This document shows positions 1 to 64,000 of a DNA stretch of 64,000 bases, in pieces. The translations under genes and the position numbers were made by a program. The notes under the pieces are model-generated. The model saw only the letters and a program-made list of their open reading frames with translations, had not been told where the DNA came from and did not search any database. The stretch is from Microvirga ossetica (GTDB taxonomy: Bacteria > Pseudomonadota > Alphaproteobacteria > Rhizobiales > Beijerinckiaceae): assembly GCF_002741015.1 (NCBI RefSeq), contig NZ_CP016616.1, positions 2,699,501 to 2,763,500 of the forward strand. The letters are read 5' to 3'. Each line of letters opens with the position of its first letter. The stretch's first letter is position 1.

Positions 1-36
1 TGCTACCGCGTGGAAGAAGTGAAGCGGACGCTGTAA
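1..36 (+). CDS. infB: Translation initiation factor IF-2, C-terminal end (partial)
   Basis: Only the last eleven codons and the TAA stop are present, reading CYRVEEVKRTL. This ending resembles the C-terminal tail of alphaproteobacterial IF-2, which commonly finishes with a short acidic/basic segment and -RTL. The position directly before rbfA-truB-rpsO-pnp matches the conserved nusA-infB-rbfA-truB-rpsO-pnp order, so the identification rests mainly on context. IF-2 is the GTPase that delivers initiator tRNA to the 30S ribosome. The tail alone cannot prove identity. Confidence 0.7.
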   Translation, partial: CYRVEEVKRTL

Positions 37-75
37 AAAAGCCTCCGTTTTCGTCCCACAATCGCCTATCGATCG

Positions 76-107
76 TCATGGCCGGGTCGCTCCCGGCCAT
101 GATCCCT
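76..107 (+). terminator. Hairpin between infB and rbfA
   Basis: An 11-bp perfect stem (76-86 with 92-102, loop of 5) is followed by a short CCTTTT run, so it could end infB transcription. The stem sequence (TCATGGCCGGG and its complement) is also the core of the dispersed hairpins seen at 18.8, 37.6 and 62.3 kb. It may therefore be a repeat unit acting as a terminator or mRNA stabiliser. Confidence 0.5.
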
Positions 108-144
108 TTTGATCGATCCGGTCCAATCCCGGAGATTTAAGACA

Positions 145-582
145 ATGGCCAAACGTTTCGAACAAACCGCCGGACCCACCCAGCGCCAGCAGCGCGTGGC
201 CGAGCTTATCCGTCATGCGCTCGCCGAGGTCCTCTCGCGGGGAGACCTGCAGGACGAGGTGCTGACGAAAAACGTCATCACCATCCCCGAGGTACGCATG
301 TCGCCGGACCTGAAGCTGGCGACAGCCTATGTCATGCCGCTCGGCGGCCGGGACGAGGCGGCCGTGATCAAGGCGCTGGACAAGAACAAGAAGATCCTGC
401 GCCAGGAGGTCGCCCGTCGGGTGAGCCTGAAATTCGCTCCGGACCTGCGCTTCCTTCGGGACGAGAGCTTCGACGAGGCCGCGCGGATCGACGCGCTGCT
501 CCGCACGGAACGGGTGGCCCGCGATACAGGCAGACCCGGCCCCGCCGTGCCCGAGGACGACAAGGACGAGCAGGATTCATGA
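145..582 (+). CDS. rbfA: Ribosome-binding factor A
   Basis: This 145-residue protein is a 30S maturation factor that binds near helix 1 of 16S rRNA during cold adaptation and late subunit assembly. The family signature is visible in the opening ([17 protein letters not shown]), the central [14 protein letters not shown] segment and the [18 protein letters not shown] ending of the KH-like fold, followed by a short charged tail. I chose the ATG at 145 because GGAG lies 10 nt upstream. An upstream in-frame ATG at 109 would add residues unlike the family. The stop overlaps the truB start by 4 bp (ATGA), so the two are probably translationally coupled. Confidence 0.95.
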
Positions 583-1499
583 TCGAAGATCGCCCCGTGC
601 GGCGCCCCCAGGGGGACAGGCCCAAGAAGCGCGACGTCAACGGATGGATCATCCTCGACAAGGGCGTCGGCATGACCTCGACCCATGCGGTCGCCGTCGT
701 CAAGCGCGGCCTCTCCGCCAAGAAGGCGGGACATGCCGGCACCCTCGACCCCCTCGCCTCCGGCATCCTGCCGATCGCGCTGGGGGAGGCGACCAAGACG
801 GTTCCCTTCGTCATGGACGGGCGCAAATCCTACGTCTTCACCGTGGCCTGGGGTGAGGAAACCACCACGGACGACACCGAGGGAGAGGTGGTCGAGCGGA
901 CGGACAAGCTGCCGGACCCGGCCGAGATCGAGGCCCATCTTCCCCGCTTCACCGGGCAGGTGCAGCAGGTGCCGCCACGCTTTTCCGCGATCAAGATCGC
1001 CGGCGAGCGCGCCTATGACCTCGCCCGCGATGGCGAGGTGGTGGAACTGCAGGCGCGCACGGTCGAGATCGACCGCCTGTCCCTGATCCACCACGCAGGC
1101 AACCGCTCGGTGATCGAGGCCGATTGCGGCAAGGGCACCTATGTGCGCGCCATTGCCCGCGATCTCGGCCGCGCACTCGGCTGCCTCGGGCATATCGCGG
1201 CGCTCCGGCGCACCCGCGTCGGACCGTTCACTGAGCACGAGGCGGTCACCGTGGATGACATCGCCACCGATCCGGCAGCGCTACGCCCGGTGGAGACGGC
1301 CTTGAGCGAGATCCCGTCGATCGCGGTCAGCCGCGACATGGCCGGGCGACTGATGCGCGGCCAGTCGATCATCCTGCGCGGACGCGAGGCGCCGCTCTCC
1401 GGCAAGGTCTACGCCACCTGCAACGGGATCCTCGTCGCCGTCGGCGACGTGGAGCGCGGCGAGCTCGTGCCTCACCGGGTGTTCAATCTGGGCGTTTGA
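579..1499 (+). CDS. truB: tRNA pseudouridine(55) synthase
   Basis: TruB converts U55 in the T-loop of most elongator tRNAs to pseudouridine. The 306-residue protein carries the family core: [13 protein letters not shown] near residue 22, then [12 protein letters not shown] with the catalytic aspartate at residue 57, then [17 protein letters not shown] and the conserved [15 protein letters not shown] motif. The C-terminal region fits the short PUA-like domain. Its ATG overlaps the rbfA stop, as in many proteobacteria. It ends before a 460-bp repeat-rich gap, so rpsO probably has its own promoter. Confidence 0.97.
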
Positions 1500-1961
1500 A
1501 GCACGTCATCCTGGACGAAGCGCAGCGGAGATCAGGGATCAAGTACAGAATAGAGCACTGGGACCCTCCCCACCCCTCTCAGGCCTGCCTGAGAAAACAC
1601 CCGACTTGCGGCGCGGGAGAGTTGGAGCGGGGTGTGAGCGCGAACCTATCAAGCTCCGGCGCCAGCCCCCCTCCCTGGCCCTCCCCCACAAGGAGGGAGG
1701 GGAATAGCGCCTCATCCTGCAAATGGTCGATCCTACTCCAAACCGGCCCATCCCATTGCTCCGCTTGGGAAAAACGATTTCTCTGGCGCTCGGACGCTTT
1801 TCGTGTATGGTGCGCCATCTTTTCGACGGCTCATGCTTCGAAAGACGCGTCCGAGTTCGGACCGCGCTGGACGACATCCCGGCCCGGCCCTTCCGGAGGC
1901 CCCTGACCTGAAGCCCTGAAGGCGAAGGTCTCCTGACAAAACCAACCTGAAAGGATTGACG
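1500..1961. other. Repeat-rich gap between truB and rpsO
   Basis: This 462-bp stretch has no convincing gene; the open frames crossing it have no start signal and no family resemblance. Its central part (about 1561-1701) belongs to the dispersed C/T-rich inverted-repeat family also found near 18.7, 37.8 and 54.1 kb, with runs such as CCCTCCC facing GGGAGGG. The last 200 bases are less G-rich and should hold the rpsO promoter. A TATGGT-like -10 near 1816 is possible but I cannot assign it firmly. Confidence 0.55.
1561..1701. repeat. C/T-rich dispersed inverted repeat, divergent copy
   Basis: This segment shares blocks with the copies at 37741-37890 and 54061-54210: a CCCTCC/GGAGGG stem, a GGTGTGAGC block, and a CTATCAAG.TC.GGCGCCA block. 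It is the most diverged of the long copies. It is noncoding and sits between an operon end and the next gene. Confidence 0.55.
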
Positions 1962-2231
1962 ATGTCGATTACGGCTGAGCGCAAGAACGCGCTTGTGAAG
2001 GAATTCGCCCAGAAGGCTGGCGATACCGGCTCCCCCGAGGTGCAGGTCGCCATTCTCACCGAGCGTATCAACAACCTGACCGGCCACTTCAAGAGCCACA
2101 CGAAGGACAACCATTCCCGTCGTGGCCTCCTGAAGATGGTGTCGTCGCGCCGTTCGCTTCTCGACTATCTGAAGAAGAAGGACGAGAGCCGCTACCGCAC
2201 GCTGATCGAGAAGCTCGGCATCCGCCGCTAA
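1962..2231 (+). CDS. rpsO: 30S ribosomal protein S15
   Basis: S15 is a primary 16S rRNA binder that nucleates the platform of the 30S subunit. The 89-residue length is exactly that of the family, and the sequence shows the expected [32 protein letters not shown] and [12 protein letters not shown] blocks. I use the ATG at 1962, preceded by AAGGA at 1951-1955; an in-frame TTG two codons upstream is unlikely. The gene precedes pnp, the usual rpsO-pnp order, in which S15 often represses its own synthesis and RNase III/PNPase processing couples the two genes. Confidence 0.98.
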
Positions 2232-2542
2232 GCTTTTTGAAACAACTTCCGTCCGGAGCCCGGCTCCGGACGGCCCTCCGGGCACGATCCGAAAAAGTGG
2301 AATCCGATTTTTCGATCAGATCATGCCCAACCGAAAATAGAGCGGATGCGAAGGCATGGCCTGAGGCCGCTCGACACCGTGAGGATCTCAATCCCGGTGG
2401 TCTCTAAGGAGGCGGTTGACGCGATGACCATGGCAGGATCGCAAGGGACTTGTGAGAGCGGCCTGTGCCGTTTTCGGAGTTCCTTGCCGTCTTGCTCATG
2501 GCATCGAGCCCCCCGCTCCTGCTGTCATGAAAGACGTCAAAC
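2232..2542. promoter_or_regulatory. rpsO-pnp intergenic leader
   Basis: This 311-bp region holds a perfect 11-bp stem-loop (2249-2259 with 2263-2273, 3-nt loop) without a T run, just after rpsO. It is followed at about 2279-2333 by a repeat with GATCCGAAAAAGTGG and its near-complement, and by an AAGGAGG at 2406-2412 that does not precede an obvious gene. In other bacteria this interval contains the pnp promoter and the double-stranded RNA cleaved by RNase III for pnp autocontrol. The stem-loop is a candidate for that role, by inference only. Confidence 0.5.
2279..2333. repeat. Dispersed GATCCGAAAAGTGG-type inverted repeat
   Basis: The element reads outward from GGCACGATCCGAAAAAGTGG to a right side ending GATCATGCC, so the two ends are near-complements. 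Related sequence lies at 13187-13260, and a degenerate half at about 52674. It is noncoding. Similar elements are common between genes in this order of bacteria, from general knowledge. Confidence 0.5.
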
Positions 2543-4717
<2,175 letters not shown>

Positions 4718-4746
4718 TTGTATCAAGCCTGAATAAGAACAAAGAA

Positions 4747-4773
4747 GGCGCGGCTTCGGCCGCGCTTTTTTAT
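4747..4773 (+). terminator. Rho-independent terminator after pnp
   Basis: A GCGCGGC stem (4748-4754) pairs perfectly with 4759-4765 through a TTCG tetraloop and is followed directly by six T residues. It lies 30 bp past the pnp stop and is the clearest intrinsic terminator in the window. Confidence 0.93.
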
Positions 4774-4801
4774 TGTCTCAAAGACTTGCACGAACCTAAG
4801 C

Positions 4802-4911
4802 CCTCATCCTGAGGGGATTGCGCGAGCAATCCGTCTCGAAGGATCAGGGCGCCTCCAGTGCACTCTGGATCCTCCTTCGAGACGCCGCTGACGCGGCTCC
4901 TCAGGATGAGG
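4802..4911. repeat. Palindromic CCTCATCCTGAGG repeat, copy 1
   Basis: This 110-bp element begins CCTCATCCTGAGG and ends with the complementary CCTCAGGATGAGG. An inner inverted pair is centred on the GTGCACT at about 4858. It matches copies at 42590, 47869, 51988, 37892 and 49050. It separates pnp from the convergent AraC-family gene. Confidence 0.85.
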
Positions 4912-4945
4912 CCGAGAGGTGTGAACCAGCCTCGCACGGAAAGCC

Positions 4946-5797
4946 TCACTTCAACGGAAGATAGATATCCGTCCGCAACTCGGTCGGCGGCGTATCGCGC
5001 GGGCTGTTGAGATATTCCTCGAAGATCGGGGCGTCTGCAGCCTCGCGTCCCGATGAGGGAAGCCATTGGCCGAAGAGCCAGTCGTAGGCCGCGCGCATGT
5101 CGCCGTAGGGGCCTTTGTACTTGAGCACCGCATGATCGCCGCCTTGGAGCTGCGCTATGAAAAGCGGCGCATCGACGGTCATGGATTCAGGCACAACGAC
5201 GCCAGCCTGCGATCTCAATTCCTGTTCTGGAACGCTCGTCGGATCGTCAAGATAAACGCCGACCATGCGTAGGTCCGGCCGGATCAGACTGCGCTGGGCT
5301 AGCATCGTGAAGAGTAGGTCGAAGCTCTTGCCGATATTCATGTAGGGACCGCGATGCTCGACCGCGATCAGGGTCATAGCAGGAACATTCGTGGTGCCGA
5401 TCTCGTACATGACGTTAGCTCCTTCAGGCATGGGGGATTTGAAAACCGAGTGACTGCCGATCTCGCGGTACTTGGCGGGCGGCAATCCGAAAGCGGCGCT
5501 GAAGGCCCGCGTAAACGAGGCCTGGCTGTCATAGCCCGCTCGTTCCGCAACCTTCGCAATCGGCCTGTCGGTATGGGCGAGATCGGCGGCCGCGCGCTGT
5601 AGTCTCAGACGCCGGACGGTGGCAGTAACCGTTTCACCGAAATGGGTGTGGTAGATCCGATGCCAGTGATAAGGCGAAAGGCACGCAATCTCGGCAAGCA
5701 TATCGAGACTGAGCTCTTCATCAAGATGATCGTGGATATAGGCGGACACCCGCGTGAGGCGGCCGGCATAGCTTTCAGAGATGGCTTGTTCCATCAT
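4946..5797 (-). CDS. AraC-family regulator with GyrI-like effector domain
   Basis: This transcription factor of about 283 residues has two AraC-type helix-turn-helix motifs at the N terminus (ELSLDMLAEIACLSPYHWHRI and the IAKVAERAGYDSQASFTRAF block) and ends its DNA-binding part with FGLPPAKYRE. The C-terminal half (VPAMTLIAVEHRGPYMNIG onward, ending TELRTDIYLPLK) fits the GyrI/SOUL-like effector-binding fold of Rob-type regulators, which bind small hydrophobic or cationic ligands. The start is uncertain: ATG codons lie at 5797 and 5794, and the frame stays open upstream to 5851. No target gene is adjacent. The effector is unknown. Confidence 0.85.
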   Translation of the reverse strand: MMEQAISESYAGRLTRVSAYIHDHLDEELSLDMLAEIACLSPYHWHRIYHTHFGETVTATVRRLRLQRAAADLAHTDRPIAKVAERAGYDSQASFTRAFSAAFGLPPAKYREIGSHSVFKSPMPEGANVMYEIGTTNVPAMTLIAVEHRGPYMNIGKSFDLLFTMLAQRSLIRPDLRMVGVYLDDPTSVPEQELRSQAGVVVPESMTVDAPLFIAQLQGGDHAVLKYKGPYGDMRAAYDWLFGQWLPSSGREAADAPIFEEYLNSPRDTPPTELRTDIYLPLK

Positions 5798-5867
5798 GCG
5801 GCACCCGCTTCGAGGTTGTTGAGGCAACCTTAAGCAGAAGGCCTTTGACAAATCCTGCTCTTTTGTA

Positions 5868-7550
5868 TCACCGCCCCAGACTATCCGCCTGCGGGATGAT
5901 CCAGCTCCCCAAAGGCGCCGCCCGCCCCCTGATCTGCACGATCTGGCGGTCGCGGTCGGAGAGGTCGAGACCGGCGCGGGTGGCGAGGTCTTCGGAGATC
6001 ACGAGCTCCACGTCGAGCTCCTTGGCGAGGCCCTCCAGGCGGCTTGCGGCGTTGATGGTGTCGCCGACGGCGGTGAGGCTGGTGGCCTGGCCGTAGCCCA
6101 TCTGCCCGACGATGGCGGGGCCGGCATGAAGGCTCATGGCGATTCTTAAGGGACGCTCGAATTCGCTCTCGTATTCCTCGTTGAGATGGGCGAGCGCCGC
6201 CTTGATCCGGAGCGCGGCATCGAGCGCCTGTTGTGCCGCCTGCTGCGGCGTCGTGCGCAGGCCGAAGAGGGCGAGCACCCCGTCGCCGATGAACTTGTCG
6301 ATATAGCCGCCCGCGTCCTCGACGGATTCGCCTACCGCCTCGAAATAACGGTTTAGGATGAAGACCGTGTCGAAGGGCAGGCGCCGCTCGGCAAGAGTCG
6401 TGAAGCCGCGCAGGTCGCAGAACAGGACCGCGATCTCCTGCTCCTGTCCCTGGGCGCGGCCGCTGCGGACGAGCGAGGTCACGCCGTTGCGGCCCGTCGA
6501 CAGGAGCGGCACGACGGACACGTCGTGGGTCGGCCGGAACTGGCAGGCGAGCCGCACATTGGGACCAGCCTTGATGCGCGCGAGCGTGCCGCGCTCCTGG
6601 GCAGTCGGCGGCGGCTGGCGATGGTGGCCTTCGAGCACCCGGACCCGGCAGGTCGAGCAGCGCCCGCGCCCGCCGCAGACGGAGATATGCGGAATGCCGG
6701 CGATGCGGCTGGCTTCCAGCACGCTGAAGCCGAGCGGCACGGTGGCGACCTGATCGTTGGGATAGAAGACCCGCACCCGCCGCGACCACAACAATCCGCT
6801 GCGGATAAAGCGGGCCGCCACCGTGGCCGCGAGCAGCCCCCCGAAGAGCGCATAAAGGACAGGTCCGGCCATCGGCAGGAAGTCGGCGGGAGCGGCAGCC
6901 GGATTCTGGCCAAACCGCTCCGGCGCTTCGGCCATGTCCCTCCCCGCCTCCGCAAAGCCGAGTAGCGCAAGAACGGGTACGAGGATGGCCCCGGTATAGA
7001 GAATCAACGCCGCGCTGGAAAACCAGGGTTTCGGGCGCAGCCAGAAATAGATGCCGAGGCAGCCGTGCAGCCAGGCGATGACCAGGGCGATGGCCTGACG
7101 GGCACCGATGTCGGGATTGAGGACCCAGAGATTGCGAACCACTTCCGGGTAGCCGGAATCATGCCCGGTCAGGGCCCATTCGATCCGGGTCCCGACCACA
7201 TGGGCGATCAGGAGGAAGGGCAGGCTCACGCCTAAGGCCAGCTGCGCCGCCTCGCGCAACGGCATGCGCAGGGTCCGCCGCCGGTAGAGCGCCAGCAGCG
7301 CCAGCAGGAAATGTACCAGGATCGATCCATAGAGCAGAACCGTGCCGACCGGGTTGCGCCACAGGCGGTTGAACCAGGCGCGGCCCACCTCCATCGCCTC
7401 GACCGAGACGAGGCCGAGGGCGTGATTGCTGAAATGGGTGAGGAGAAAAGCGCCGAGCACGAGGCCTGTCACCAGACGGATCTCGCGGCTCCGGATCGCG
7501 ATCTGTGAGGCTGCAGCTTCCGGTGCGGCTCCGCCTTGAACGCTTCTCAT
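5868..7550 (-). CDS. cyaC: Membrane-anchored class III adenylate cyclase with 2Fe-2S ferredoxin domain (CyaC type)
   Basis: This 560-residue protein has three parts. Residues about 28-250 form six predicted membrane helices carrying His39, His43, His80, His117 and His162, like the tetra-histidine diheme anchors of succinate-quinone oxidoreductases. Residues about 255-345 are a plant-type ferredoxin domain with Cys292, Cys298, Cys301 and Cys336 (CX5CX2CX34C). Residues about 370-550 are a class III cyclase with metal-binding Asp379 (CDLRGFT) and Asp423 (GDGVLALF) and the VGDTINAASRLE block. The same architecture is known from Sinorhizobium meliloti CyaC, a quinone-responsive diheme and iron-sulphur adenylate cyclase. 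It would make cAMP according to respiratory redox state. ATP rather than GTP as substrate is inferred from that homology. Confidence 0.88.
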   Translation of the reverse strand: MRSVQGGAAPEAAASQIAIRSREIRLVTGLVLGAFLLTHFSNHALGLVSVEAMEVGRAWFNRLWRNPVGTVLLYGSILVHFLLALLALYRRRTLRMPLREAAQLALGVSLPFLLIAHVVGTRIEWALTGHDSGYPEVVRNLWVLNPDIGARQAIALVIAWLHGCLGIYFWLRPKPWFSSAALILYTGAILVPVLALLGFAEAGRDMAEAPERFGQNPAAAPADFLPMAGPVLYALFGGLLAATVAARFIRSGLLWSRRVRVFYPNDQVATVPLGFSVLEASRIAGIPHISVCGGRGRCSTCRVRVLEGHHRQPPPTAQERGTLARIKAGPNVRLACQFRPTHDVSVVPLLSTGRNGVTSLVRSGRAQGQEQEIAVLFCDLRGFTTLAERRLPFDTVFILNRYFEAVGESVEDAGGYIDKFIGDGVLALFGLRTTPQQAAQQALDAALRIKAALAHLNEEYESEFERPLRIAMSLHAGPAIVGQMGYGQATSLTAVGDTINAASRLEGLAKELDVELVISEDLATRAGLDLSDRDRQIVQIRGRAAPLGSWIIPQADSLGR

Positions 7551-7682
7551 ACACGCCTTTCACATCAGCCCGGCGGCGAGAGGCTTTCGGACTTGCCTGA
7601 CGCCATGCAGTTGCACCAGAGTGCGGATTGTCAAATCACGATCCCTGGACGGGTTCCGGCCCCAGGGCCCCCTCAACGAGAC

Positions 7683-8297
7683 ATGTCGCACCTCATCACC
7701 ACCATTGCCGACCTCGAATCCCTCTACGGCGAAGTCAACAAGGGCTCGCTCCTGAAGGAGACGGACCGGATCGTGCCCGAATACCGCGCCCTGATCGAGG
7801 CCTCACCCTTCCTGGCGCTCGCCACCCGGGGGCCGGAGGGGCTCGACTGCTCGCCGCGCGGCGACGGGCCGGGCTTCGTGCGCGTCCAGGACGAGAAGAC
7901 CCTGCTGCTGCCCGACCGGCGCGGCAACAACCGGATCGATTCGCTCAAAAACATCGTGCGCGATCCGGGCGTCGCCCTGCTGTTCCTGATCCCCGGCATC
8001 GGCGAGACCCTGCGCGTCAATGGCCGAGCGGCGATCTCGGTCGAGCCTTCCCTGCTGGAGAGCTTCTCCGTCGACGGCAAAGCACCGCGATCGGTGATCG
8101 CGATCACGGTGGAGGCAGTGTTCTTCCAATGCGCCCGGGCGATCCTCCGCTCGGAACTGTGGAATCCGCAAAAGCATGTGGCGCGCGGCTCGCTGCCGAG
8201 CGCCGGCCGGATCCTCGCGGCCCTGTCGGATAACGAGGTTGGCGGCGACGCCTACGACAAGGAACTGCCGGGACGGCAGCGTACGAGTCTTTATTGA
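7683..8297 (+). CDS. Pyridoxamine 5'-phosphate oxidase-like flavin-binding protein
   Basis: The 204-residue product has the split beta-barrel FMN-binding fold of the PNPOx superfamily, seen in ASPFLALATRGPEGLDCSPRGD, LLLPDRRGNNRIDSLKNI and the GETLRVNGRAAIS strand. The C-terminal VEAVFFQCARAILRSELWNP segment is typical of the subgroup annotated as MSMEG_1061-type. These proteins bind FMN, heme or F420. Whether this one is an oxidase or a stress-related reductase cannot be told from sequence. I use the ATG at 7683; the frame is open further upstream but that part is not family-like. It is divergent from the cyclase gene. Confidence 0.8.
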   Translation: MSHLITTIADLESLYGEVNKGSLLKETDRIVPEYRALIEASPFLALATRGPEGLDCSPRGDGPGFVRVQDEKTLLLPDRRGNNRIDSLKNIVRDPGVALLFLIPGIGETLRVNGRAAISVEPSLLESFSVDGKAPRSVIAITVEAVFFQCARAILRSELWNPQKHVARGSLPSAGRILAALSDNEVGGDAYDKELPGRQRTSLY

Positions 8298-8381
8298 ATT
8301 CGGGCAGGATGCGCTTGACCTGAGCCCCCCTGCCCCCGAAAAAGGCAAACCGCTGGTTCTGGAAAGGCACAAGGACATTCC

Positions 8382-8732
8382 ATGACGATTCAACGCATCA
8401 AGCCCGGCCCGCGCATGAGCGGCGCCGTCATTCACGGCAACACGGTCTACCTCGCCGGCCAGGTCGCCAACCAGAGCGCCGGGCAAAGCGTCACCGAGCA
8501 GACCAAGGAAATCCTCGCGATCATCGACAGCCTGCTGACTGAAGCCGGCACCGACAAGTCGAAACTCCTGATGGTCAATATCTGGCTCACCGACATGAGC
8601 ACGTTCCAGGAAATGAACGCCGTGTGGGATGCCTGGGTCTCGGCCGGCAACACCCCCGCCCGCGCCACCGTCGAGGCGAAGCTCGCAGCCCCCGCCTTCA
8701 AGGTCGAGATCGCCGTCATCGCGGCCAAGTAA
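8382..8732 (+). CDS. RidA family protein (reactive enamine/imine deaminase-like)
   Basis: This 116-residue protein belongs to the YjgF/YER057c/UK114 family, which forms trimers that hydrolyse reactive 2-aminoacrylate-type intermediates. The recognisable parts are HGNTVYLAGQVAN, the KEILAIIDSLLTEAGTDKSKL helix and NTPARATVEAKLAAPAFKVEI with the conserved arginine. It lies 84 bp downstream of the PNPOx-like gene with AAGGA before the ATG at 8382, so the two could be cotranscribed. It looks like the RidA-2/3 class rather than strict RidA, so deaminase activity is not certain. Confidence 0.88.
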   Translation: MTIQRIKPGPRMSGAVIHGNTVYLAGQVANQSAGQSVTEQTKEILAIIDSLLTEAGTDKSKLLMVNIWLTDMSTFQEMNAVWDAWVSAGNTPARATVEAKLAAPAFKVEIAVIAAK

Positions 8733-8751
8733 GCCTTACGAACCAAGCCAA

Positions 8752-8783
8752 AAAAGGAGCGGGCCGAATGGCCCGCTTCGTTC
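8752..8783 (-). terminator. Terminator shared by the convergent ridA-like and BA14K genes
   Basis: A 7-bp GCGGGCC stem (8759-8765 with 8770-8776) has a 4-nt loop. Read on the minus strand it is followed by a CCTTTTTT run, which makes it a good intrinsic terminator for the BA14K gene. The plus-strand side has only a weak T-rich tail. Confidence 0.7.
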
Positions 8784-8800
8784 ATCCGCTCATCCGATTC

Positions 8801-9343
8801 CTACGGGCAGCGATGGCGACGGCCATCATTGCCGAGATAGGTGCCCGAGCCCGGATCGTAGGACCGGAAGCGCTGAGCGCAGTAGGAGACGGCATTGTTG
8901 GACTGCGCGATGGCGCCGCTGACGATGGCTCCCGTCGCCAGACCGATGGCGCCGGCAGCGGCTGCCGAGCCATAGCCGTAGTTATAGCCCGAACCGTAAT
9001 AGCCGTAACGGGGGCCGTAGTAGCGCCCGCCATAATACCGACGCCTATAATTCTCACGATTCACATAGGGACCACCGCGGTACACGCCGCCGCGATAGAC
9101 CTGGCGGCCGCCATATGCGCCGCCGCGATAGACATTACGAGAGCCACGATACCCGCCGCCGCGCGAGACATGGCGCCCGCCGCCCCGGCGTTGCACGTAC
9201 TCGGCCTGCACCGTGCCATCCTGGATCGCTGCGACCAGTTCGCTCACGGGCGCGGTCTGCGTTTGAGCGGCCGAGGCCGGAGCGGTGAGGCCAAGGGCGC
9301 CGAGCGCAGCCGTGGCCGCGACAGCCATGAAGAATTTACGCAT
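8801..9343 (-). CDS. BA14K-like secreted protein, Gly/Arg/Tyr-rich
   Basis: This 180-residue protein starts with a classical signal peptide (MRKFFMAVAATAALGALG... ending near APASAA). A low-complexity region at about residues 52-120 is built from RGG and YRGG units rich in tyrosine. A Gly/Ala segment (residues about 122-145) may be membrane-active. The C terminus CAQRFRSYDPGSGTYLG followed by DGRRHRCP is the BA14K signature. BA14K of Brucella is an immunoreactive lectin-like protein; here function is unknown. It is probably exported. The low-complexity middle is unusual for the family. Confidence 0.8.
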   Translation of the reverse strand: MRKFFMAVAATAALGALGLTAPASAAQTQTAPVSELVAAIQDGTVQAEYVQRRGGGRHVSRGGGYRGSRNVYRGGAYGGRQVYRGGVYRGGPYVNRENYRRRYYGGRYYGPRYGYYGSGYNYGYGSAAAAGAIGLATGAIVSGAIAQSNNAVSYCAQRFRSYDPGSGTYLGNDGRRHRCP

Positions 9344-9417
9344 GGGACAATTCCTCCAATCTTGGAATAGCGAACGCCGCAGAGCTGCAAGTCGTTCCGT
9401 ATCCTAGGAATTTTGAG

Positions 9418-10200
9418 TCATGTCTCGCGGGAACGTGAGGAGCCCGGATCGTGAACCGGGGCCCCATCCTTGCGGCGCGCGGCGCGCCGCTCGTCCGTGT
9501 TTCCATGCATTCTTCCCTGCCCGGTCGGGCAGAGATCAAGAATGGCGCAGCGCCCGCAGGCCGGGCTCGTGAAGAAACAGCAGCGCTGGCCGTGGATCAT
9601 CATGACTTCGTGGTGGTCGTAAACCGCCTGCGCATCCCAATCCCCCGGCAGGAGCGCGGCAAGCGCCACATGGGACGGCCCGACATTCATCGATTGCGCA
9701 ATGAGCCCGGTGCGCTGGGCGACGCGGTGATGGTGACTGTCGACGGGAAGCGCGGCCTTGCGCAGCACCGAGAACGACAGCACGGCCGCGCTCGTCTTCG
9801 GCCCGATGCCGGGAATGCTCTCGAGCCACGCCCGCGCTTCCGCAACCGGCATGGCGCCGAGGAAGTCGAGCGAGAGCCTGCCGTGACGTTCCGAAACGGC
9901 GCGCAAAACCGCCTGCAGGCGCGGTGCCTTCTGCTCGGGCCAGGTCACGCCCTGAATCGTCTCCTCCACCTCTGCCGTCGGCGCTTCCGTCATTGCCTGC
10001 CAATCGGGGTAGCGTGCTTTAAGCGCCTTGAAGGCACGGCCCGAATCCGCGTTGCGGGTGCGGTGGGAGAGGAGCGACGAGACCAGTTCGCTCACCGGAT
10101 CGAGATTGTGAAAATAGGGGATCGGACACTCGTAGACCGCGCAGAGGCGCTGGTGGATCGCCAGTGCCTTGTGCTTCAGGTCTTCCAACTCCGGATTCAT
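9418..10200 (-). CDS. Endonuclease III-like DNA glycosylase (HhH-GPD, 4Fe-4S)
   Basis: This 260-residue base-excision repair enzyme would remove oxidised pyrimidines. The helix-hairpin-helix is ESIPGIGPKTSAAVLSF with the expected catalytic Lys135, and the catalytic aspartate is Asp154 in LPVDSHHHRV. Cys208, Cys215, Cys218 and Cys224 give the exact CX6CX2CX5C spacing of the iron-sulphur loop. The segment SSLLSHRTRNADS replaces the usual LLSAQATD block of Nth, so it is a divergent subgroup and the substrate may differ. I chose the ATG at 10200; upstream lies repeat DNA. It may be a second Nth paralogue. Confidence 0.85.
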   Translation of the reverse strand: MNPELEDLKHKALAIHQRLCAVYECPIPYFHNLDPVSELVSSLLSHRTRNADSGRAFKALKARYPDWQAMTEAPTAEVEETIQGVTWPEQKAPRLQAVLRAVSERHGRLSLDFLGAMPVAEARAWLESIPGIGPKTSAAVLSFSVLRKAALPVDSHHHRVAQRTGLIAQSMNVGPSHVALAALLPGDWDAQAVYDHHEVMMIHGQRCCFFTSPACGRCAILDLCPTGQGRMHGNTDERRAARRKDGAPVHDPGSSRSRET

Positions 10201-10244
10201 CCCGATGCAAGTCGCGAATCGGGAGGGTGGTTCCACCAACCTCT

Positions 10245-10440
10245 CGTCATGGCCGCACTTGTTGCGGCCATCCACGTCTTGGAAACTACTGCGGCGCAAA
10301 GACGTGGATCCCCGGAACAAGTCCGGGGATGACGGTGGTGGTGTCATTCCCGGCCGGAGCGCAGCGAAGGGGAAGGGAATCCATAGCACTGTGCCTGATC
10401 GTGGATCCCCTTCCCGGCCTTACGGCCGCCGGGGATGACA
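10245..10440. repeat. Cluster of intergenic hairpins between the endonuclease gene and hslU
   Basis: The gap contains TCATGGCCGCA facing TGCGGCCAT (about 10246-10272), an ACGTGGATCCCCGGAACAAG unit running into GTCCGGGGATGAC (about 10300-10333), and a GTGGATCCCCTTCCCGGCC/GGGGATGACAGC unit near 10400-10440. The last resembles the unit at 47032-47131 upstream of the yggS homologue. These are dispersed noncoding repeats, and none looks like a gene. Confidence 0.6.
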
Positions 10441-10452
10441 GCGCGTATATCG

Positions 10453-11766
<1,314 letters not shown>

Positions 11767-11832
11767 GAGATGTCTTGGCTCAAAGGGTGATCGTCATCCC
11801 CGGACTTGTCCCGAGGACGGCCATGCGGGTGG

Positions 11833-12390
11833 TCAATGTTCGTCAAGCGTTTCGATGACGATGTTCGCATTCGTGTAGACGCAGATCTCGGCGGCGATCC
11901 CGAGCGAGCGGCGCACGATGGCTTCCGCATCCATGGCGGAATCGGCAAGCGCCCGCGCGGCGGCGAGCGCGTAATTGCCGCCGGAGCCGATGGCCATGAT
12001 GCCGTTTTCCGGCTCCAGCACGTCGCCAACGCCGGAAAGGAGCAGGCCGACATCCTTGTCGGCCACCAGCATCATCGCCTCGAGGCGGCGCAGGTACCGA
12101 TCGGTGCGCCAGTCCTTGGTGAGCTCGACGCAGGCGCGGGTGAGCTGGCCCGGATATTGCTCGAGCTTGGCCTCGAGGCGCTCGAACAGGGTGAAGGCAT
12201 CGGCCGTCGAGCCGGCGAAGCCGCCGATCACCCCGCCCTTGGCGAGACGCCGGACCTTCTTCGCGTTGCCCTTCACCACGGTCTGCCCCAGGCTCACCTG
12301 ACCGTCGCCGCCGATGACGACGCGGCCGCCCTTGCGGACCATGAGGATCGTGGTGGCATGCATGCGGGGGGTGGCGTCTTCGGACACGGG
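11833..12390 (-). CDS. hslV: ATP-dependent protease peptidase subunit HslV
   Basis: HslV is the Ntn-hydrolase peptidase of the HslUV protease. The core begins [23 protein letters not shown], where the first threonine should become the catalytic N-terminal residue after removal of a propeptide. The rest is fully typical ([53 protein letters not shown]). The start is ambiguous. I prefer the GTG at 12390, with GGAG 10 nt upstream, giving a propeptide of about 11 residues like those of other alphaproteobacteria. An ATG at 12363 lacks a binding site. It is divergent from hisB. Confidence 0.95.
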
Positions 12391-12539
12391 AAAAGGACTC
12401 CGGCAGGCGGGAAGGATCGGGGGCGCTAAGGGCCGTTTCAAGGCCTGACTTAATCATTCATCGGGCAAAAGCAACGCGGGTGGCGTTTCTCGTCGCGGCT
12501 TGCTAGAAGGCCTCGTCACTTGTTCCGCAGAGGATTTTG

Positions 12540-13130
12540 ATGATGCGCTCCGCGAGCGTCAGCCGTCGCACCGCCGAGACCGATGTCGCCGTGTCGATTG
12601 CCCTCGACGGCACCGGCAAGGCCGAGATCTCCACGGGGGTCGGCTTCCTCGACCATATGCTCGAACTGTTCGCCCGACACGGTCACTTCGACCTCTCCGT
12701 GAAGGTGACTGGCGACCTGCATGTGGACCAGCATCATACGACAGAGGACACCGGGATCGCGCTCGGCCAGGCTATCTCCAAGGCGCTTGGCGATAAAAAG
12801 GGCATCACGCGCTATGCCGACATCCATCTCCCGATGGACGAGACCTTGACGCGCGTTGCGCTCGACATATCGGGCCGCCCCTTCCTCGTATTCCGGACCA
12901 CTTTCCCCACGGAAAAGATCGGCGTCTTCGACACCGAGCTGGTGCGCGAGTTCCATCAGGCCTTCGCCATCAATGCGGGCCTGACGCTGCATGTGGAGAC
13001 GCTCTACGGCGAGAACAGCCACCATATCGCCGAAAGCTGCTTCAAGGGCCTGGCACGAGCCTTGCGTCAGGCCGTGGCACTGGACCCGAGGGAAGAGGGC
13101 CGCGTTCCCTCCACCAAGGGTACGCTCTAG
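12540..13130 (+). CDS. hisB: Imidazoleglycerol-phosphate dehydratase
   Basis: HisB (IGPD) makes imidazole acetol phosphate in histidine biosynthesis. The 196-residue monofunctional enzyme shows all four metal/substrate motifs: [47 protein letters not shown] and [21 protein letters not shown]. Two adjacent ATG codons (12540, 12543) follow AGAGG at 12530. It opens the plus-strand his cluster and is divergent from hslV. After it lie 213 bp containing large inverted repeats, so readthrough into the next genes is not guaranteed. Confidence 0.97.
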
Positions 13131-13186
13131 TTAAGCAAGAGAAGGCCGTCCGGCGGGACCGTTGTCGCCACTTCTCCGGACGGGGC

Positions 13187-13260
13187 TAGCGCATCGTGCG
13201 GAAAAGTGGTTCCGGTTTTCGCTGACGCGGCCCTCTGGGTCCGCTCCGAACGATGCGCTC
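13187..13260. repeat. Dispersed GCATCGTGCGGAAAAGTGG-type inverted repeat
   Basis: The left part GCGCATCGTGCGGAAAAGTGG and the right part CGAACGATGCGCTC are near-complements flanking a variable centre. The element is related to the one at 2279-2333. It sits directly before the 27-bp palindrome. Confidence 0.5.
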
Positions 13261-13271
13261 TTTAAAGAGTG

Positions 13272-13327
13272 GAGCATCGGACTGGATCCCAAAAGTGGAC
13301 CCACTTTTGGGATCCAGTCCGATGCTC
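13272..13327. repeat. Perfect 27-bp inverted repeat with 2-nt spacer
   Basis: Positions 13272-13298 are the exact reverse complement of 13301-13327, so 54 of 56 bases are symmetric. The arms start GAGCATCGGACTGG and end ATCCCAAAAGTGG. The element ends 16 bp before the start codon of the DUF2628 gene, so in mRNA it would form a very stable hairpin next to the ribosome-binding site. No T run follows, so it is not a classical terminator. Confidence 0.9.
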
Positions 13328-13343
13328 GAGAGGGAACGTCGCC

Positions 13344-13835
13344 ATGACCACCTTTACCCTGCACTTGGCACGCGATGCGCGGCCGGGTGATCCGACAGCC
13401 TTGGACGAGTCCGAGCTGGTGAAGGACGCCTTCTCCTGGGGCGCCTTCTTCTTCACCTTCCTGTGGTTCTTCTACCACCGGCTCTGGCTTGCCGGCATCG
13501 GCGTGCTGGTCCTCGTCGTCGCCTTCGGGGGCCTCATGGCCGTGCTCGACGTGCATCCCCTCGCCGGCACGATCGCGCAACTCCTGCTGCAGGTGTTGAT
13601 CGGACTCGAGGCCAACAGCCTCAGGCGCTGGACCCTGACGCGCCGCGGCCGTCCCATGGTCGATGCAGTGACGGCGGCCGACCGGGACGAGGCCGAGGCC
13701 AGGGCCTTCGCCCGCTGGCTCGAGGCGAGGCCCGCCGCCCTGCCCCGCAGCCCGGCGCCCTCGGCCGTCTTGTCGACTCCCAGGCGGTCGGAGCCGGTGA
13801 TCGGCCTCTTCCCCGATGCGGAGCGTCCCCGGTGA
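13344..13835 (+). CDS. DUF2628 membrane protein in the his operon
   Basis: The 163-residue protein has a soluble N-terminal 35 residues, then the DUF2628 hydrophobic block ([20 protein letters not shown] and two further helices to about residue 90) with [18 protein letters not shown] at its end, then a charged/proline-rich C-terminal tail. No enzymatic motif is visible. ATG 13344 follows GAGAGGGAA. Its stop overlaps the GTG start of hisH by 4 bp, so it is translationally coupled to histidine synthesis. This hisB-DUF2628-hisH order recurs in Rhizobiales as far as I recall. The role is unknown. Confidence 0.85.
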
Positions 13836-14482
13836 GCGTCGTCATCATCGATTACGGCTCCGGCAACCTGCACTCCGCCGCCAAGGCCTTCGAGCGCGCC
13901 GCGCGCGAGGCGGAGCTCGATCTTTCCATCGCCGTCACCTCCGACCCGGATCTCGTCGCAAAAGCCGAGCGGATCGTGCTGCCGGGCGTCGGCGCCTTCG
14001 CCGATTGCCGCCGCGGTCTCGATGCGGTGCCCGGCATGGTCGAGGTGCTGCAGCGGCGGGTGCACGAGGACAAGCGTCCTTTCCTCGGCATCTGCGTCGG
14101 CATGCAGCTCATGGCCACAAGAGGCCTCGAGCACACCACGAGCTATGGCCTCGACTGGATCCACGGCGACGTGAAGGCGATCGCGCCGAGCGACCCGTCG
14201 CTCAAGATTCCGCATATGGGCTGGAACACGCTGGAACTGGCGAAGCCGCACCCGCTGCTCGACGGCATTCCCACCGGTCCCGACGGGCTGCACGCCTATT
14301 TCGTGCATTCCTACGCGCTGACGCCTAGCGATCCAGGCGACGTGGTCGCCACCGCCGATTACGGCGGTCCGGTCACCGCCATCGTCGGGCGGGACAATCT
14401 CGTCGGCACGCAATTTCACCCCGAGAAGAGCCAGGCTCTCGGCCTCAGGCTCATCGCCAATTTTTTAAGGTGGCGCCCGTGA
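13832..14482 (+). CDS. hisH: Imidazole glycerol phosphate synthase, glutaminase subunit
   Basis: HisH hydrolyses glutamine and channels ammonia to HisF. The 216-residue class I glutamine amidotransferase shows the nucleophile Cys88 in [11 protein letters not shown] and the His196/Glu198 pair in QFHPEKSQ. The N terminus [18 protein letters not shown] is standard. I chose the GTG at 13832, which overlaps the preceding stop and gives the family start; the frame is open upstream only because of base composition. It ends overlapping hisA. HisF, its obligate partner, is two genes downstream. Confidence 0.97.
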
Positions 14483-15222
14483 TCCTTTATCCTGCCATCG
14501 ACCTCAAAGACGGCCGCTGCGTCCGCCTCGTTCAGGGCGACATGGATCAGGCGACCGTGTTCAACGACGATCCGGCCGACCAGGCCGCGATCTTCGAACG
14601 TCAGGGCTTCGAGTGGCTGCACGTGGTCGATCTTGACGGAGCGTTCGCCGGAAAGCCGATGAATGCTTCCGCCGTCGAAGAGATTCTGACGCGCGTCAAG
14701 ATTCCCGTACAGCTCGGCGGCGGCATCCGTGACATGAAGACCGTGGAGGGCTGGCTGGCGAAGGGCGTGTCCCGCGTCATCATCGGCACAGCCGCCGTGC
14801 GCGATCCCGCCTTCGTGCGCGAGGTCGCCCGTCTCCATCCGGGCAAGATCGCGGTCGGCATCGACGCCAAGGACGGGCTCGTCGCCGTGGAGGGCTGGGC
14901 CCAGACCTCGACCCTCTCGGCCGAGGAGCTCGGCCGGAGATTCGAGGATGCGGGCGTTGCCGCCATCATCTACACCGACATCGCCCGCGACGGCATTTTG
15001 AAGGGCCTCAACTTCCCGATGACCTTGGGCCTTGCCCGCGCCGTCTCGATCCCGGTCATCGCCTCGGGCGGCCTCGCCTCCATGGCCGATATCGAGCGGC
15101 TTACGGAAGCCGATTGCGCCGTGCTGAACGGCGCCATCTCCGGCCGCGCCCTCTATGACGGCCGCATCGACCCGCAGGAGGCGCTGGCGCTACTGAAAGC
15201 GGTTCGTAAGGAATCCGCCTGA
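14479..15222 (+). CDS. hisA: ProFAR isomerase (HisA)
   Basis: HisA is the (beta-alpha)8-barrel isomerase that converts ProFAR to PRFAR. The 247-residue sequence starts [20 protein letters not shown] with catalytic Asp8. It has the phosphate-binding [17 protein letters not shown] and [16 protein letters not shown] loops and the second catalytic aspartate in IYTDIARDG. The start is GTG 14479, overlapping the hisH stop by 4 bp, with AAGG 8 nt upstream; another GTG at 14470 would add three residues. It is directly joined to hisF. Confidence 0.96.
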
Positions 15223-16025
15223 TGCTCAAAGTCCGTCTCATCCCCTGCCTTGACGTCAAGGACGGGCGCGTCGTGAAGGGCGTGCAGTTCGTCGATCTCG
15301 TCGATGCGGGCGATCCCGTGGAAGCGGCGAAGGCTTACGACGCGGCCGGGGCCGATGAGCTCTGCTTCCTCGACATCACCGCGAGCCACGAGGCGAGGGG
15401 GATCCTGCTCGATGTGGTGCGGCGCACCGCAGAGGCCTGCTTCATGCCGCTCACCGTCGGCGGTGGCGTGCGGACCGTCGAGGACATCCGCAGGCTGCTG
15501 CTTGCCGGCGCCGACAAGGTCTCGATCAACACCGCCGCGGTGAAGAACCCGGATTTCGTGCGCGAGGCGGCGGAAAAATTCGGCAACCAATGCATCGTCG
15601 TCGCCATCGACGCGAAGAAGGTCTCGGGGACAAGCGAGGAGCCGCGTTGGGAAATCTTCACCCATGGCGGGCGCAACGCCACCGGCATCGACGCCATCGC
15701 CTTCGCCCGGCAGGTGGCGGCGCTCGGGGCAGGGGAGCTTCTGGTCACCTCCATGGACCGGGACGGCACCAAGGGAGGCTACGACCTCGCGCTCGTGCGC
15801 GCCATTGCGGATGCGGTCTCCGTGCCGGTCATCGCCTCCGGCGGCGTCGGCAATCTCGACCATCTTGTCGACGGCGTCGAAAACGGCCATGCCAGCGCCG
15901 TTCTAGCGGCTTCCATCTTCCATTTCGGCACGCACACGATCGGGGAGGCGAAGAGCTACATGGCGGAGAGGGGCTTGAGGATGCGGCTGGACGAACCGGC
16001 GCAGGCCACGGCCAATCGGCATTGA
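15222..16025 (+). CDS. hisF: Imidazole glycerol phosphate synthase, cyclase subunit
   Basis: HisF forms IGP and AICAR from PRFAR using ammonia from HisH. The 267-residue barrel has [20 protein letters not shown] with catalytic Asp11, the [18 protein letters not shown] phosphate loop, the second catalytic aspartate in [12 protein letters not shown], and [16 protein letters not shown]. It shares one base (TGATG) with the hisA stop. A 59-bp gap follows before an inserted aminopeptidase gene. Confidence 0.98.
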
Positions 16026-16084
16026 ACGCGGTTTTTCGTGGTAATCGCAGTCGACCATCCCAGATAAGATAAGGGTTTTACTGA

Positions 16085-16834
16085 ATGACGATCTCCAGCG
16101 AGGATGATTTGAACAAGCTCCAGGACATCGGCAAGATCGTCGCCAATACCCTTGAGGCCATGGCTGCGACGCTGGAGCCCGGAATGACGACGGCGGAGCT
16201 CGACATGATCGGTCGTCAATTTCTCGAGAAAGCTGGCGCTCGGCCCGGTCCGGAACTGACATATGACTTTCCGGGTGCAACCTGCATCAGCGTGAACGAG
16301 CAGATCGCCCACGGCATTCCCGGATCTCGCCGGATCGAGGCAGGCGACCTTATCAACATCGATATCTCGGCGGAAAAGAACGGCGTCTATGCTGATACCG
16401 GCGCCTCTTTCGCAGTCCCGCCGACCACAAATGCCATGAAGAGGCTATGCCGGGACGGACGGCGCGCGATGTGGGTCGGTTTGCGTCAGGTCGGCGCTGA
16501 CAAACCGATTGCAGGAATCGGTCAGGCCATCGGGAAGTTTGCGCATAAGAACGGTTATACCCTGGTTCGTAACCTGGCGAGCCACGGCATTGGCTACTCT
16601 CTTCATGAAGAGCCGGGGGAAATCCCCACTTGGCCGGATCGCTCGGAGCGGCGGATCATGAATGAGGGCATCGTCTTTACGGTCGAACCCTTTCTTTCGC
16701 TGGGTGCGAACTGGGCAACAGACGGCGATGATGAGTGGACCCTGCTCAGTGACCCGCGCGCGCCAACAGTCCAATACGAGCATACGGTTGTCGCCACCCG
16801 TAACGGTCCTCTCGTCGTAACGCTGCCGGGCTAG
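16085..16834 (+). CDS. map: Type I methionine aminopeptidase, inserted between hisF and hisE
   Basis: This 249-residue metalloprotease would remove N-terminal methionine. The five metal ligands are all present: Asp93 (NIDIS), Asp104 (YADTGASF), His167 ([14 protein letters not shown]), Glu201 (VFTVEPFL) and Glu232 (YEHTVVA), plus His76 in the AHGIPG substrate loop. The second aspartate lies in ADTGASF rather than the usual GDTS motif, so this is a divergent paralogue, probably not the housekeeping copy. It has less extreme GC third positions than its neighbours and separates hisE from hisF, which suggests a later insertion. The gap to hisE is only 7 bp. Confidence 0.9.
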
Positions 16835-16841
16835 TGCAAAT

Positions 16842-17162
16842 ATGACCTCCTTCACCCTCAACGACCTCGCCCGCATCGTCGCCGAGCGCGCTGCGGCGCC
16901 GCCAGCCGAATCCTATACGGCCAAGCTCATCGCCGGCGGGCCCGCAAGGGCAGCCAAGAAGCTGGGGGAGGAGGCGGTGGAGGCCGTCATCGCCGCCGTC
17001 GAGGGCGACCGGCAGAACCTCACGGCGGAAGCGGCGGACGTGCTGTATCATCTTTTGGTCGTGTTGCAGGGCGCAAACATTCCTCTAATTGACGTCATGG
17101 CCGAACTGGAGCGCCGCACGGCGCAGTCGGGTCTTGCGGAGAAGGCCGCGCGCAGGACCTAA
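16842..17162 (+). CDS. hisE: Phosphoribosyl-ATP diphosphatase
   Basis: HisE hydrolyses PR-ATP to PR-AMP, the second step of histidine synthesis. The 106-residue all-alpha protein has the MazG-like metal motif: [15 protein letters not shown] with two acidic pairs, then [31 protein letters not shown] stretch is typical of the alphaproteobacterial family. It follows the inserted map gene by 7 bp and precedes coaA by 19 bp. HisI, the next enzyme, is not in this window. Confidence 0.96.
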
Positions 17163-17181
17163 ATGGAAAGAGGTGGTTCGC

Positions 17182-18159
17182 ATGGACCAGCCCAACCTGA
17201 TGTCCGCCGACGAGGACGATGACGGGCTGTCGCCCTACCGCACCTTCCTGCGCGACGAATGGGCGAAGCTGCGTGCCGATGCGCCGATGACGCTCGCCGC
17301 CGACGAGGTGGTGCAGCTGCAATCCCTCAACGACCCGATCTCGCTCGACGAGGTCGCGGCGATCTACCTGCCGCTCTCGCGCCTTCTGTCCCTCTACGTC
17401 GCGGCGACGCAGGGGCTGTTCAAGGCGACCCAGCGCTTCCTCCTCGCGGAGCATCAGGAAAAGGTGCCCTACATCATCGGCGTGGCGGGCTCGGTGGCGG
17501 TGGGCAAATCCACCACCGCCCGCGTGCTCAAAGCGCTTCTCGCCCGCTGGCCCAACACGCCGAAGGTCGACCTCGTCACCACCGACGGTTTCCTCCTGCC
17601 CAATGCCGAGCTGACGCGGCTCGGGTCCATGGAGCGCAAGGGCTTTCCGGAGAGCTACGACACCGGCAAGCTCCTGCACTTCCTCGCCGACATCAAGGCC
17701 GGCAAGCGCAACGTGAAGGCACCGCTCTATTCCCACCTCGTCTACGACGTGGTGCCGGGCGAGGAAACCGTGGTCGACCGGCCGGACATCCTCATCGTCG
17801 AAGGGCTCAACGTGCTCCAGCCGGCCCGCATGCCCAAGGACGGAACGGCCATTCCGTTCGTTTCCGACTTCTTCGACTTCTCGGTCTATATCGACGCGGA
17901 CGAGGAGGACCTGCACCGCTGGTACGTCAACCGCTTCCTGCGCCTGCGCCACACCGCCTTCCGCGATCCGCTGTCCTATTTCCGGCGCTATGCGGAACTG
18001 CCGGAGGCCGCGGCGATCGCCACCGCCGACGGCTTGTGGAACCGGATCAACCTGCCGAACTTGCGCGACAACATCGTGCCCACCCGCCAGCGGGCGAGCC
18101 TGATCCTGAAAAAGGGCCCAAGCCACCGCATCGAGACGGTGGCGCTGCGGCGGCTGTGA
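17182..18159 (+). CDS. coaA: Type I pantothenate kinase
   Basis: CoaA phosphorylates pantothenate in the first committed step of coenzyme A synthesis and is usually feedback-inhibited by CoA. The 325-residue protein has the P-loop [16 protein letters not shown] at residues 100-115, the [12 protein letters not shown] substrate-binding motif, RKGFPESYD and the [14 protein letters not shown] segment, then [21 protein letters not shown] use ATG 17182 with a GGAAAGAGG element upstream; the upstream in-frame part overlaps hisE and is not family-like. The N-terminal 15 residues are acidic. Confidence 0.97.
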
Positions 18160-18203
18160 CGACCTTTTCCGAACCGTGAGCGTTGTGCCTCCGAGGAGGA
18201 TGC

Positions 18204-18725
18204 ATGACGACACCGCCGGTCGAGGAAAAACTCAAGCGAACCGCCGAGCACGCGAAGGAAGCGGCGGCGCAGACCCAGGAAGCCGCCGAGCAGACGCAGG
18301 AGGCAGCCGAGCACACGCAGGCCGCCGCCAAGACCACCGCCACAGCCAGCGTGCAGATGAAGGACAGCGCCGACCGGCGCACGGAACTGGCCGCCAACCG
18401 CACGGTCTTCGCCGCCGAGCGCACCTATGCCGCCTGGGTGCGCACCGGGCTTGCCGCGCTTGCGTCCGGCATCGGCGCGAAGAAGCTGCTCGAGGGCGTC
18501 GTGCCGGACTGGATGATCGTCTCCACCGGCTCGATCCTGGTGTTCTTCAGCGCCTTCTGCTTCGCGGCCGCCGTGTGGCGTCAGGTGTTCACGGGCTCGC
18601 AGCCGCCGCAGCCCGATGTGAAGCGCATCCCGCCGATCCTGCTGGTGATCTTCAACGGCTTCCTGGCGCTCGTCGCGCTCGCCGCCCTGCTCAGCATCTG
18701 GTTTGGGCGCACGGGAGGGGATTAG
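18204..18725 (+). CDS. DUF202 (YidH-like) membrane protein with N-terminal heptad repeat
   Basis: Residues about 17-45 are a 7-residue repeat (EAAAQTQ, EAAEQTQ, EAAEHTQ) predicted to form a coiled coil. From about residue 58 the protein matches DUF202: LAANRTVFAAERTYAAWVRT followed by three hydrophobic helices (about 84-100, 105-128, 145-165). DUF202 is a small inner-membrane domain of unknown function, also found in YidH and at the C terminus of yeast VTC subunits. A strong GAGGAGGA precedes ATG 18204. It is 44 bp past coaA and could be cotranscribed. Confidence 0.85.
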   Translation: MTTPPVEEKLKRTAEHAKEAAAQTQEAAEQTQEAAEHTQAAAKTTATASVQMKDSADRRTELAANRTVFAAERTYAAWVRTGLAALASGIGAKKLLEGVVPDWMIVSTGSILVFFSAFCFAAAVWRQVFTGSQPPQPDVKRIPPILLVIFNGFLALVALAALLSIWFGRTGGD

Positions 18726-18734
18726 CGCATTTTC

Positions 18735-18775
18735 TCCTCCCCCTCGCGGGGAGGAGTCGGAGGTGGGGGTGGTTC
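18735..18775. repeat. C/T-rich inverted repeat fragment
   Basis: CTCCTCCCC facing GGGGAGGAG, followed by GGTGGGGGTGG, matches the core of the longer copies at 37741 and 54061. It begins just past the DUF202 stop. Confidence 0.5.
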
Positions 18776-18807
18776 GACCGGGTGAGACCCTTGAGGCACA
18801 CTCTTTA

Positions 18808-18903
18808 CGTCATGGCCGGCCTGGTGCCGGCCAGCCCGTTGTGAAGAGCGCTGCGCTACTCCTCATCGAGATCACCGGCATGAGGCCGGTGATGACGTCG
18901 AGA
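18808..18903. repeat. Paired REP-like hairpins (BIME-like), copy 1
   Basis: The first hairpin is CGTCATGGCCGG...GCCGGCCA and the second is ATCACCGGCATGAGGCCGGTGAT followed by GACGTCGAGAA. They are separated by about 30 bases. The same two-hairpin arrangement is present at 62260-62351. Both lie between convergent or divergent genes. Confidence 0.7.
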
Positions 18904-18934
18904 AATTTACGAAGCGCAACGCTCTGACTTTTCG

Positions 18935-18975
18935 ACCCCCACCCTCGATCCCTCCCCGCAAGGGGGAGGGAAGAG
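18935..18975. repeat. C/T-rich inverted repeat fragment, opposite orientation
   Basis: CCCCCACCCTCGATCCCTCC followed by GGGGGAGGGAAGAGCG is a short copy of the C/T-rich family. It lies just before the stop of the PfkB-family gene. Confidence 0.5.
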
Positions 18976-18989
18976 CGCGTCGCGTAACA

Positions 18990-19991
18990 TCAGCCCAACA
19001 ACCCTTCCTGCTGCGCCAGGTCGCGCAGATTCGCCTGCGGCCGGGCGCCGAGGTGGCTGATGATCTCGGCGGCGGCGAGGCCGCCGAGGCGGGCGCAATC
19101 GGCGAGGTCGAGGTTTTTCACCAGGCCGGCGAGGAAGCCGGAGGCGAAGAGGTCGCCGGCGCCGGTGGTGTCGACCACGCGCTCGACGGGGAAGGCGGGC
19201 ACGGCCTTCGTCTCGCCGTGGGTCACGATCAGCGCTCCTTGGGCCGAGCGGGTGATCGCGCCGAGCACGTTTTCCTCACGCAACGCAGCCAAGGCGGTGT
19301 CCGCGTCGGACGTGCCGTAGAGGCTCTGCAGCTCGTGGATATTGGCGAAGAGGATGTCGAGGCTGCCGTCGCGCATGAGGCCCAAAAACTCGTCGCGGTA
19401 GCGGTCGACGCAGAAGGCGTCGGAGAGGGTGAGCGCGACCTTGTTGCCGGCCTCGTGCGCAATCTTCACGGCCTTGCGGAAAGCTTCCTTCGCCGCCGGC
19501 GGATCCCAGAGATAGCCTTCGAGGTAGACGATGCTCGAAGCGCGCACCGTCTCCGGGTTGACGTCGTCGGGCGTCAGGTTCTGGCAGGCGCCGAGATAGG
19601 TGTTCATGGTGCGCTCGCCATCCGGCGTCACCAGGATGAAGCTGCGGGCAGTGGCGGGGCCGTCCTCGGCGAGCGTCACGTCGTAATGCACGTCGATGGC
19701 CCTAAGGTCGTGGGCGAAGAGCTTGCCGGTCTCGTCGTTCTTCACCTTGCCGATGAAGCCGGCCTTGACGCCGAAGGAGGCGACGCCCGCCGCGGTGTTG
19801 GCGCCCGAGCCGCCCGAGACGATCACCGCCGGGCCCATATCGCCGTAGAGCTCTTCCGCCCGCGCCTCGTCGATGAGCTGCATGGCGCCCTTGTGCACCT
19901 TCTTCTGCAGCAGGAAGGCCTCGTCCGTATGGGCGAGCACGTCAACGATGGCGTTGCCGAGAGTGAGGACGTCGATACGGGTCTGGGACAT
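18990..19991 (-). CDS. PfkB-family carbohydrate kinase, adenosine kinase-like
   Basis: This 333-residue ribokinase-fold enzyme phosphorylates a sugar or nucleoside hydroxyl with ATP. The glycine motif is VSGGSGANTAAGVASFG and the catalytic signature near the C terminus is VVDTTGAGDLFASGFLAGL, with the base aspartate in GAGD. The opening LTLGNAIVDVLAHTDEAFL and the MQLIDEARAEELY block match the alphaproteobacterial proteins annotated as adenosine kinase, the most likely role (AMP salvage). Other PfkB substrates remain possible. No neighbouring nucleoside gene confirms it. Confidence 0.85.
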   Translation of the reverse strand: MSQTRIDVLTLGNAIVDVLAHTDEAFLLQKKVHKGAMQLIDEARAEELYGDMGPAVIVSGGSGANTAAGVASFGVKAGFIGKVKNDETGKLFAHDLRAIDVHYDVTLAEDGPATARSFILVTPDGERTMNTYLGACQNLTPDDVNPETVRASSIVYLEGYLWDPPAAKEAFRKAVKIAHEAGNKVALTLSDAFCVDRYRDEFLGLMRDGSLDILFANIHELQSLYGTSDADTALAALREENVLGAITRSAQGALIVTHGETKAVPAFPVERVVDTTGAGDLFASGFLAGLVKNLDLADCARLGGLAAAEIISHLGARPQANLRDLAQQEGLLG

Positions 19992-20094
19992 GAGCCACCG
20001 GGGTTATGAAATGACGGGGCGCTTTCGCATCCGGGGCAGGGGAGGTCAAGGACTGAGGCGCCGCAGCGGTCTGACTGGGTGAGCAATGCTTGAG

Positions 20095-20320
20095 TCAGAC
20101 GCAGGCCCACCTCTCCTTGAGGGAGAGGTCGCGCCGGAGGCGCGGGTGAGGGGTTAGTGTCCTCTCCGGAGAGCACTCTCCCTCTCACCCTCGCTGCGCT
20201 CGACCTCTCCCCACCGGGAGAGGTGATACGCGGTATCCGCGTCGTGCTTTCTGGATGAAGGCAGCACTCCGATCTTGCGAGTTGCCCCTCATCCCATCTC
20301 TGAGCGGGAGAGGGGATGCT
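20095..20320. repeat. Clustered inverted repeats between the PfkB gene and the HTH gene
   Basis: The gap of about 300 bp is largely inverted repeats: CCTCTCCTTGAGGGAGAGG, CCTCTCACC...GGTGAGAGG-type arms, CTCTCCCCACCGGGAGAGG, and a final CCCTCATCCC...GAGAGGGG. The elements resemble the C/T-rich family but are not identical. I see no gene or promoter signal beyond them, though the PfkB promoter must lie near 20000. Confidence 0.6.
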
Positions 20321-20702
20321 CTTCTATAACAGCCCCTCGCTCCCGCTCCTGAGCCCGGTCGAGCACCGCGAGCAGCGCCTCCAGCTCCTCCGGCGTCAGC
20401 GTGCGGATTTCCCGCGCCAGGCGGTTGGCGAGCAGGGTGGCCTTGGGGTCGGTGTTGGCTGTGTCGATCCTCACCCGCGGATCGGAGAGATCGGAGAGGC
20501 GGGTGAGCTCGTCGGCCTCGTCCCAGATGATGTGAAAGTACTGCAGCACGCCCTGGATCAGCGTCCAGGTCGGCTTGCCGCGCTCGCCGCGTTCCAGCGC
20601 CGAAAGATAGGCGCTCGACACGCCGAGATGCGCGGCCATGTCCTTCAGCATCCGCCCGCGCTCGCGGCGCAGCTGCCGCACCCGTTCACCGAAGGGAGTC
20701 AT
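20289..20702 (-). CDS. XRE-family helix-turn-helix regulator
   Basis: This 137-residue protein has an N-terminal HTH: FGERVRQLRRERGRMLKDMAAHLGVSSAYLSALERGERGKPTW, followed by IQGVLQYFHIIWDEADELTRL and a helical acidic tail. Small XRE regulators of this type sit in this position in several Rhizobiales as I recall. I chose ATG 20702, which overlaps the end of the Smr gene by 17 bp; the upstream part of the frame lies inside the Smr gene. The target is unknown, though the tight overlap suggests shared expression with Smr-mltA-Tim44. Confidence 0.85.
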   Translation of the reverse strand: MTPFGERVRQLRRERGRMLKDMAAHLGVSSAYLSALERGERGKPTWTLIQGVLQYFHIIWDEADELTRLSDLSDPRVRIDTANTDPKATLLANRLAREIRTLTPEELEALLAVLDRAQERERGAVIEEHPLSRSEMG

Positions 20703-21270
20703 CGCCCGATCCCGCACCCCGCCGCCGGCGGAGCCTGACATAGATTGCACCGGATCCGCCATGCTGGGGAGAGGCCTCCTCGAAGCCGATCACCAGGGGC
20801 CGCAGATCGGGCAGGCGCAGCCAGTGCGGCACCATGCGCCTGAGCACCCCGCGCTCCTCGAAAATGCCGAACCCGGCCGCCGCGCCGCCCTTGCCGGTGA
20901 TGACGAGAACGAGCCCGTAGCCGGAGCTTTGCGCCCGGTGGAGGAAGTGCAGGAGGGCGAAATGCGCCTGCTCCTGGCGCATGCCGTGCAGATCGATGAC
21001 GCTGTCCACATCCTTGCGGCCGCGGCGCAGGGCCTGGAGCGTCTTGCGCTCTACGGGAGCGAGCGGCGGCATGACCGGTTTGGCGGGAGGCGGAAGAGGG
21101 GGCAGGCTCGGTGCGACGGCAAGCGGAGCGGGTGCCGTCGCAGGCTTTTCCTCGGGCTCCGGCTCGGGCGGCGGCAGCTTGCCCTTCATGGGTTTGACGT
21201 TCCGGGCCACATGGGACCAGAGCCGCTTCTCCTCGGAGCTGAGCTGGCGGGTACGGCGGCCTTTGCTCAT
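20686..21270 (-). CDS. Smr-domain protein
   Basis: The 194-residue protein begins with a basic segment (MSKGRRTRQLSSEEKRLW), then a proline-rich linker (residues about 30-75), then an Smr domain: SVIDLHGMRQEQAHFALLHF, LVITGKGG, GVLRRMVPHWL and GSGAIYVRLRR. Smr domains are nicking or structure-specific nucleases; stand-alone bacterial forms often act on DNA or on stalled-ribosome mRNA. Its ATG overlaps the mltA stop by 4 bp, and its end overlaps the HTH gene, so it lies in a four-gene operon from Tim44. Confidence 0.88.
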   Translation of the reverse strand: MSKGRRTRQLSSEEKRLWSHVARNVKPMKGKLPPPEPEPEEKPATAPAPLAVAPSLPPLPPPAKPVMPPLAPVERKTLQALRRGRKDVDSVIDLHGMRQEQAHFALLHFLHRAQSSGYGLVLVITGKGGAAAGFGIFEERGVLRRMVPHWLRLPDLRPLVIGFEEASPQHGGSGAIYVRLRRRRGAGSGDDSLR

Positions 21271-22436
21271 GAACGGGGTTTCGGCCGCAGGACCACGAAG
21301 CGTACGGGATGGCGCAGGAGCCCGGCGCGACGCCCCGCCTCCTCGCCGCTGCCGAAGAAGAAATCGCCTCGCGCCGGCCCGACGATGGCCGAGCCCGTGT
21401 CCTGCGCGATCATCAGCCGCTGCAGGGGCTCGGCCGTGTCGAGCGTCAAGGGCAGCTGCCCATCGAGCCAGATCGGCAGGCCGTAGGCCCAGAGCGAGCG
21501 GTCGACCGCAAGGCTCCGGCCGGGAACGAGCGGGATGCCGGCGCCGCCGATGGGCCCGTCCTCCGGGGCGAGCTCGCTCGCCTCGCGGAAGAAGATGTAG
21601 GATTCGTTCCGGCGCATCAGGGCCTTGGCCGGTTCCGGATGATCCTTGAGCCAGCCCATGAGCTTTGCCAGCGTCATGGTCTCCAGGTCGATCTCGCCCT
21701 GCTGCACCAGCAGGCGGCCGATGGAGGTATAGGGCCGTCCGTTGCGCCCGGCATAGGCGACCCGCATCACCGAGCCGTCGCCAAGGCGGATGCGGGCCGA
21801 GCCCTGCACATGGATGATGAAGGCCTCGCCCGGCTCGCTTAAGAAAACGATGGGCCTGGCGCGCGGTCCCAGCGCCCCTTCCTCGATGGCGGCGCGGTCG
21901 GGATAGGGTTCGTAGCCGCGACCCGTGCGCCGCGCGGCCTGCAGGCCCGGCTCAAGGCCCGGCAAGGTTTCGCCCTGCGCAACGGTGACGAGATCCTCGG
22001 GCCGGTCGAGCAGAGGAACGCGATAGGTCGCATCGGGCGTGCGCGAGCCCTGGAATTCGGGTTCGTAATAGCCGGTGAGAAAGCCGCTGCCCGCATGCGG
22101 CGTGACCGCGACAGGCTCGAAATGCGTCTCGAAGAAAAGCCGTGCCTCGGTCTTGCCGGGATCCGGCGTCTTCAACGCCTCGCGGCAGATGGCGAGGAGA
22201 TCCGCCTGCGGTGCCTGCGCCGGGCGTAATGCAGAGGCACTGGCGTCGAGCGCCCGGCAGGAGCGCAGGAAGGCATGGTAGGCGGCGGCGTGATCGTCCT
22301 TTGCCCAACCCGCAAGCGCCGCGAAGGGCACAGGCTCGAGGCGCGCCTGTGCCTCAAGCGCCGATCCGGCCGCGGCGGACATGCTCAGCGTCCAGAGAAA
22401 AGAGCAAGCGAGAAGAGCCCGCCCGACATGCCTCAT
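21267..22436 (-). CDS. mltA: Membrane-bound lytic murein transglycosylase A
   Basis: MltA cleaves peptidoglycan to 1,6-anhydromuropeptides. The 389-residue protein starts with a signal peptide (RHVGRALLACSFLWTLSMSA, cleaved near AAAGSA). It shows GSGFLTGYYEPEFQGSRT, the double-psi barrel block IIHVQGSARIRLGDGSVMR, VAYAGRNGRPYTSIG, and the C-terminal 3D domain with the catalytic aspartate in AQDTGSAIVGPARGDFFFG. ATG 22436 overlaps the preceding stop by 4 bp. No lipobox cysteine follows the signal peptide, so it is probably periplasmic rather than lipid-anchored. Confidence 0.93.
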   Translation of the reverse strand: MRHVGRALLACSFLWTLSMSAAAGSALEAQARLEPVPFAALAGWAKDDHAAAYHAFLRSCRALDASASALRPAQAPQADLLAICREALKTPDPGKTEARLFFETHFEPVAVTPHAGSGFLTGYYEPEFQGSRTPDATYRVPLLDRPEDLVTVAQGETLPGLEPGLQAARRTGRGYEPYPDRAAIEEGALGPRARPIVFLSEPGEAFIIHVQGSARIRLGDGSVMRVAYAGRNGRPYTSIGRLLVQQGEIDLETMTLAKLMGWLKDHPEPAKALMRRNESYIFFREASELAPEDGPIGGAGIPLVPGRSLAVDRSLWAYGLPIWLDGQLPLTLDTAEPLQRLMIAQDTGSAIVGPARGDFFFGSGEEAGRRAGLLRHPVRFVVLRPKPRS

Positions 22437-23155
22437 TGCCCCGCTTCGGTCGCCACGAGCTGCCAGTTGGGGTCGCGGCTGCCTAAGGAGCGGGCGAAGG
22501 TCCACACGTCGGTGACGTCGGACACCGCCTCGGGGCTCCCGTCGACCACGCTGCCGGAGGCATCGCGGGTGGCGGAGATCAGCTTGGACAGGAAGCGCAC
22601 CACGATCTGGGCCGTCTTGCCCTGCAGCTCGGCGCCGGCGAGCTCGGCCTTGTCGATGGAGACGAAGGTGGTTTCGACCGTCTCGCCGCGGCGCTCACGC
22701 TCGGTGATCGCGCGCTCGAAGCCTTCATAGACCTCGCGGGAGAGCAGATCCTTCAGGGTCTTGCGGTCTCCTTGAGCGAAGGCGGTGACGATCATCTCGT
22801 AGGCCGACTTGGCCCCTTCCAGAAACTCCGACGGATTGAAGCTCGGCTCCAGGCGCACGATGCCGTCGAGGGCGGCAGCCGTGGGCGTGCCGGGCTCAGT
22901 GATGCCCTTCCAGCGCTCGGACGGGGCGACCTCGGCGGTGGGACGGGCCTCGGCGGCGCCGGGCAGGCGCACCACATTGTGATCCGGCTCGGCAGGTGCG
23001 TTGCCTGGACGCAGGGGCGCATCGCGGCGCGAGAGCGGATCGAAGGGCGGCTGCTCACTGCCGGTCTTCTGCCCCAGGACGGAGCGGAGACGCCAGATCA
23101 CGAAAACGGCGAGTACGATAAAAATAAGGGTCGTGATGTCGAAGGAATCCTGCAT
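22433..23155 (-). CDS. Tim44/TimA-family protein
   Basis: The 240-residue protein has an N-terminal membrane helix (TTLIFIVLAVFVIWRLRSVLG), a proline-rich linker, and a Tim44-like C-terminal domain (FNPSEFLEGAKSAYEMIVTAFAQGDRKTLKDLLS...VWTFARSLGSRDPNWQLVATE). The mitochondrial relative Tim44 anchors Hsp70 at the import channel; the bacterial protein TimA is inner-membrane bound with an unclear role. It is divergent from secB, so genes for export and membrane-associated handling of proteins lie side by side. Confidence 0.9.
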   Translation of the reverse strand: MQDSFDITTLIFIVLAVFVIWRLRSVLGQKTGSEQPPFDPLSRRDAPLRPGNAPAEPDHNVVRLPGAAEARPTAEVAPSERWKGITEPGTPTAAALDGIVRLEPSFNPSEFLEGAKSAYEMIVTAFAQGDRKTLKDLLSREVYEGFERAITERERRGETVETTFVSIDKAELAGAELQGKTAQIVVRFLSKLISATRDASGSVVDGSPEAVSDVTDVWTFARSLGSRDPNWQLVATEAGQ

Positions 23156-23431
23156 CGTCGATCCGTTGTGAGCCCCCCGCGCCCGGTTGCCGCCGGGCGT
23201 TGTGCCGAGGAGGCGAAGGTGTCATCCTTCGCATATGGGGTCCTGAGGTCGTAACATCCACCTCCTCCCCCGACAAGCGAATGCATCGGCTCAATCTTGC
23301 CTCGGCCAACCTTGCTTCGGCTATGAGAAGCTGGTAGCGCGGGGCCCATGGCCCGAAGCGAGCCGGCGCTTTGCTTTACAAAGTGTTCCGTCAGGGCCGG
23401 ACGAGACACCCCCTTAGGGAGCATGAAACCC

Positions 23432-23914
23432 ATGGCCGAGAATCCGGCATCCAACGGAGCGCCCGCGCTCAACGCGCTTGCGCAATACTGCAAAGATTTT
23501 TCCTTCGAGAATCCCAACGCCCCGCGCTCCCTGCAGCAGCAGGCGGAAGGCCCGCAGATCAACCTGCAGGTCAACGTGAACGCCAAGCAGCTGGCCGAGG
23601 CCGATTTCGAGGTCGACCTGACCCTCGAGGGCGATGCCAAGATCGGCGGCAAGGAAGTGCTGTTCGCCTTCGAGCTGACCTATTCCGGCGTGTTCCGCAT
23701 CCAGAATATCCCGCAGGAGCAGCTGCACCCGGTGGTGATGATCGAGTGCCCGCGCCTGCTCTTCCCCTTCGCCCGCCAGATGGTGGCCGAGGCGGTGCGC
23801 AACGGCGGCTTCCCGCCCCTCTATATCGACCCGATCGACTTCGTCGCCCTCTACCGCCAGCGCGCTGCCGAGGTGCAGGGCCAGCAGAATGGCGAAGGCC
23901 AGACACTGTCGTAA
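23432..23914 (+). CDS. secB: Protein-export chaperone SecB
   Basis: SecB is the tetrameric cytosolic chaperone that hands unfolded preproteins to SecA. The 160-residue sequence has the family features [34 protein letters not shown] and the conserved [32 protein letters not shown] in three pieces. I prefer the ATG at 23432, which is 10 nt past AGGGAG; the ATG at 23423 is too close to that site. An intrinsic terminator follows. Confidence 0.97.
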
Positions 23915-23955
23915 GACGAGATTTCGAAGGCGCCTAAACTGGGTTGTTCAGTGAG

Positions 23956-23990
23956 AGGGTGGAGCGGGAGACTGCTCCACCCTTTTTGTT
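23956..23990 (+). terminator. Rho-independent terminator after secB
   Basis: A 10-bp stem AGGGTGGAGC (23956-23965) pairs perfectly with 23974-23983 and is followed by a TTTTTGTT run. It closes the secB unit before the toxin-antitoxin genes. Confidence 0.9.
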
Positions 23991-24020
23991 GTCTGCTCGG
24001 CCAAGCGACCTCGCTTGAAA

Positions 24021-24039
24021 TATAGCCCTAAAGACTATA
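24021..24039. promoter_or_regulatory. Candidate operator upstream of the toxin-antitoxin pair
   Basis: TATAG at 24021-24025 and CTATA at 24035-24039 form an inverted pair with a 9-nt spacer about 110 bp before the toxin ATG, in a more AT-rich stretch than its surroundings. An autorepressing XRE antitoxin would be expected to bind such a site. The assignment is inferred. Confidence 0.4.
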
Positions 24040-24150
24040 GATTGGCGCCGTCGCTTGGCTGCTGCCTCGCGGCCAGCACGCACTTCCAGAGGACGCTAAA
24101 TGCTATGAATAAACAACATTTCTGGACGGCTCGTGCGGGGCGGGGGTCCA

Positions 24151-24513
24151 ATGAAAGTCTACAAACTGAAAGATTTCGCCAAACAGGCGCGTAAGAGCAA
24201 GATCAGCGATGAGGAGTTGAGCAACGCAGTCGCTCGGGCCGAGAAGGGATTGGCCGATGCTGTAATCGGAAAATTTCTGATCAAGCAGCGTGTCGGGCGC
24301 TCCGGCGACTACCGCACGATCATCGTGCACAAGCACGGTGATCGTGCCGTGTTCGTGCATATGTTTCCCAAGAACGCGCAGGCCAACCTGACCTCGGCCG
24401 AAGAGAAGATCTACCGCGAGGCGGCGAAGACGCTGGCGGATCTCGGTGACACACACATCAAGGCATTGATCGACGCCGGAGACTGGATCGAGATTGATTA
24501 TGAGCAGCAATAG
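24151..24513 (+). CDS. RelE/HigB-like toxin of a type II toxin-antitoxin pair
   Basis: This 120-residue protein (MKVYKLKDFAKQARKSKI..., KFLIKQRVGRSGDYRTIIVHKH, DRAVFVHMFPKNAQANLTSAEE) matches the RelE-type group whose members carry the GxxxR...DRAVFVxxFPKN core. Such toxins cleave mRNA on the ribosome. It is followed with a 14-bp overlap by an XRE-type antitoxin gene, the toxin-first order of HigBA. Codon use is less GC-biased than in secB or dnaQ, a hint of horizontal origin. The mRNA-cleaving activity is inferred. Confidence 0.82.
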   Translation: MKVYKLKDFAKQARKSKISDEELSNAVARAEKGLADAVIGKFLIKQRVGRSGDYRTIIVHKHGDRAVFVHMFPKNAQANLTSAEEKIYREAAKTLADLGDTHIKALIDAGDWIEIDYEQQ

Positions 24514-24826
24514 AAAGACATATCGAAGCGATCCTCTTCGGTCGGTTCATCTGGCGATGAAAGGACTTCACAAGGTCGGAGCGATCGACAAGGCGACGAT
24601 GCGCCACTTTGATGTGGCTTGTCTCACTGCGGTTGATCCTGTTGCGCCGGACGATGTGAAGCGGATCCGGGAAAAATCCCATATGAGCCAGGCGACCTTC
24701 GCGAAGGCCCTCAATGTAACGGCCGCCATGGTCAGCAAATGGGAGCGCGGAGAAAAGAAGCCTACAGGTTCGGCACTGAAGCTGCTGACGCTGGCGGACA
24801 AGAAGGGGATCGAGACCATTCTCTAG
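24500..24826 (+). CDS. XRE-family antitoxin
   Basis: The 108-residue protein ends in a HTH that reads VKRIREKSHMSQATFAKALN, then VTAAMVSKWERGEKKPTGSA, typical of HigA/MqsA-like antitoxins that bind their own promoter. The N-terminal half (YRSDPLRSVHLAMKGLHKVGAIDKATMRHF) should wrap the toxin. I use ATG 24500; it overlaps the toxin gene by 14 bp, so the pair is one transcript. Confidence 0.85.
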   Translation: MSSNRKTYRSDPLRSVHLAMKGLHKVGAIDKATMRHFDVACLTAVDPVAPDDVKRIREKSHMSQATFAKALNVTAAMVSKWERGEKKPTGSALKLLTLADKKGIETIL

Positions 24827-24888
24827 GACTGCTTCAGGACTATTGTCCCGAAGACGATAGCCGACGGAAATAGCATTCCGGTAGCGTT

Positions 24889-25611
24889 CTAGGACGCCTC
24901 GGATGCAGTCTCGCCGAGATAGTCACGCCAGAGAGCATTCTCTCCGAGCGACTCGATGAAGGCTGCATGGGCTGCGCGCTCGGCATCGGTCAGGCGTGAG
25001 ATCAGGGTCCGGGGGCGGGCTTCGCGGCCGGCCGCTTCCGCCTGCATAAAGGCGCCGGCCCGGGCAGCGGGCTGCATCGACAGGTCGAAGCCGACCTGCC
25101 GGCCGCCGATCAGCTCGATATAGACCTCGGCCAGGATCTCGGCATCGAGAAGCGCGCCGTGCTTGGTGCGCTTGGAATTGTCGATGCCGTAGCGGGCGCA
25201 GAGCGCATCAAGGTTGTTCGCAGCGCCCGGATGCTTGCGGCGGGCCAGCGCAAGGGTGTCGACCGCCTCCGCCAGCTTGAACTGCCGGTGCCCGGTGCGG
25301 GCGAATTCCGCATTGAGGAAGCCGATATCGAAGGCCGCGTTGTGGATGACGAGACGCGCATCGCCGATGAAATCGGCAAACTCGTCCGCGATGGCAGCGA
25401 AAACCGGCTTGTCGGCGAGAAACTCGTTGGAAAGGCCGTGCACCGCGAAGGCGCCGGGCGCGACCGGGAATTCAGGGTTGATGTAGACGTGATGGTTCCT
25501 GCCCGTCGGGATATGGTTGAGGAGCTCGACGCAGCCGATTTCGATCACCCGGTCGCCCTTGGCATGGTCGGTGCCGGTGGTTTCGGTATCGAGTACGATT
25601 TCACGCAACAT
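24889..25611 (-). CDS. dnaQ: DNA polymerase III epsilon subunit (proofreading exonuclease)
   Basis: DnaQ is the 3'-5' proofreading exonuclease of the replicative polymerase. The 240-residue sequence has the DEDDh motifs: LREIVLDTETTGTD with Asp8 and Glu10, LVIHNAAFDIGFLNAE, and KHGALLDAEILAEVY with the His/Asp pair. The C-terminal part resembles the short alpha-binding tail of alphaproteobacterial DnaQ. It lies 15 bp downstream of coaE on the same strand. Confidence 0.96.
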   Translation of the reverse strand: MLREIVLDTETTGTDHAKGDRVIEIGCVELLNHIPTGRNHHVYINPEFPVAPGAFAVHGLSNEFLADKPVFAAIADEFADFIGDARLVIHNAAFDIGFLNAEFARTGHRQFKLAEAVDTLALARRKHPGAANNLDALCARYGIDNSKRTKHGALLDAEILAEVYIELIGGRQVGFDLSMQPAARAGAFMQAEAAGREARPRTLISRLTDAERAAHAAFIESLGENALWRDYLGETASEAS

Positions 25612-25626
25612 CAGGAAAACTCATCA

Positions 25627-26232
25627 TCAAAAACGGTGACGCCGTCCCGGCCTTCCGGCGAGACAGGCGAGAATGGATCGCACCTGGGCTTCGGCCGAGG
25701 CGAACCCCCGTCCCGTATCGACCAGGAAATGCGCGCGGGCACGCTTGTCCTCGTCCCTCATCTGCTTGGCCAGGATGGCAGAAAACTTTTCCTCCGTCAT
25801 GCCGGGACGGGCGAGAACCCGATCGCGTTGCACAGAAGATGGTGCCGTCACCACGAGAACTGCATCGCAGCGCCGCTCGCCGCCTGTCTCGAAGAGGAGG
25901 GGAATGTCGAGGACGGCGACGGGCGCAAGGGCCGATACCCTTTTGAGAAAGTCATCCTCCTCCTCGCGCACCAGCGGATGCACGATGGCCTCCAGCCGCT
26001 TCATGCGCTCGGAATCGTTGAAAACGGCAGCCCCCAGCTTCGTCCGGTCGACGATGCCATCGCCGACGGTGCCGGGAAATTCCTTCTCGATCGGTGCCGC
26101 GGCGCGGCCGCGATAGAGCCGGTGCACGGTGGCATCCGCATCGTGGACCGGGACGCCGAGCCGGCGGAAGAGATCGGCGGTCGCCGATTTTCCCATGCCG
26201 ATGGAGCCGGTGAGCCCTAGCACGAAGGTCAT
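25627..26232 (-). CDS. coaE: Dephospho-CoA kinase
   Basis: CoaE performs the last step of coenzyme A synthesis, 3'-phosphorylation of dephospho-CoA. The 201-residue P-loop kinase opens [19 protein letters not shown], then has [34 protein letters not shown] and ARMTEE-type lid residues around [18 protein letters not shown] use ATG 26232, which overlaps the aroE stop by 4 bp; the frame continues upstream inside aroE but is not family-like. It is in the aroE-coaE-dnaQ unit common in Alphaproteobacteria. Confidence 0.96.
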
Positions 26233-27077
26233 CCTTGACCCTCGATATCGGCGAGGATCAGGGCCCGCAGCTCCGGCGTGACCTGGGGCCTCACGCCGAA
26301 CCAGCGCTCGAAGCCCGGCACCGCCTGGTGCAGCAGCATGCCCAGCCCGTCGACAATTCTCAGATCCCGGGCCGCGGCGGCGGCGAGAAGGGGCGTCTGC
26401 AGGGGAACATAGACGATGTCCGCCACGGCGGCATTGCGCGGAGCGCGGCCCAGATCGAGGGCGAGAGGCGGCTGGCCCGCCATGCCGAGCGACGTGGTGT
26501 TGACGATGAGACGGGCATGCGGAATCACCCGCCCGAGAGCCTCCCACGCGGACGTCTCCAGACCGACCCGGCTGCCCGGCCTAAGTTCGCGGACCAGGTC
26601 TTCCGCCTTGGCGAGCGTGCGGTTCGTGACGAGAATGCGCTTCAGGGGTCGGTCCTGCAGGCCGGCCACCACCGCGCGGGCGGCGCCTCCTGCACCGATC
26701 ACGAGAGCCGTATCCACATCCTGTTCCCAGCCTGTCCCCAAGGTCGCATCGAGATGGGCCATGAAGCCTGCGACATCCGTGTTGTCGCCCCAGAGCAGAC
26801 CGTCCTCGACCCAGAGCGTGTTGACCGCCTTCACCCGCTCGGCCCGCGCCGTCCTGCGATCGACGCCGGCAAAGGCCGCCTCTTTGTGCGGGATGGTGAC
26901 ATTGCCGCCGGCAAAGCCGCGTGCCGCAAAGCCGCGCAGAAAATCCCCGAAATCCACAGGCGCCACGTCGATACGCTCATAAGACCCGTCGAGGCGGTAT
27001 TCCTTCAGCCAATGACCGTGGATCAGCGGCGAGCGGGAATGCTTGATCGGATGGCCGGTGACGAAGGCCTTCGTCAT
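26229..27077 (-). CDS. aroE: Shikimate dehydrogenase
   Basis: AroE reduces 3-dehydroshikimate with NADPH in the aromatic amino acid pathway. The 282-residue protein has the substrate motif [31 protein letters not shown] with the catalytic lysine, [14 protein letters not shown] with its aspartate partner, the Rossmann loop [17 protein letters not shown], and [12 protein letters not shown] for NADP phosphate binding. It lies 12 bp past the maf gene and overlaps coaE. Confidence 0.97.
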
Positions 27078-27089
27078 GAACTCATATCC

Positions 27090-27710
27090 TCAAAGGCTCA
27101 GGCAGCCGAGACGGCGTAAGGCGGCGAGCAGCGGAAGGAGAGGGAGCCCTAGGATCGTCGAATGATCCCCCTCGACCGTCTCGAACAGATGAACCCCGAA
27201 CCCTTCGACCTGGTAAACGCCGACGCTTTTGAGCACATCGGGCCCGGCGAGGTCGAGATAGAGATCGACCGCCTCCTCCGTCAAAGGCCGCATGGCGAGA
27301 TAGGCACTGCTCGAGAACCGCTCGACCACTTGCCCGCCGATGGCGAGGCTGCCGGCGGAATGGAGAGCATGGGAGCGTCCGGACAGCTTCATCAGTTGCG
27401 CCCGTGCGGCTTCCCGGTCCGCCGGCTTGTGAAAAATCTCGCCGGCGGCACCCTCGAGCACCTGGTCGGCCCCGAGCACTACCCGCTCGGGATGGCGGCG
27501 GCTGACGGCGAGGGCTTTTTCGTCCGCGAGACGCTGGGCGAGCGCCGGCGGATCGAGCCGTTCCTGCTCTGCCGCCGCCTCGACGGCGCGTTCGTCGAGG
27601 CCGGAATTCTGCGTTTCCACGGCAATCCCCGCGCTGACCAGCAGGGCGAGGCGGGTCGCACTCTTCGAGGCGAGGAGCAGATTGTCGGAGGGGGTCCAAA
27701 GCGACGGCAT
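27090..27710 (-). CDS. maf: Maf-like nucleotide pyrophosphatase
   Basis: Maf proteins hydrolyse non-canonical or canonical nucleoside triphosphates and can affect septum formation. This 206-residue protein has LLLASKSATRLALLVSAGI in place of the more usual SxSPRR loop, then VLGADQVLEGAAGEIFHKP and YQVEGFGVHLFETVEGDHSTILGLPLLPLL. The SKSATR variant is common in the alphaproteobacterial subgroup next to aroE. The substrate, dTTP/UTP or 7-methyl-GTP type, cannot be settled. Confidence 0.92.
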   Translation of the reverse strand: MPSLWTPSDNLLLASKSATRLALLVSAGIAVETQNSGLDERAVEAAAEQERLDPPALAQRLADEKALAVSRRHPERVVLGADQVLEGAAGEIFHKPADREAARAQLMKLSGRSHALHSAGSLAIGGQVVERFSSSAYLAMRPLTEEAVDLYLDLAGPDVLKSVGVYQVEGFGVHLFETVEGDHSTILGLPLLPLLAALRRLGCLSL

Positions 27711-27714
27711 GACC

Positions 27715-28545
27715 TTACTCCGCGATGAAGCGCAGGCGGTGGTCGCGATAGAGATCGATGATCGCCGCCGCCGTCTCCTCGATGGAGCGGCGCGTCACGT
27801 CGATCACCGACCAGCCGTTGCGGGCGAAAAGCCGCCGGGAGGCTGCGAGCTCCTCCGCCACCGCGTCGCGATCCACGTAAGACGTGTCGTCGTCGGCGTT
27901 GAGGCTGAGGAGACGGTTCTGCCGGATCTGCACGATACGCTCCGGCGTCGCGACGAGCCCGACAATGAGCGCTTTGCGAGCTGTCCCGAGAACGGCGGGC
28001 GGCGGCACGCCGGGGACGAGCGGGATATTGGCGGTCTTGAGGCCGCGATTGGCGAGGTAGATGGCGGTCGGCGTCTTCGAGGTGCGGCTCACGCCGACCA
28101 GGATTACATTGGCTTCGTCGAGATCGTGCGGCAGGTGCCCGTCATCGTGGAGGAGGGTGAAGTTCATGGCGTCGATGCGCTTGAAATATTCCGCGTTCAG
28201 CATGTGCTGCGCACCGGGCCGCGCCGTCGAATGGGTGCCGAGATAGGAAGAGAGCAGGGCGTGGACCGGCTCGAGCACCGAGAGATGCGGCGAGCCCGTG
28301 TTGCGGCAAACCTCTTCCAGCCGGTGCGCCAGGTCCTGCTCGACCAGGGTGTACAGCACGATGCCGGGCGCGGTTTCGATCTCGCTGATCACGCGCTCGA
28401 GCTGGGTGTTCGAACGCACGAGGGGATAGACATGCTCGATGGCGGCAACGCCTTCATATTGCGCGACGACCGCGCGGGCGACGGTGATGAGCGTTTCGCC
28501 CGTCGAGTCGGAGACGAGATGGAGATGGAAATAGCTGCGTCCCAC
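27715..28545 (-). CDS. Pyruvate, phosphate dikinase regulatory protein (DUF299, RP001-like)
   Basis: This 276-residue bifunctional kinase/pyrophosphorylase family regulates PPDK or PEP synthase by ADP-dependent phosphorylation of threonine. Visible motifs are [14 protein letters not shown], the P-loop-like [20 protein letters not shown], and [12 protein letters not shown]. It is the homologue of Rickettsia RP001, the gene that flanks the replication origin opposite hemE in Caulobacter and Rickettsia. It is transcribed away from the origin and ends four bases before maf. Confidence 0.95.
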
Positions 28546-28578
28546 GGCTGGTACTCTCTCTGAAGAGGAGTCGATCAG

Positions 28579-28587
28579 TGTGGATAA
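28579..28587 (-). promoter_or_regulatory. Perfect DnaA box
   Basis: TGTGGATAA is the exact complement of the consensus TTATCCACA. It lies about 34 bp from the start codon of the DUF299 gene inside the proposed origin. Confidence 0.8.
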
Positions 28588-28740
28588 AACGCCTGAGGTG
28601 AGAGGTCCAGCACAAGGGCCTGTGGGCTTCGGCCGAATCCATCAACAGCGCTCGCCGTTGTGCGACATCGCGGGTGGCCCATTGGGAGAATCCGGCACGA
28701 ATCACTCGGGCCTTTTCGATTCAGATCTGGTTAATCTTCG

Positions 28741-28755
28741 TTAACGGGCTGTTAA
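28741..28755. promoter_or_regulatory. CtrA-type binding motif in the origin
   Basis: TTAA-CGGGCTG-TTAA matches the full CtrA consensus TTAA-N7-TTAA. In Caulobacter, CtrA bound at the origin blocks initiation in the swarmer cell. A further TTAA six bases upstream has the wrong spacing. Confidence 0.7.
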
Positions 28756-28799
28756 GCTTTAAGATTTCGGAAAGGATTGTGACGGGCCTGCCCCATCCG

Positions 28800-28814
28800 T
28801 TAATGAACCCTTAA
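28800..28814. promoter_or_regulatory. Second CtrA-type binding motif in the origin
   Basis: TTAA-TGAACCC-TTAA is a second exact match to TTAA-N7-TTAA, 59 bp from the first and about 115 bp before the hemE start. It could repress both initiation and the hemE promoter. Confidence 0.7.
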
Positions 28815-28884
28815 CGGCGCTGGCCGTGTGGACCGTCTGTGGACGGGGTTGCGGCTTTGTGATTCACGGCCCAAGAGAAACATC

Positions 28885-28908
28885 AGATTCAAAGATTCAA
28901 AGATTCTA
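28885..28908. repeat. Three tandem 8-bp units each carrying a GATTC site
   Basis: The units are AGATTCAA, AGATTCAA and AGATTCTA. Each holds one GANTC site (28886, 28894, 28902) for the CcrM adenine methyltransferase. They lie about 20 bp upstream of the hemE start in the most AT-rich part of the gap. Confidence 0.8.
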
Positions 28909-28926
28909 TTTATTGAGAGAAGGCCT

Positions 28927-29964
28927 GTGAGCGAGCGTCCCACCAAAGCGATTTTACGCGTGCTGAACGGCGAGCCGGTCTGGCCCTTGCCGATCTGGAT
29001 CATGCGTCAGGCCGGCCGCTATCTGCCGGAATACCGCGAGACCCGGAGGCAGGCGGGATCCTTCCTCGACCTCTGCTACAATCCGAGGCTTGCCGAGGAG
29101 GTGACGCTTCAGCCGATCCGCCGCTTCGGCTTCGACGCCTCGATCCTGTTCTCCGACATTCTCGTCATTCCCCATGCGCTGGGCCAGGACGTGCGCTTCG
29201 TCGAGAACGAAGGGCCGAAGCTCGATCCGGTCACCTCGGAGCAGGACTTCTCGCGGCTCGCCGAGGAGCTGCCGCTGGAGCGTCTCGATCCCGTCTTCGA
29301 AACATTGGATCGTCTGAGCAGGAGCCTGCCGAAGGAGACGACGCTTCTCGGCTTCTGCGGCGCGCCCTGGACCGTGGCGAGCTACATGATCGCGGGCAAG
29401 GGTACGCCGGACCAGGCCCCGGCCCGGCTCACCGCCTATCGCGACCCGGCCTTCATGGATGCGCTCATCGACAGGCTGGTTCGGGCCTCGACCGCCTATC
29501 TCATCCGCCAGATCGATGCGGGTGCGGAAGCGGTGCAGATCTTCGAGAGTTTTGGGTCGGCCCTGCCGCCGGCACTCTTCGACCGGCTGTCGCTGAACCC
29601 GATCCGCCGCATGGTCGAGGGCCTGAAAAGCGCGCGGCCGGAGGCGAAGGCCATCGTTTTCGTGCGTGGCGGCGGCGCCAACCTGCACCGCTTCGCGGCC
29701 GCCGGCATCGGCGACGGGCTGGCGCTCGACTGGACCCTCGATCCGGCTCTCGTGCTGCCGATCCTGCCGGCGACGATCGCCACCCAGGGCAATCTCGACC
29801 CGCTGGCCCTGATCGCCGGCGGCGATGCGCTCGACGACGGCGTCGACCATATCCTGGAGGCGGTGCGCGGACGGCCGCACATCTTCAATCTCGGCCACGG
29901 CATCCTGCCGGAGACGCCGATCGACCATGTCGAGCGGATGATCGCTCGCGTGCGGGGGGCTTGA
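28927..29964 (+). CDS. hemE: Uroporphyrinogen decarboxylase
   Basis: HemE decarboxylates uroporphyrinogen III to coproporphyrinogen III in heme synthesis. The 345-residue protein has the family motifs PIWIMRQAGRYLPEYRE, SILFSDILVIPHALG, FCGAPWTVASYMIAGKG, GADAVQIF-type AEAVQIFESFGSALP and FNLGHGILPETPIDH. I use the GTG at 28927, which follows AGAGAAGG and gives the normal length. The upstream open frame runs through the origin and is not coding. HemE is beside the origin in several Alphaproteobacteria, and hemJ follows 4 bp later. Confidence 0.97.
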   Translation: MSERPTKAILRVLNGEPVWPLPIWIMRQAGRYLPEYRETRRQAGSFLDLCYNPRLAEEVTLQPIRRFGFDASILFSDILVIPHALGQDVRFVENEGPKLDPVTSEQDFSRLAEELPLERLDPVFETLDRLSRSLPKETTLLGFCGAPWTVASYMIAGKGTPDQAPARLTAYRDPAFMDALIDRLVRASTAYLIRQIDAGAEAVQIFESFGSALPPALFDRLSLNPIRRMVEGLKSARPEAKAIVFVRGGGANLHRFAAAGIGDGLALDWTLDPALVLPILPATIATQGNLDPLALIAGGDALDDGVDHILEAVRGRPHIFNLGHGILPETPIDHVERMIARVRGA

Positions 29965-29968
29965 GACG

Positions 29969-30394
29969 ATGCTGTACGACTGGATCAAGGCGTTCCACGT
30001 GATTGCGATCATCGCGTGGATGGCGGGCATGCTCTATCTGCCGCGGCTTTTCGTCTATCATAGCGACGTGCCGAAGGGCTCAATCCAGTCCGAGACCTTC
30101 AAGCTCATGGAGCGGCGCCTGCTCAAGGCGATCATCAACCCGGCCATGGGCCTCGCCTGGATCCTCGGCCTGATCCTGATCTGGCAGGGCGGCTGGTACA
30201 CCTCCGGCTGGTTGCATGCGAAGGTGCTGCTCGTGCTGATCCTCTCCGGGGTGCACGGATTCCTGTCGAAGACCGTGAAGGTGTTCGCCGCCGACGCGAA
30301 TGTGCGCCCGGCGAAATTTTACCGCATGATCAACGAGGTTCCGACGGTTCTCATGATCGGCATCGTGATCCTGGTGATCGTGAAGCCGTTCTGA
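29969..30394 (+). CDS. hemJ: Protoporphyrinogen IX oxidase HemJ
   Basis: HemJ (formerly UPF0093) oxidises protoporphyrinogen IX in bacteria lacking HemG or HemY. The 141-residue integral membrane protein has four hydrophobic helices, with the conserved histidine in AFHVIAIIAWMAGMLYLPRLFVYH, the basic block MERRLLKAIINPAMG, and FRMINEVPT-like YRMINEVPTVLMI at the end. It follows hemE by 4 bp, so two steps of the same pathway are cotranscribed. Confidence 0.95.
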   Translation: MLYDWIKAFHVIAIIAWMAGMLYLPRLFVYHSDVPKGSIQSETFKLMERRLLKAIINPAMGLAWILGLILIWQGGWYTSGWLHAKVLLVLILSGVHGFLSKTVKVFAADANVRPAKFYRMINEVPTVLMIGIVILVIVKPF

Positions 30395-30419
30395 CGTCCC
30401 TGTGGGGCAGGGGTGTCGC

Positions 30420-30854
30420 TCAGACCTTCACTTCGCCCTCGTCCGTGCCGTGCCAGTAATGGATGCGGGTTGCGTGAACCTTGATCAGGACGAGCCCCGG
30501 GGTGTCGACCCCGTCCTTGAACCAGATCTCCAGGTCCTTCGTCCAATGCTCCTCGAAGGCCTTTCTGTCGCGGATCAGCTCGGCGCGGCCTTCGACGGCG
30601 ATGAAGATCGGGGGCTTGCCTAGAAGGCCTTTGCTGCCCTGGAAGGCGAGGGATACCTTCGGGTCGCGCTTGATGTCTTCGACCGTCCGCGTCTGCTCAT
30701 AGGAGAAGAAATACGAATCGCCCTCGTAGGCGACATCTCCGTTGTTGCTCATCGGACGTCCGGCGATCTCGCCGCCCTCCGCATGGGTCGAGAGCATGGC
30801 AAAGTCGATGTCGCGCATCTTGTCGGACAGGTCGGCGAGGGTCAGCTGGCTCAC
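30420..30854 (-). CDS. Pyridoxamine 5'-phosphate oxidase-family protein, general stress protein 26-like
   Basis: This 144-residue protein has the small split-barrel fold: LSDKMRDIDFAMLSTHAEGGEIAGRPMSN, DSYFFSYEQTRTVEDIKRDPKVSLAF, and IFIAVEGRAELIRDRKAFEEHWT. General stress protein 26 homologues bind FMN and are induced by stress; substrates are unknown. I use GTG 30854 with AAGGAG 9 nt upstream. The frame remains open toward rho, but that part is not family-like. It is convergent with hemJ. Confidence 0.85.
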   Translation of the reverse strand: MSQLTLADLSDKMRDIDFAMLSTHAEGGEIAGRPMSNNGDVAYEGDSYFFSYEQTRTVEDIKRDPKVSLAFQGSKGLLGKPPIFIAVEGRAELIRDRKAFEEHWTKDLEIWFKDGVDTPGLVLIKVHATRIHYWHGTDEGEVKV

Positions 30855-31113
30855 GGCGATTTTCTCCTTGATCGGCCACCGATAACCTCTCTTCGGAACG
30901 TTCCGTTCCGGGCAGGCGTGACGAAGGCTCTTGTGATTTCCGGAGAAAACGGCTAGAACAAAGGCCTCCTCCTCTAAAGACAGGTGCGCTGCACGGGGCC
31001 TCAGGGCTCTCTCGGTCACGGTTCGTGAACCCGGCGGCCCTGTCGAACGTTCCCCTTAATCTCCCCCGCGTACAGCCCCTCTGCCCGCGACTTTACCCCG
31101 AGAGTGTTCCCCG

Positions 31114-32379
31114 ATGAGGGAAATCAAACTTCAAGATCTGAAATCCAAATCCGCCACCGAACTCATCACCTTCGCCGAAGAGCTCGAGGTCGAGAACGCG
31201 AGCACGATGCGCAAGCAGGAGCTCATGTTCGCCATCCTCAAGCAGCTGGCGGCGCGCGAGGTCGAGATCATCGGCGCCGGCGTCGTCGAGGTGCTGCAGG
31301 ACGGCTTCGGCTTCCTGCGCTCGGCCGATTCGAACTACCTGCCCGGTCCCGACGACATCTATGTCTCGCCCTCGCAGATCCGGAAGTTCGGCCTGCGCAC
31401 CGGCGACACGGTGGATGGCCCGATCCGCGGCCCGAAGGAAGGCGAACGCTATTTCGCTCTGCTCAAGGTCAACACCATCAATTTCGAGGATCCGGAGAAG
31501 ATCCGGCACAAGGTGCATTTCGACAACCTGACGCCGCTCTTCCCGCACGAGCGCTTCAATCTCGAGATCGCCGATCCGACGCGAAAAGATTTCTCGCCGC
31601 GCATCATCGACATCGTCTCGCCCATCGGAAAAGGCCAGCGCGCGCTCATCGTCGCGCCGCCGCGCACCGGCAAGACCGTGCTGATGCAGAACGTGGCGCA
31701 GTCGATCACCACCAACCATCCCGAGTGCTACCTCATCGTTCTGCTCATCGACGAGCGGCCGGAGGAAGTCACCGACATGCAGCGCTCCGTGAAGGGCGAG
31801 GTCGTGGCCTCCACCTTCGACGAGCCGGCGACCCGCCACGTGCAGGTGGCCGAGATGGTGATCGAGAAGGCCAAGCGCCTCGTGGAGCATGGCCGCGACG
31901 TGGTGATCCTGCTCGATTCGATCACGCGCCTGGGACGCGCCTACAACACGGTGGTGCCGTCCTCCGGCAAGGTGCTCACCGGCGGCGTCGACGCCAACGC
32001 CCTGCAGCGCCCGAAGCGCTTCTTCGGCGCGGCGCGCAACATCGAGGAGGGCGGCTCGCTCACCATCATCGCCACCGCGCTGATCGATACCGGCTCGCGC
32101 ATGGACGAGGTGATCTTCGAAGAGTTCAAGGGAACCGGCAACTCGGAAATCATTTTGGACCGCAAGGTCGCCGACAAGCGCACCTTCCCGGCCATCGACA
32201 TCACCCGCTCCGGCACCCGCAAGGAAGAGCTTCTGGTTCCGACGGATACTCTCAAGAAGATGTACGTGCTGCGCCGCATCCTCAACCCGATGGGCACGGT
32301 GGACGCCATCGAGTTCCTGCTCGACAAGCTGCGCCAGACCAAGTCGAACCAGGACTTCTTCGATTCCATGAACACCTGA
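31114..32379 (+). CDS. rho: Transcription termination factor Rho
   Basis: Rho is the hexameric RNA helicase that ends untranslated transcripts. The 421-residue protein has the N-terminal Rho domain ([20 protein letters not shown]), the cold-shock-like RNA-binding fold ([39 protein letters not shown]), Walker A in [31 protein letters not shown], and the Q- and R-loop region ending QDFFDSMNT. No insertion is present between domains. A terminator follows, and the gene points away from the origin. Confidence 0.98.
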
Positions 32380-32406
32380 GGCGGAACCTCCGTCTGCAAA
32401 ATTTGA

Positions 32407-32440
32407 CCCCATCCTCCTCGCGGAGGGTGGGGTTTTTTGT
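32407..32440 (+). terminator. Rho-independent terminator after rho
   Basis: An 11-bp stem (32407-32417 with 32422-32432, one G-U pair) with a TCGC loop is followed by TTTTTTGTTTG. On the minus strand the hairpin also closes the small gene at 32447-32545, though without a T run there. Confidence 0.93.
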
Positions 32441-32446
32441 TTGTCC

Positions 32447-32545
32447 TCAGAACACCCCCATGAGCGCCAGTACGATCACAGTCAGCACGGCAGAGATCAG
32501 GAGCGAGCCTGCGCAGCCCAATCGGTTCGAGAAGAACAGAAACAT
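32447..32545 (-). CDS. Small single-span membrane protein, 32 residues
   Basis: On the minus strand an ATG at 32545 opens a 32-codon frame that begins MFLFFSNRLGCAGSLLIS and ends LALMGVF. GGGAG lies about 6 nt before the start. The whole product is one hydrophobic helix after a short polar NRLGC segment. I recall similar very small proteins in Rhizobiales genomes beginning with a near-identical MFLFFSNRLGC motif, which favours a real gene over chance; a search would be needed. It lies between convergent rho and the EamA transporter gene. Function unknown. Confidence 0.7.
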   Translation of the reverse strand: MFLFFSNRLGCAGSLLISAVLTVIVLALMGVF

Positions 32546-32573
32546 CGCCGCTCCCGTGCTGTGATGGGCGTCG

Positions 32574-33536
32574 TCAACTCCTGCTGGCGGATGTAAAGAC
32601 GCCGCTTGCCAGCACAACGCCGGGGGTCGCCAAGGTTATCCCGATCATCGCTGCCGCATCCGGAATCTCGCCGAGCACCGGAATCGCGAGCAGAGCCGCA
32701 AGCACGATGGCGAGCGGCGAGAGGGCGGCGGCACGGGAGGCGCCGAGCCGGTCGATGGCGATGCCGTAGAGCACGATGCCGGCAACGCCCGCGACGAAGC
32801 CTTGCAGAAGGGCCTGCAGGACGAGCGGGCCGGCCAACCCGTTACCGATCGCGCGGATGAGCGGCGGCAGACCGAAAGGCAGCAGGATCAGGAAGGACCA
32901 CAGCCCGATCAGGGCAGCCGCCTGCAATGCCGACAATCCGCTGCGGCGATAGGCATGGGTGTAGATCCCCCACAGGCAGGCGCCGGTCAAAAGGAGCAAG
33001 TGGCCGCGCCAGGCACCGCTTCCGGTCACGAACAGCCCATAGCCGCCGATGCAGGCGACGCCGATGAGGATCAGGGCGAAGCCGAGCATCCGCAGGCGCC
33101 CGAGCTTTTCACCAAAGACGAGCCAGCCGATCAGGGCGACGAAGAGCGGCATGGTGCCTGGCAATAGGGGGCCGATCTCGGCTGCCGGAGCAAATTGCAT
33201 GCCGAGCGCAACGATGAGGAAGAACGGGGCGCCGGAGCCGAGAAGCCCGAGCGCCTTCGGCAGCTCCAAGCCTTTCGGAAAAAGACCGCTGCGCCAGGCG
33301 AACGGGAGGAGCAGGAGCGCAGGCACGCCGAACCGCAACAGGCCGATGGCGGAAGGCGGCAGATCGTGCGTCACCGCATGGCGGGTCGCCACGGCCCAGA
33401 CAGCCCAGATCGTAACCGTCGCCAAGACGGCCAGCCAGCCAACGAGGGCAGGGCGGGCAGGGGCCTGCGCAGGAATAGGCGAGATCGGACATGGCGTGTC
33501 TCCATCAATGCGCCTGAGCATATCCTGGCGTGGCAT
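32574..33536 (-). CDS. EamA/DMT-family permease
   Basis: The 320-residue protein has ten predicted membrane helices arranged as two EamA repeats (about 35-165 and 180-310), with the usual PALLLLPFAW, LVFGEKLGRLRMLG and FVAGVAGIVLYGIAIDRLG segments. Such drug/metabolite transporters export amino acids or related compounds. A divergent Lrp/AsnC-type gene lies 78 bp upstream, a frequent pairing for amino acid exporters, so Lrp-controlled efflux is likely. I use ATG 33536, with AAGGA 6 nt upstream. The substrate is unknown. Confidence 0.88.
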   Translation of the reverse strand: MPRQDMLRRIDGDTPCPISPIPAQAPARPALVGWLAVLATVTIWAVWAVATRHAVTHDLPPSAIGLLRFGVPALLLLPFAWRSGLFPKGLELPKALGLLGSGAPFFLIVALGMQFAPAAEIGPLLPGTMPLFVALIGWLVFGEKLGRLRMLGFALILIGVACIGGYGLFVTGSGAWRGHLLLLTGACLWGIYTHAYRRSGLSALQAAALIGLWSFLILLPFGLPPLIRAIGNGLAGPLVLQALLQGFVAGVAGIVLYGIAIDRLGASRAAALSPLAIVLAALLAIPVLGEIPDAAAMIGITLATPGVVLASGVFTSASRS

Positions 33537-33614
33537 GGCATGTCCTTGCGAAGTTGTACTGGATAGGAGATACTTATTGGCAGATGATTGCGTGAAAATG
33601 AGTTCAGGCAAGAA

Positions 33615-34124
33615 ATGCCTTACGTCGATCTCGATGCCATCGACCTGCGGATCCTGAATGCCCTTCAATCCGACGGGCGGCTGACCAACCAGGAACTGGC
33701 GGATCAGGTCGGCCTCTCGCCCTCGCCCTGCCTGCGCCGGGTCCGACGGCTCGAGCGCGACGGCTTCATCCGTACCTACCGCGCCGTGCTCGACCGCGAA
33801 TCGGTCGGTCTCGGTCTCACGGTCTTCGTCGAGATCAAGGTCGAGAAGCATTCCCGCGACAATGCGCAGGCGCTCCAGCAGGCGCTTGCCGCCATACCAG
33901 AGGTGGTAGCCTGCCACATGGTCTCCGGCACGGCCGATTTCATCGCCGAGATCGTGGTGTCGAACCTGAAGGCCTACGAGCGGCTGCTGACGGAAAAGCT
34001 CCTTGTCCTGCCGATGATCGGCGACATCCGGTCCAACTTCGCCCTCACCCGCGTGAAATCCGACGCCGCCCTGCCGCTGACGCATCTCAGACGCGAGACG
34101 GAGCGACAGGAGCCGGATTGTTAA
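33615..34124 (+). CDS. Lrp/AsnC-family transcriptional regulator
   Basis: This 169-residue regulator has an N-terminal winged HTH ([47 protein letters not shown]) and a C-terminal RAM/AsnC ligand-binding domain with the [20 protein letters not shown] block. It is divergent from the EamA transporter and probably controls it in response to an amino acid. ATG 33615 gives the normal length. The last 4 bp overlap the convergent DUF255 gene. Confidence 0.92.
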
Positions 34125-36148
34125 TCCGGAATTCTACTCGCGTGGGACGACAGCATTTCCGCGACCCGTGCCCTCAAGCCGTCCTCATCCGTGACCGGGA
34201 GCGAGCAGCGAATGCCGGCGCAGACCAGGGCCTGAGCTTCGGTTCCTGAGGTGGCAAGGGCTTTGGCAGGGTGGTTATCGGCCAACGATTCGTCCGCGCC
34301 GAGCCGGCGGACGCTGCGGTCGAGATAGGGAAGGGCGAGGGTGGCGTCGTACAGCGCTTCGACATCGTTTCCCGTGACGAGAATGCTCACGCCCCGCAGA
34401 TGCAGGTCGAGGGCGTTGAGGATCGAGGCGTGGCCGAGCGGCGACGAGCGGGCGATGCCGACGAGCCGGCTCAACATTTCCCGCGCCTGCACGATGTCCT
34501 CTTCGGCCTCCGTGATCTGCGCCAGCCGCACAAGCGCTTCGGCGAAGACGCCGTTGGCGTTGGGCACCGCGTCGTCCTGGCTCGGCTGCGGCCGGACAAC
34601 GAGGGGGTCGGTTCCTTCAGCCGTCATGGCAAGGCAATTGGCATCTTCCACCAGGAACTCTGACAGCAGGACATCGCGCCAAGTTCGCGCGTCCTGGAGG
34701 TAGGACGATTCCGAGGTCGCCTCGTAGAGGGCGAGCGCCGCGCGCATCATGGCGGCGTGGTCGAGGGCGAAGCCCGGAAAGATCAGCGCGCCGCCGCGCC
34801 AGGAATGGCCGAGCCGGCCGTCACGGCTCATCGCGCGCTGAACGAAGCCATAGGCCCGCTGCGCCAGGGAGATCCATTCGGGCCGGCCGAGGAGGGGCGC
34901 CGCGCGCACGAGAGCGCCGATCATCAGCCCGTTCCAGTCCGACAGCACCTTGTCGTCGAGGCCGGGCCTGATGCGGGAAGCCCGCCGCTCCAAAAGCGTC
35001 GTCCGCATCACGGCCAATCGCTCCTCGATCGCGGGAGGGGCTTCGCCGGACAGGAGACGGTTCGGGATGCTGTGGCCCTCGAAATTGCCCTCGGCGGTGA
35101 TGTCGTAGACCTGCGCGAAGAAGGCCGCATCCTCCTCGCCTAAGTTCTCGCGGATGTCGGCCAGGCTCCAGACATAGAAGCGGCCTTCCTCGCCCTCCGA
35201 ATCCGCATCGAGGCTCGCGGCAAAGGCGCCCTCGGGAAGCGCCATCTCCCGTTGCAGCCAGGCGACGATCCCCTCGGCCGCATCGCGGAAAAGGCGGCGG
35301 CCGGTCTCGGCGTAGGCCAGCGCGTAGAGTTCCAAGAGCTGCGCATTGTCGTAGAGCATCTTTTCGAAATGCGGCACGAGCCAGCGCTCGTCGACCGAAT
35401 AGCGGGCGAAGCCGCCGCCGAGATGGTCGCGGATGCCGCCGAGCGCCATGCGTTCCAGGGTCAGGAGAAAGCGCTGCTTCGCCGCCTCATCGCCGCTGCG
35501 GCGGGCATAGCGATAGAGGAATTCGAGGATCGGCGGATTGGGAAATTTCGGCGCGCCCTGCAGGCCGCCGTTCTCCCTGTCGATGAGCTCGGAGAGGCGC
35601 AGAACGAAACGGTCGAGATCGTCGAGGCCGAGCGTGCCGCCGTCGCCCGCTTCCGCCTTCGCGAGGCTCTGCTTGATCGCGTCCCGGTTCTTGAGGATCC
35701 GCTCGGGCTCGGCGCGGTAGAGACGGTCGATCTCGCGCAGCACCGCGACGAAGCCGGGGCGGCCGAAGCGCGGCTCCTTCGGAAAGTAGGTGCCGCCCCA
35801 GAACGGCTCGCCCTCCGGCGTCAGGAACATGGTGAGCGGCCAGCCGCCCTGCTCGCCCAGGAGATGAAGCGCGCTCATATAGACGTGGTCCACATCCGGC
35901 CGCTCCTCCCGGTCGACCTTGATGTTGACGAAGAGCGCGTTCATGACCGCGGCGACCCCCGGGTCCTCGAAGCTCTCATGCGCCATGACGTGGCACCAAT
36001 GGCAGGCGGCATAGCCGATGGAGATCAGGATCGGCCTGTCGAGCCTTTTGGCTTCGGTCAGGGCCTCGGGACCCCATTCCCACCAATGGACAGGGTTGTC
36101 CCTGTGCTGCAGAAGGTAGGGAGAATGGGCCTCGCTCAGGCGGTTCAT
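34121..36148 (-). CDS. DUF255 thioredoxin-like protein (YyaL/SPATA20 family)
   Basis: The 675-residue protein opens with [25 protein letters not shown], then the thioredoxin-like CxxC in [34 protein letters not shown] and [20 protein letters not shown]. The rest is an (alpha/alpha)6-barrel like that of glycosidases or epimerases. The family is widespread but its biochemical role is not established. I use ATG 36148; upstream is the mnmE promoter region. It ends convergently with the Lrp gene. Confidence 0.92.
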
Positions 36149-36245
36149 GAATCCTGCTCCGGCGCCGGCCTCGTTGCAGACTGCGCCTGCTGTTTTTAAG
36201 ACGTCATCAACCTTAAATCCTCTTCTCCTCACGAGGTTCACGCTC

Positions 36246-37556
36246 ATGCGTTCGGACGACACGATCTTCGCGATGGCCTCCGGTCACGGCCGCGCCGCCG
36301 TCTGCCTGATCCGGATCAGCGGTGGGGAGAGCCGCACTATCCTCGAGCGGTTGGCGGAACGCGTGCCCGATCCTCGCCGGGCCGTCGTGCGGATCTTGAC
36401 GGATCCGGCAACCGGCGAGCCTCTCGATCAGGCGCTCGTCCTCTGGATGCCGGGGCCGCAGAGCTTTACCGGTGAGGATCAGGCCGAGCTCCACATCCAT
36501 GGCGGGCTGGCGACCAGGGCCGCGGTGCTGCGCGTTCTCGGCTCCGTCGAGAATTGCCGCCCGGCGGAGGCCGGCGAGTTCACCCGTCGCGCCTTTCTCA
36601 ACGGCCGCATGGACCTCTCCCAGGTCGAGGGCCTCGCCGACATCATCGACGCCGAGACCGAGGCGCAGCGGCGCCAGGCCATGCGCCAGCTCGGCGGCAA
36701 GCTGGGACATGCCGCCGAGGGTTGGCGCGAGGAGGTGCTGCAGGTGCTGGCTCTGCTCGAGGCGAGCCTCGACTTCTCCGACGAGGGCGATGTGCCGGAG
36801 GATCTGGAGGCGGAGATCCTCGCCACGATCGACCGGATCGCGGACGAGATCGGTCGCGCTGCTGCCGACCGCAGCGGCGAGCGTCTGCGCGAGGGCCTCA
36901 CCGTCGTGCTCGTCGGTCCGCCCAATGCCGGCAAGTCGACTCTGCTGAATGCCCTTGCCCGGCGCGATGTCGCCATCGTCTCGCCGATCGCCGGCACCAC
37001 CCGGGACGCGATCGAGGTCCATTGCGATCTCGGCGGCTTGCCGGTGGTCGTCGTCGACACGGCCGGGTTGCGCGAGAGCGGCGATCTCATCGAGCAGGAA
37101 GGCGTCTCCCGCGCCCGCGCCCGGGCGCAGGACGCCGATCTCGTCCTCTGGCTCGTGCCGCCGGAGGGCGAGGAGGGCGCTCCGCCTGAGGCTCGGCGCC
37201 TGTTGAAGGTGGGGACGAAGGCCGATATGGATCCGGTCCGGTCTGGTTGCGATGTGATGATCGCCGCCGCGACCGGCGAGGGTCTGCCCGAACTGATCCA
37301 ACGGCTGGAGACCGAGGCGGAGAGCCTGATGGGGCAGGGCGATGCCATCGTCACCCGCGAGCGCCACCGCAAGGCGCTGGAGCGTGCTCATACCGCACTG
37401 GAGCGGGCGCGGTCGATACTCGCAACCCACGGTCCGCTCGAATTGGCAGCAGAGGAGGTGCGGCTCGCTGCCCGCGCCGTCGGCGAGATCACGGGTCGCG
37501 TCGATGTGGAGGATGTGCTCGACCGGCTGTTCTCCAGCTTCTGCATCGGCAAATGA
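36246..37556 (+). CDS. mnmE: tRNA-5-carboxymethylaminomethyluridine synthesis GTPase MnmE
   Basis: MnmE and MnmG together modify the wobble uridine of certain tRNAs. The 436-residue protein has the N-terminal tetrahydrofolate-binding domain ([21 protein letters not shown]), the helical domain, the inserted G domain ([33 protein letters not shown]) and the invariant C-terminal CIGK. ATG 36246 follows GAGG. MnmG lies 760 bp downstream on the same strand. It is divergent from the DUF255 gene with about 100 bp between. Confidence 0.97.
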
Positions 37557-37740
37557 TTGTGGCTGAAGAACATTGGTGCCCCGAAACTCTCGGCCTTGTG
37601 CCGGCGGTCCTCATTCAAAAAGTGCGGCAGTCTTCCGATCGGGATGGCCGGGACAAGCCTGGCCATGACGTCGAGAATGTTATCCATGGAAGACCGGCTA
37701 AAATCTTCTATCCTCATTCTTAGAGGATGCTCGTCGTTCC

Positions 37741-37890
37741 TCATGAGGCGCAGGTGCCTTCTCCCTCCCCCTTGTGGGGAGGGCCGGGGTGGGGGTGTAT
37801 CCGCCACACACCGATAGGCTATCGCTCACACCCCCACCTCCAAGTCCTCCCCACAAGGGGGAGGAGGGTTTCCCGCGCTTTACGAGCCAG
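37741..37890. repeat. C/T-rich dispersed inverted repeat, long copy 1
   Basis: The element reads GAGGCGCAGGTGCC, then CTCCCTCCCCCTTGTGGGGA with GGGTGGGGGTGT, a centre including ATAGGCTATCG, and the complementary ACCCCCACCTCC...CCCCACAAGGGGGAGGAGG, ending GCTTTACGAGCCAG. It matches 54061-54210 along its whole 150-bp length, flanks included. Confidence 0.85.
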
Positions 37891-37891
37891 A

Positions 37892-37990
37892 CTTTGAGGA
37901 GCAGCGCAGCGTCTCGAAGGAGGACCTAGTGGGTGCAGGAGACGCCCGACCCTTCGAGACGGTCACCTACGTGGCCTCCTCAGGGTGAGG
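37892..37990. repeat. Palindromic CCTCATCCTGAGG-type repeat, divergent copy
   Basis: It starts TTTGAGGAGCAGCGCAGCGT and ends CCTCCTCAGGGTGAGG, with CTCGAAGGAGG facing CCTTCGAG inside. It is a less conserved member of the family at 4802, 42590 and 47869. Confidence 0.65.
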
Positions 37991-38128
37991 GCTGTGGGGT
38001 AGACAACCTTTATGTGCCGAACTTATTGGACAAACCGGCGACGGGCCGTGTTTCCCCCATTCACGAATCGGTGGAACGGTGCTGAATCCGTGGTGCATGG
38101 GCTGTGGGCCGGCTGTGCAGAACCAAAA

Positions 38129-38144
38129 TGTTTCACGTGAAACA
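38129..38144. promoter_or_regulatory. parS: parS centromere site 1
   Basis: TGTTTCACGTGAAACA is the exact 16-bp parS consensus recognised by ParB. The symmetry extends to 26 bp (38124-38149). It lies in the mnmE-mnmG gap about 3.5 kb from parB and about 9.2-9.6 kb from the proposed origin. Confidence 0.95.
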
Positions 38145-38260
38145 TTTTGCCCTTTTGACCTCTGCCGAACGAGCACTTAGATCAGCGCATCGGATGAATT
38201 TGCGCCCGGCTTTGCTATGCGAGGCCCATAGTGGCGCCGAACGATTAGTTCAGGAGCAGT

Positions 38261-38302
38261 GAGCATCCAACGGAGGTGGAAACTACCTCGGATCCGATGC
38301 TC
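38261..38302. repeat. GAGCATC/GATGCTC inverted repeat before mnmG
   Basis: GAGCATCCAACGGAGGTGG faces CTACCTCGGATCCGATGCTC, imperfect in the centre. It ends 15 bp before the mnmG start and resembles the 27-bp palindrome at 13272-13327 in its outer ends. Confidence 0.5.
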
Positions 38303-38317
38303 CGGTATGGAGATAGC

Positions 38318-40201
38318 ATGAGCGCGGTGTTCGATGTGATCGTCGTCGGCGGCGGCCACGCAGGGTCCGAAGCGGCCGCCGCATCGGCGCGCATGGGTGC
38401 GCGCACGGCGCTTGTCACCCATAAGCTCTCGACCATCGGCGCCATGTCCTGCAATCCGGCCATCGGCGGGCTCGGCAAGGGCCATCTGGTGCGCGAGATC
38501 GATGCCCTCGACGGCGTGATGGGCCGCATCGCCGATAAGGCCGGAATCCAGTTCCGCCTGCTCAACCGCCGCAAAGGCCCGGCCGTGCGCGGGCCGCGCA
38601 CCCAGGCCGACCGCAAGCTCTACGCCCGCGCCATGCAGGCGGAGCTGCGGCAGACGCCGAATCTCACCATCGTCGAAGGGGAGGCGGACGATCTCGTCGT
38701 CCGCGAGGGCCGGATCGCCGGTCTCCTGCTGACAGACGGGCGCATTCTCGCGGCTGGGGCCGTGGTCATCACCACCGGCACCTTCCTGTCGGGCCTGATC
38801 CATATCGGCGATAAGAAGATCCCGGCCGGCCGCATGGGCGAGCGTCCGTCTCTGGGCCTGCCGAAGACTTTTGCGCGGCTCGGCTTCACCCTCGGGCGCC
38901 TGAAGACCGGCACCCCGCCGCGCCTCGACGGCCGGACCATCGATTGGGCCGGTATCGACAAGCAGGCGGCGGACGATGAGCCGGTGCCGTTCTCCCTGCT
39001 CACCACACGGATCGAGAACCCACAGATCGAGTGCGGCATCACCCGCACCAATGCCAAGGTCCACGCGCTGATCCGGGACAACCTGCACCGTTCGGCGATG
39101 TATTCGGGCGAGATCCAGGGCAGGGGGCCGCGCTATTGCCCCTCCATCGAGGACAAGGTGGTGCGCTTCGGCGACCGCGACGGCCACCAGATCTTCTTGG
39201 AGCCCGAGGGCCTCGACGATTTCACCGTCTATCCCAATGGGATCTCGACCTCCCTGCCGGAGGAGGTGCAACTCGCCTTCCTGTCCCATATTCCGAGCCT
39301 GGAGAGGGTGCGGATGCTGCAGCCGGCCTATGCCATCGAGTACGACTATGTCGATCCGCGCAACCTGACCGCGGCGCTGGAAACCAAGGCTGTCGAGGGC
39401 CTCTTTCTCGCCGGCCAGATCAACGGCACCACGGGCTATGAGGAGGCAGCGGCGCAAGGGTTGGTCGCCGGCCTCAATGCCGCCCGCCGCGCTTCCGGAC
39501 AGGACGGCATCGTGTTCGACCGGGCCGAATCCTATATCGGCGTGCTGGTCGACGATCTCATCACCCGCGGCGTGAGCGAGCCCTACCGCATGTTCACCTC
39601 GCGCTCCGAATATCGCCTGAGCCTGCGCATCGACAATGTGGACGAGCGCCTGACCGGCAAGGGGTTGGAGATCGGCTGCGTCGGCTCGCGGCGCGAGAGG
39701 CATTTTCAGCATTCTCAGCAAGAGATCGGGCATACGAGGAAGCGCCTGCAGGCCCTTACCCTCACGCCGCAGGAAGCCGCCCGCCATGGCTTGGAGCTGA
39801 ACCAGGATGGAATCCGCCGCACCGCCTATCAGCTTCTGTCCTATCCCAGCATCGGCTGGAGTGACCTTGCGCGGGTATGGCCCGACCTGTCGGCGGTGAG
39901 CTTGACCGTCCGCGAGCGGCTGGAGACGGACGCCACCTATGCGGTCTACCTCGACCGCCAGCAGGCCGATATTGCCGCCTATCGCCGCGATGAGGGCGTG
40001 GTTCTGACCGACGGAATCGACTTCCAAGGGCTGCCCGGCCTGTCGAACGAGATCAAGGCCAAGCTCGATCTCGTCCGGCCCAAGACCCTGGGGCAGGCAG
40101 CTCGCATCGAAGGCATCACCCCCGCGGCACTCACGCTTCTGGCTGCCCATGCCCGCAAAGCGCCCGGTCGGTCCGCCCGCACTCTCGAGCCGCTGTCGTG
40201 A
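38318..40201 (+). CDS. mnmG: tRNA uridine-5-carboxymethylaminomethyl(34) synthesis enzyme MnmG
   Basis: MnmG (GidA) is the FAD- and NADH-dependent partner of MnmE. The 627-residue protein has the FAD-binding [41 protein letters not shown], the [18 protein letters not shown] signature with nearby cysteine region, [12 protein letters not shown], and the C-terminal MnmE-binding helices. ATG 38318 follows GGAG 5 nt upstream. It overlaps rsmG by 4 bp and lies in the classic mnmG-rsmG-parA-parB cluster. Confidence 0.98.
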
Positions 40202-40827
40202 CGAGATCCGCCATGGTGACCGCATCCGACCTGAATGTTTCACGTGAAACATTCGAGAAGCTGGAGTTGCTCGAGCGCGAGCTTCGCCGCTGGCAGGCGA
40301 TCAAGAACCTCGTCGGACCGGCGACGCTGACCCAGATCTGGGACCGGCACATCGTCGATTCGCTGCAGCTTCTCGACCTTGCGCCCGAGGCCAAGACTTG
40401 GCTCGACCTCGGTTCCGGCGCCGGTTTCCCTGGCTTGGTCCTTGCCATCGCCGGCGCGGAGCGGGGGCTTACCGTCCATCTCGTGGAGAGCAATTCGCGC
40501 AAATGCGCCTTCCTGCGCCAGATCGCCCGGCTCACCGGCGCTGCGGCCACGATCCACGAAGCGCGGCTGGAGACGGTCGTTCCGGGCTTCGTCGGAAAGG
40601 CGGATGTGGTCTCGGCGAGGGCGCTCGCCTCGTTGAACATGCTCCTGGATTGGACCGCCCCGTTGTTGAAAGCGGGGACAATGGGCCTGTTTCCCAAGGG
40701 TCGGGACGCCGGGATTGAATTGACCGAGGCCCGGAAAAAGTGGACATTCGAGGCAGAGATCCTGCCGAGCCTGACCGATCCTGACGCCAGGATTCTGCGC
40801 ATTTCCTCCATCGAGAGCCATTCATGA
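40198..40827 (+). CDS. rsmG: 16S rRNA (guanine(527)-N(7))-methyltransferase
   Basis: RsmG methylates G527 of 16S rRNA using SAM; its loss gives low-level streptomycin resistance. The 209-residue protein has the SAM motif [20 protein letters not shown], the [18 protein letters not shown] block and [16 protein letters not shown]. The start is either GTG 40198, overlapping the mnmG stop, or ATG 40213. A perfect parS (40236-40251) lies inside the first codons, encoding the NVSRETF segment, so the N terminus serves two functions. It overlaps parA by 4 bp. Confidence 0.95.
40236..40251. promoter_or_regulatory. parS: parS centromere site 2, inside rsmG
   Basis: TGTTTCACGTGAAACA is a second exact parS, with symmetry extending to 22 bp (40233-40254). 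It lies within the rsmG coding sequence, 2.1 kb from the first site and about 1.4 kb upstream of parB. Confidence 0.95.
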
Positions 40828-41660
40828 TGACCGACCGCAACGGACCCGAACCAGGCGCGCGTGGGAAGCCGCGTGTCCTCGTGCTCGCCAACCAGAAGGG
40901 CGGTGTCGGCAAGACCACGACGGCAATCAATCTCGGCACGGCCCTCGCTGCGATCGGCGAAAGGGTTCTGATCATCGATCTCGACCCGCAGGGAAATGCT
41001 TCGACGGGTCTCGGCATCGACCGCAAGAGCCGTCAGGTCTCGACCTATCATGTGCTCGCCGGCGAAGCGTCGCTGGAGGAGAGCATCACCGAGACCGTGG
41101 TGCCCGGATTGTCGGTCGCGCCCTCGACTCTCGACCTCCTCGGCGTCGAATTGGAGATCGCGAACGAGCGCAACCGGGCGCACCGACTCCGCTCGGCGAT
41201 CGACAGTCTTTCGGCCTTCGAGGTAAGCGAACCTTTTACCTATGTTTTGATCGATTGCCCGCCTTCGCTGAATCTTCTGACCATCAATGCCTTGACCGCC
41301 GCTGACGCGGTTCTGGTCCCCCTCCAATGCGAATTTTTTGCTCTGGAAGGCCTCAGCCAGCTGCTCAAGACGGTCGAACAGGTCCGTTCCGCCCTCAACC
41401 CGGATCTGTCGATTCACGGCGTGGTTCTGACCATGTTCGACCCGCGCAACAACCTGTCGGGACAGGTGGTGGCGGATGTGCGCCAGTTCATGGGCGCCAA
41501 GGTTTACGAGACGATGATCCCGCGCAACGTGCGCGTGTCGGAAGCGCCGTCGCACGGCAAGCCGGTCCTGCTCTACGATCTGAAATGCGCCGGCTCGCAG
41601 GCTTATCTGCGGCTCGCCTCGGAAGTCATCCAGCGTGAACGCGCCCTGCGTGCAGCCTAA
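40824..41660 (+). CDS. parA: Chromosome-partitioning ATPase ParA
   Basis: ParA forms nucleoid-bound ATP dimers that pull ParB-parS complexes apart. The 278-residue protein has the deviant Walker A LANQKGGVGKTTTAINLG with both lysines, the Walker A' LIIDLDPQGNASTGLG, and Walker B VLIDCPPSLNLLT. No N-terminal HTH is present, as expected of a chromosomal type Ib ParA (Soj). The ATG overlaps the rsmG stop by 4 bp and parB follows 18 bp later. Confidence 0.98.
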   Translation: MMTDRNGPEPGARGKPRVLVLANQKGGVGKTTTAINLGTALAAIGERVLIIDLDPQGNASTGLGIDRKSRQVSTYHVLAGEASLEESITETVVPGLSVAPSTLDLLGVELEIANERNRAHRLRSAIDSLSAFEVSEPFTYVLIDCPPSLNLLTINALTAADAVLVPLQCEFFALEGLSQLLKTVEQVRSALNPDLSIHGVVLTMFDPRNNLSGQVVADVRQFMGAKVYETMIPRNVRVSEAPSHGKPVLLYDLKCAGSQAYLRLASEVIQRERALRAA

Positions 41661-41678
41661 GAATATTTGAGAGTGACA

Positions 41679-42563
41679 ATGGCAGAAGAAGGTAAGTCGC
41701 GTCTGGGCCGTGGATTGGCCGCCCTGATTGGCGAGGTGGGGGACGAGATGGGCAACCTCGAGCGCAAAGGCTTCGTGCCGCGCTCGGTGCCAGTGGAGTT
41801 CCTGCGCCCGAACCCGCGCAATCCGCGAAAGGCGTTCGACGATGCGGATCTGCAGGAGCTGACCCAGTCGATCAAGGATCGCGGCATCATCCAGCCGATC
41901 GTGGTGCGGTCGATCCAGGGCACGACCGATAAATACGAGATCGTCGCCGGCGAGCGCCGCTGGCGCGCGGCGCAGAAGGCCGGGCTGCACCGGGTGCCGG
42001 TGGTGGTCGTCCAGATCGACGACCAGACCTCGCTCGAATACGCGATCCTCGAGAACGTCCAGCGCGCCGACCTCAATCCCATCGAGGAGGCGGAAGGCTA
42101 TTCGCGCCTGATGGCCGAGTTCTCCTACACGCAGGAGAACCTCTCCAAGGTCATCGGCAAGAGCCGCAGCCACATCGCCAACACGCTCCGCCTCACCGAT
42201 CTGCCCGTAGGCGTGCGCAAGATGCTGATGGAGCGCAAGCTCACCGCCGGCCATGGCCGCGCGCTGCTCTCGGTGAAGGACCCGGTCCAGGTGGCAAAGC
42301 GCGTTCTCGACGAGGGCCTGAGCGTGCGCCAGGTCGAGGAGATCGCCCAGACCGAGAATGCAACGCCGGCGAAGGCGGAGGCCAAGGCCGCCAAGCCCGC
42401 CAGGACGGAAAAGGACCCGGACACGCGGGCGCTCGAGAAGGCGCTGCAGGACGTGCTCGGCCTCACCGTCAGCATCGACCACAAGGGCAGCGGCGGCGAA
42501 TTGCGCATCAAGTACAAGACCCTGGAGCAGCTCGACGGCCTGTGCCGGCGGTTGAATCCGTAG
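41679..42563 (+). CDS. parB: Chromosome-partitioning protein ParB
   Basis: ParB is a CTP-dependent clamp that loads at parS and spreads. The 294-residue protein has the ParA-interacting N terminus (KSRLGRGLAALIG), the ParB/Srx CTPase domain (NPRNPRKAFDDADLQELTQSI, IVAGERRWRAAQKAGL, ILENVQRADLNPIEEAEGY) and the parS-reading HTH (LSKVIGKSRSHIANTLRLTD). The C-terminal dimerisation region ends LEQLDGLCRRL. Two perfect parS sites lie within 3.6 kb upstream. Confidence 0.98.
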   Translation: MAEEGKSRLGRGLAALIGEVGDEMGNLERKGFVPRSVPVEFLRPNPRNPRKAFDDADLQELTQSIKDRGIIQPIVVRSIQGTTDKYEIVAGERRWRAAQKAGLHRVPVVVVQIDDQTSLEYAILENVQRADLNPIEEAEGYSRLMAEFSYTQENLSKVIGKSRSHIANTLRLTDLPVGVRKMLMERKLTAGHGRALLSVKDPVQVAKRVLDEGLSVRQVEEIAQTENATPAKAEAKAAKPARTEKDPDTRALEKALQDVLGLTVSIDHKGSGGELRIKYKTLEQLDGLCRRLNP

Positions 42564-42589
42564 GATTTCACACGCTCAACACCAAGAAG

Positions 42590-42691
42590 CCTCATCCTGA
42601 GGAGGTCGCACAGCGACCGTCTCGAAGGAGGATCCAGTGTGCTCTGGAACCTCCTTCGAGACGCCGCTTTCAGCGGCTCCTCAGGATGAGG
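42590..42691. repeat. Palindromic CCTCATCCTGAGG repeat, copy 2
   Basis: This 102-bp element reads CCTCATCCTGAGGAGGTCGC, an inner CTCGAAGGAGG/CCTCCTTCGAG pair around GATCCAGTGTGCTCTGGAAC, and ends GCGGCTCCTCAGGATGAGG. It separates the convergent parB and holA genes. Confidence 0.85.
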
Positions 42692-42724
42692 GTGGTGCCT
42701 GTCGAGAACGGAAGCGGCTGTAAC

Positions 42725-43744
42725 TTACCGCCTCGCCGCCCGTGCAATATCAAGCAGCGTCTTCGCCGCGATCGTGTCGTCAAGATCGGACAGGCGCCGG
42801 GTCTGCAGGAGGCTCGACTGCAAGAGGGTGATGGCGTTCCTGAGGCTGTCGCCGGTCCAGCGCTGGAGATGGCGCTCGACCAGGGGCTTGCGCCGGAAAT
42901 GCAGGCTGCGCATGGTTTCCATCACCGCCGGGATGGGGCGACCTTCCTCTACGGAAAGGCGCGCCGTCAGCAGCATCAGCGCGTGACGAAGCGCTGAGCC
43001 GAGCAGCACCGAGGAGTTGACGCCCTCGGCGGCCAGCCGCCGGGAGCCGGTCTCGAGACCGGTGCCTTCACCGGCAAAGGCTGCATCCACCACCGCATCC
43101 ATGGCAAGGCTCGACACGTCGCTCATGATCGCGTCCACGTCGGCCAGCGTGATCTCGCGCTGGCCGTGGGCGTAGAGCATCAGCTTGGCGAGCTCGCCGC
43201 GGGTGGCGAGGCGGTCGCCGCCGAGGCTCGCGATCAGGGCCGCGCGGGCCTCGCGCTGAATGGAAAAGCCATTGTCTTTCAAGGTGTCGTCGACCACGTT
43301 GCCGAGATCGCGGCCGGTATCGGCATAGCAGGGCAGGGCGAGCGCCTTCTGCGAGCGCTCGCACAATGTCCGCAGGGGCGAGGATTTCTGCAGGTCCCCG
43401 CCTTCGATGACGATCACCGTATCCTGCAGCTCGCCTTTCAGGACCGCATCCACGGCCGGCGCGATGTTGCGCGAGGTCGCCTTCACCCAGATAGCGCGCT
43501 TGGACCCGAAGAGACCCATGGTCCCGGCTTCGTCGGCAAGGCGCCCGGGATCGGCCGCGATGTCGTCGCCGTCGATCCGGATGAGCTGGAACGGGTCGGA
43601 GGGGTCGTCGACCGAGCGCTCGGCCACGGTCCGGGCGCGCTCGTTGATCAGGCCCATATCGGGCCCGTAGAACAGGAAGATCCCGATGCGCGGATCGGGG
43701 CGCCGCAATGCCCCGTCCACGTCTCCCGCTTTGACGGCGACCAT
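42725..43744 (-). CDS. holA: DNA polymerase III delta subunit
   Basis: HolA opens the sliding clamp as part of the clamp loader. The 339-residue protein has IGIFLFYGPDMGLINERARTV, the DLQKSSPLRTLCE block, GGDRLATRGELAKLMLYA, and a C-terminal collar domain ending LLDIARAARR. I use ATG 43744; the upstream frame overlaps the end of lptE and is not family-like. It follows lptE by 4 bp, the leuS-lptE-holA order usual in proteobacteria. Confidence 0.94.
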   Translation of the reverse strand: MVAVKAGDVDGALRRPDPRIGIFLFYGPDMGLINERARTVAERSVDDPSDPFQLIRIDGDDIAADPGRLADEAGTMGLFGSKRAIWVKATSRNIAPAVDAVLKGELQDTVIVIEGGDLQKSSPLRTLCERSQKALALPCYADTGRDLGNVVDDTLKDNGFSIQREARAALIASLGGDRLATRGELAKLMLYAHGQREITLADVDAIMSDVSSLAMDAVVDAAFAGEGTGLETGSRRLAAEGVNSSVLLGSALRHALMLLTARLSVEEGRPIPAVMETMRSLHFRRKPLVERHLQRWTGDSLRNAITLLQSSLLQTRRLSDLDDTIAAKTLLDIARAARR

Positions 43745-43748
43745 GGGC

Positions 43749-44282
43749 TCAGCTGTTCGCCAGCACCGCCGACAGCCGGGTGCGCACCTGCAGCGCCAGA
43801 TCCTTGGCGAGCTTGATCTCCGCATCGCGGTTGGCCCGGATATTGGCGAAGCGCTGCGGGAAACGGTCGAAGCTGGCCGAGGAGGTCGCAACGCCCTGAG
43901 TGACCACGGTTTTCCCATCGAGGCTGGTCAGGGTGTAGGTGAGCGTGCCGCCGAGGATCACCGAACTCGGCGCGCCGATCTGGGTGTCGATCACCGGGCT
44001 CGACTGGCTCTGCGCCAGGGTCATCTTCAGGGCATAGCGCTTCGGCGTGTCCGATCCCGAGCCGTTCAAGGCATAGATCATCTCGCTGCGCAGGTAATGC
44101 CCCGTATTCGCAAGCGCAGGCGGCCATTGAACCTCAGGCACGTCGATGGAGGCGAGCACGGTCTGGAGCGACTGGCCGGATGCGGTCGGACCGTAGAGCG
44201 GCCGGAGGCAGGCGGACAGGCCGAGAGAGAGACCTGCCACCACTGCAACGCGGGCAAGGATCTTGAGGTTAAGCGACGACAT
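43749..44282 (-). CDS. lptE: LPS-assembly lipoprotein LptE
   Basis: LptE plugs the LptD barrel that inserts lipopolysaccharide into the outer membrane. The 177-residue protein has a signal peptide and lipobox LSAC with lipidated Cys25, followed by [11 protein letters not shown], then [16 protein letters not shown] [14 protein letters not shown] and the [19 protein letters not shown] strand region. It overlaps leuS by 14 bp and precedes holA. Identification rests on the lipobox, the N-terminal LRPLYG motif and synteny. Confidence 0.88.
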
Positions 44283-46890
44283 TCACGATCCTTTGGGGAA
44301 CGACGATGATCTTGCGGGCCGGCTTCCCGTCGAGCGCCTTCTGCACGGCGTCGAGCGAGAGCACGGCCGCCTCGACTGTAACCTGATCCGCATCGCGGGC
44401 AACCGTCACGTCGGCGCGCTTCTTGCCGTTGACCTGCACGGGCAGGGTGATCGTGTCCTCGACCAGCAGAGACCGGTCGACGACCGGCCAGGCCGTGTCG
44501 GATGCGAGGCCGGGCTCGCCCAGGGATTCCCAGCATTCCTCGGCGAGATGCGGCATCATCGGCGCCAGCAGCTGCACGAAGATGCGCCCCGCCTCGGCGA
44601 AAGCCGCACCCAATCCCGGCTCGTCGCCGGTCTTGGCCTGGTTCGCCAGGTCGTGCAGGGAATTGGCGAGCTCGTAGAGATGGGCGACGCAGCGGTTGAA
44701 GCGCAGGCGCTCCACGTCGTCCTCTACGGCGGCCAGCGCCTTGTGCGCGGCCTTGCGCACGGCGGTGGCAATGGGGCCGGTGCCGATGGTTGCATCCGCG
44801 CCGGTCGCGCGGTCCGCGATCTCGCCGACGAGGCGCCACACGCGCTGCACGAAGCGGCCGGCGCCCTGCACGCCTTCCTCGGTCCAGATCACGTCGCGCT
44901 CAGGCGGCGAGTCGGACAGCATGAACCAGCGCGCCGTGTCGGCGCCGTAGGAGGCGATGATCTCGTCCGGATCGACCGTGTTCTTCTTCGACTTCGACAT
45001 CTTCTCGATCGAGCCGATCTCGATCGGTGCGCCGGTCTCCACATGGAAGGCCTTGCGCGCGTTGCCTTGCGTCTCGAAGCGCACGTCCGCGGGCAGCACC
45101 CAGCCGCCGTCCGCGTCCCGGTAGGTCTCGTGCACCACCATGCCCTGCGTGAACAGGCCCGCGAAGGGCTCGTCGAGGCCGGCATGTCCCGTCTTCTTCA
45201 TCGCGCGGGTGAAGAAGCGCGAATAGAGCAGGTGCAGGATCGCATGCTCGATGCCGCCGATATACTGATCGACGGGCAGCCAGGCATCGACGGTCGCGCG
45301 GTCGGTCGGCTTGTCGACAAGCGTCGGGTCGGTGAAGCGCGCGAAGTACCAGGACGAATCGACGAAGGTGTCCATGGTGTCCGTCTCGCGCCGGGCCTTG
45401 CCTCCGCATTGCGGGCAATCGACGTGCTTCCAGGTCGCGTGACGGTCGAGCGGGTTGCCCGGCACGTCGAAGGACACGTCCTCCGGCAGCACCACGGGCA
45501 GCTGGTCCTTCGGCACCGGCACGACGCCGCAAGCATCGCAATGGATGATCGGGATCGGGCAGCCCCAATAGCGCTGGCGCGAGATGCCCCAGTCGCGCAG
45601 GCGAAAATTCACCTTGCGCTCGGCCACCGGACGATTGCCGCGGGTCTCGCTCTCCAGGCGGCGGGCGACCTCCTCCTTCGCCTCGTCGATGGTCATGCCG
45701 TCGAGGAAGCGGGAATTGATCATCCGGCCGTCGCCGTCATAGGCCGTATCGGTGATGACGAAGGCGTCCGGCTCCACGTCCGGCGGGCAGACGACGGGGG
45801 TGTTGCCGAGGCCGTACTTGTTGACGAAGTCGAGATCGCGCTGGTCATGCGCCGGGCAGCCGAAGATGGCGCCGGTGCCGTATTCCATCAGGATGAAGTT
45901 CGCGACGTAAACCGGCAGTGTCCAGTTCGGGTCGAACGGATGCTCGGCGCGGATGCCGGTGTCGAAGCCGAGCTTTTCCGCCTTGTCGATGGTCTCCTGC
46001 GCGGTGCCCATGCGCTTGGCTTCTTCGATGAAGGCAGCGAGCTCGGGGTTCTTCTCGGCAGCCGCCTTCGCCAGCGGATGATCGGGCGCAACCGCCATGA
46101 ACTTCGCGCCGAACAGGGTGTCCGGGCGAGTCGTATAGATCTGCAGCTCGGTCTCGCCGTTCGGCACGGTCTCCGGCTTCAACGCAAAGCGGACCAGCAG
46201 GCCCTCCGAGCGGCCGATCCAGTTGCGTTGCATCAGGCGCACCTTCTCCGGCCAGCGGTCGAGGGTGTCGAGCCTGTCGTCGAGATCCTGCGCGAAATCG
46301 CTGATCTTCAGGAACCACTGGGTTAGCTCGCGCTGCTCGACGAGAGCGCCCGAGCGCCAGCCGCGCCCGTCGATCACCTGCTCGTTGGCGAGCACGGTGT
46401 GATCGACCGGGTCCCAGTTCACCTTCGCCGTCTTGCGGTCGACGAGGCCTGCTTCCAGGAAGTCCAGGAACATGCGCTGCTGGTGCTTGTAATAGCTCGG
46501 ATCGCAGGTCGCGATCTCGCGGCTCCAGTCGATGGCAAGCCCCATCGATTGCAGCTGTGAGCGCATGGTCGCGATGTTGGCATAGGTCCATTCCTTCGGG
46601 TGGACCTTGTTCTGCATCGCGGCGTTCTCGGCCGGCATGCCGAAGGCGTCCCAGCCCATCGGATGAAGCACGTTGAAGCCCTTGGCGCGCTTGTAGCGCG
46701 CCACCACGTCGCCCATGGTGTAGTTGCGCACGTGGCCCATATGGATGCGCCCCGACGGATAGGGAAACATCTCGAGCACGTAGTATTTCGGACGCGGGTC
46801 GTCGTTGTTCGTCTTGAACAGGTCGCGGTCGTTCCAGACCTGCCGCCATTTCAGCTCGGCTTCCTTGGCGTTGTAGCGCTCGGGCCTCAT
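44269..46890 (-). CDS. leuS: Leucyl-tRNA synthetase
   Basis: LeuRS charges tRNA(Leu). The 873-residue class I synthetase has the HIGH-type HMGH at residues 50-53 in [15 protein letters not shown], the CP1 editing domain with [19 protein letters not shown], two zinc-type cysteine pairs (CDACG and CPQCGGK), and KMSKS in [16 protein letters not shown]. The C-terminal domain ends with a leucine-rich tail ([16 protein letters not shown]). ATG 46890 gives the normal start [12 protein letters not shown]. It heads the leuS-lptE-holA operon. Confidence 0.97.
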
Positions 46891-47020
46891 TTTTCTCAAA
46901 GTTCCGTCATGATGGAGATTCAAGCGGCTTGCGCCGCCGGGTTGCGCCGGACTAGGACACAGCTCTCCGGCGCGGTCAACGGTTTCGCGCATGCGAGATG
47001 GTCGAGATTCGACGTCTGTG

Positions 47021-47133
47021 TCATCCCCGGCGGCCCGAAGGGCCGGGAAGGGCATCCACGACGACGCGCTTGACCGTGGATCCCCTTCCCCTGCGATGGC
47101 TGACGCCATCTTAAGGCCGGGGACGACAGCGTA
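47021..47133. repeat. GTCATCCCCGGC / GGATCCCCTTCCC intergenic repeat
   Basis: TGTCATCCCCGGCGGCCCGA faces GGCCGGGGACGACAGCG, with GACCGTGGATCCCCTTCCCC and an inner GATGGCTGACGCCATC between. A similar unit lies at about 10346-10440. It is in the gap between leuS and the divergent yggS-like gene. Confidence 0.6.
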
Positions 47134-47152
47134 GAAGCAGGTGAGGACATCC

Positions 47153-47836
47153 ATGAGCGAGAACGACGCAGTCGAAGGCTTGGAGTTGGTGCGGGAGAGC
47201 ATCCGGCGCTCGGCGTCCGACTATGGCCGGGACCCGTCCTCGATCACCCTCGTGGCGGTCTCGAAGACCTTTCCGGCGGAGGCCATCGAACCTGTCCTGG
47301 ATGCAGGCCAGCGGATCTTCGGCGAGAACTACGTGCAGGAGGCCAAGGCCAAATGGCTTAGCCTCCGCGAGCGCTATGACGGCGTCGAACTGCACATGAT
47401 CGGCCCGATCCAGTCCAACAAGGCCAGGGAGGCGGTGGAACTCTTCGACGCGATCCACACCCTCGACCGGCCCTCGCTGGCGGAAGCGCTCGCCAAGGAG
47501 ATCGCCAAGCAGGGGAAGCAGCCGCGCCTGCTGGTGCAGGTGAACACCGGCGAGGAGCCGCAGAAGGGCGGGGTCATCCCCACCGAGGTCGACGCTTTTC
47601 TCGAGGCCTGCCGCAGCAAATATGGCCTGGAGATCGAAGGCCTCATGTGCATCCCGCCGGCTGAGGATCCGCCGTCGCCGCATTTCGCGCTGCTCAACAC
47701 CATCGCCCGGAAGCACGGGCTCAAGACCCTCTCCATGGGCATGAGCGCCGATTTCGACGCGGCGATCCAGTTAGGGGCCACCCATGTGCGGGTGGGGAGT
47801 GCGATCTTTGGGGCAAGGCCGCGACCATCGAAATAG
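47153..47836 (+). CDS. YggS-family pyridoxal phosphate homeostasis protein
   Basis: The 227-residue single-domain PLP-binding protein has the cofactor lysine in [19 protein letters not shown], the [12 protein letters not shown] motif, [18 protein letters not shown] and the C-terminal [27 protein letters not shown]. The family controls vitamin B6 and amino/keto acid pools but has no confirmed enzymatic activity. GTGAGGA lies upstream of ATG 47153. It is divergent from leuS. Confidence 0.95.
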
Positions 47837-47868
47837 GAGCCTTGCATCAAGCTTTCGTCTCTCTCGGC

Positions 47869-47971
47869 CCTCATCCTGAGGAGCAGACGTAAGTCTGCGT
47901 CTCGAAGGAGGCTCCAGAGAGCACTGGATCCTCCTTCGAGACGGTCGCTCTGCGACCTCCTCAGGATGAGG
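47869..47971. repeat. Palindromic CCTCATCCTGAGG repeat, copy 3
   Basis: A full-length copy: CCTCATCCTGAGGAGCAGAC at the left, an inner inverted pair with CTCGAAGGAGG/CCTCCTTCGAG, and CGACCTCCTCAGGATGAGG at the right. It separates the convergent yggS-like and aldo/keto reductase genes. Confidence 0.85.
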
Positions 47972-48000
47972 TCGGGTGATAAAGCACGGATTTTCGACGC

Positions 48001-48996
48001 TCACGCCCTCTCGCTGTCCAGCATGCCCATCTGCGCCTTCGGATAGCGATCACCGGCGGCGGCGCCCTTGGGGACGATCCGTTCGATGGCGGCGAGATCC
48101 TCCACCGTCAGCCGCACGTCCAGCGCACCGAGGGCCTCGGCGAGCCGGTCGCGGCGGCGCGCGCCGATCAGCGGGATGATGTCCTCGCCCTGCGCCGCGA
48201 CCCAGGCGATGGCGATCTGCGCGACGCTGACGCCTTTCGTCTCCGCCAGAGTCTTGAGCGCTTCGACCAGCGCCAGGTTCTTCTCCACATTGCCGTCCTG
48301 GAAACGCGGGCTGTGGCTTCGGAAATCGCCCTTGCTTTCACCGCCTTTCTGCCAATGCCCGCTGATCAACCCGCGGGAGAGAACGCCATAGGCGGTGATG
48401 CCGATGCCGAGTTCGCGGCAGGCGGGCAGGATGCTGTCCTCGATGCCGCGCGAGATCAGCGAGTACTCGATCTGCAGGTCGCAGATCGGATGCACGGCGG
48501 CGGCGCGGCGGATGGTGTCGGCGCCGACCTCCGACAGGCCGATATGGCGCACATAGCCTGCCTTCACCATGTCGGCGATGGCGCCGATGGTGTCCTCGAT
48601 CGGCACGTTCGGATCGAGCCGGGCCGGGCGGTAGATGTCGATGTGATCGACCCGCAGGCGTTGCAGCGTATAGGCGAGGAAGCTTTTGACGGCACTGGGC
48701 CTTGCATCGTAGCCGAGCCAGGCCCCGGCCGGGTCGCGCATGGCGCCGAACTTGACGCTGATGAGCGCCCGGTCGCGGTCGCGGCCCTGAAGCGCTTCGC
48801 CGATCAGCATCTCGTTGTGGCCCATGCCGTAGAAATCGCCCGTGTCGACCAGGGTGATGCCGGCCTCCATCGCCGCATGGATGGTGGCGATGCTCTCCGC
48901 CCTGTCGGCCGGCCCGTACATGCCCGACATGCCCATGCAGCCGAGGCCGAGGGCGGACACGGTGGGGCCGGTTTGTCCCAATTGGCGATGTTGCAT
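48001..48996 (-). CDS. Aldo/keto reductase, AKR13/YajO-like clade
   Basis: The 331-residue (beta-alpha)8 NADPH reductase has the tetrad residues Asp and Tyr in LVDTGDFYGMGHNEML and Lys in LISVKFG. The usual catalytic histidine position (LYYQHRxDP in relatives) reads IYRPARLDPNVPIEDTIG here, so the histidine is replaced by alanine. The nucleotide site is GARRRDRLAEALGAL near the C terminus. I use ATG 48996. A divergent LysR gene is adjacent and may regulate it. The substrate is unknown. Confidence 0.88.
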   Translation of the reverse strand: MQHRQLGQTGPTVSALGLGCMGMSGMYGPADRAESIATIHAAMEAGITLVDTGDFYGMGHNEMLIGEALQGRDRDRALISVKFGAMRDPAGAWLGYDARPSAVKSFLAYTLQRLRVDHIDIYRPARLDPNVPIEDTIGAIADMVKAGYVRHIGLSEVGADTIRRAAAVHPICDLQIEYSLISRGIEDSILPACRELGIGITAYGVLSRGLISGHWQKGGESKGDFRSHSPRFQDGNVEKNLALVEALKTLAETKGVSVAQIAIAWVAAQGEDIIPLIGARRRDRLAEALGALDVRLTVEDLAAIERIVPKGAAAGDRYPKAQMGMLDSERA

Positions 48997-49049
48997 CCGA
49001 TGATCTCCTGACCGTTGGTTCACAAATCTTTGCTGAAACTCTTCCAGAC

Positions 49050-49086
49050 CCTTCGAGACTGCGCTGCGCGCCTCCTCAGGGTGAGG
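49050..49086. repeat. Half-copy of the palindromic repeat
   Basis: CCCTTCGAGACTGCGCTGCG followed by CGCCTCCTCAGGGTGAGG matches only the right-hand half of the family. It lies in the divergent promoter region between the aldo/keto reductase and LysR genes. Confidence 0.6.
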
Positions 49087-49191
49087 GCTGCGGGAGTGAC
49101 GGGTTCTCGCCGGAGCTTGAGGCCCCGGGCCGGCACCCGCCATGAAGGGATCATGCCCGCTTCCGGTTCGTGCGATAATCCGGCATAAACG

Positions 49192-49204
49192 AAACAGGCT
49201 GTTT
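49192..49204. promoter_or_regulatory. Candidate LysR operator
   Basis: AAACAG-G-CTGTTT is a 13-bp palindrome ending 13 bp before the LysR-family start codon. A LysR protein would be expected to bind near its own promoter, but the usual T-N11-A form is not obvious, so the assignment is tentative. Confidence 0.35.
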
Positions 49205-49217
49205 GGATTTTCGAACA

Positions 49218-50144
49218 ATGAGCGATGTGGATCTCGCCGATCTCGAAGCCTTCGCGGCGGTGGCGCGGGCGCGGAGCTTTCGCAGCGTGGCCCGCCTGCG
49301 CGGGGTCTCGGCCTCGTCCCTGAGCGAGGCCCTGCGCCGGCTGGAGGCTCGGCTCGGGGTGAGGCTTCTCAACCGCACGACCCGCAGCGTCACGCCGACA
49401 GAAGCAGGCCAGCGCCTGCTGGAGCGCCTGAGCCCGGCCCTGAGCGAGGTTGCCGCCGCGCTCGATGCGGTCAACGGCTTTCGCGATTCGCCGACCGGGA
49501 CACTGCGGCTCAACGTGCCCACGGCGGTGGCCCGTCTGGCGCTCCCGCCGATCATCGGTCCTTTTCTCACCGCTCATCCGGGCATCAATCTCGAAGTGAC
49601 CACCGAGGACAGCTTCGTCGATGTGCTGGCGGCGGGCTTCGACGCGGGTATCCGCTACGACGAGCGGCTGGAAAAGGACATGATCGCGGTGCCCGTCGGC
49701 CCGCGCGTGCAGCGCTTCGCCGTCGTCGCAGCGCCGTCCTATCTCGACGTCCGCGGCCGGCCTTCGCATCCGAAGGATCTTCTCACTCACGTCTGCATCC
49801 GCCACCGCTTCGCCAGCGGCGTGATGCATCCTTGGGAATTCGAGCGCGACGGCGAGATCGTGAAGATCACGCCGAACGCGCGGGTGATCGCCAACAGCAT
49901 CGATCTGGAAATCGCCGCCGCGATCCAGGGGCTCGGGCTCATCGCCACCTTCGCGGGATTCGTGGAGCCATATGTGAAGAGCGGCGCGCTGGAGCCGGTT
50001 CTGCAGGATTGGCTGCAGCCGTTTTCCGGGCCTTTTCTTTACTACCCTAGTCGTCGCCACATGCCGGCGCCCCTGCGCGCCTTCGTCGATTTCATCAAGC
50101 GCCGCAAGGCGGGCGACGTTGCATCGGCGGCGCTTTCCGGGTAA
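49218..50144 (+). CDS. LysR-family transcriptional regulator
   Basis: The 308-residue protein has the N-terminal winged HTH (DLADLEAFAAVARARSFRSV, SASSLSEALRRLEARLGVRLLNRTTRSVTPTEAG) and a C-terminal periplasmic-binding-like effector domain with GTLRLNVPTAVARLALPPII and GLGLIATFAGFVEPYV. The start is ATG 49218. It is divergent from the aldo/keto reductase gene, which it probably controls. Effector unknown. Confidence 0.93.
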   Translation: MSDVDLADLEAFAAVARARSFRSVARLRGVSASSLSEALRRLEARLGVRLLNRTTRSVTPTEAGQRLLERLSPALSEVAAALDAVNGFRDSPTGTLRLNVPTAVARLALPPIIGPFLTAHPGINLEVTTEDSFVDVLAAGFDAGIRYDERLEKDMIAVPVGPRVQRFAVVAAPSYLDVRGRPSHPKDLLTHVCIRHRFASGVMHPWEFERDGEIVKITPNARVIANSIDLEIAAAIQGLGLIATFAGFVEPYVKSGALEPVLQDWLQPFSGPFLYYPSRRHMPAPLRAFVDFIKRRKAGDVASAALSG

Positions 50145-50184
50145 GCCTTGCGCATCGATCCACATCGAACCGAAGGAGGGCTGC

Positions 50185-50271
50185 ATGTGTGAAGCGGTGC
50201 ATCTACGCATGTTCGGCCCCTGGAATGCCCTGCAGCAGCTTGTTGCAGGGCCGGCCATCGAACGGATCTGA
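50185..50271 (+). CDS. Putative 28-residue leader peptide upstream of the ABC-F gene
   Basis: ATG 50185 follows a strong AAGGAGGG (50173-50180) at proper spacing and opens a 28-codon frame beginning MCEAVHLRMFGPW and ending AGPAIERI. The stop is 141 bp before the ABC-F start. An inverted pair CCCTGCA/TGCAGGG (50228-50234 with 50244-50250) lies within the frame, and a bulged GCGCGAGGC/GCCTGCGCGC hairpin follows at about 50373-50395. ABC-F genes are often controlled by translated leader peptides and attenuation. There is no family resemblance, so this is an inference from position and the binding site. Confidence 0.45.
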   Translation: MCEAVHLRMFGPWNALQQLVAGPAIERI

Positions 50272-50412
50272 CGGCTTCTTCGTCTCCATCTCCATTCTGG
50301 TCAGCTCTGAACGGCTCATCGCGCCCGTGCTCCGCAAGGATCGGCCGCGTCTGACACGTTCCAGACTTTTCGCGCGAGGCCTTTGCCTGCGCGCTGCACC
50401 AGTGAGTTTCCC

Positions 50413-51930
50413 ATGGCTTCCTTGAGCCTTCGCAATGTCACATTCATTGCCCACACGCCCCTGTTCCAGAACCTCAGCCTCGTCATCGGCGAGGGCGACC
50501 GCCTCGGGCTCGTCGCCGCCAACGGCGCCGGCAAATCGACTCTTCTGAAATGCCTCGCAGGCCTCATGGAGCCGAGCGCCGGCGACATCGTCCGCTCGCG
50601 CGGTTTGCGCATCGCGCTGGTGGAGCAGGACGTTCCCGACAGTATGCTCGATGTGTCGCTGCACGACGTTCTGCTCGACGCGCTTCCAGCGGAAGAGCGG
50701 GAAAGCCAGCAATGGCGCGTCGACATGGTGCTCGACGAGTTCGAGACGCCGGCCGATCTGCGCGCTCTGCCGATGCGTGCGCTGAGCGGCGGCTGGCAGC
50801 GTCTGGCGCTGATCGCACGCGCCTGGATCACGCAGCCGGACCTGCTGCTTCTCGATGAGCCCACCAACCACCTCGATCTCGAAAAGCTGTTCAAGCTCGA
50901 GGCCTGGATCAACAATGCGGGCTACACCGCGCCCATCGTGGTGGCGAGCCACGACCGCGACTTCCTCGATGCCTGCACCACGAAAACGCTGTTCCTGCGG
51001 CCGGAGGAATCCGTCGCCTTCGCGCATCCCTATCGCCGCGCGCGGGCGCTGCTCGACGCGCACGATGCAGCGGCACAGACGCAGCGCGAAAAAACCCTGC
51101 GCGAGGTGAAGCGCCTGCGCCAGAGCGCATCGGAGCTGCGCAATGTCGGCATCAACAGCGGCAGCGATGCGGCGCAGGTGAAATCGGCGCAGATCAAGCG
51201 CCGTGCCGATGCGCTGGAGCAGGGCGCCCGCGCCGTGCACAAGGAGCGGCCGGGCGAGATCAGGCTCGGCAATCGCGGCACCCATGCGCGCGTGCTCGTG
51301 GCGCTGGAGAATGTCACGGTCCAGGCGCCGGGCGGGCGCAAGCTCTTTGCGATTCAAAAGCTCGAAGTCGCTCAAGGCGACCGCATCGTCGTGCTCGGCC
51401 GCAACGGCGCCGGCAAGTCGCAGCTTGTTCGCCTGCTGCATGAGGCGATGCATCGACCGGAAGGACGCGACGGCATCCGCGTGAGCCCGAGCCTTGCGCT
51501 GGGCTTCGTGGATCAGGACATGCGGCAATTGCCGCAAAAGAGCACCGCGCACGATTTCATCCTGTCAGGGTTTCGACTGGGCGATCAGCGCAGCCGCGCG
51601 GTGCTGGCGGAGGCAGGCTTTTCCATCGAGAAGCAGGGCTTGCCCATCGCAAAGCTGTCGCCGGGCCAGAAGGCGCGGCTCGGGCTTCTGGCGTTGCGTC
51701 TCTCCGAGCCGAACTTCTACCTCATGGACGAGCCCACCAACCACGTCGACATCCCCGGCCGCGAGCAGCTGGAATCGGAAATCCTCGACGCGGAGGCCAC
51801 CTGCATCCTCGTCTCCCACGACCGCAGCTTCGTCAAAACCATCGGCACGCGTTTTCTGCTCATCGACAAGGGCCGCATGCGCGAGATCGACGGGCCGGAG
51901 GTGTTTTACGAGAGCGTGGTCGGGCAATGA
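50413..51930 (+). CDS. ABC-F family ATPase
   Basis: The 505-residue protein has two ABC ATPase domains and no membrane segments. Domain 1 has VAANGAGKSTLLKCLAG, ALSGGWQRLALIARAW and LLLDEPTNHLDLEKL. Domain 2 has VLGRNGAGKSQLVRLL, LSPGQKARLGLLAL and YLMDEPTNHVDIPGRE. ABC-F proteins bind the ribosomal E site to ease stalling or confer antibiotic resistance. The linker (residues about 210-290) is rich in charged residues. It does not clearly match Uup or EttA, so the exact subfamily is open. ATG 50413 gives MASLSLRNVTF. Confidence 0.9.
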   Translation: MASLSLRNVTFIAHTPLFQNLSLVIGEGDRLGLVAANGAGKSTLLKCLAGLMEPSAGDIVRSRGLRIALVEQDVPDSMLDVSLHDVLLDALPAEERESQQWRVDMVLDEFETPADLRALPMRALSGGWQRLALIARAWITQPDLLLLDEPTNHLDLEKLFKLEAWINNAGYTAPIVVASHDRDFLDACTTKTLFLRPEESVAFAHPYRRARALLDAHDAAAQTQREKTLREVKRLRQSASELRNVGINSGSDAAQVKSAQIKRRADALEQGARAVHKERPGEIRLGNRGTHARVLVALENVTVQAPGGRKLFAIQKLEVAQGDRIVVLGRNGAGKSQLVRLLHEAMHRPEGRDGIRVSPSLALGFVDQDMRQLPQKSTAHDFILSGFRLGDQRSRAVLAEAGFSIEKQGLPIAKLSPGQKARLGLLALRLSEPNFYLMDEPTNHVDIPGREQLESEILDAEATCILVSHDRSFVKTIGTRFLLIDKGRMREIDGPEVFYESVVGQ

Positions 51931-51987
51931 TGACGGCTGCGCTTAACTTAATTCCGGAACTGAAATCCTCGTCTGTTTTGTCTCAAA

Positions 51988-52040
51988 CCTCATCCTGAGG
52001 AGGTCGCAGACGCCGCTTTCAGCGGCTCCTCAGGATGAGG
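51988..52040. repeat. Palindromic CCTCATCCTGAGG repeat, internally deleted copy
   Basis: The 53-bp element joins CCTCATCCTGAGGAGGTCGC to ACGCCGCTTTCAGCGGCTCC and TCAGGATGAGG. Both ends match copy 2 (42590-42691) exactly, but the roughly 50-bp inner hairpin is missing. Confidence 0.8.
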
Positions 52041-52073
52041 TGGTGTTTGTGTCAAAACGTGGATGGTCGGGCG

Positions 52074-52607
52074 TCAGCCCACGATCTCGATCCGCGTCCG
52101 CGGCCCGATCCGCTCCATGAGGCGGCCGATCATGCGCTTGTCCACCGCGACGCAGCCCTCGGTCGGCAGGAAGCCGGGGCGGGCCAGATGCAGGAAGATA
52201 GCGCTGCCGCGGCCTTTGACGATGGGGCCGCGGTTCCAGGCGATGTCGAGCACCACGTCGTAGAGGTGGTCGTCGCGCCACATCCTCTCGTGGCTCGTGG
52301 GGCAGGGCAGGGGGACGAGGCGGTTGTAGCGGCGGTCGCGCACGTCGTCGGACCAGCCGTCGCCGGGCCGGATCGGCCTTAAGCGGAGGCCCGTGCGGGG
52401 ACGTTGGCCGCGATCGGCCCGGTAGAAGGCCTGCAGGATCCGGAAGCGTCCGACCGGCGAGGCGCCGTCGCCCTCGCGCTTGGCATGGCTCGTCCCGGAG
52501 CGCCCGAGGGCGCAGGGCAGGACGAGATTGCCGGCCTGAAGGCGCCCGCGCCGAGGGTCGGTGGCTGAGCGGAAGACGCGGATGACATTGACGCGAGACG
52601 GTTTCAT
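52074..52607 (-). CDS. L,D-transpeptidase-like YkuD-domain protein
   Basis: The 177-residue protein has a YkuD-type core: the HAKREGDGASPVGRFRILQAFYR substrate region, YDVVLDIAWNRGPIVKGRG and the catalytic FLHLARPGFLPTEGCVAVD with His and Cys. YkuD enzymes make or trim 3-3 peptidoglycan cross-links. No signal peptide is visible from ATG 52607, so either the export start lies upstream or it is not exported in the usual way. It is divergent from the response regulator gene. Confidence 0.85.
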   Translation of the reverse strand: MKPSRVNVIRVFRSATDPRRGRLQAGNLVLPCALGRSGTSHAKREGDGASPVGRFRILQAFYRADRGQRPRTGLRLRPIRPGDGWSDDVRDRRYNRLVPLPCPTSHERMWRDDHLYDVVLDIAWNRGPIVKGRGSAIFLHLARPGFLPTEGCVAVDKRMIGRLMERIGPRTRIEIVG

Positions 52608-52858
52608 GGGCAGTGGAAGGGAGGTTAGGCCCCTCTTGTTGTCAAGCTGGGAATGACTACTCTTATGCCTCGAGCATGATCCGAAGCTCAAGGCTCGCGC
52701 CGGTGTCATGCCAGGCCGCGATTTTCGACCCGGATCGTGCGCGGCGACAAGGGGCGGACGAACCAGCTCGAGGCTCAAAGGGTTTCTTGGCTTGGGGTTC
52801 ACGCTTTCGGAAGGCCGCGCCAGCGACTTTTGCGATTCATCGTGTTGAAGGGTTTGAG

Positions 52859-53545
52859 ATGTCGAATGCAAGCCGCCTCCTCGTCGTCGATGACGATCAG
52901 GACCTGCGCGACACCCTAGCCGAACAGCTCGGATTCTATGACGAGTTCCAGGTGGCGACCGCCGAAACGGCCACAGGCGCCATCGACGCGGTGAAGGGCG
53001 ACCGGATCGATCTCGCCATCATGGATGTGGGCCTGCCCGACATGGATGGGCGCGAGGCGGTCAAGGTCATGCGCCAGAACGGCTTTCGCAGCCCGATCAT
53101 CATGCTCACGGCCCAGGGGTCGGATACGGACACGGTGATGGGCCTGGAAGCCGGCGCCAACGATTACGTGGTCAAGCCGTTCAAGTTCGCGGTGCTGCTC
53201 GCCCGCATCCGCGCGCAGCTGCGCCAGTACGAGGCGAGCGAGGACGCGGTGTTCCAGATCGGGCCGTACATCTTCCGCCCGGGCTCGAAGCTGCTCACTA
53301 CCGAGAAGGGCTCCAAGCTCAAGCTGACCGAGAAGGAGACGGCGATCCTGCGCTATCTCTACCGCGCAGGCCAGGCGGTGGTCGGCCGCGACACGCTGCT
53401 CACCGAGGTCTGGGGCTACAATTCCAACGTCACCACGCACACTCTCGAGACGCATATCTACCGCCTGCGTCAGAAGATCGAATCCGATCCGTCCAACGCC
53501 AGCATCCTCGTGACCGAGCCCGGCGGCTACAAGCTGATCCCTTAA
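52859..53545 (+). CDS. OmpR/PhoB-family response regulator
   Basis: The 228-residue protein has a receiver domain (LLVVDDDQDLRDTLAEQLGF, phosphoacceptor Asp56 in LAIMDVGLPDMDGR, Thr84, Lys106 in YVVKPF) and a C-terminal winged HTH (LTEKETAILRYLYRAGQAVV, VWGYNSNVTTHTLETHIYRLRQKI). It starts at ATG 52859. No adjacent histidine kinase is present. The next gene, 8 bp downstream, encodes a cyclic-nucleotide-binding domain. The target regulon is unknown. Confidence 0.93.
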   Translation: MSNASRLLVVDDDQDLRDTLAEQLGFYDEFQVATAETATGAIDAVKGDRIDLAIMDVGLPDMDGREAVKVMRQNGFRSPIIMLTAQGSDTDTVMGLEAGANDYVVKPFKFAVLLARIRAQLRQYEASEDAVFQIGPYIFRPGSKLLTTEKGSKLKLTEKETAILRYLYRAGQAVVGRDTLLTEVWGYNSNVTTHTLETHIYRLRQKIESDPSNASILVTEPGGYKLIP

Positions 53546-53553
53546 AGACCATC

Positions 53554-54033
53554 ATGGCGCTCGACGACGACATCGCGGTTTTGACTCAGGCTCCACTGTT
53601 CAACCTGCTGGAGAAGGATGCCCTGCGCCTCGTCGCCTTCGCGTCGGAGAACCGGACCTTCCGGGCGGGCGACGTCCTGTTCCGCAAGGGCGACCGTTCC
53701 GACGGCGGCTATGTGGTGAGCCAGGGCGCCATCGCCCTCGACGCCCTCGAGGACGGCTCGCCCGAGACGTTCCTGGCCGGTCCCGGAGCGCTGATCGGGC
53801 AGGCGGCTCTGTTCGCCCGCATCGAGCGCCGCGCCACGGCCACCGCCCGCGAGCCTTCGACGATCATCCGCGTCAGCCCAAGCCTCATGCGCCGGGTCCT
53901 GGAGGAATTCCCGGATGCCGCCGCCGCCATTCACGATGCCATGGCCGAGGAGCTGAGCCGCCTTGCGGAGGGTCTGGAGCGGGTGCGCCAGCAGCTCATC
54001 GCCATCGACGGCGAGAGCAAGCCCGAAAGTTAG
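53554..54033 (+). CDS. Stand-alone cyclic-nucleotide-binding (CRP-like) domain protein
   Basis: The 159-residue protein has a cNMP/CAP-like beta-roll (APLFNLLEKDALRLVAFASEN, FRAGDVLFRKGDRSDGGYVVSQG, GALIGQAALFARIERRATATA) and ends after a helix (SRLAEGLERVRQQLIAIDG) with no HTH, so it should not bind DNA itself. The usual phosphate-cassette arginine of CRP is not clearly in place, so ligand binding is uncertain. It is cotranscribed with the response regulator. It may modulate that partner. Confidence 0.85.
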   Translation: MALDDDIAVLTQAPLFNLLEKDALRLVAFASENRTFRAGDVLFRKGDRSDGGYVVSQGAIALDALEDGSPETFLAGPGALIGQAALFARIERRATATAREPSTIIRVSPSLMRRVLEEFPDAAAAIHDAMAEELSRLAEGLERVRQQLIAIDGESKPES

Positions 54034-54060
54034 AGGCTGAGGCTGGTTCATCATTTGTCG

Positions 54061-54210
54061 TGAGACGCAGGTGCCGTCTCCCTCCCCCTTGTGGGGAGGG
54101 ATTAAGGGTGGGGGTGTGAGCGGTAGCCTATCAAGGTCTGGCGCCGACACCCCCACCTCCAACTCCTCCCCACAAGGGGGAGGAGGGTTACCCGCGCTTT
54201 ATGAGCCAGC
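54061..54210. repeat. C/T-rich dispersed inverted repeat, long copy 2
   Basis: It matches 37741-37890 over its whole length, including the flanks GAGACGCAGGTGCC on the left and CGCGCTTTATGAGCCAG on the right. It lies between the convergent cNMP gene and chemoreceptor gene. Confidence 0.85.
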
Positions 54211-54231
54211 CTATGAGAACTAGCTCTCCCT

Positions 54232-56301
54232 TTACGCTGCCTTGACCCCCGACAGGAACGAGCCGACCGCCGCGCCGAGGGTGTCGGAATGGCGGGCGAG
54301 CTCCCGGGCCGAGGCGAGCACCTGAGCCGCCGCCGTGCCGGTTTCCCCGGCGCCCTGACGCACGTCGTTGATGTTGCCGGTGACAGCCTCCGTTCCGCGG
54401 GCGGCCTCCTGCACATTGCGCGAGATCTCGGAGGTCGCGGCGCCCTGCTCCTCGATGGCGGCGGAGATCGACACCGAGATCTGGGACATCTCGCCGATGG
54501 TGCGGGCGATGGTCTCGATGGCCTGCACCGCCTCCACCGTCGCCTGCTGCACGGCGCCGATCTGGGAGGAGATCTCCTCCGTCGCCTTCGAAGTCTGGCT
54601 GGCGAGGTTCTTCACCTCGCTCGCCACGACGGCGAAGCCCTTGCCGGCCTCGCCGGCGCGTGCCGCCTCGATGGTGGCGTTGAGCGCCAGGAGGTTGGTC
54701 TGCGACGCGATGGTGTTGATGAGCTGGATCACATCGCCGATGCGCTCCGCCGAAGCGGCGAGCGCCTGCACCGTCTGCGTGGTGCGCTGCGCCTCGCTCA
54801 CGGCCTGCTCCGCGATCCGCGAGGACTGGCCGACCTGGGAGGCGATCTCGCGGATGGAGATCGAGAGCTCCTCCGTGGCGGCGGCCACCGTCTGCACGTT
54901 GGCGGAGGTCTGCTCGGCGGCGGAGGCGACCGTCACCGACTGGCTCGTGGTCTGGTCCGCCACCGTGGTCATCGAGCGGGCGGTGGTTTCCATGCGCGAA
55001 GCCGCGGAGGACAGCCCGTTGGTGAGCACCGAGACATTGGCCTCGAACTGCTTGGTCAGCCGGTCGAGAACCTGGGCGCGGCGCATCTTCGCGTCGGCCT
55101 CCACGGCCGCGGCCTCGTCCGCCTCGCACTTGGCGATCAGCGCGTCCTTGAAGATCTGGACCGCGCCGGCCATGGCGCCGATCTCGTCGGCGCGCCCGGT
55201 ATCGGTGACCGTGACGCCGGTGTCGCCGTCGGCGAGGGCCTTCATGGTCTGCGTCATGCGCGCGATCGGGGTGGCGAGCGACCGGGCGGCCCACCAGGCG
55301 CCGAGAAGCGCCAGGACCAGCAGGCCGCCCGCGGTCAGCAGCATCAGGTTGCGGGCGTCCAGCGCGCCGTCGACCATGGCATCGACGGGAACCGAGACCG
55401 ACAGGAGCCAGGGCTCCTCGATTCCGGGGAAGGCCACCGGAACCACGGCGCGATAGGTCTCGACGCCGGCCTCCTCGATCACCATGTCGGCGAAACCGGT
55501 TGAGGCGGCCTTGCCCTTCAGTTCGGTAAGCTGCGCGTCGTCGGCGCGCTTGCCGAGCAGCTGCGCATCCTTGTTGGCGACCCACAAGCCGCCGGCGCCG
55601 ACGAGGCTCACCGTGCCGGCCTCGAAGGGCTTCAGCGCCGCAATGGACCCGGCAATCGCGTTCAGGCTCATATCAGCCGTGATGACGCCGACCGGGGTGC
55701 CATAGCGGCGCACGATGACGCTCACCGTCGACATCAGCACATCCTTCCCGTCGACCGAATCCGTATAGGCCGGGACGATCTGGCTGCGGTTGTCGCGCAG
55801 GGGCCTGGTGTACCAGCGCTCGATGGCCGGTGCCTTGGTCAGGTCGAGCGGCTCGACGCCGACCTTGCGGTCCTGCCGCCAGAAGAAATACGGCGCGAAG
55901 CGACCGGTCGGGTCGGAATAGGTGTGGGCGAGGAAGTCCTTGTCATGCCCGTCGAGGGCGTTCGGCTCGAAGGCGAGCGTCATGCCGAGGAGATCGGGCT
56001 GGCTCTCGACCGTCTTCGCGACGATTTCGGCCAACTCGTCCCGGTCGACCTTCTGGTCGAAGATCACCGCCTCGACGGCGGAATTCATCACCATCGCGGC
56101 CGAGATGGCACGTCCGATTTCCGCCTGGACCTGACCCTTGTACTGGTTGAGCAGGGTGTTGGCGGCGACGACCGCCTCGCTGCGGGCGGAGCTCATCATA
56201 ATCTGGGTGCCTGCGAAGGTCAGGATCGTGCAGGCCCCGACGAAGCCCGCGCCTGCCAGCAGCAGGACCCGGCTTTTGATCGAACGCAGTTTGAGAATCA
56301 T
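54232..56301 (-). CDS. Methyl-accepting chemotaxis protein with periplasmic Cache sensor
   Basis: The 689-residue receptor has an N-terminal membrane helix (residues about 12-32) and a periplasmic double-Cache-type domain (about 40-310; [61 protein letters not shown]). A second helix (about 322-342, [20 protein letters not shown]), HAMP and a long MCP signalling domain with the hairpin tip [20 protein letters not shown] and [15 protein letters not shown] follow. No C-terminal pentapeptide for CheR/CheB is visible. The ligand is unknown; Cache domains often bind small organic acids or amino acids. Confidence 0.94.
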
Positions 56302-56398
56302 CCGCTTGCCCCCAAGGCGCCGTGTTTCCGAAAGGAAATGGTTCCTTAGGCAGCTAAGCTTGCGGCTGGCTTGCGGGCGCGGCGCGCGCCCACAGAAC

Positions 56399-57532
56399 TC
56401 AGATCGGCTGATCGTTGAGCGGAAACGCGATCGCGCAGGTCACCCCGGATGGGTCGAACTCGATGGCGACGGATCCGCCAAGCTCCTGAGCGAGACCACG
56501 CTCGATCAGGCGGGTGCCGAAGCCGCGCGCGGTTGGGGGCACGACGGGAGGTCCGCCGTGTTCGTCCCACCGGAGCCTCACCTCGTTCCCATCCGCGACG
56601 AGGTCCCATGAGATCGAGACCCGCCCGAACGGCGCGGAGAGGGCACCGTATTTCAGCGCGTTCGTCAACAGCTCATGGATCGCCATGGACAGGGGCAGCA
56701 CCTGGCGCGGCGGCAGCTTGATCGAGGGGCCCGTCAGGACGAAGCGCTGCAGGTCCACGCTTTCGAAGGGGGAGATGGCCTGATGCACGATGGTGCGCAG
56801 CTCGGCGCTGTCCCAGCTCTCCCGCGTCAGCACATCATGAACCCGCGCGAGCGCCATGAGCCGGCTCTCCAGCCTTTGACTGGCATGATCCATGGTCTCT
56901 GCGCTCCTGAGAGATTGGAACGCGATGGACTGAATGGTCGCCAGGGTGTTTTTCACCCGGTGGTTCAGCTCGTTGATCAGGAGATCCTGATGGGCGAGCG
57001 CCCGCTTCTGAGCGGCCAGCGTGCTGTCGAGCTCGAGCTGCGAGGCGATCAGCTCGGCGAAAAGCTGCAGGCTCCGAAGGATCTTGGGATCGGACACCTG
57101 GGCGGGCTTCGGATCGAGGGCGCAGATGGTGCCGAAGATCTCGCCCGAGCGAAGGACGATGGGCACCGCGATGTAGCTCTCGAAGCCGTACATCCTCGGC
57201 GTCCGGTGGGACTTGTAGACCTCGTCCGTGCTGGCCCGGTCGATCACGATGGGCGTGCACGAGGCGCGGATCTCCGAGCAGAAGGTCGTCGTCACCTCAA
57301 GCTGTCCGCCGATGGGCAGGCCGAAGCCGATCCTGTCGAGCACGGCGCAGGCGGTCCACGAGCTATCGGTCACGCGCGCAACGGCGGCGAAGCCGAGGCC
57401 GGTGCTTTCGAGCAGGATCTGCAGGATGGAAGAGACCGAACCGATGCGCCCGATCGCTTCGACCTCCGCGGCCAAGGCGCTGTCGAGAGCCGGAGCGGAC
57501 TCGACGGTGGCGACGGCATTCTGTTGTATCAT
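56399..57532 (-). CDS. HWE-family sensor histidine kinase with GAF domain
   Basis: The 377-residue cytosolic kinase has a GAF domain (residues about 20-170, including [21 protein letters not shown]) and an HWE kinase core with H-box His191 in [21 protein letters not shown], the N-box [16 protein letters not shown], the diagnostic WxE in [12 protein letters not shown], and [17 protein letters not shown]. Such orphan kinases often sense light, redox or stress and feed the PhyR/EcfG general stress pathway. No response regulator is adjacent. It is not clearly linked to the MCP gene 97 bp downstream. Confidence 0.92.
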
Positions 57533-57626
57533 GGAGCGACCATAGCAGAGTCTCGCAGGCCGAAGACAGCTGCGCTGTCAGCGCACCCGGCAGAAGAGCG
57601 CCCCGGTTCCCGCTCCGAAAACGGTC

Positions 57627-58442
57627 TTACAGCTCCAGCACAGCCGTCACGGGCGCATGGTCGGACGGGCGATCCCAGCCGCGGGTGGCGCGGGTGACGT
57701 CGATGGAGCGAATCGTGTCCTGCATGCCCTTAGAGAGCCAGATATGGTCGAGCCGGCGGCCCTTGTCGGCGGCGGCCCAGTCCGGCGAGCGATAGCTCCA
57801 CCAGGAATAGATCTTTTCGGGCTCGGGACGAAGAACGCGCATGGCGTCGATCCATTCCGCCTCCTGCCGCAGTTCTTCCAGCGCCGCCGTCTCGACCGGC
57901 GTGTGGCTCACCACGTCGAGGAGCTGCTTGTGGCTCCACACGTCGTGCTCGAGCGGCGCCACGTTGAGATCGCCCACGAGAATGGCAGGCTGAGAGGTAG
58001 GCTTCGCCTTTCCGCCCCAGGAGCGCATCTCGGCCATGAAGTCGAGCTTGTGGCGGAATTTTTCGTTGAGGCCCGGATCGGGAATGTCGCCGCCGGCTGG
58101 AACGTAAAAGTTATGGATCGTCACCCCCGCCGCCGCCTTGGCCTCGCGGCTCAAGGTGACGGTGATGTGGCGGGCATCCTGGCGGCCGCACATCTCCATC
58201 ACGCTCGTCTCCGAGAACGGATAACGGGAGAGGATGGCGACGCCGTTATAGCCCTTCTGGCCCATATGGACGATGAAGGGATAGCCGAAGGCCTGCAGCT
58301 CTTTCAGGGGCAGCTTGTCGTTCGGACACTTGGTCTCCTGCAGGCACAGGATGTCGGGGCGGCGCTCCTTCAGGAAGCGGCCCACCTGATCGATGCGCAG
58401 GCGAACGGAATTGATGTTCCAGGTCGAGATCGTCAATTGCAC
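57627..58442 (-). CDS. xth: Exodeoxyribonuclease III
   Basis: XthA-type AP endonucleases incise abasic sites and have 3'-5' exonuclease activity. The 271-residue protein has LTISTWNINSVRLRIDQVGRF, DILCLQETKCPNDKLP, GYNGVAILSRYPFSE, VGDLNVAPLEHDVWSH and the C-terminal RLDHIWLSKGMQ and WDRPSDHAPVTAVLEL with the catalytic Asp/His. All magnesium and catalytic residues appear present. It lies 66 bp from the LolA-like gene on the same strand. Confidence 0.95.
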   Translation of the reverse strand: MQLTISTWNINSVRLRIDQVGRFLKERRPDILCLQETKCPNDKLPLKELQAFGYPFIVHMGQKGYNGVAILSRYPFSETSVMEMCGRQDARHITVTLSREAKAAAGVTIHNFYVPAGGDIPDPGLNEKFRHKLDFMAEMRSWGGKAKPTSQPAILVGDLNVAPLEHDVWSHKQLLDVVSHTPVETAALEELRQEAEWIDAMRVLRPEPEKIYSWWSYRSPDWAAADKGRRLDHIWLSKGMQDTIRSIDVTRATRGWDRPSDHAPVTAVLEL

Positions 58443-58508
58443 GGGAAAAGCCCTCGGAAGATCTTTTCCGGCTACGACAGATTTGCGCCGGAGGGAAGCG
58501 CAGCGGGC

Positions 58509-59426
58509 CTAATTGTTCCCACCCAGGATCGCCTCGTACTGGATCTTGAACATGTCCTGGTCGATCCGGCGACCGCGCTCGACCTTGTCGAGCATCACCA
58601 CGGTCTGGAAGCCCTGCGCATCGACGATGCGCCACTGGTTCAGGATCTCCACCTGGCTGTCGAAATAGAGGGTGATGCGCGAGGTGCCGCCCAGCGTCGA
58701 GGAATCCTCCAGGTTGATGCGCACCGAATCGCCGTCGTTGGCGATGCCGGTGATTCGGATGTCCTGGCCGAGATTGACCCGCTCGCGCAGCAGGAATTTC
58801 AGCGGCGTCTGCGAGATCGAATAGAGGTCCTGCGTCGCGAGCTTGCGGTCGCGCACCGCGACCGAGCGGCCGTCGGCGATCACCTGCAGCGTGGCGGGCG
58901 GATCGTATTCGAAGCGCACGCGGCCGGGGCGCTGGAGGAAGAGCGTGCCTTTCACCCGCCGCCCGTCGCCGCCGACCTGGGTGAAATCGGCCACCAGGGT
59001 GTTGAGATGGGTGAAATAGGCATTGGCCTTCTCCACCACCGCGCTGTTGGACAGGGGCCGCGCCGGAGGAGCGAGCTCGATCGCTGCCGTCGCAACGGGT
59101 GCGATCGCCATGGGCTCGGTCTCAAGGTTATCTGGGATCTCGGCCGCCGGGGGCCGGCTCGGCGGCAGCGGCGTAGTGACGGCCAGGACCTGCTCCGCAT
59201 TCGCGGGTCGGGGGATCACCGGCCGGGAGGGTTGCGAGGTCGGCGTCGCGCCGCGGTGGAAGAAGGCCGTCGGCAGCTGGGCGGCGGAGCGGCCGAAGCC
59301 CTGGGCCGCGACCGGTCGCGCCGGCGGCATGATCATCTCGATCGGCAGCACCTGCCCCATGGCCGGCAGCGCGCCCGTCCCGACGGACAGGGCGGTTGCC
59401 AGGCTGGCAAGGGAGGGGGGACGCAT
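58509..59426 (-). CDS. LolA-like outer-membrane lipoprotein carrier protein
   Basis: The 305-residue protein has an N-terminal signal-like region (PPSLASLATALSVGTGALPAMG), a proline-rich segment of about 85 residues (residues 30-130), then a LolA fold: EKANAYFTHLNTLVADFTQV, RRVKGTLFLQRPGRVRFEYDPP, LRERVNLGQDIRITGI and SRITLYFDSQVEILNQWRIVDAQG. LolA carries lipoproteins across the periplasm. The long Pro-rich extension is unusual for LolA and common in alphaproteobacterial outer-membrane LolA-domain proteins. It lies 99 bp downstream of ftsK. Confidence 0.88.
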   Translation of the reverse strand: MRPPSLASLATALSVGTGALPAMGQVLPIEMIMPPARPVAAQGFGRSAAQLPTAFFHRGATPTSQPSRPVIPRPANAEQVLAVTTPLPPSRPPAAEIPDNLETEPMAIAPVATAAIELAPPARPLSNSAVVEKANAYFTHLNTLVADFTQVGGDGRRVKGTLFLQRPGRVRFEYDPPATLQVIADGRSVAVRDRKLATQDLYSISQTPLKFLLRERVNLGQDIRITGIANDGDSVRINLEDSSTLGGTSRITLYFDSQVEILNQWRIVDAQGFQTVVMLDKVERGRRIDQDMFKIQYEAILGGNN

Positions 59427-59525
59427 CCGACGAATCTCCGCGAGAGGACCATGATGACCGCAGCCTGGCCGTTGTCCATGGCTCCAGAATGACGCAGAGG
59501 GCCGGTCAAGGTTCCGATGGACCCC

Positions 59526-62114
59526 TTAATCCTCTCCCATTCCCTGCGTTTCAAGCAAAATCTCGCGTTTACCGGCGTGGTTGGCGGGACCGACGATGCC
59601 CTCGTTCTCCATGCGCTCCATGAGCGAGGCGGCGCGGTTGTAGCCGATCTGCAGCCGGCGCTGGATGTAGCTCGTCGAGGCCTTCTTGTCCCTCAAGACC
59701 ACCGCCACCGCCTGGTCGTAGAGATCGCCGCTGGGCGCCCCGAACTCGCCCTGGTCGAAGACGGCTGCGTCCGCACCAGCCCCGCCGCCCTCGTCCTCTT
59801 CCGCGGTGACCGCCTCGAGATATTGCGGCCGGCCCTGGCGCTTCAAATGCGCCACCACCTTCTCGACCTCCTCGTCGGAGCAGAACGGCCCGTGCACGCG
59901 CGTGATCCGCCCGCCGCCGGCCATGTACAGCATGTCGCCCTGACCGAGCAGCTGCTCCGCCCCCATTTCGCCCAGGATCGTGCGGCTGTCGATCTTCGAG
60001 GTCACCTGGAACGAGATCCGGGTCGGGAAGTTCGCCTTGATCGTGCCGGTGATCACGTCCACCGACGGGCGCTGCGTCGCCAGGATCACGTGGATGCCGG
60101 CGGCGCGCGCCATCTGCGCGAGGCGCTGGATCGCGCCCTCGATCTCCTTGCCGGCCACCATCATCAGGTCCGCCATCTCGTCGACGATCACCACGATGTA
60201 CGGCAACGGATCGAGCTCCATCACCTCGTCCTCGTAGACCGCCTCGCCGGTCTCGCGGTCGAAGCCGGTCTGGACCGTGCGGGTGATGGTCTCGCCGCGC
60301 GCCTTGGCCTCGACCACGCGGGCGTTGAAGCCGTCGATGTTGCGCACCCCGAGCTTCGACATCTTGCGGTAGCGGTCCTCCATCTCGCGCACCGCCCATT
60401 TGAGCGCCACCACCGCCTTCTTCGGGTCGGTGACGACCGGGGTGAGCAGGTGCGGGATGCCGTCATAGACCGAGAGCTCGAGCATCTTGGGATCGACCAT
60501 GATCAGGCGGCACTCGGACGGCGAGAGCTTGTAGACCAGCGACAGGATCATGGTGTTGATCGCCACCGACTTGCCCGAGCCGGTGGTGCCGGCCACCAGC
60601 AGGTGCGGCATGCGGGCGAGGTCGGCGATCACCGGCTCGCCGCCGATGGTTTTGCCGAGGCACAGCGCCAGCTTCTGCTTCGAGGTCTCGAAGTCCTGGC
60701 TTGCCAACAGCTCGCGCAGGAACACGGTCTCGCGCTTGTGGTTGGGCAGCTCGATGCCGATGGCGTTGCGGCCCTGGACCACCGCGACGCGGGCCGAGAC
60801 CGCGCTCATCGAACGCGCGATGTCGTCCGCGAGCGAGATCACCCGCGACGACTTCGTCCCAGGCGCAGGCTCAAGCTCATACAGCGTCACGACCGGGCCG
60901 GGATTGACCTTGGTGATGGCGCCGCGGACCCCGAAGTCCTCGAGCGTGCCTTCGAGCAGCGCGGCGTTCTGCTCCAGCGCTTCGGCCGAGATCGTCGGGA
61001 CCGACGGCCGCTTCGGCTCGGCGAGCAGGCCCAGTTGCGGCAGCTGGTAATTCTCTTCGTCGAGCAGCGAGGGCTGCGCTTCGCGGGCCATGCGCTTGCC
61101 GGGCTTCGGCGCCGCATGGGCCGGTCCGACGCGTGCCGGGGCCGGTTCCGGCCGGGCGACCGGACGGGCGGGCGGCACCTCGTCCTCGTCCCAGCCGGCC
61201 TCGTCCTCGTCGTGCATCGGCACGGAGGACGGTGCGGGGCGCGGGCGCGGGGGTGAGCCGTCGAGCACCGGCTCGCGGCGCAGCCCGGGCTGGCGCGAAG
61301 GACGCCTTTGCGGTTCGGGTGCGGTCTCGTAGTCCTCATCGACTGCCTGCCGGCGCCCTTCCTTCCAGCGGCGGGCGCTGGCGCGCAGGCTCATGAGGCC
61401 ATGGGCAAGCGCCCCGAGCGACACGATGCCCCAGCCGGGCTCGTCGTGGCCGATCTCCTCCGCCTCATCCCAGTCCTGGATCTTGCGGCGCCTTGCCGGC
61501 AGCGGCTCGTCGAGCTCCTCCGGCTCCTCATGCCGGCGTCCCTCCGCCGGGCCGAGGCCGCAGGCGGCGGTGAGGGTCAGGATCGCGATGCCGGCGAACA
61601 GGAAGCCGAGAACCGCGCTCGCAGCCCCGCTGGACAACCCCGTGATCGCCTTGGCTCCGGCCAGGATCGCGTCGCCGACCACGCCGCCGAGGCCGGTCGG
61701 CAGGGGCCAGCTCTGGGTCGGGGGCAGGGCGCTCGCCAGCGCCGTTGCGGCGCCCGCGCCGATGACCCAGAGGGCAAGGCGCAGCTGCAGGCGGCCGAGA
61801 TCGCCGGATTTCATGAGGCGCCAGCCCCAGAGCGCCAGGGGCAGCACGGCGGCGATGGCGCCAAGGCCCAGAAGCTGCATCAGCAGGTCGGCGACGATGG
61901 CGCCGGGCCAGCCGAGCAGGTTGCGAACGGGAAGATCGGTGGCGTTGTTCAGGCTCGGGTCGTCGACCGACCAGGTGCCCAGCGCCACCGCCACCGCGCC
62001 GGCGGCAGCGATCAGGCACAGGCCCGTCAGCTCCTGCGCCCGGCGGGCGAGAAAGGCCCGAAAGGCGCTGAAGAGGCCATCATAGGCGGAGGAAGAACGG
62101 CGGGCCGTACGCAT
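59526..62114 (-). CDS. ftsK: DNA translocase FtsK
   Basis: FtsK pumps DNA through the septum and activates Xer recombination at dif. The 862-residue protein has an N-terminal membrane domain (four helices, about 25-195), a long Pro/Arg/Glu linker (about 200-360), the motor with [19 protein letters not shown] near residue 508 and [42 protein letters not shown], and the C-terminal gamma winged-helix that reads KOPS ([21 protein letters not shown]). A perfect CtrA motif lies 61 bp upstream. The linker is short for the family. Confidence 0.97.
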
Positions 62115-62174
62115 CGAGCCACTCTGAAAACCATGGGACGGGACATTGTTGCCATGGATGCTAGCGGTGCCGGG

Positions 62175-62189
62175 TTAAGGGTCCTTTAA
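62175..62189. promoter_or_regulatory. CtrA-type binding motif upstream of ftsK
   Basis: TTAA-GGGTCCT-TTAA is an exact match to TTAA-N7-TTAA. It lies within the larger inverted pair GGTTAA/TTAACC, 61 bp upstream of the ftsK start on the minus strand, a suitable position for promoter control. Confidence 0.6.
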
Positions 62190-62259
62190 CCGTAAACGCA
62201 TTGGGCGGAAAAGTGCTCGCGGCTTCCTCGTCTTCAGTTCGCAGGGAATGACAACCATT

Positions 62260-62351
62260 ACGTCATGGCCGGGCTTGTCCGGGCCATCCCGATGCGGAAA
62301 AGCGCGGCGCCTCTCGCATCGGGATCACCGGCACGAGGCCGGTCATGACGT
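62260..62351. repeat. Paired REP-like hairpins (BIME-like), copy 2
   Basis: CGTCATGGCCGGGCTTGTCC then GGGCCAT forms one hairpin; ATCACCGGCACGAGGCCGGT then CATGACGTAGAA forms the second, about 35 bp away. The arrangement matches 18808-18903. Confidence 0.75.
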
Positions 62352-62425
62352 AGAACATCAAACTGAGCCACTGCCGACCTTCTGTCCTGTTGACGTCCGA
62401 TTCCGAAAAGATCAGTGTCCCGGCG

Positions 62426-62806
62426 ATGACTCGCAGGGCTCCCCGGACCGGTTGGACGCGCGCCGCGATTGCGGCGGTGATGGCCTATGCGTTCGTGCTG
62501 CAGCTCGTGCTCCTGTCCGTCAGCGGCGCATTCCATGCCGCAGCGGCCGCCGAGGCGCAGGGCATCATCTGTCTGCAGGATGGCTCCTCCGCACCGGACC
62601 ATGGACCGAAGAAGGCCCACGAAAATCTCTGCTGCACCGTGAGCTGTCATGGCGCGGGAGCGACCGGGCCGGCTCCGGTCGCTGCCATCCTCGAGCGGAT
62701 CGAGCCGGTTGCAGCTGCCGCCGACCTTTCCGGCGATGCGTCCGACTTACGCCTCACATCCACTGTCCTGCCTCTGGGATCGCGCGCGCCGCCACGCCTC
62801 GGCTGA
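62426..62806 (+). CDS. DUF2946-like Cys/His-rich secreted or membrane protein
   Basis: The roughly 126-residue protein has an N-terminal hydrophobic helix (AAIAAVMAYAFVLQLVLLSVSG) and then a Cys/His region (GIICLQDGSSAPDHGPKKAHENLCCTVSCH in two parts) typical of DUF2946, a family often found beside copper genes. The start is uncertain: ATG 62426 lacks a strong binding site and a TTG at 62390 is also in frame. It lies 45 bp before a YcnI-PCuAC fusion gene, which supports a role in copper handling. Function is inferred from context. Confidence 0.65.
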   Translation: MTRRAPRTGWTRAAIAAVMAYAFVLQLVLLSVSGAFHAAAAAEAQGIICLQDGSSAPDHGPKKAHENLCCTVSCHGAGATGPAPVAAILERIEPVAAAADLSGDASDLRLTSTVLPLGSRAPPRLG

Positions 62807-62851
62807 GCTGCCGACTATCGATTCCAACCTCTTCTGCCAGGACAGTTTTTC

Positions 62852-63787
62852 ATGATCCCGTCACGCCTCGGCGCGCTTGCCGCCGCCTTCGTTGCCGTAT
62901 CCGCTCCCGCGCTCGCCCATGTCAGTTTCGAGAACGGGCAGGCCAATCCGAATTCCACCTACAAGGCGATTTTACGCATCCCCCATGGCTGCGCCGGCAA
63001 GCCGACTCAGAAAGTTCGCGTGCGCATCCCGGAGGGCATCGTCGCCGTCAAGCCCATGCCGAAGGCCGGCTGGAAGCTCGAGACTGCCAAGGGCGCCTAT
63101 GTGAAGGCCTACCAGGTCAACGGCGAAGCGGTGAGCGAGGGCGTGACGGACATCGTCTGGACCGGCTCCCTCGACGATGCGTATTACGACGAGTTCGTGT
63201 TCCAGGCCCGCTTCACCGATGCCTATCAGCCCGGCGCGACGGTCTATTTCCCCGTGGTGCAGGAATGCGACGGTGTCGCGGAGGAATGGACCCAGGTGCC
63301 GGCCGCGGGCGAGGATCCGCACAGCCTGAAATCGCCCGCGCCGGGCATTCGCGTCGCCGGAGCCGTTGCCGCCGCGCAACCGGTGAAGGCCGGTCCGCTC
63401 ACGCTTGCGCAACCCTGGTCGCGGGCGACGCCGGGCGGCGCCAAGGTCGGCGGCGGATATGTGAGCATCACCAATGCCGGCCCAACGCCCGACCGCCTCG
63501 TCGGCGGCTCGTTTCCGTTCGCCGCCAAGGTCGAAGTGCACGAGATGCGCATGGAAGGCGACGTCATGCGCATGAAGCCGGTCGAGGGCGGGCTCGAGAT
63601 CGGGCCCGGCGCCACGGTCGAGTTGAAGCCGGGCGGATACCACCTCATGTTCATGGACCTGAAGGAGCCGCTGAAAGAGGGCGAGACGATCAAGGGCACC
63701 CTCGTCTTCGAAAAGGCTGGCTCCGTCGCGGTGGAATACGCGGTGCGCGGCATGGGCGGCGCAGCGTCTTCCGAACACAAGCACTAG
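62852..63787 (+). CDS. YcnI (DUF1775) - PCu(A)C fusion copper chaperone
   Basis: The 311-residue exported protein has a signal peptide cut after ALA-22, leaving His23 as the mature N terminus (HVSFENGQANPNSTYKA), as in copper-binding YcnI domains; this domain spans about 23-165. A linker leads to a PCuAC domain (about 181-300) with the copper set His230, Met241, His264 and Met266 (H-X10-M-X22-HxM). PCuAC proteins hand copper to the CuA or CuB site of cytochrome oxidase. A histidine-containing EHKH tail ends the protein. A SCO1-like gene follows, so the pair likely feeds oxidase assembly. Confidence 0.9.
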   Translation: MIPSRLGALAAAFVAVSAPALAHVSFENGQANPNSTYKAILRIPHGCAGKPTQKVRVRIPEGIVAVKPMPKAGWKLETAKGAYVKAYQVNGEAVSEGVTDIVWTGSLDDAYYDEFVFQARFTDAYQPGATVYFPVVQECDGVAEEWTQVPAAGEDPHSLKSPAPGIRVAGAVAAAQPVKAGPLTLAQPWSRATPGGAKVGGGYVSITNAGPTPDRLVGGSFPFAAKVEVHEMRMEGDVMRMKPVEGGLEIGPGATVELKPGGYHLMFMDLKEPLKEGETIKGTLVFEKAGSVAVEYAVRGMGGAASSEHKH

Positions 63788-63802
63788 TGCGGGAGAGAAT
63801 CC

Positions 63803-64000
63803 ATGACGGTCAAACGTCTTCTCGTGCCGCTCCTCGTCTTCACGACCGGCCTCCTGGTGCTGGTGGCGACGGCGGGCCTGCTGCTGTTCCCGTCCGGGCA
63901 GCAGCAGAGCGCCGGCAAGGTGCCGATCGGCGGGCCGTTCAAGCTCACCAGCCACGAGGGCAAGCCGTTCACGGATGAGAACCTGAAGGGCAAGCCCTTC
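63803..64000 (+). CDS. SCO1/SenC-like copper chaperone, N-terminal part
   Basis: Sixty-six codons are present and the frame continues past the window. The product starts with an N-terminal membrane anchor (RLLVPLLVFTTGLLVLVATAGLLL), then GGPFKLTSHEGKPFTDENLKGKPF, which matches the start of the SCO thioredoxin fold. The CxxxC copper site lies beyond the end, so it cannot be confirmed here. GGGAGAG precedes ATG 63803. It is 15 bp past the YcnI-PCuAC gene and fits copper delivery to cytochrome c oxidase. Confidence 0.85.
   Translation, partial: MTVKRLLVPLLVFTTGLLVLVATAGLLLFPSGQQQSAGKVPIGGPFKLTSHEGKPFTDENLKGKPF

Follow-up and report, generated by a model that had tools for sequence, protein, structure and literature searches.

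Results and Discussion

Genes and Motifs at the Locus

The window, that is, the whole 64-kb stretch of DNA that was analysed, corresponds to 2.70–2.76 Mb of contig C1 (5.84 Mb) in a Microvirga genome of 9.63 Mb and six contigs. A putative chromosomal replication origin lies at 28546–28926, in a gap with 53% GC and nine GANTC sites. The gap is bordered on the left by ppsR (DUF299; PEP synthase regulator family; 27715–28545, minus strand), which starts with GTG at 28545 and matched NCBIfam PRK05339 with E 1.8e-101 and 339 bits (cut-off 225), and on the right by hemE (28927–29964, plus strand; TIGR01464, E 7.3e-113), the start of which was taken as the GTG at 28927. The HemE protein was nearest to those of named Microvirga (81–94% identity). 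Rightward from the ppsR/hemE pair follow rho and then ORFs read as mnmE, mnmG, rsmG, parA and parB; the parA-like ORF (40824–41660) and the parB-like ORF (41667–42563), both on the plus strand, were named by reading the sequence alone. Two exact parS sites were found at 38129–38144 (TGTTTCACGTGAAACA) and 40236–40251, 9.2 and 11.3 kb to the right of the gap, respectively. No Rfam family matched in the window at the gathering cut-off, nor in 28300–29100 at E values up to 1.

A divergent ppsR adjoins hemE in 77 of 80 named loci; the remaining three (L052, L069 and L079), with no ppsR match, were dropped. The Microvirga set comprised 39 gaps, the window's own and those of 38 named records, which have a common ancestry and cannot be counted as independent trials. 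Given a hemE identity of 74%, one locus titled Microvirga (L044) was grouped with Enterovirga/Salinarimonas, and one titled only Alphaproteobacteria (L075) was counted among the other named relatives. Loci L082–L110 (29) were left out of the counts; ten of them have gaps with 7–11 GANTC, some from genomes already counted and some from others. In the order outside the genus 23 genomes had hemE, 20 were taken and 16 had a ppsR–hemE gap. For the class, the analysis covered 69 of the 121 genomes with hemE besides the window's own. The gap was present in 57, G118 of the same family among them, and absent from 12; the 52 genomes left out had mostly weaker hemE matches, and many of the class gaps are putative origins by gene position.

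The perfect DnaA box that an earlier note on this DNA had placed at 28579 is present as TTATCCACA on the minus strand (28579–28587), with no second exact copy anywhere in the 64 kb. TGTGGAT was found in all 39 Microvirga gaps, and the exact TTATNCACA in 18. At 28827 and 28838 (28827–28843, plus strand) TGTGGA occurs twice, at a spacing of 11 bp. These hexamers, which had been passed over at the first reading, read as candidate weak DnaA sites, and TGTGGA-N5-TGTGGA recurs in 39/39 Microvirga gaps. Both CtrA-type sites claimed earlier, at 28741–28755 and 28800–28814, match TTAA-N7-TTAA exactly; a third exact match in the window lies outside the gap, at 62175. Two exact CtrA sites were found in 28 of the 39 Microvirga gaps, one in 4 and none in 7. 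The earlier note had looked to close relatives for these motifs: the GANTC core described below was indeed found there (35–39 of 39 gaps), whereas the exact CtrA pair (28/39) and TTATNCACA (18/39) were both less constant.

A DnaA-trio consists of repeated 3'-GAT-5' trinucleotides beside a DnaA box. A crude pattern for it (at least four [A/C/T]AC triplets in a row) was found in 14 of the 57 class gaps and in none of the 94 gaps of Microvirga (0/39), the other named relatives and the order. In many of the class loci L183–L250 the last 110 bp before hemE hold a DnaA-box-like word, trio-like triplets and an AT-rich stretch, often with GANTC.

Probable Position of the Chromosomal Origin

The ppsR–hemE gap is almost certainly the DnaA-dependent origin of the main Microvirga chromosome. 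The earlier note had placed the origin here, and gene order, the parS sites, the parAB-like genes and the conservation of the gap bear this out, skew and octamer polarity agreeing at coarse scale only. Sampled over 40 C1 stretches and both halves of the window, the mean GC skew was –0.0094 to the left of the gap (16 of 21 stretches negative) and +0.0147 to the right (17 of 21 positive); the flip at the gap gave P 5.7e-5 with 21 stretches per side, at a resolution of only about 0.4–0.5 Mb. The GGGNAGGG octamers in these 42 sampled stretches were distributed 32:69 to the left and 95:33 to the right, and inside the window their ratio turned from 4:9 to 14:3 across the gap.

The cumulative skew was almost flat from 2.25 to 2.73 Mb, with the stretches at 2.40 and 2.50 Mb positive, and its minimum inside the 64-kb window fell near 18 kb. 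The dnaA gene lies near 2.478 Mb, 250 kb from the gap, and an exact DnaA box is found about 2 kb from the DnaA C-terminal domain. For these reasons skew alone cannot fix the origin site, and the GC-skew check that the earlier note had proposed yielded, from sampled stretches, a coarse polarity flip at the gap but not a sharp placement. It is gene order, parS and gap conservation that decide for the gap.

GANTC Sites of the Gap and Their Conservation

All nine GANTC starts listed earlier were recovered, at 28568, 28635, 28688, 28699, 28718, 28861, 28886, 28894 and 28902. The composition of the gap predicts 1.46 sites by mononucleotide shuffle and 2.23 and 2.41 by order-1 and order-2 Markov models, and at least nine were reached in 0, 0 and 0.06%, respectively, of 5000 simulations each. 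The second-densest 381-bp stretch in the window holds four. In a chromosome control of 863,620 bp (the 40 C1 stretches and the remainder of the window), 2246 non-overlapping 381-bp windows had a mean of 0.68 GANTC and a maximum of 5.

That the density is merely a by-product of intergenic bias or of composition, with no origin function, is hardly credible: the 104 control windows of matched GC (0.50–0.56) had a mean of 0.97 GANTC and a maximum of 4, against nine in the gap, and six of the sites are almost invariant within the genus (35–39 of the 39 Microvirga gaps). In the sequence covered, 863,620 bp of C1 and a few further loci, RepC loci do attain eight or more GANTC per 381 bp. The six core sites of the gap are 28568–28572 (GAGTC; 36/39), 28688–28692 (GAATC; 37/39), 28699–28703 (GAATC; 38/39), 28861–28865 (39/39; 37 GATTC, 2 GAATC), 28886–28890 (39/39; 38 GATTC, 1 GAGTC) and 28894–28898 (35/39). 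The site at 28718–28722 is variable (26/39; 21 GATTC, 3 GACTC, 2 GAGTC), that at 28902–28906 was found in 11/39 gaps and that at 28635–28639 is rare (2/39). Three of the nine sites stand at 8-bp spacing in the repeat AGATTCAA, which had been missed at the first reading.

Every Microvirga gap holds 6–12 GANTC, 348 in total against 95.0 expected, which places GANTC first of 24 pentamers of similar composition. Outside the six core sites 122 were observed against 60.8 expected, and positions absent from the window's own set recur, at 28626 in 18, 28664 in 22 and 28671 in 13 of the 39 gaps. At 28664 the middle base varies (16 GAGTC, 4 GACTC, 2 GATTC); a site kept while its middle base changes fits selection on the CcrM site itself. 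The GANTC excess at the gap is thus very probably maintained by selection, as CcrM sites.

Beyond the genus, the median number of GANTC per gap was 9 in Microvirga (n = 39), 7.5 in Methylobacterium (n = 8), 7 in Enterovirga/Salinarimonas and kin (n = 7) and 11 in Pseudochelatococcus (n = 2), as compared with 2 in the remaining named relatives (n = 22), 3 in other families of the order (n = 16), 3 in the class gaps (n = 57) and 1.5 in 500 bp in class members without ppsR (n = 12). At least six GANTC per 381 bp were found in 34/39, 3/8, 5/7 and 2/2 gaps of the first four groups, and in 0/22, 0/16, 2/57 and 0/12 of the others, in the same order. GANTC led the 24 pentamers in each of the first four groups. 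It came only fifth in Chelatococcus/Camelimonas, with 16 sites where 11.7 were expected, and again in Beijerinckiaceae and others, with 35 where 26.9 were expected. The density that the earlier note had called unusual is therefore real and kept in the genus, and it is specific to a clade rather than typical of the class; the low counts in most other groups indicate that a hemE-type origin does not need a dense array. In a hemE+ppsR tree, which was midpoint-rooted and carries no support values, Microvirga, Methylobacterium and Enterovirga/Salinarimonas form one clade and Pseudochelatococcus stands apart, which requires either that the array was gained twice or that it was lost in some lineages.

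A block strongly conserved in Microvirga, GGGTTGCGGCTTTGYGATTCACGGCCCAAGAGAAACA (window 28846–28882), is not known to correspond to a described motif. Among 55 gaps outside the genus it was matched, with up to 12 substitutions allowed, only in L037 and L044 (9 substitutions each), and is thus close to genus-level.

GANTC in the Predicted Unwinding Element

A nearest-neighbour scan of 28001–29500 gave 28875–28914 as the least stable 40-mer, and this stretch beside hemE is the likely DNA unwinding element. The runner-up in instability, at 28729, overlaps a CtrA site and was set aside as a candidate element. The tandem of three GANTC at 8-bp spacing (28886, 28894 and 28902) falls inside the predicted element, a placement that the first reading had overlooked. 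In 37 of the 39 Microvirga gaps the element ends at most 45 bp from hemE, with a mean of 2.2 GANTC.

GANTC were counted in the element plus 10 bp on either side and compared with 200 dinucleotide shuffles of the same stretches. At least one was found in 38 of 39 Microvirga gaps (shuffle mean 13.9, maximum 24), in 28 of 39 gaps of the other named relatives (mean 12.3, maximum 19), in 14 of 16 of the other order families (mean 5.0, maximum 11) and in 29 of 57 of the class (mean 11.6, maximum 19). The next-best pentamer reached 28, 12, 8 and 14 gaps, respectively, the first of these values illustrating the inflation of the Microvirga row by shared descent. GANTC-N3-GANTC recurs with other letters, as GAGTCTAAGAGTC and GATTCCTAGAATC in Methylobacterium, GAGTCTTTGAGTC in Methylocella and GATTCAAAGATTC in Camelimonas.

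The chief rival reading is that the GANTC beside hemE serve transcription, with GcrA acting on hemE, and perhaps also on ppsR, through promoters that CcrM methylates; the AT-rich placement would then mark a promoter and not the opening of an origin, and both roles may hold. The genome encodes GcrA, which acts at promoters with methylated GANTC according to the available part of PMC8116508, the tandem lies about 20–40 bp upstream of the hemE start, and intergenic GANTC are described as over-represented in CcrM-bearing orders (PMC3973325, in part). Against this, low stability elsewhere in the same chromosome is rarely accompanied by GANTC (23 of 160 segments, taken at their least stable 40-mers), and the least stable 40-mers in the flanks of related loci held GANTC in 7/39, 10/39 and 3/26. 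A simple sigma-70 scan, weak for Microvirga, returned one promoter-like site, on the opposite strand. Furthermore, in all eight Methylobacterium gaps a distance of 62–172 bp separates the end of the element from the hemE start as inferred, and the element still carries two GANTC. We regard the promoter reading as unlikely on balance, if still to be reckoned with.

Another reading takes the AGATTC-like words of the element for hexamers that DnaA binds as single strands, the GANTC match being incidental, since the tandem reads AGATTC-N2-AGATTC and the E. coli unwinding region carries AGATCT DnaA sites (PMC4285127, portion available). The middle base of the element sites is T in 83 of 85 cases in Microvirga but is free elsewhere, with counts of T 29, A 12, G 11 and C 2 among the other named relatives, C 9, A 7, T 5 and G 1 among the order families, and T 17, A 6, G 6 and C 2 for the class. 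Core GANTC far from the element are, moreover, equally conserved, and this explanation appears very improbable.

The GANTC tandem in the likely unwinding element, and the recurrence of GANTC at this element beyond the genus with a varying middle base, are new here. Among the matches listed for the GANTC/CcrM and origin literature and for DnaA-trios, as far as titles, abstract openings and cited passages show, there was no paper on GANTC in an unwinding element and none on a Microvirga or Methylobacterium origin; the available parts of PMC4221894, PMC8725594 and PMC8287927 contain nothing on GANTC in an unwinding element.

Methylation Machinery and RepC Loci

CcrM and CtrA, which the earlier note had assumed, are both encoded. 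CcrM, at C1:1272441, matched 6pbd (E 1.7e-148) and scored 606 bits with the NCBIfam Caulobacter-type model, below the cut-off of 830; GcrA, at C1:1707617, matched 7ye1 (E 8.9e-42) and scored 179 bits, below the cut-off of 280 of its Caulobacter-type model. CtrA is encoded at C1:3774405 (422 bits, cut-off 350), and DnaA is represented by the single Bac_DnaA_C match in the genome. Five GANTC were observed directly upstream of gcrA (L152, 1194–1444), and another five 0.6–1 kb upstream of ccrM (L131, 352–698), as compared with the chromosome mean of 0.68 per 381 bp.

In 73 genomes, GANTC at the element was found in 41 of 66 with a strong CcrM and in 2 of 7 without one, a link that is not significant (Fisher P 0.12); total gap GANTC counts did not differ between the two groups of these genomes (P 0.68).

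Seven RepC genes were found on the five other contigs (C2–C6), two each on C2 and C5; these contigs are perhaps fused or multi-origin secondary replicons. Upstream of repC there are 8–12 GANTC per 381 bp at five of the seven loci (L155, L156, L157, L158 and L160; C2–C5), and 4 and 3 at the remaining two. The 3.5-kb locus L156 showed no ORF resembling repAB. Among the five dense loci, three resemble one another closely and the cluster of a fourth agrees with theirs in its right half, so that, being partly homologous, these loci do not constitute independent support.

These RepC loci would suit a further reading, as would the number of GANTC, which is similar to that of GATC at E. coli oriC, where there are eleven (PMC10073500, available text). 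In this reading a protein binds the hemimethylated cluster and sequesters new origins, in the manner of SeqA in E. coli. The search for the SeqA family (PF03925), however, gave no match in the genome, the control search having matched E. coli, and Caulobacter without CcrM has a wild-type-like DNA content in the available part of PMC3973325. Sequestration of this kind is accordingly considered improbable.

Proposed Working of the Origin

Taken as a whole, the locus is probably best explained as a DnaA-opened, CtrA-blockable origin with a selected GANTC array and methylation-assisted opening. The sequences themselves show the anatomy of the gap, its conservation, its distribution over clades and the presence of the genes; we infer GANTC methylation, the protein contacts, the timing and the effect on opening. 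The box at 28579 and, with it, the TGTGGA pair at 28827/28838 would serve as loading sites for DnaA, which would open the AT-rich stretch 28875–28914 beside hemE, and CtrA could block initiation at 28741 and 28800. CcrM would methylate all GANTC of the gap late in the cell cycle; full methylation would lower duplex stability in the element, and opening would be favoured. After firing, the hemimethylated daughter origins would reopen less readily until CcrM returned, so that hemimethylation would act as a brake besides CtrA. In this way methylation and CtrA binding may tie initiation to the cell cycle, as the earlier note had supposed.

The component of methylation-assisted opening, taken by itself, is put forward tentatively and must be called somewhat doubtful. 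According to the available portion of PMC2865523, methylated DNA is less stable, and the Caulobacter origin could for that reason open more easily, an idea that predicts sites where melting starts, as arranged here. The same portion holds that Caulobacter initiation needs methylated GANTC. This is at odds with a later result, in which a Caulobacter ccrM deletion had a DNA content like that of the wild type (PMC3973325, in the part available); that result and the non-significant link between CcrM and element GANTC both argue against methylation-assisted opening. As for CtrA, the Brucella protein reportedly does not bind the origin of that bacterium (PMC2877005, portion available).

A bolder proposal is that a CcrM site in the unwinding element is an old and widespread part of alphaproteobacterial origins, amplified in the Microvirga–Methylobacterium group into a tandem and an array fixed in the genus, where full methylation would license opening and hemimethylation would hold the daughters shut, giving a SeqA-free once-per-cycle control that the GANTC-dense RepC replicons of the same genome would share. 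We regard it as distinctly unlikely in this full form. In more general terms, the dense and conserved methylation sites, some of them at the stretch expected to open, suggest that methylation may have a part in setting when this origin fires.

An action of CcrM on the chromosomal origin was proposed for Caulobacter and then met with a negative deletion result. The sites, nearly fixed in the genus and located in part on a stretch expected to melt, single out a clade including Methylobacterium, and they provide two or three GANTC sites where the question of origin methylation can be put directly.

Comparison with Known Origins

The Caulobacter crescentus origin, Cori, adjoins hemE and has five CtrA sites, as compared with the two exact ones in the Microvirga gap. 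Both share CtrA sites of the TTAA-N7-TTAA type, DnaA sites and several GANTC, as far as the available parts of PMC3973325, PMC4285127 and PMC4468827 describe Cori. The DnaA sites differ, with an exact TTATCCACA in the Microvirga gap and TGATCCACA G-boxes in Caulobacter (PMC4285127, in part). The likeness is drawn from published descriptions of Cori.

In the unwinding region of E. coli oriC each 13-mer starts with GATC. Methylation sites are over-represented at this Dam/SeqA-controlled origin as well (PMC4285127 and PMC10073500, available text), but in Microvirga the system is CcrM/GANTC and no SeqA family member was found. The adenine methylation that acts on the origins of Vibrio cholerae through Dam (PMC2865523, available portion) is a similar case, in a gammaproteobacterium and with GATC. 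GANTC-rich replication loci have already been described for repABC/RepC origins, and in Agrobacterium CcrM has an influence on the timing of ori2 (PMC11514494 and PMC6090056, parts available); those origins use RepC, whereas the Microvirga gap is a DnaA-type chromosomal origin. Since several GANTC are already known at the Caulobacter origin (PMC3973325, in its available part), the Microvirga origin is ordinary in kind, and unusual in the degree and placement of its GANTC.
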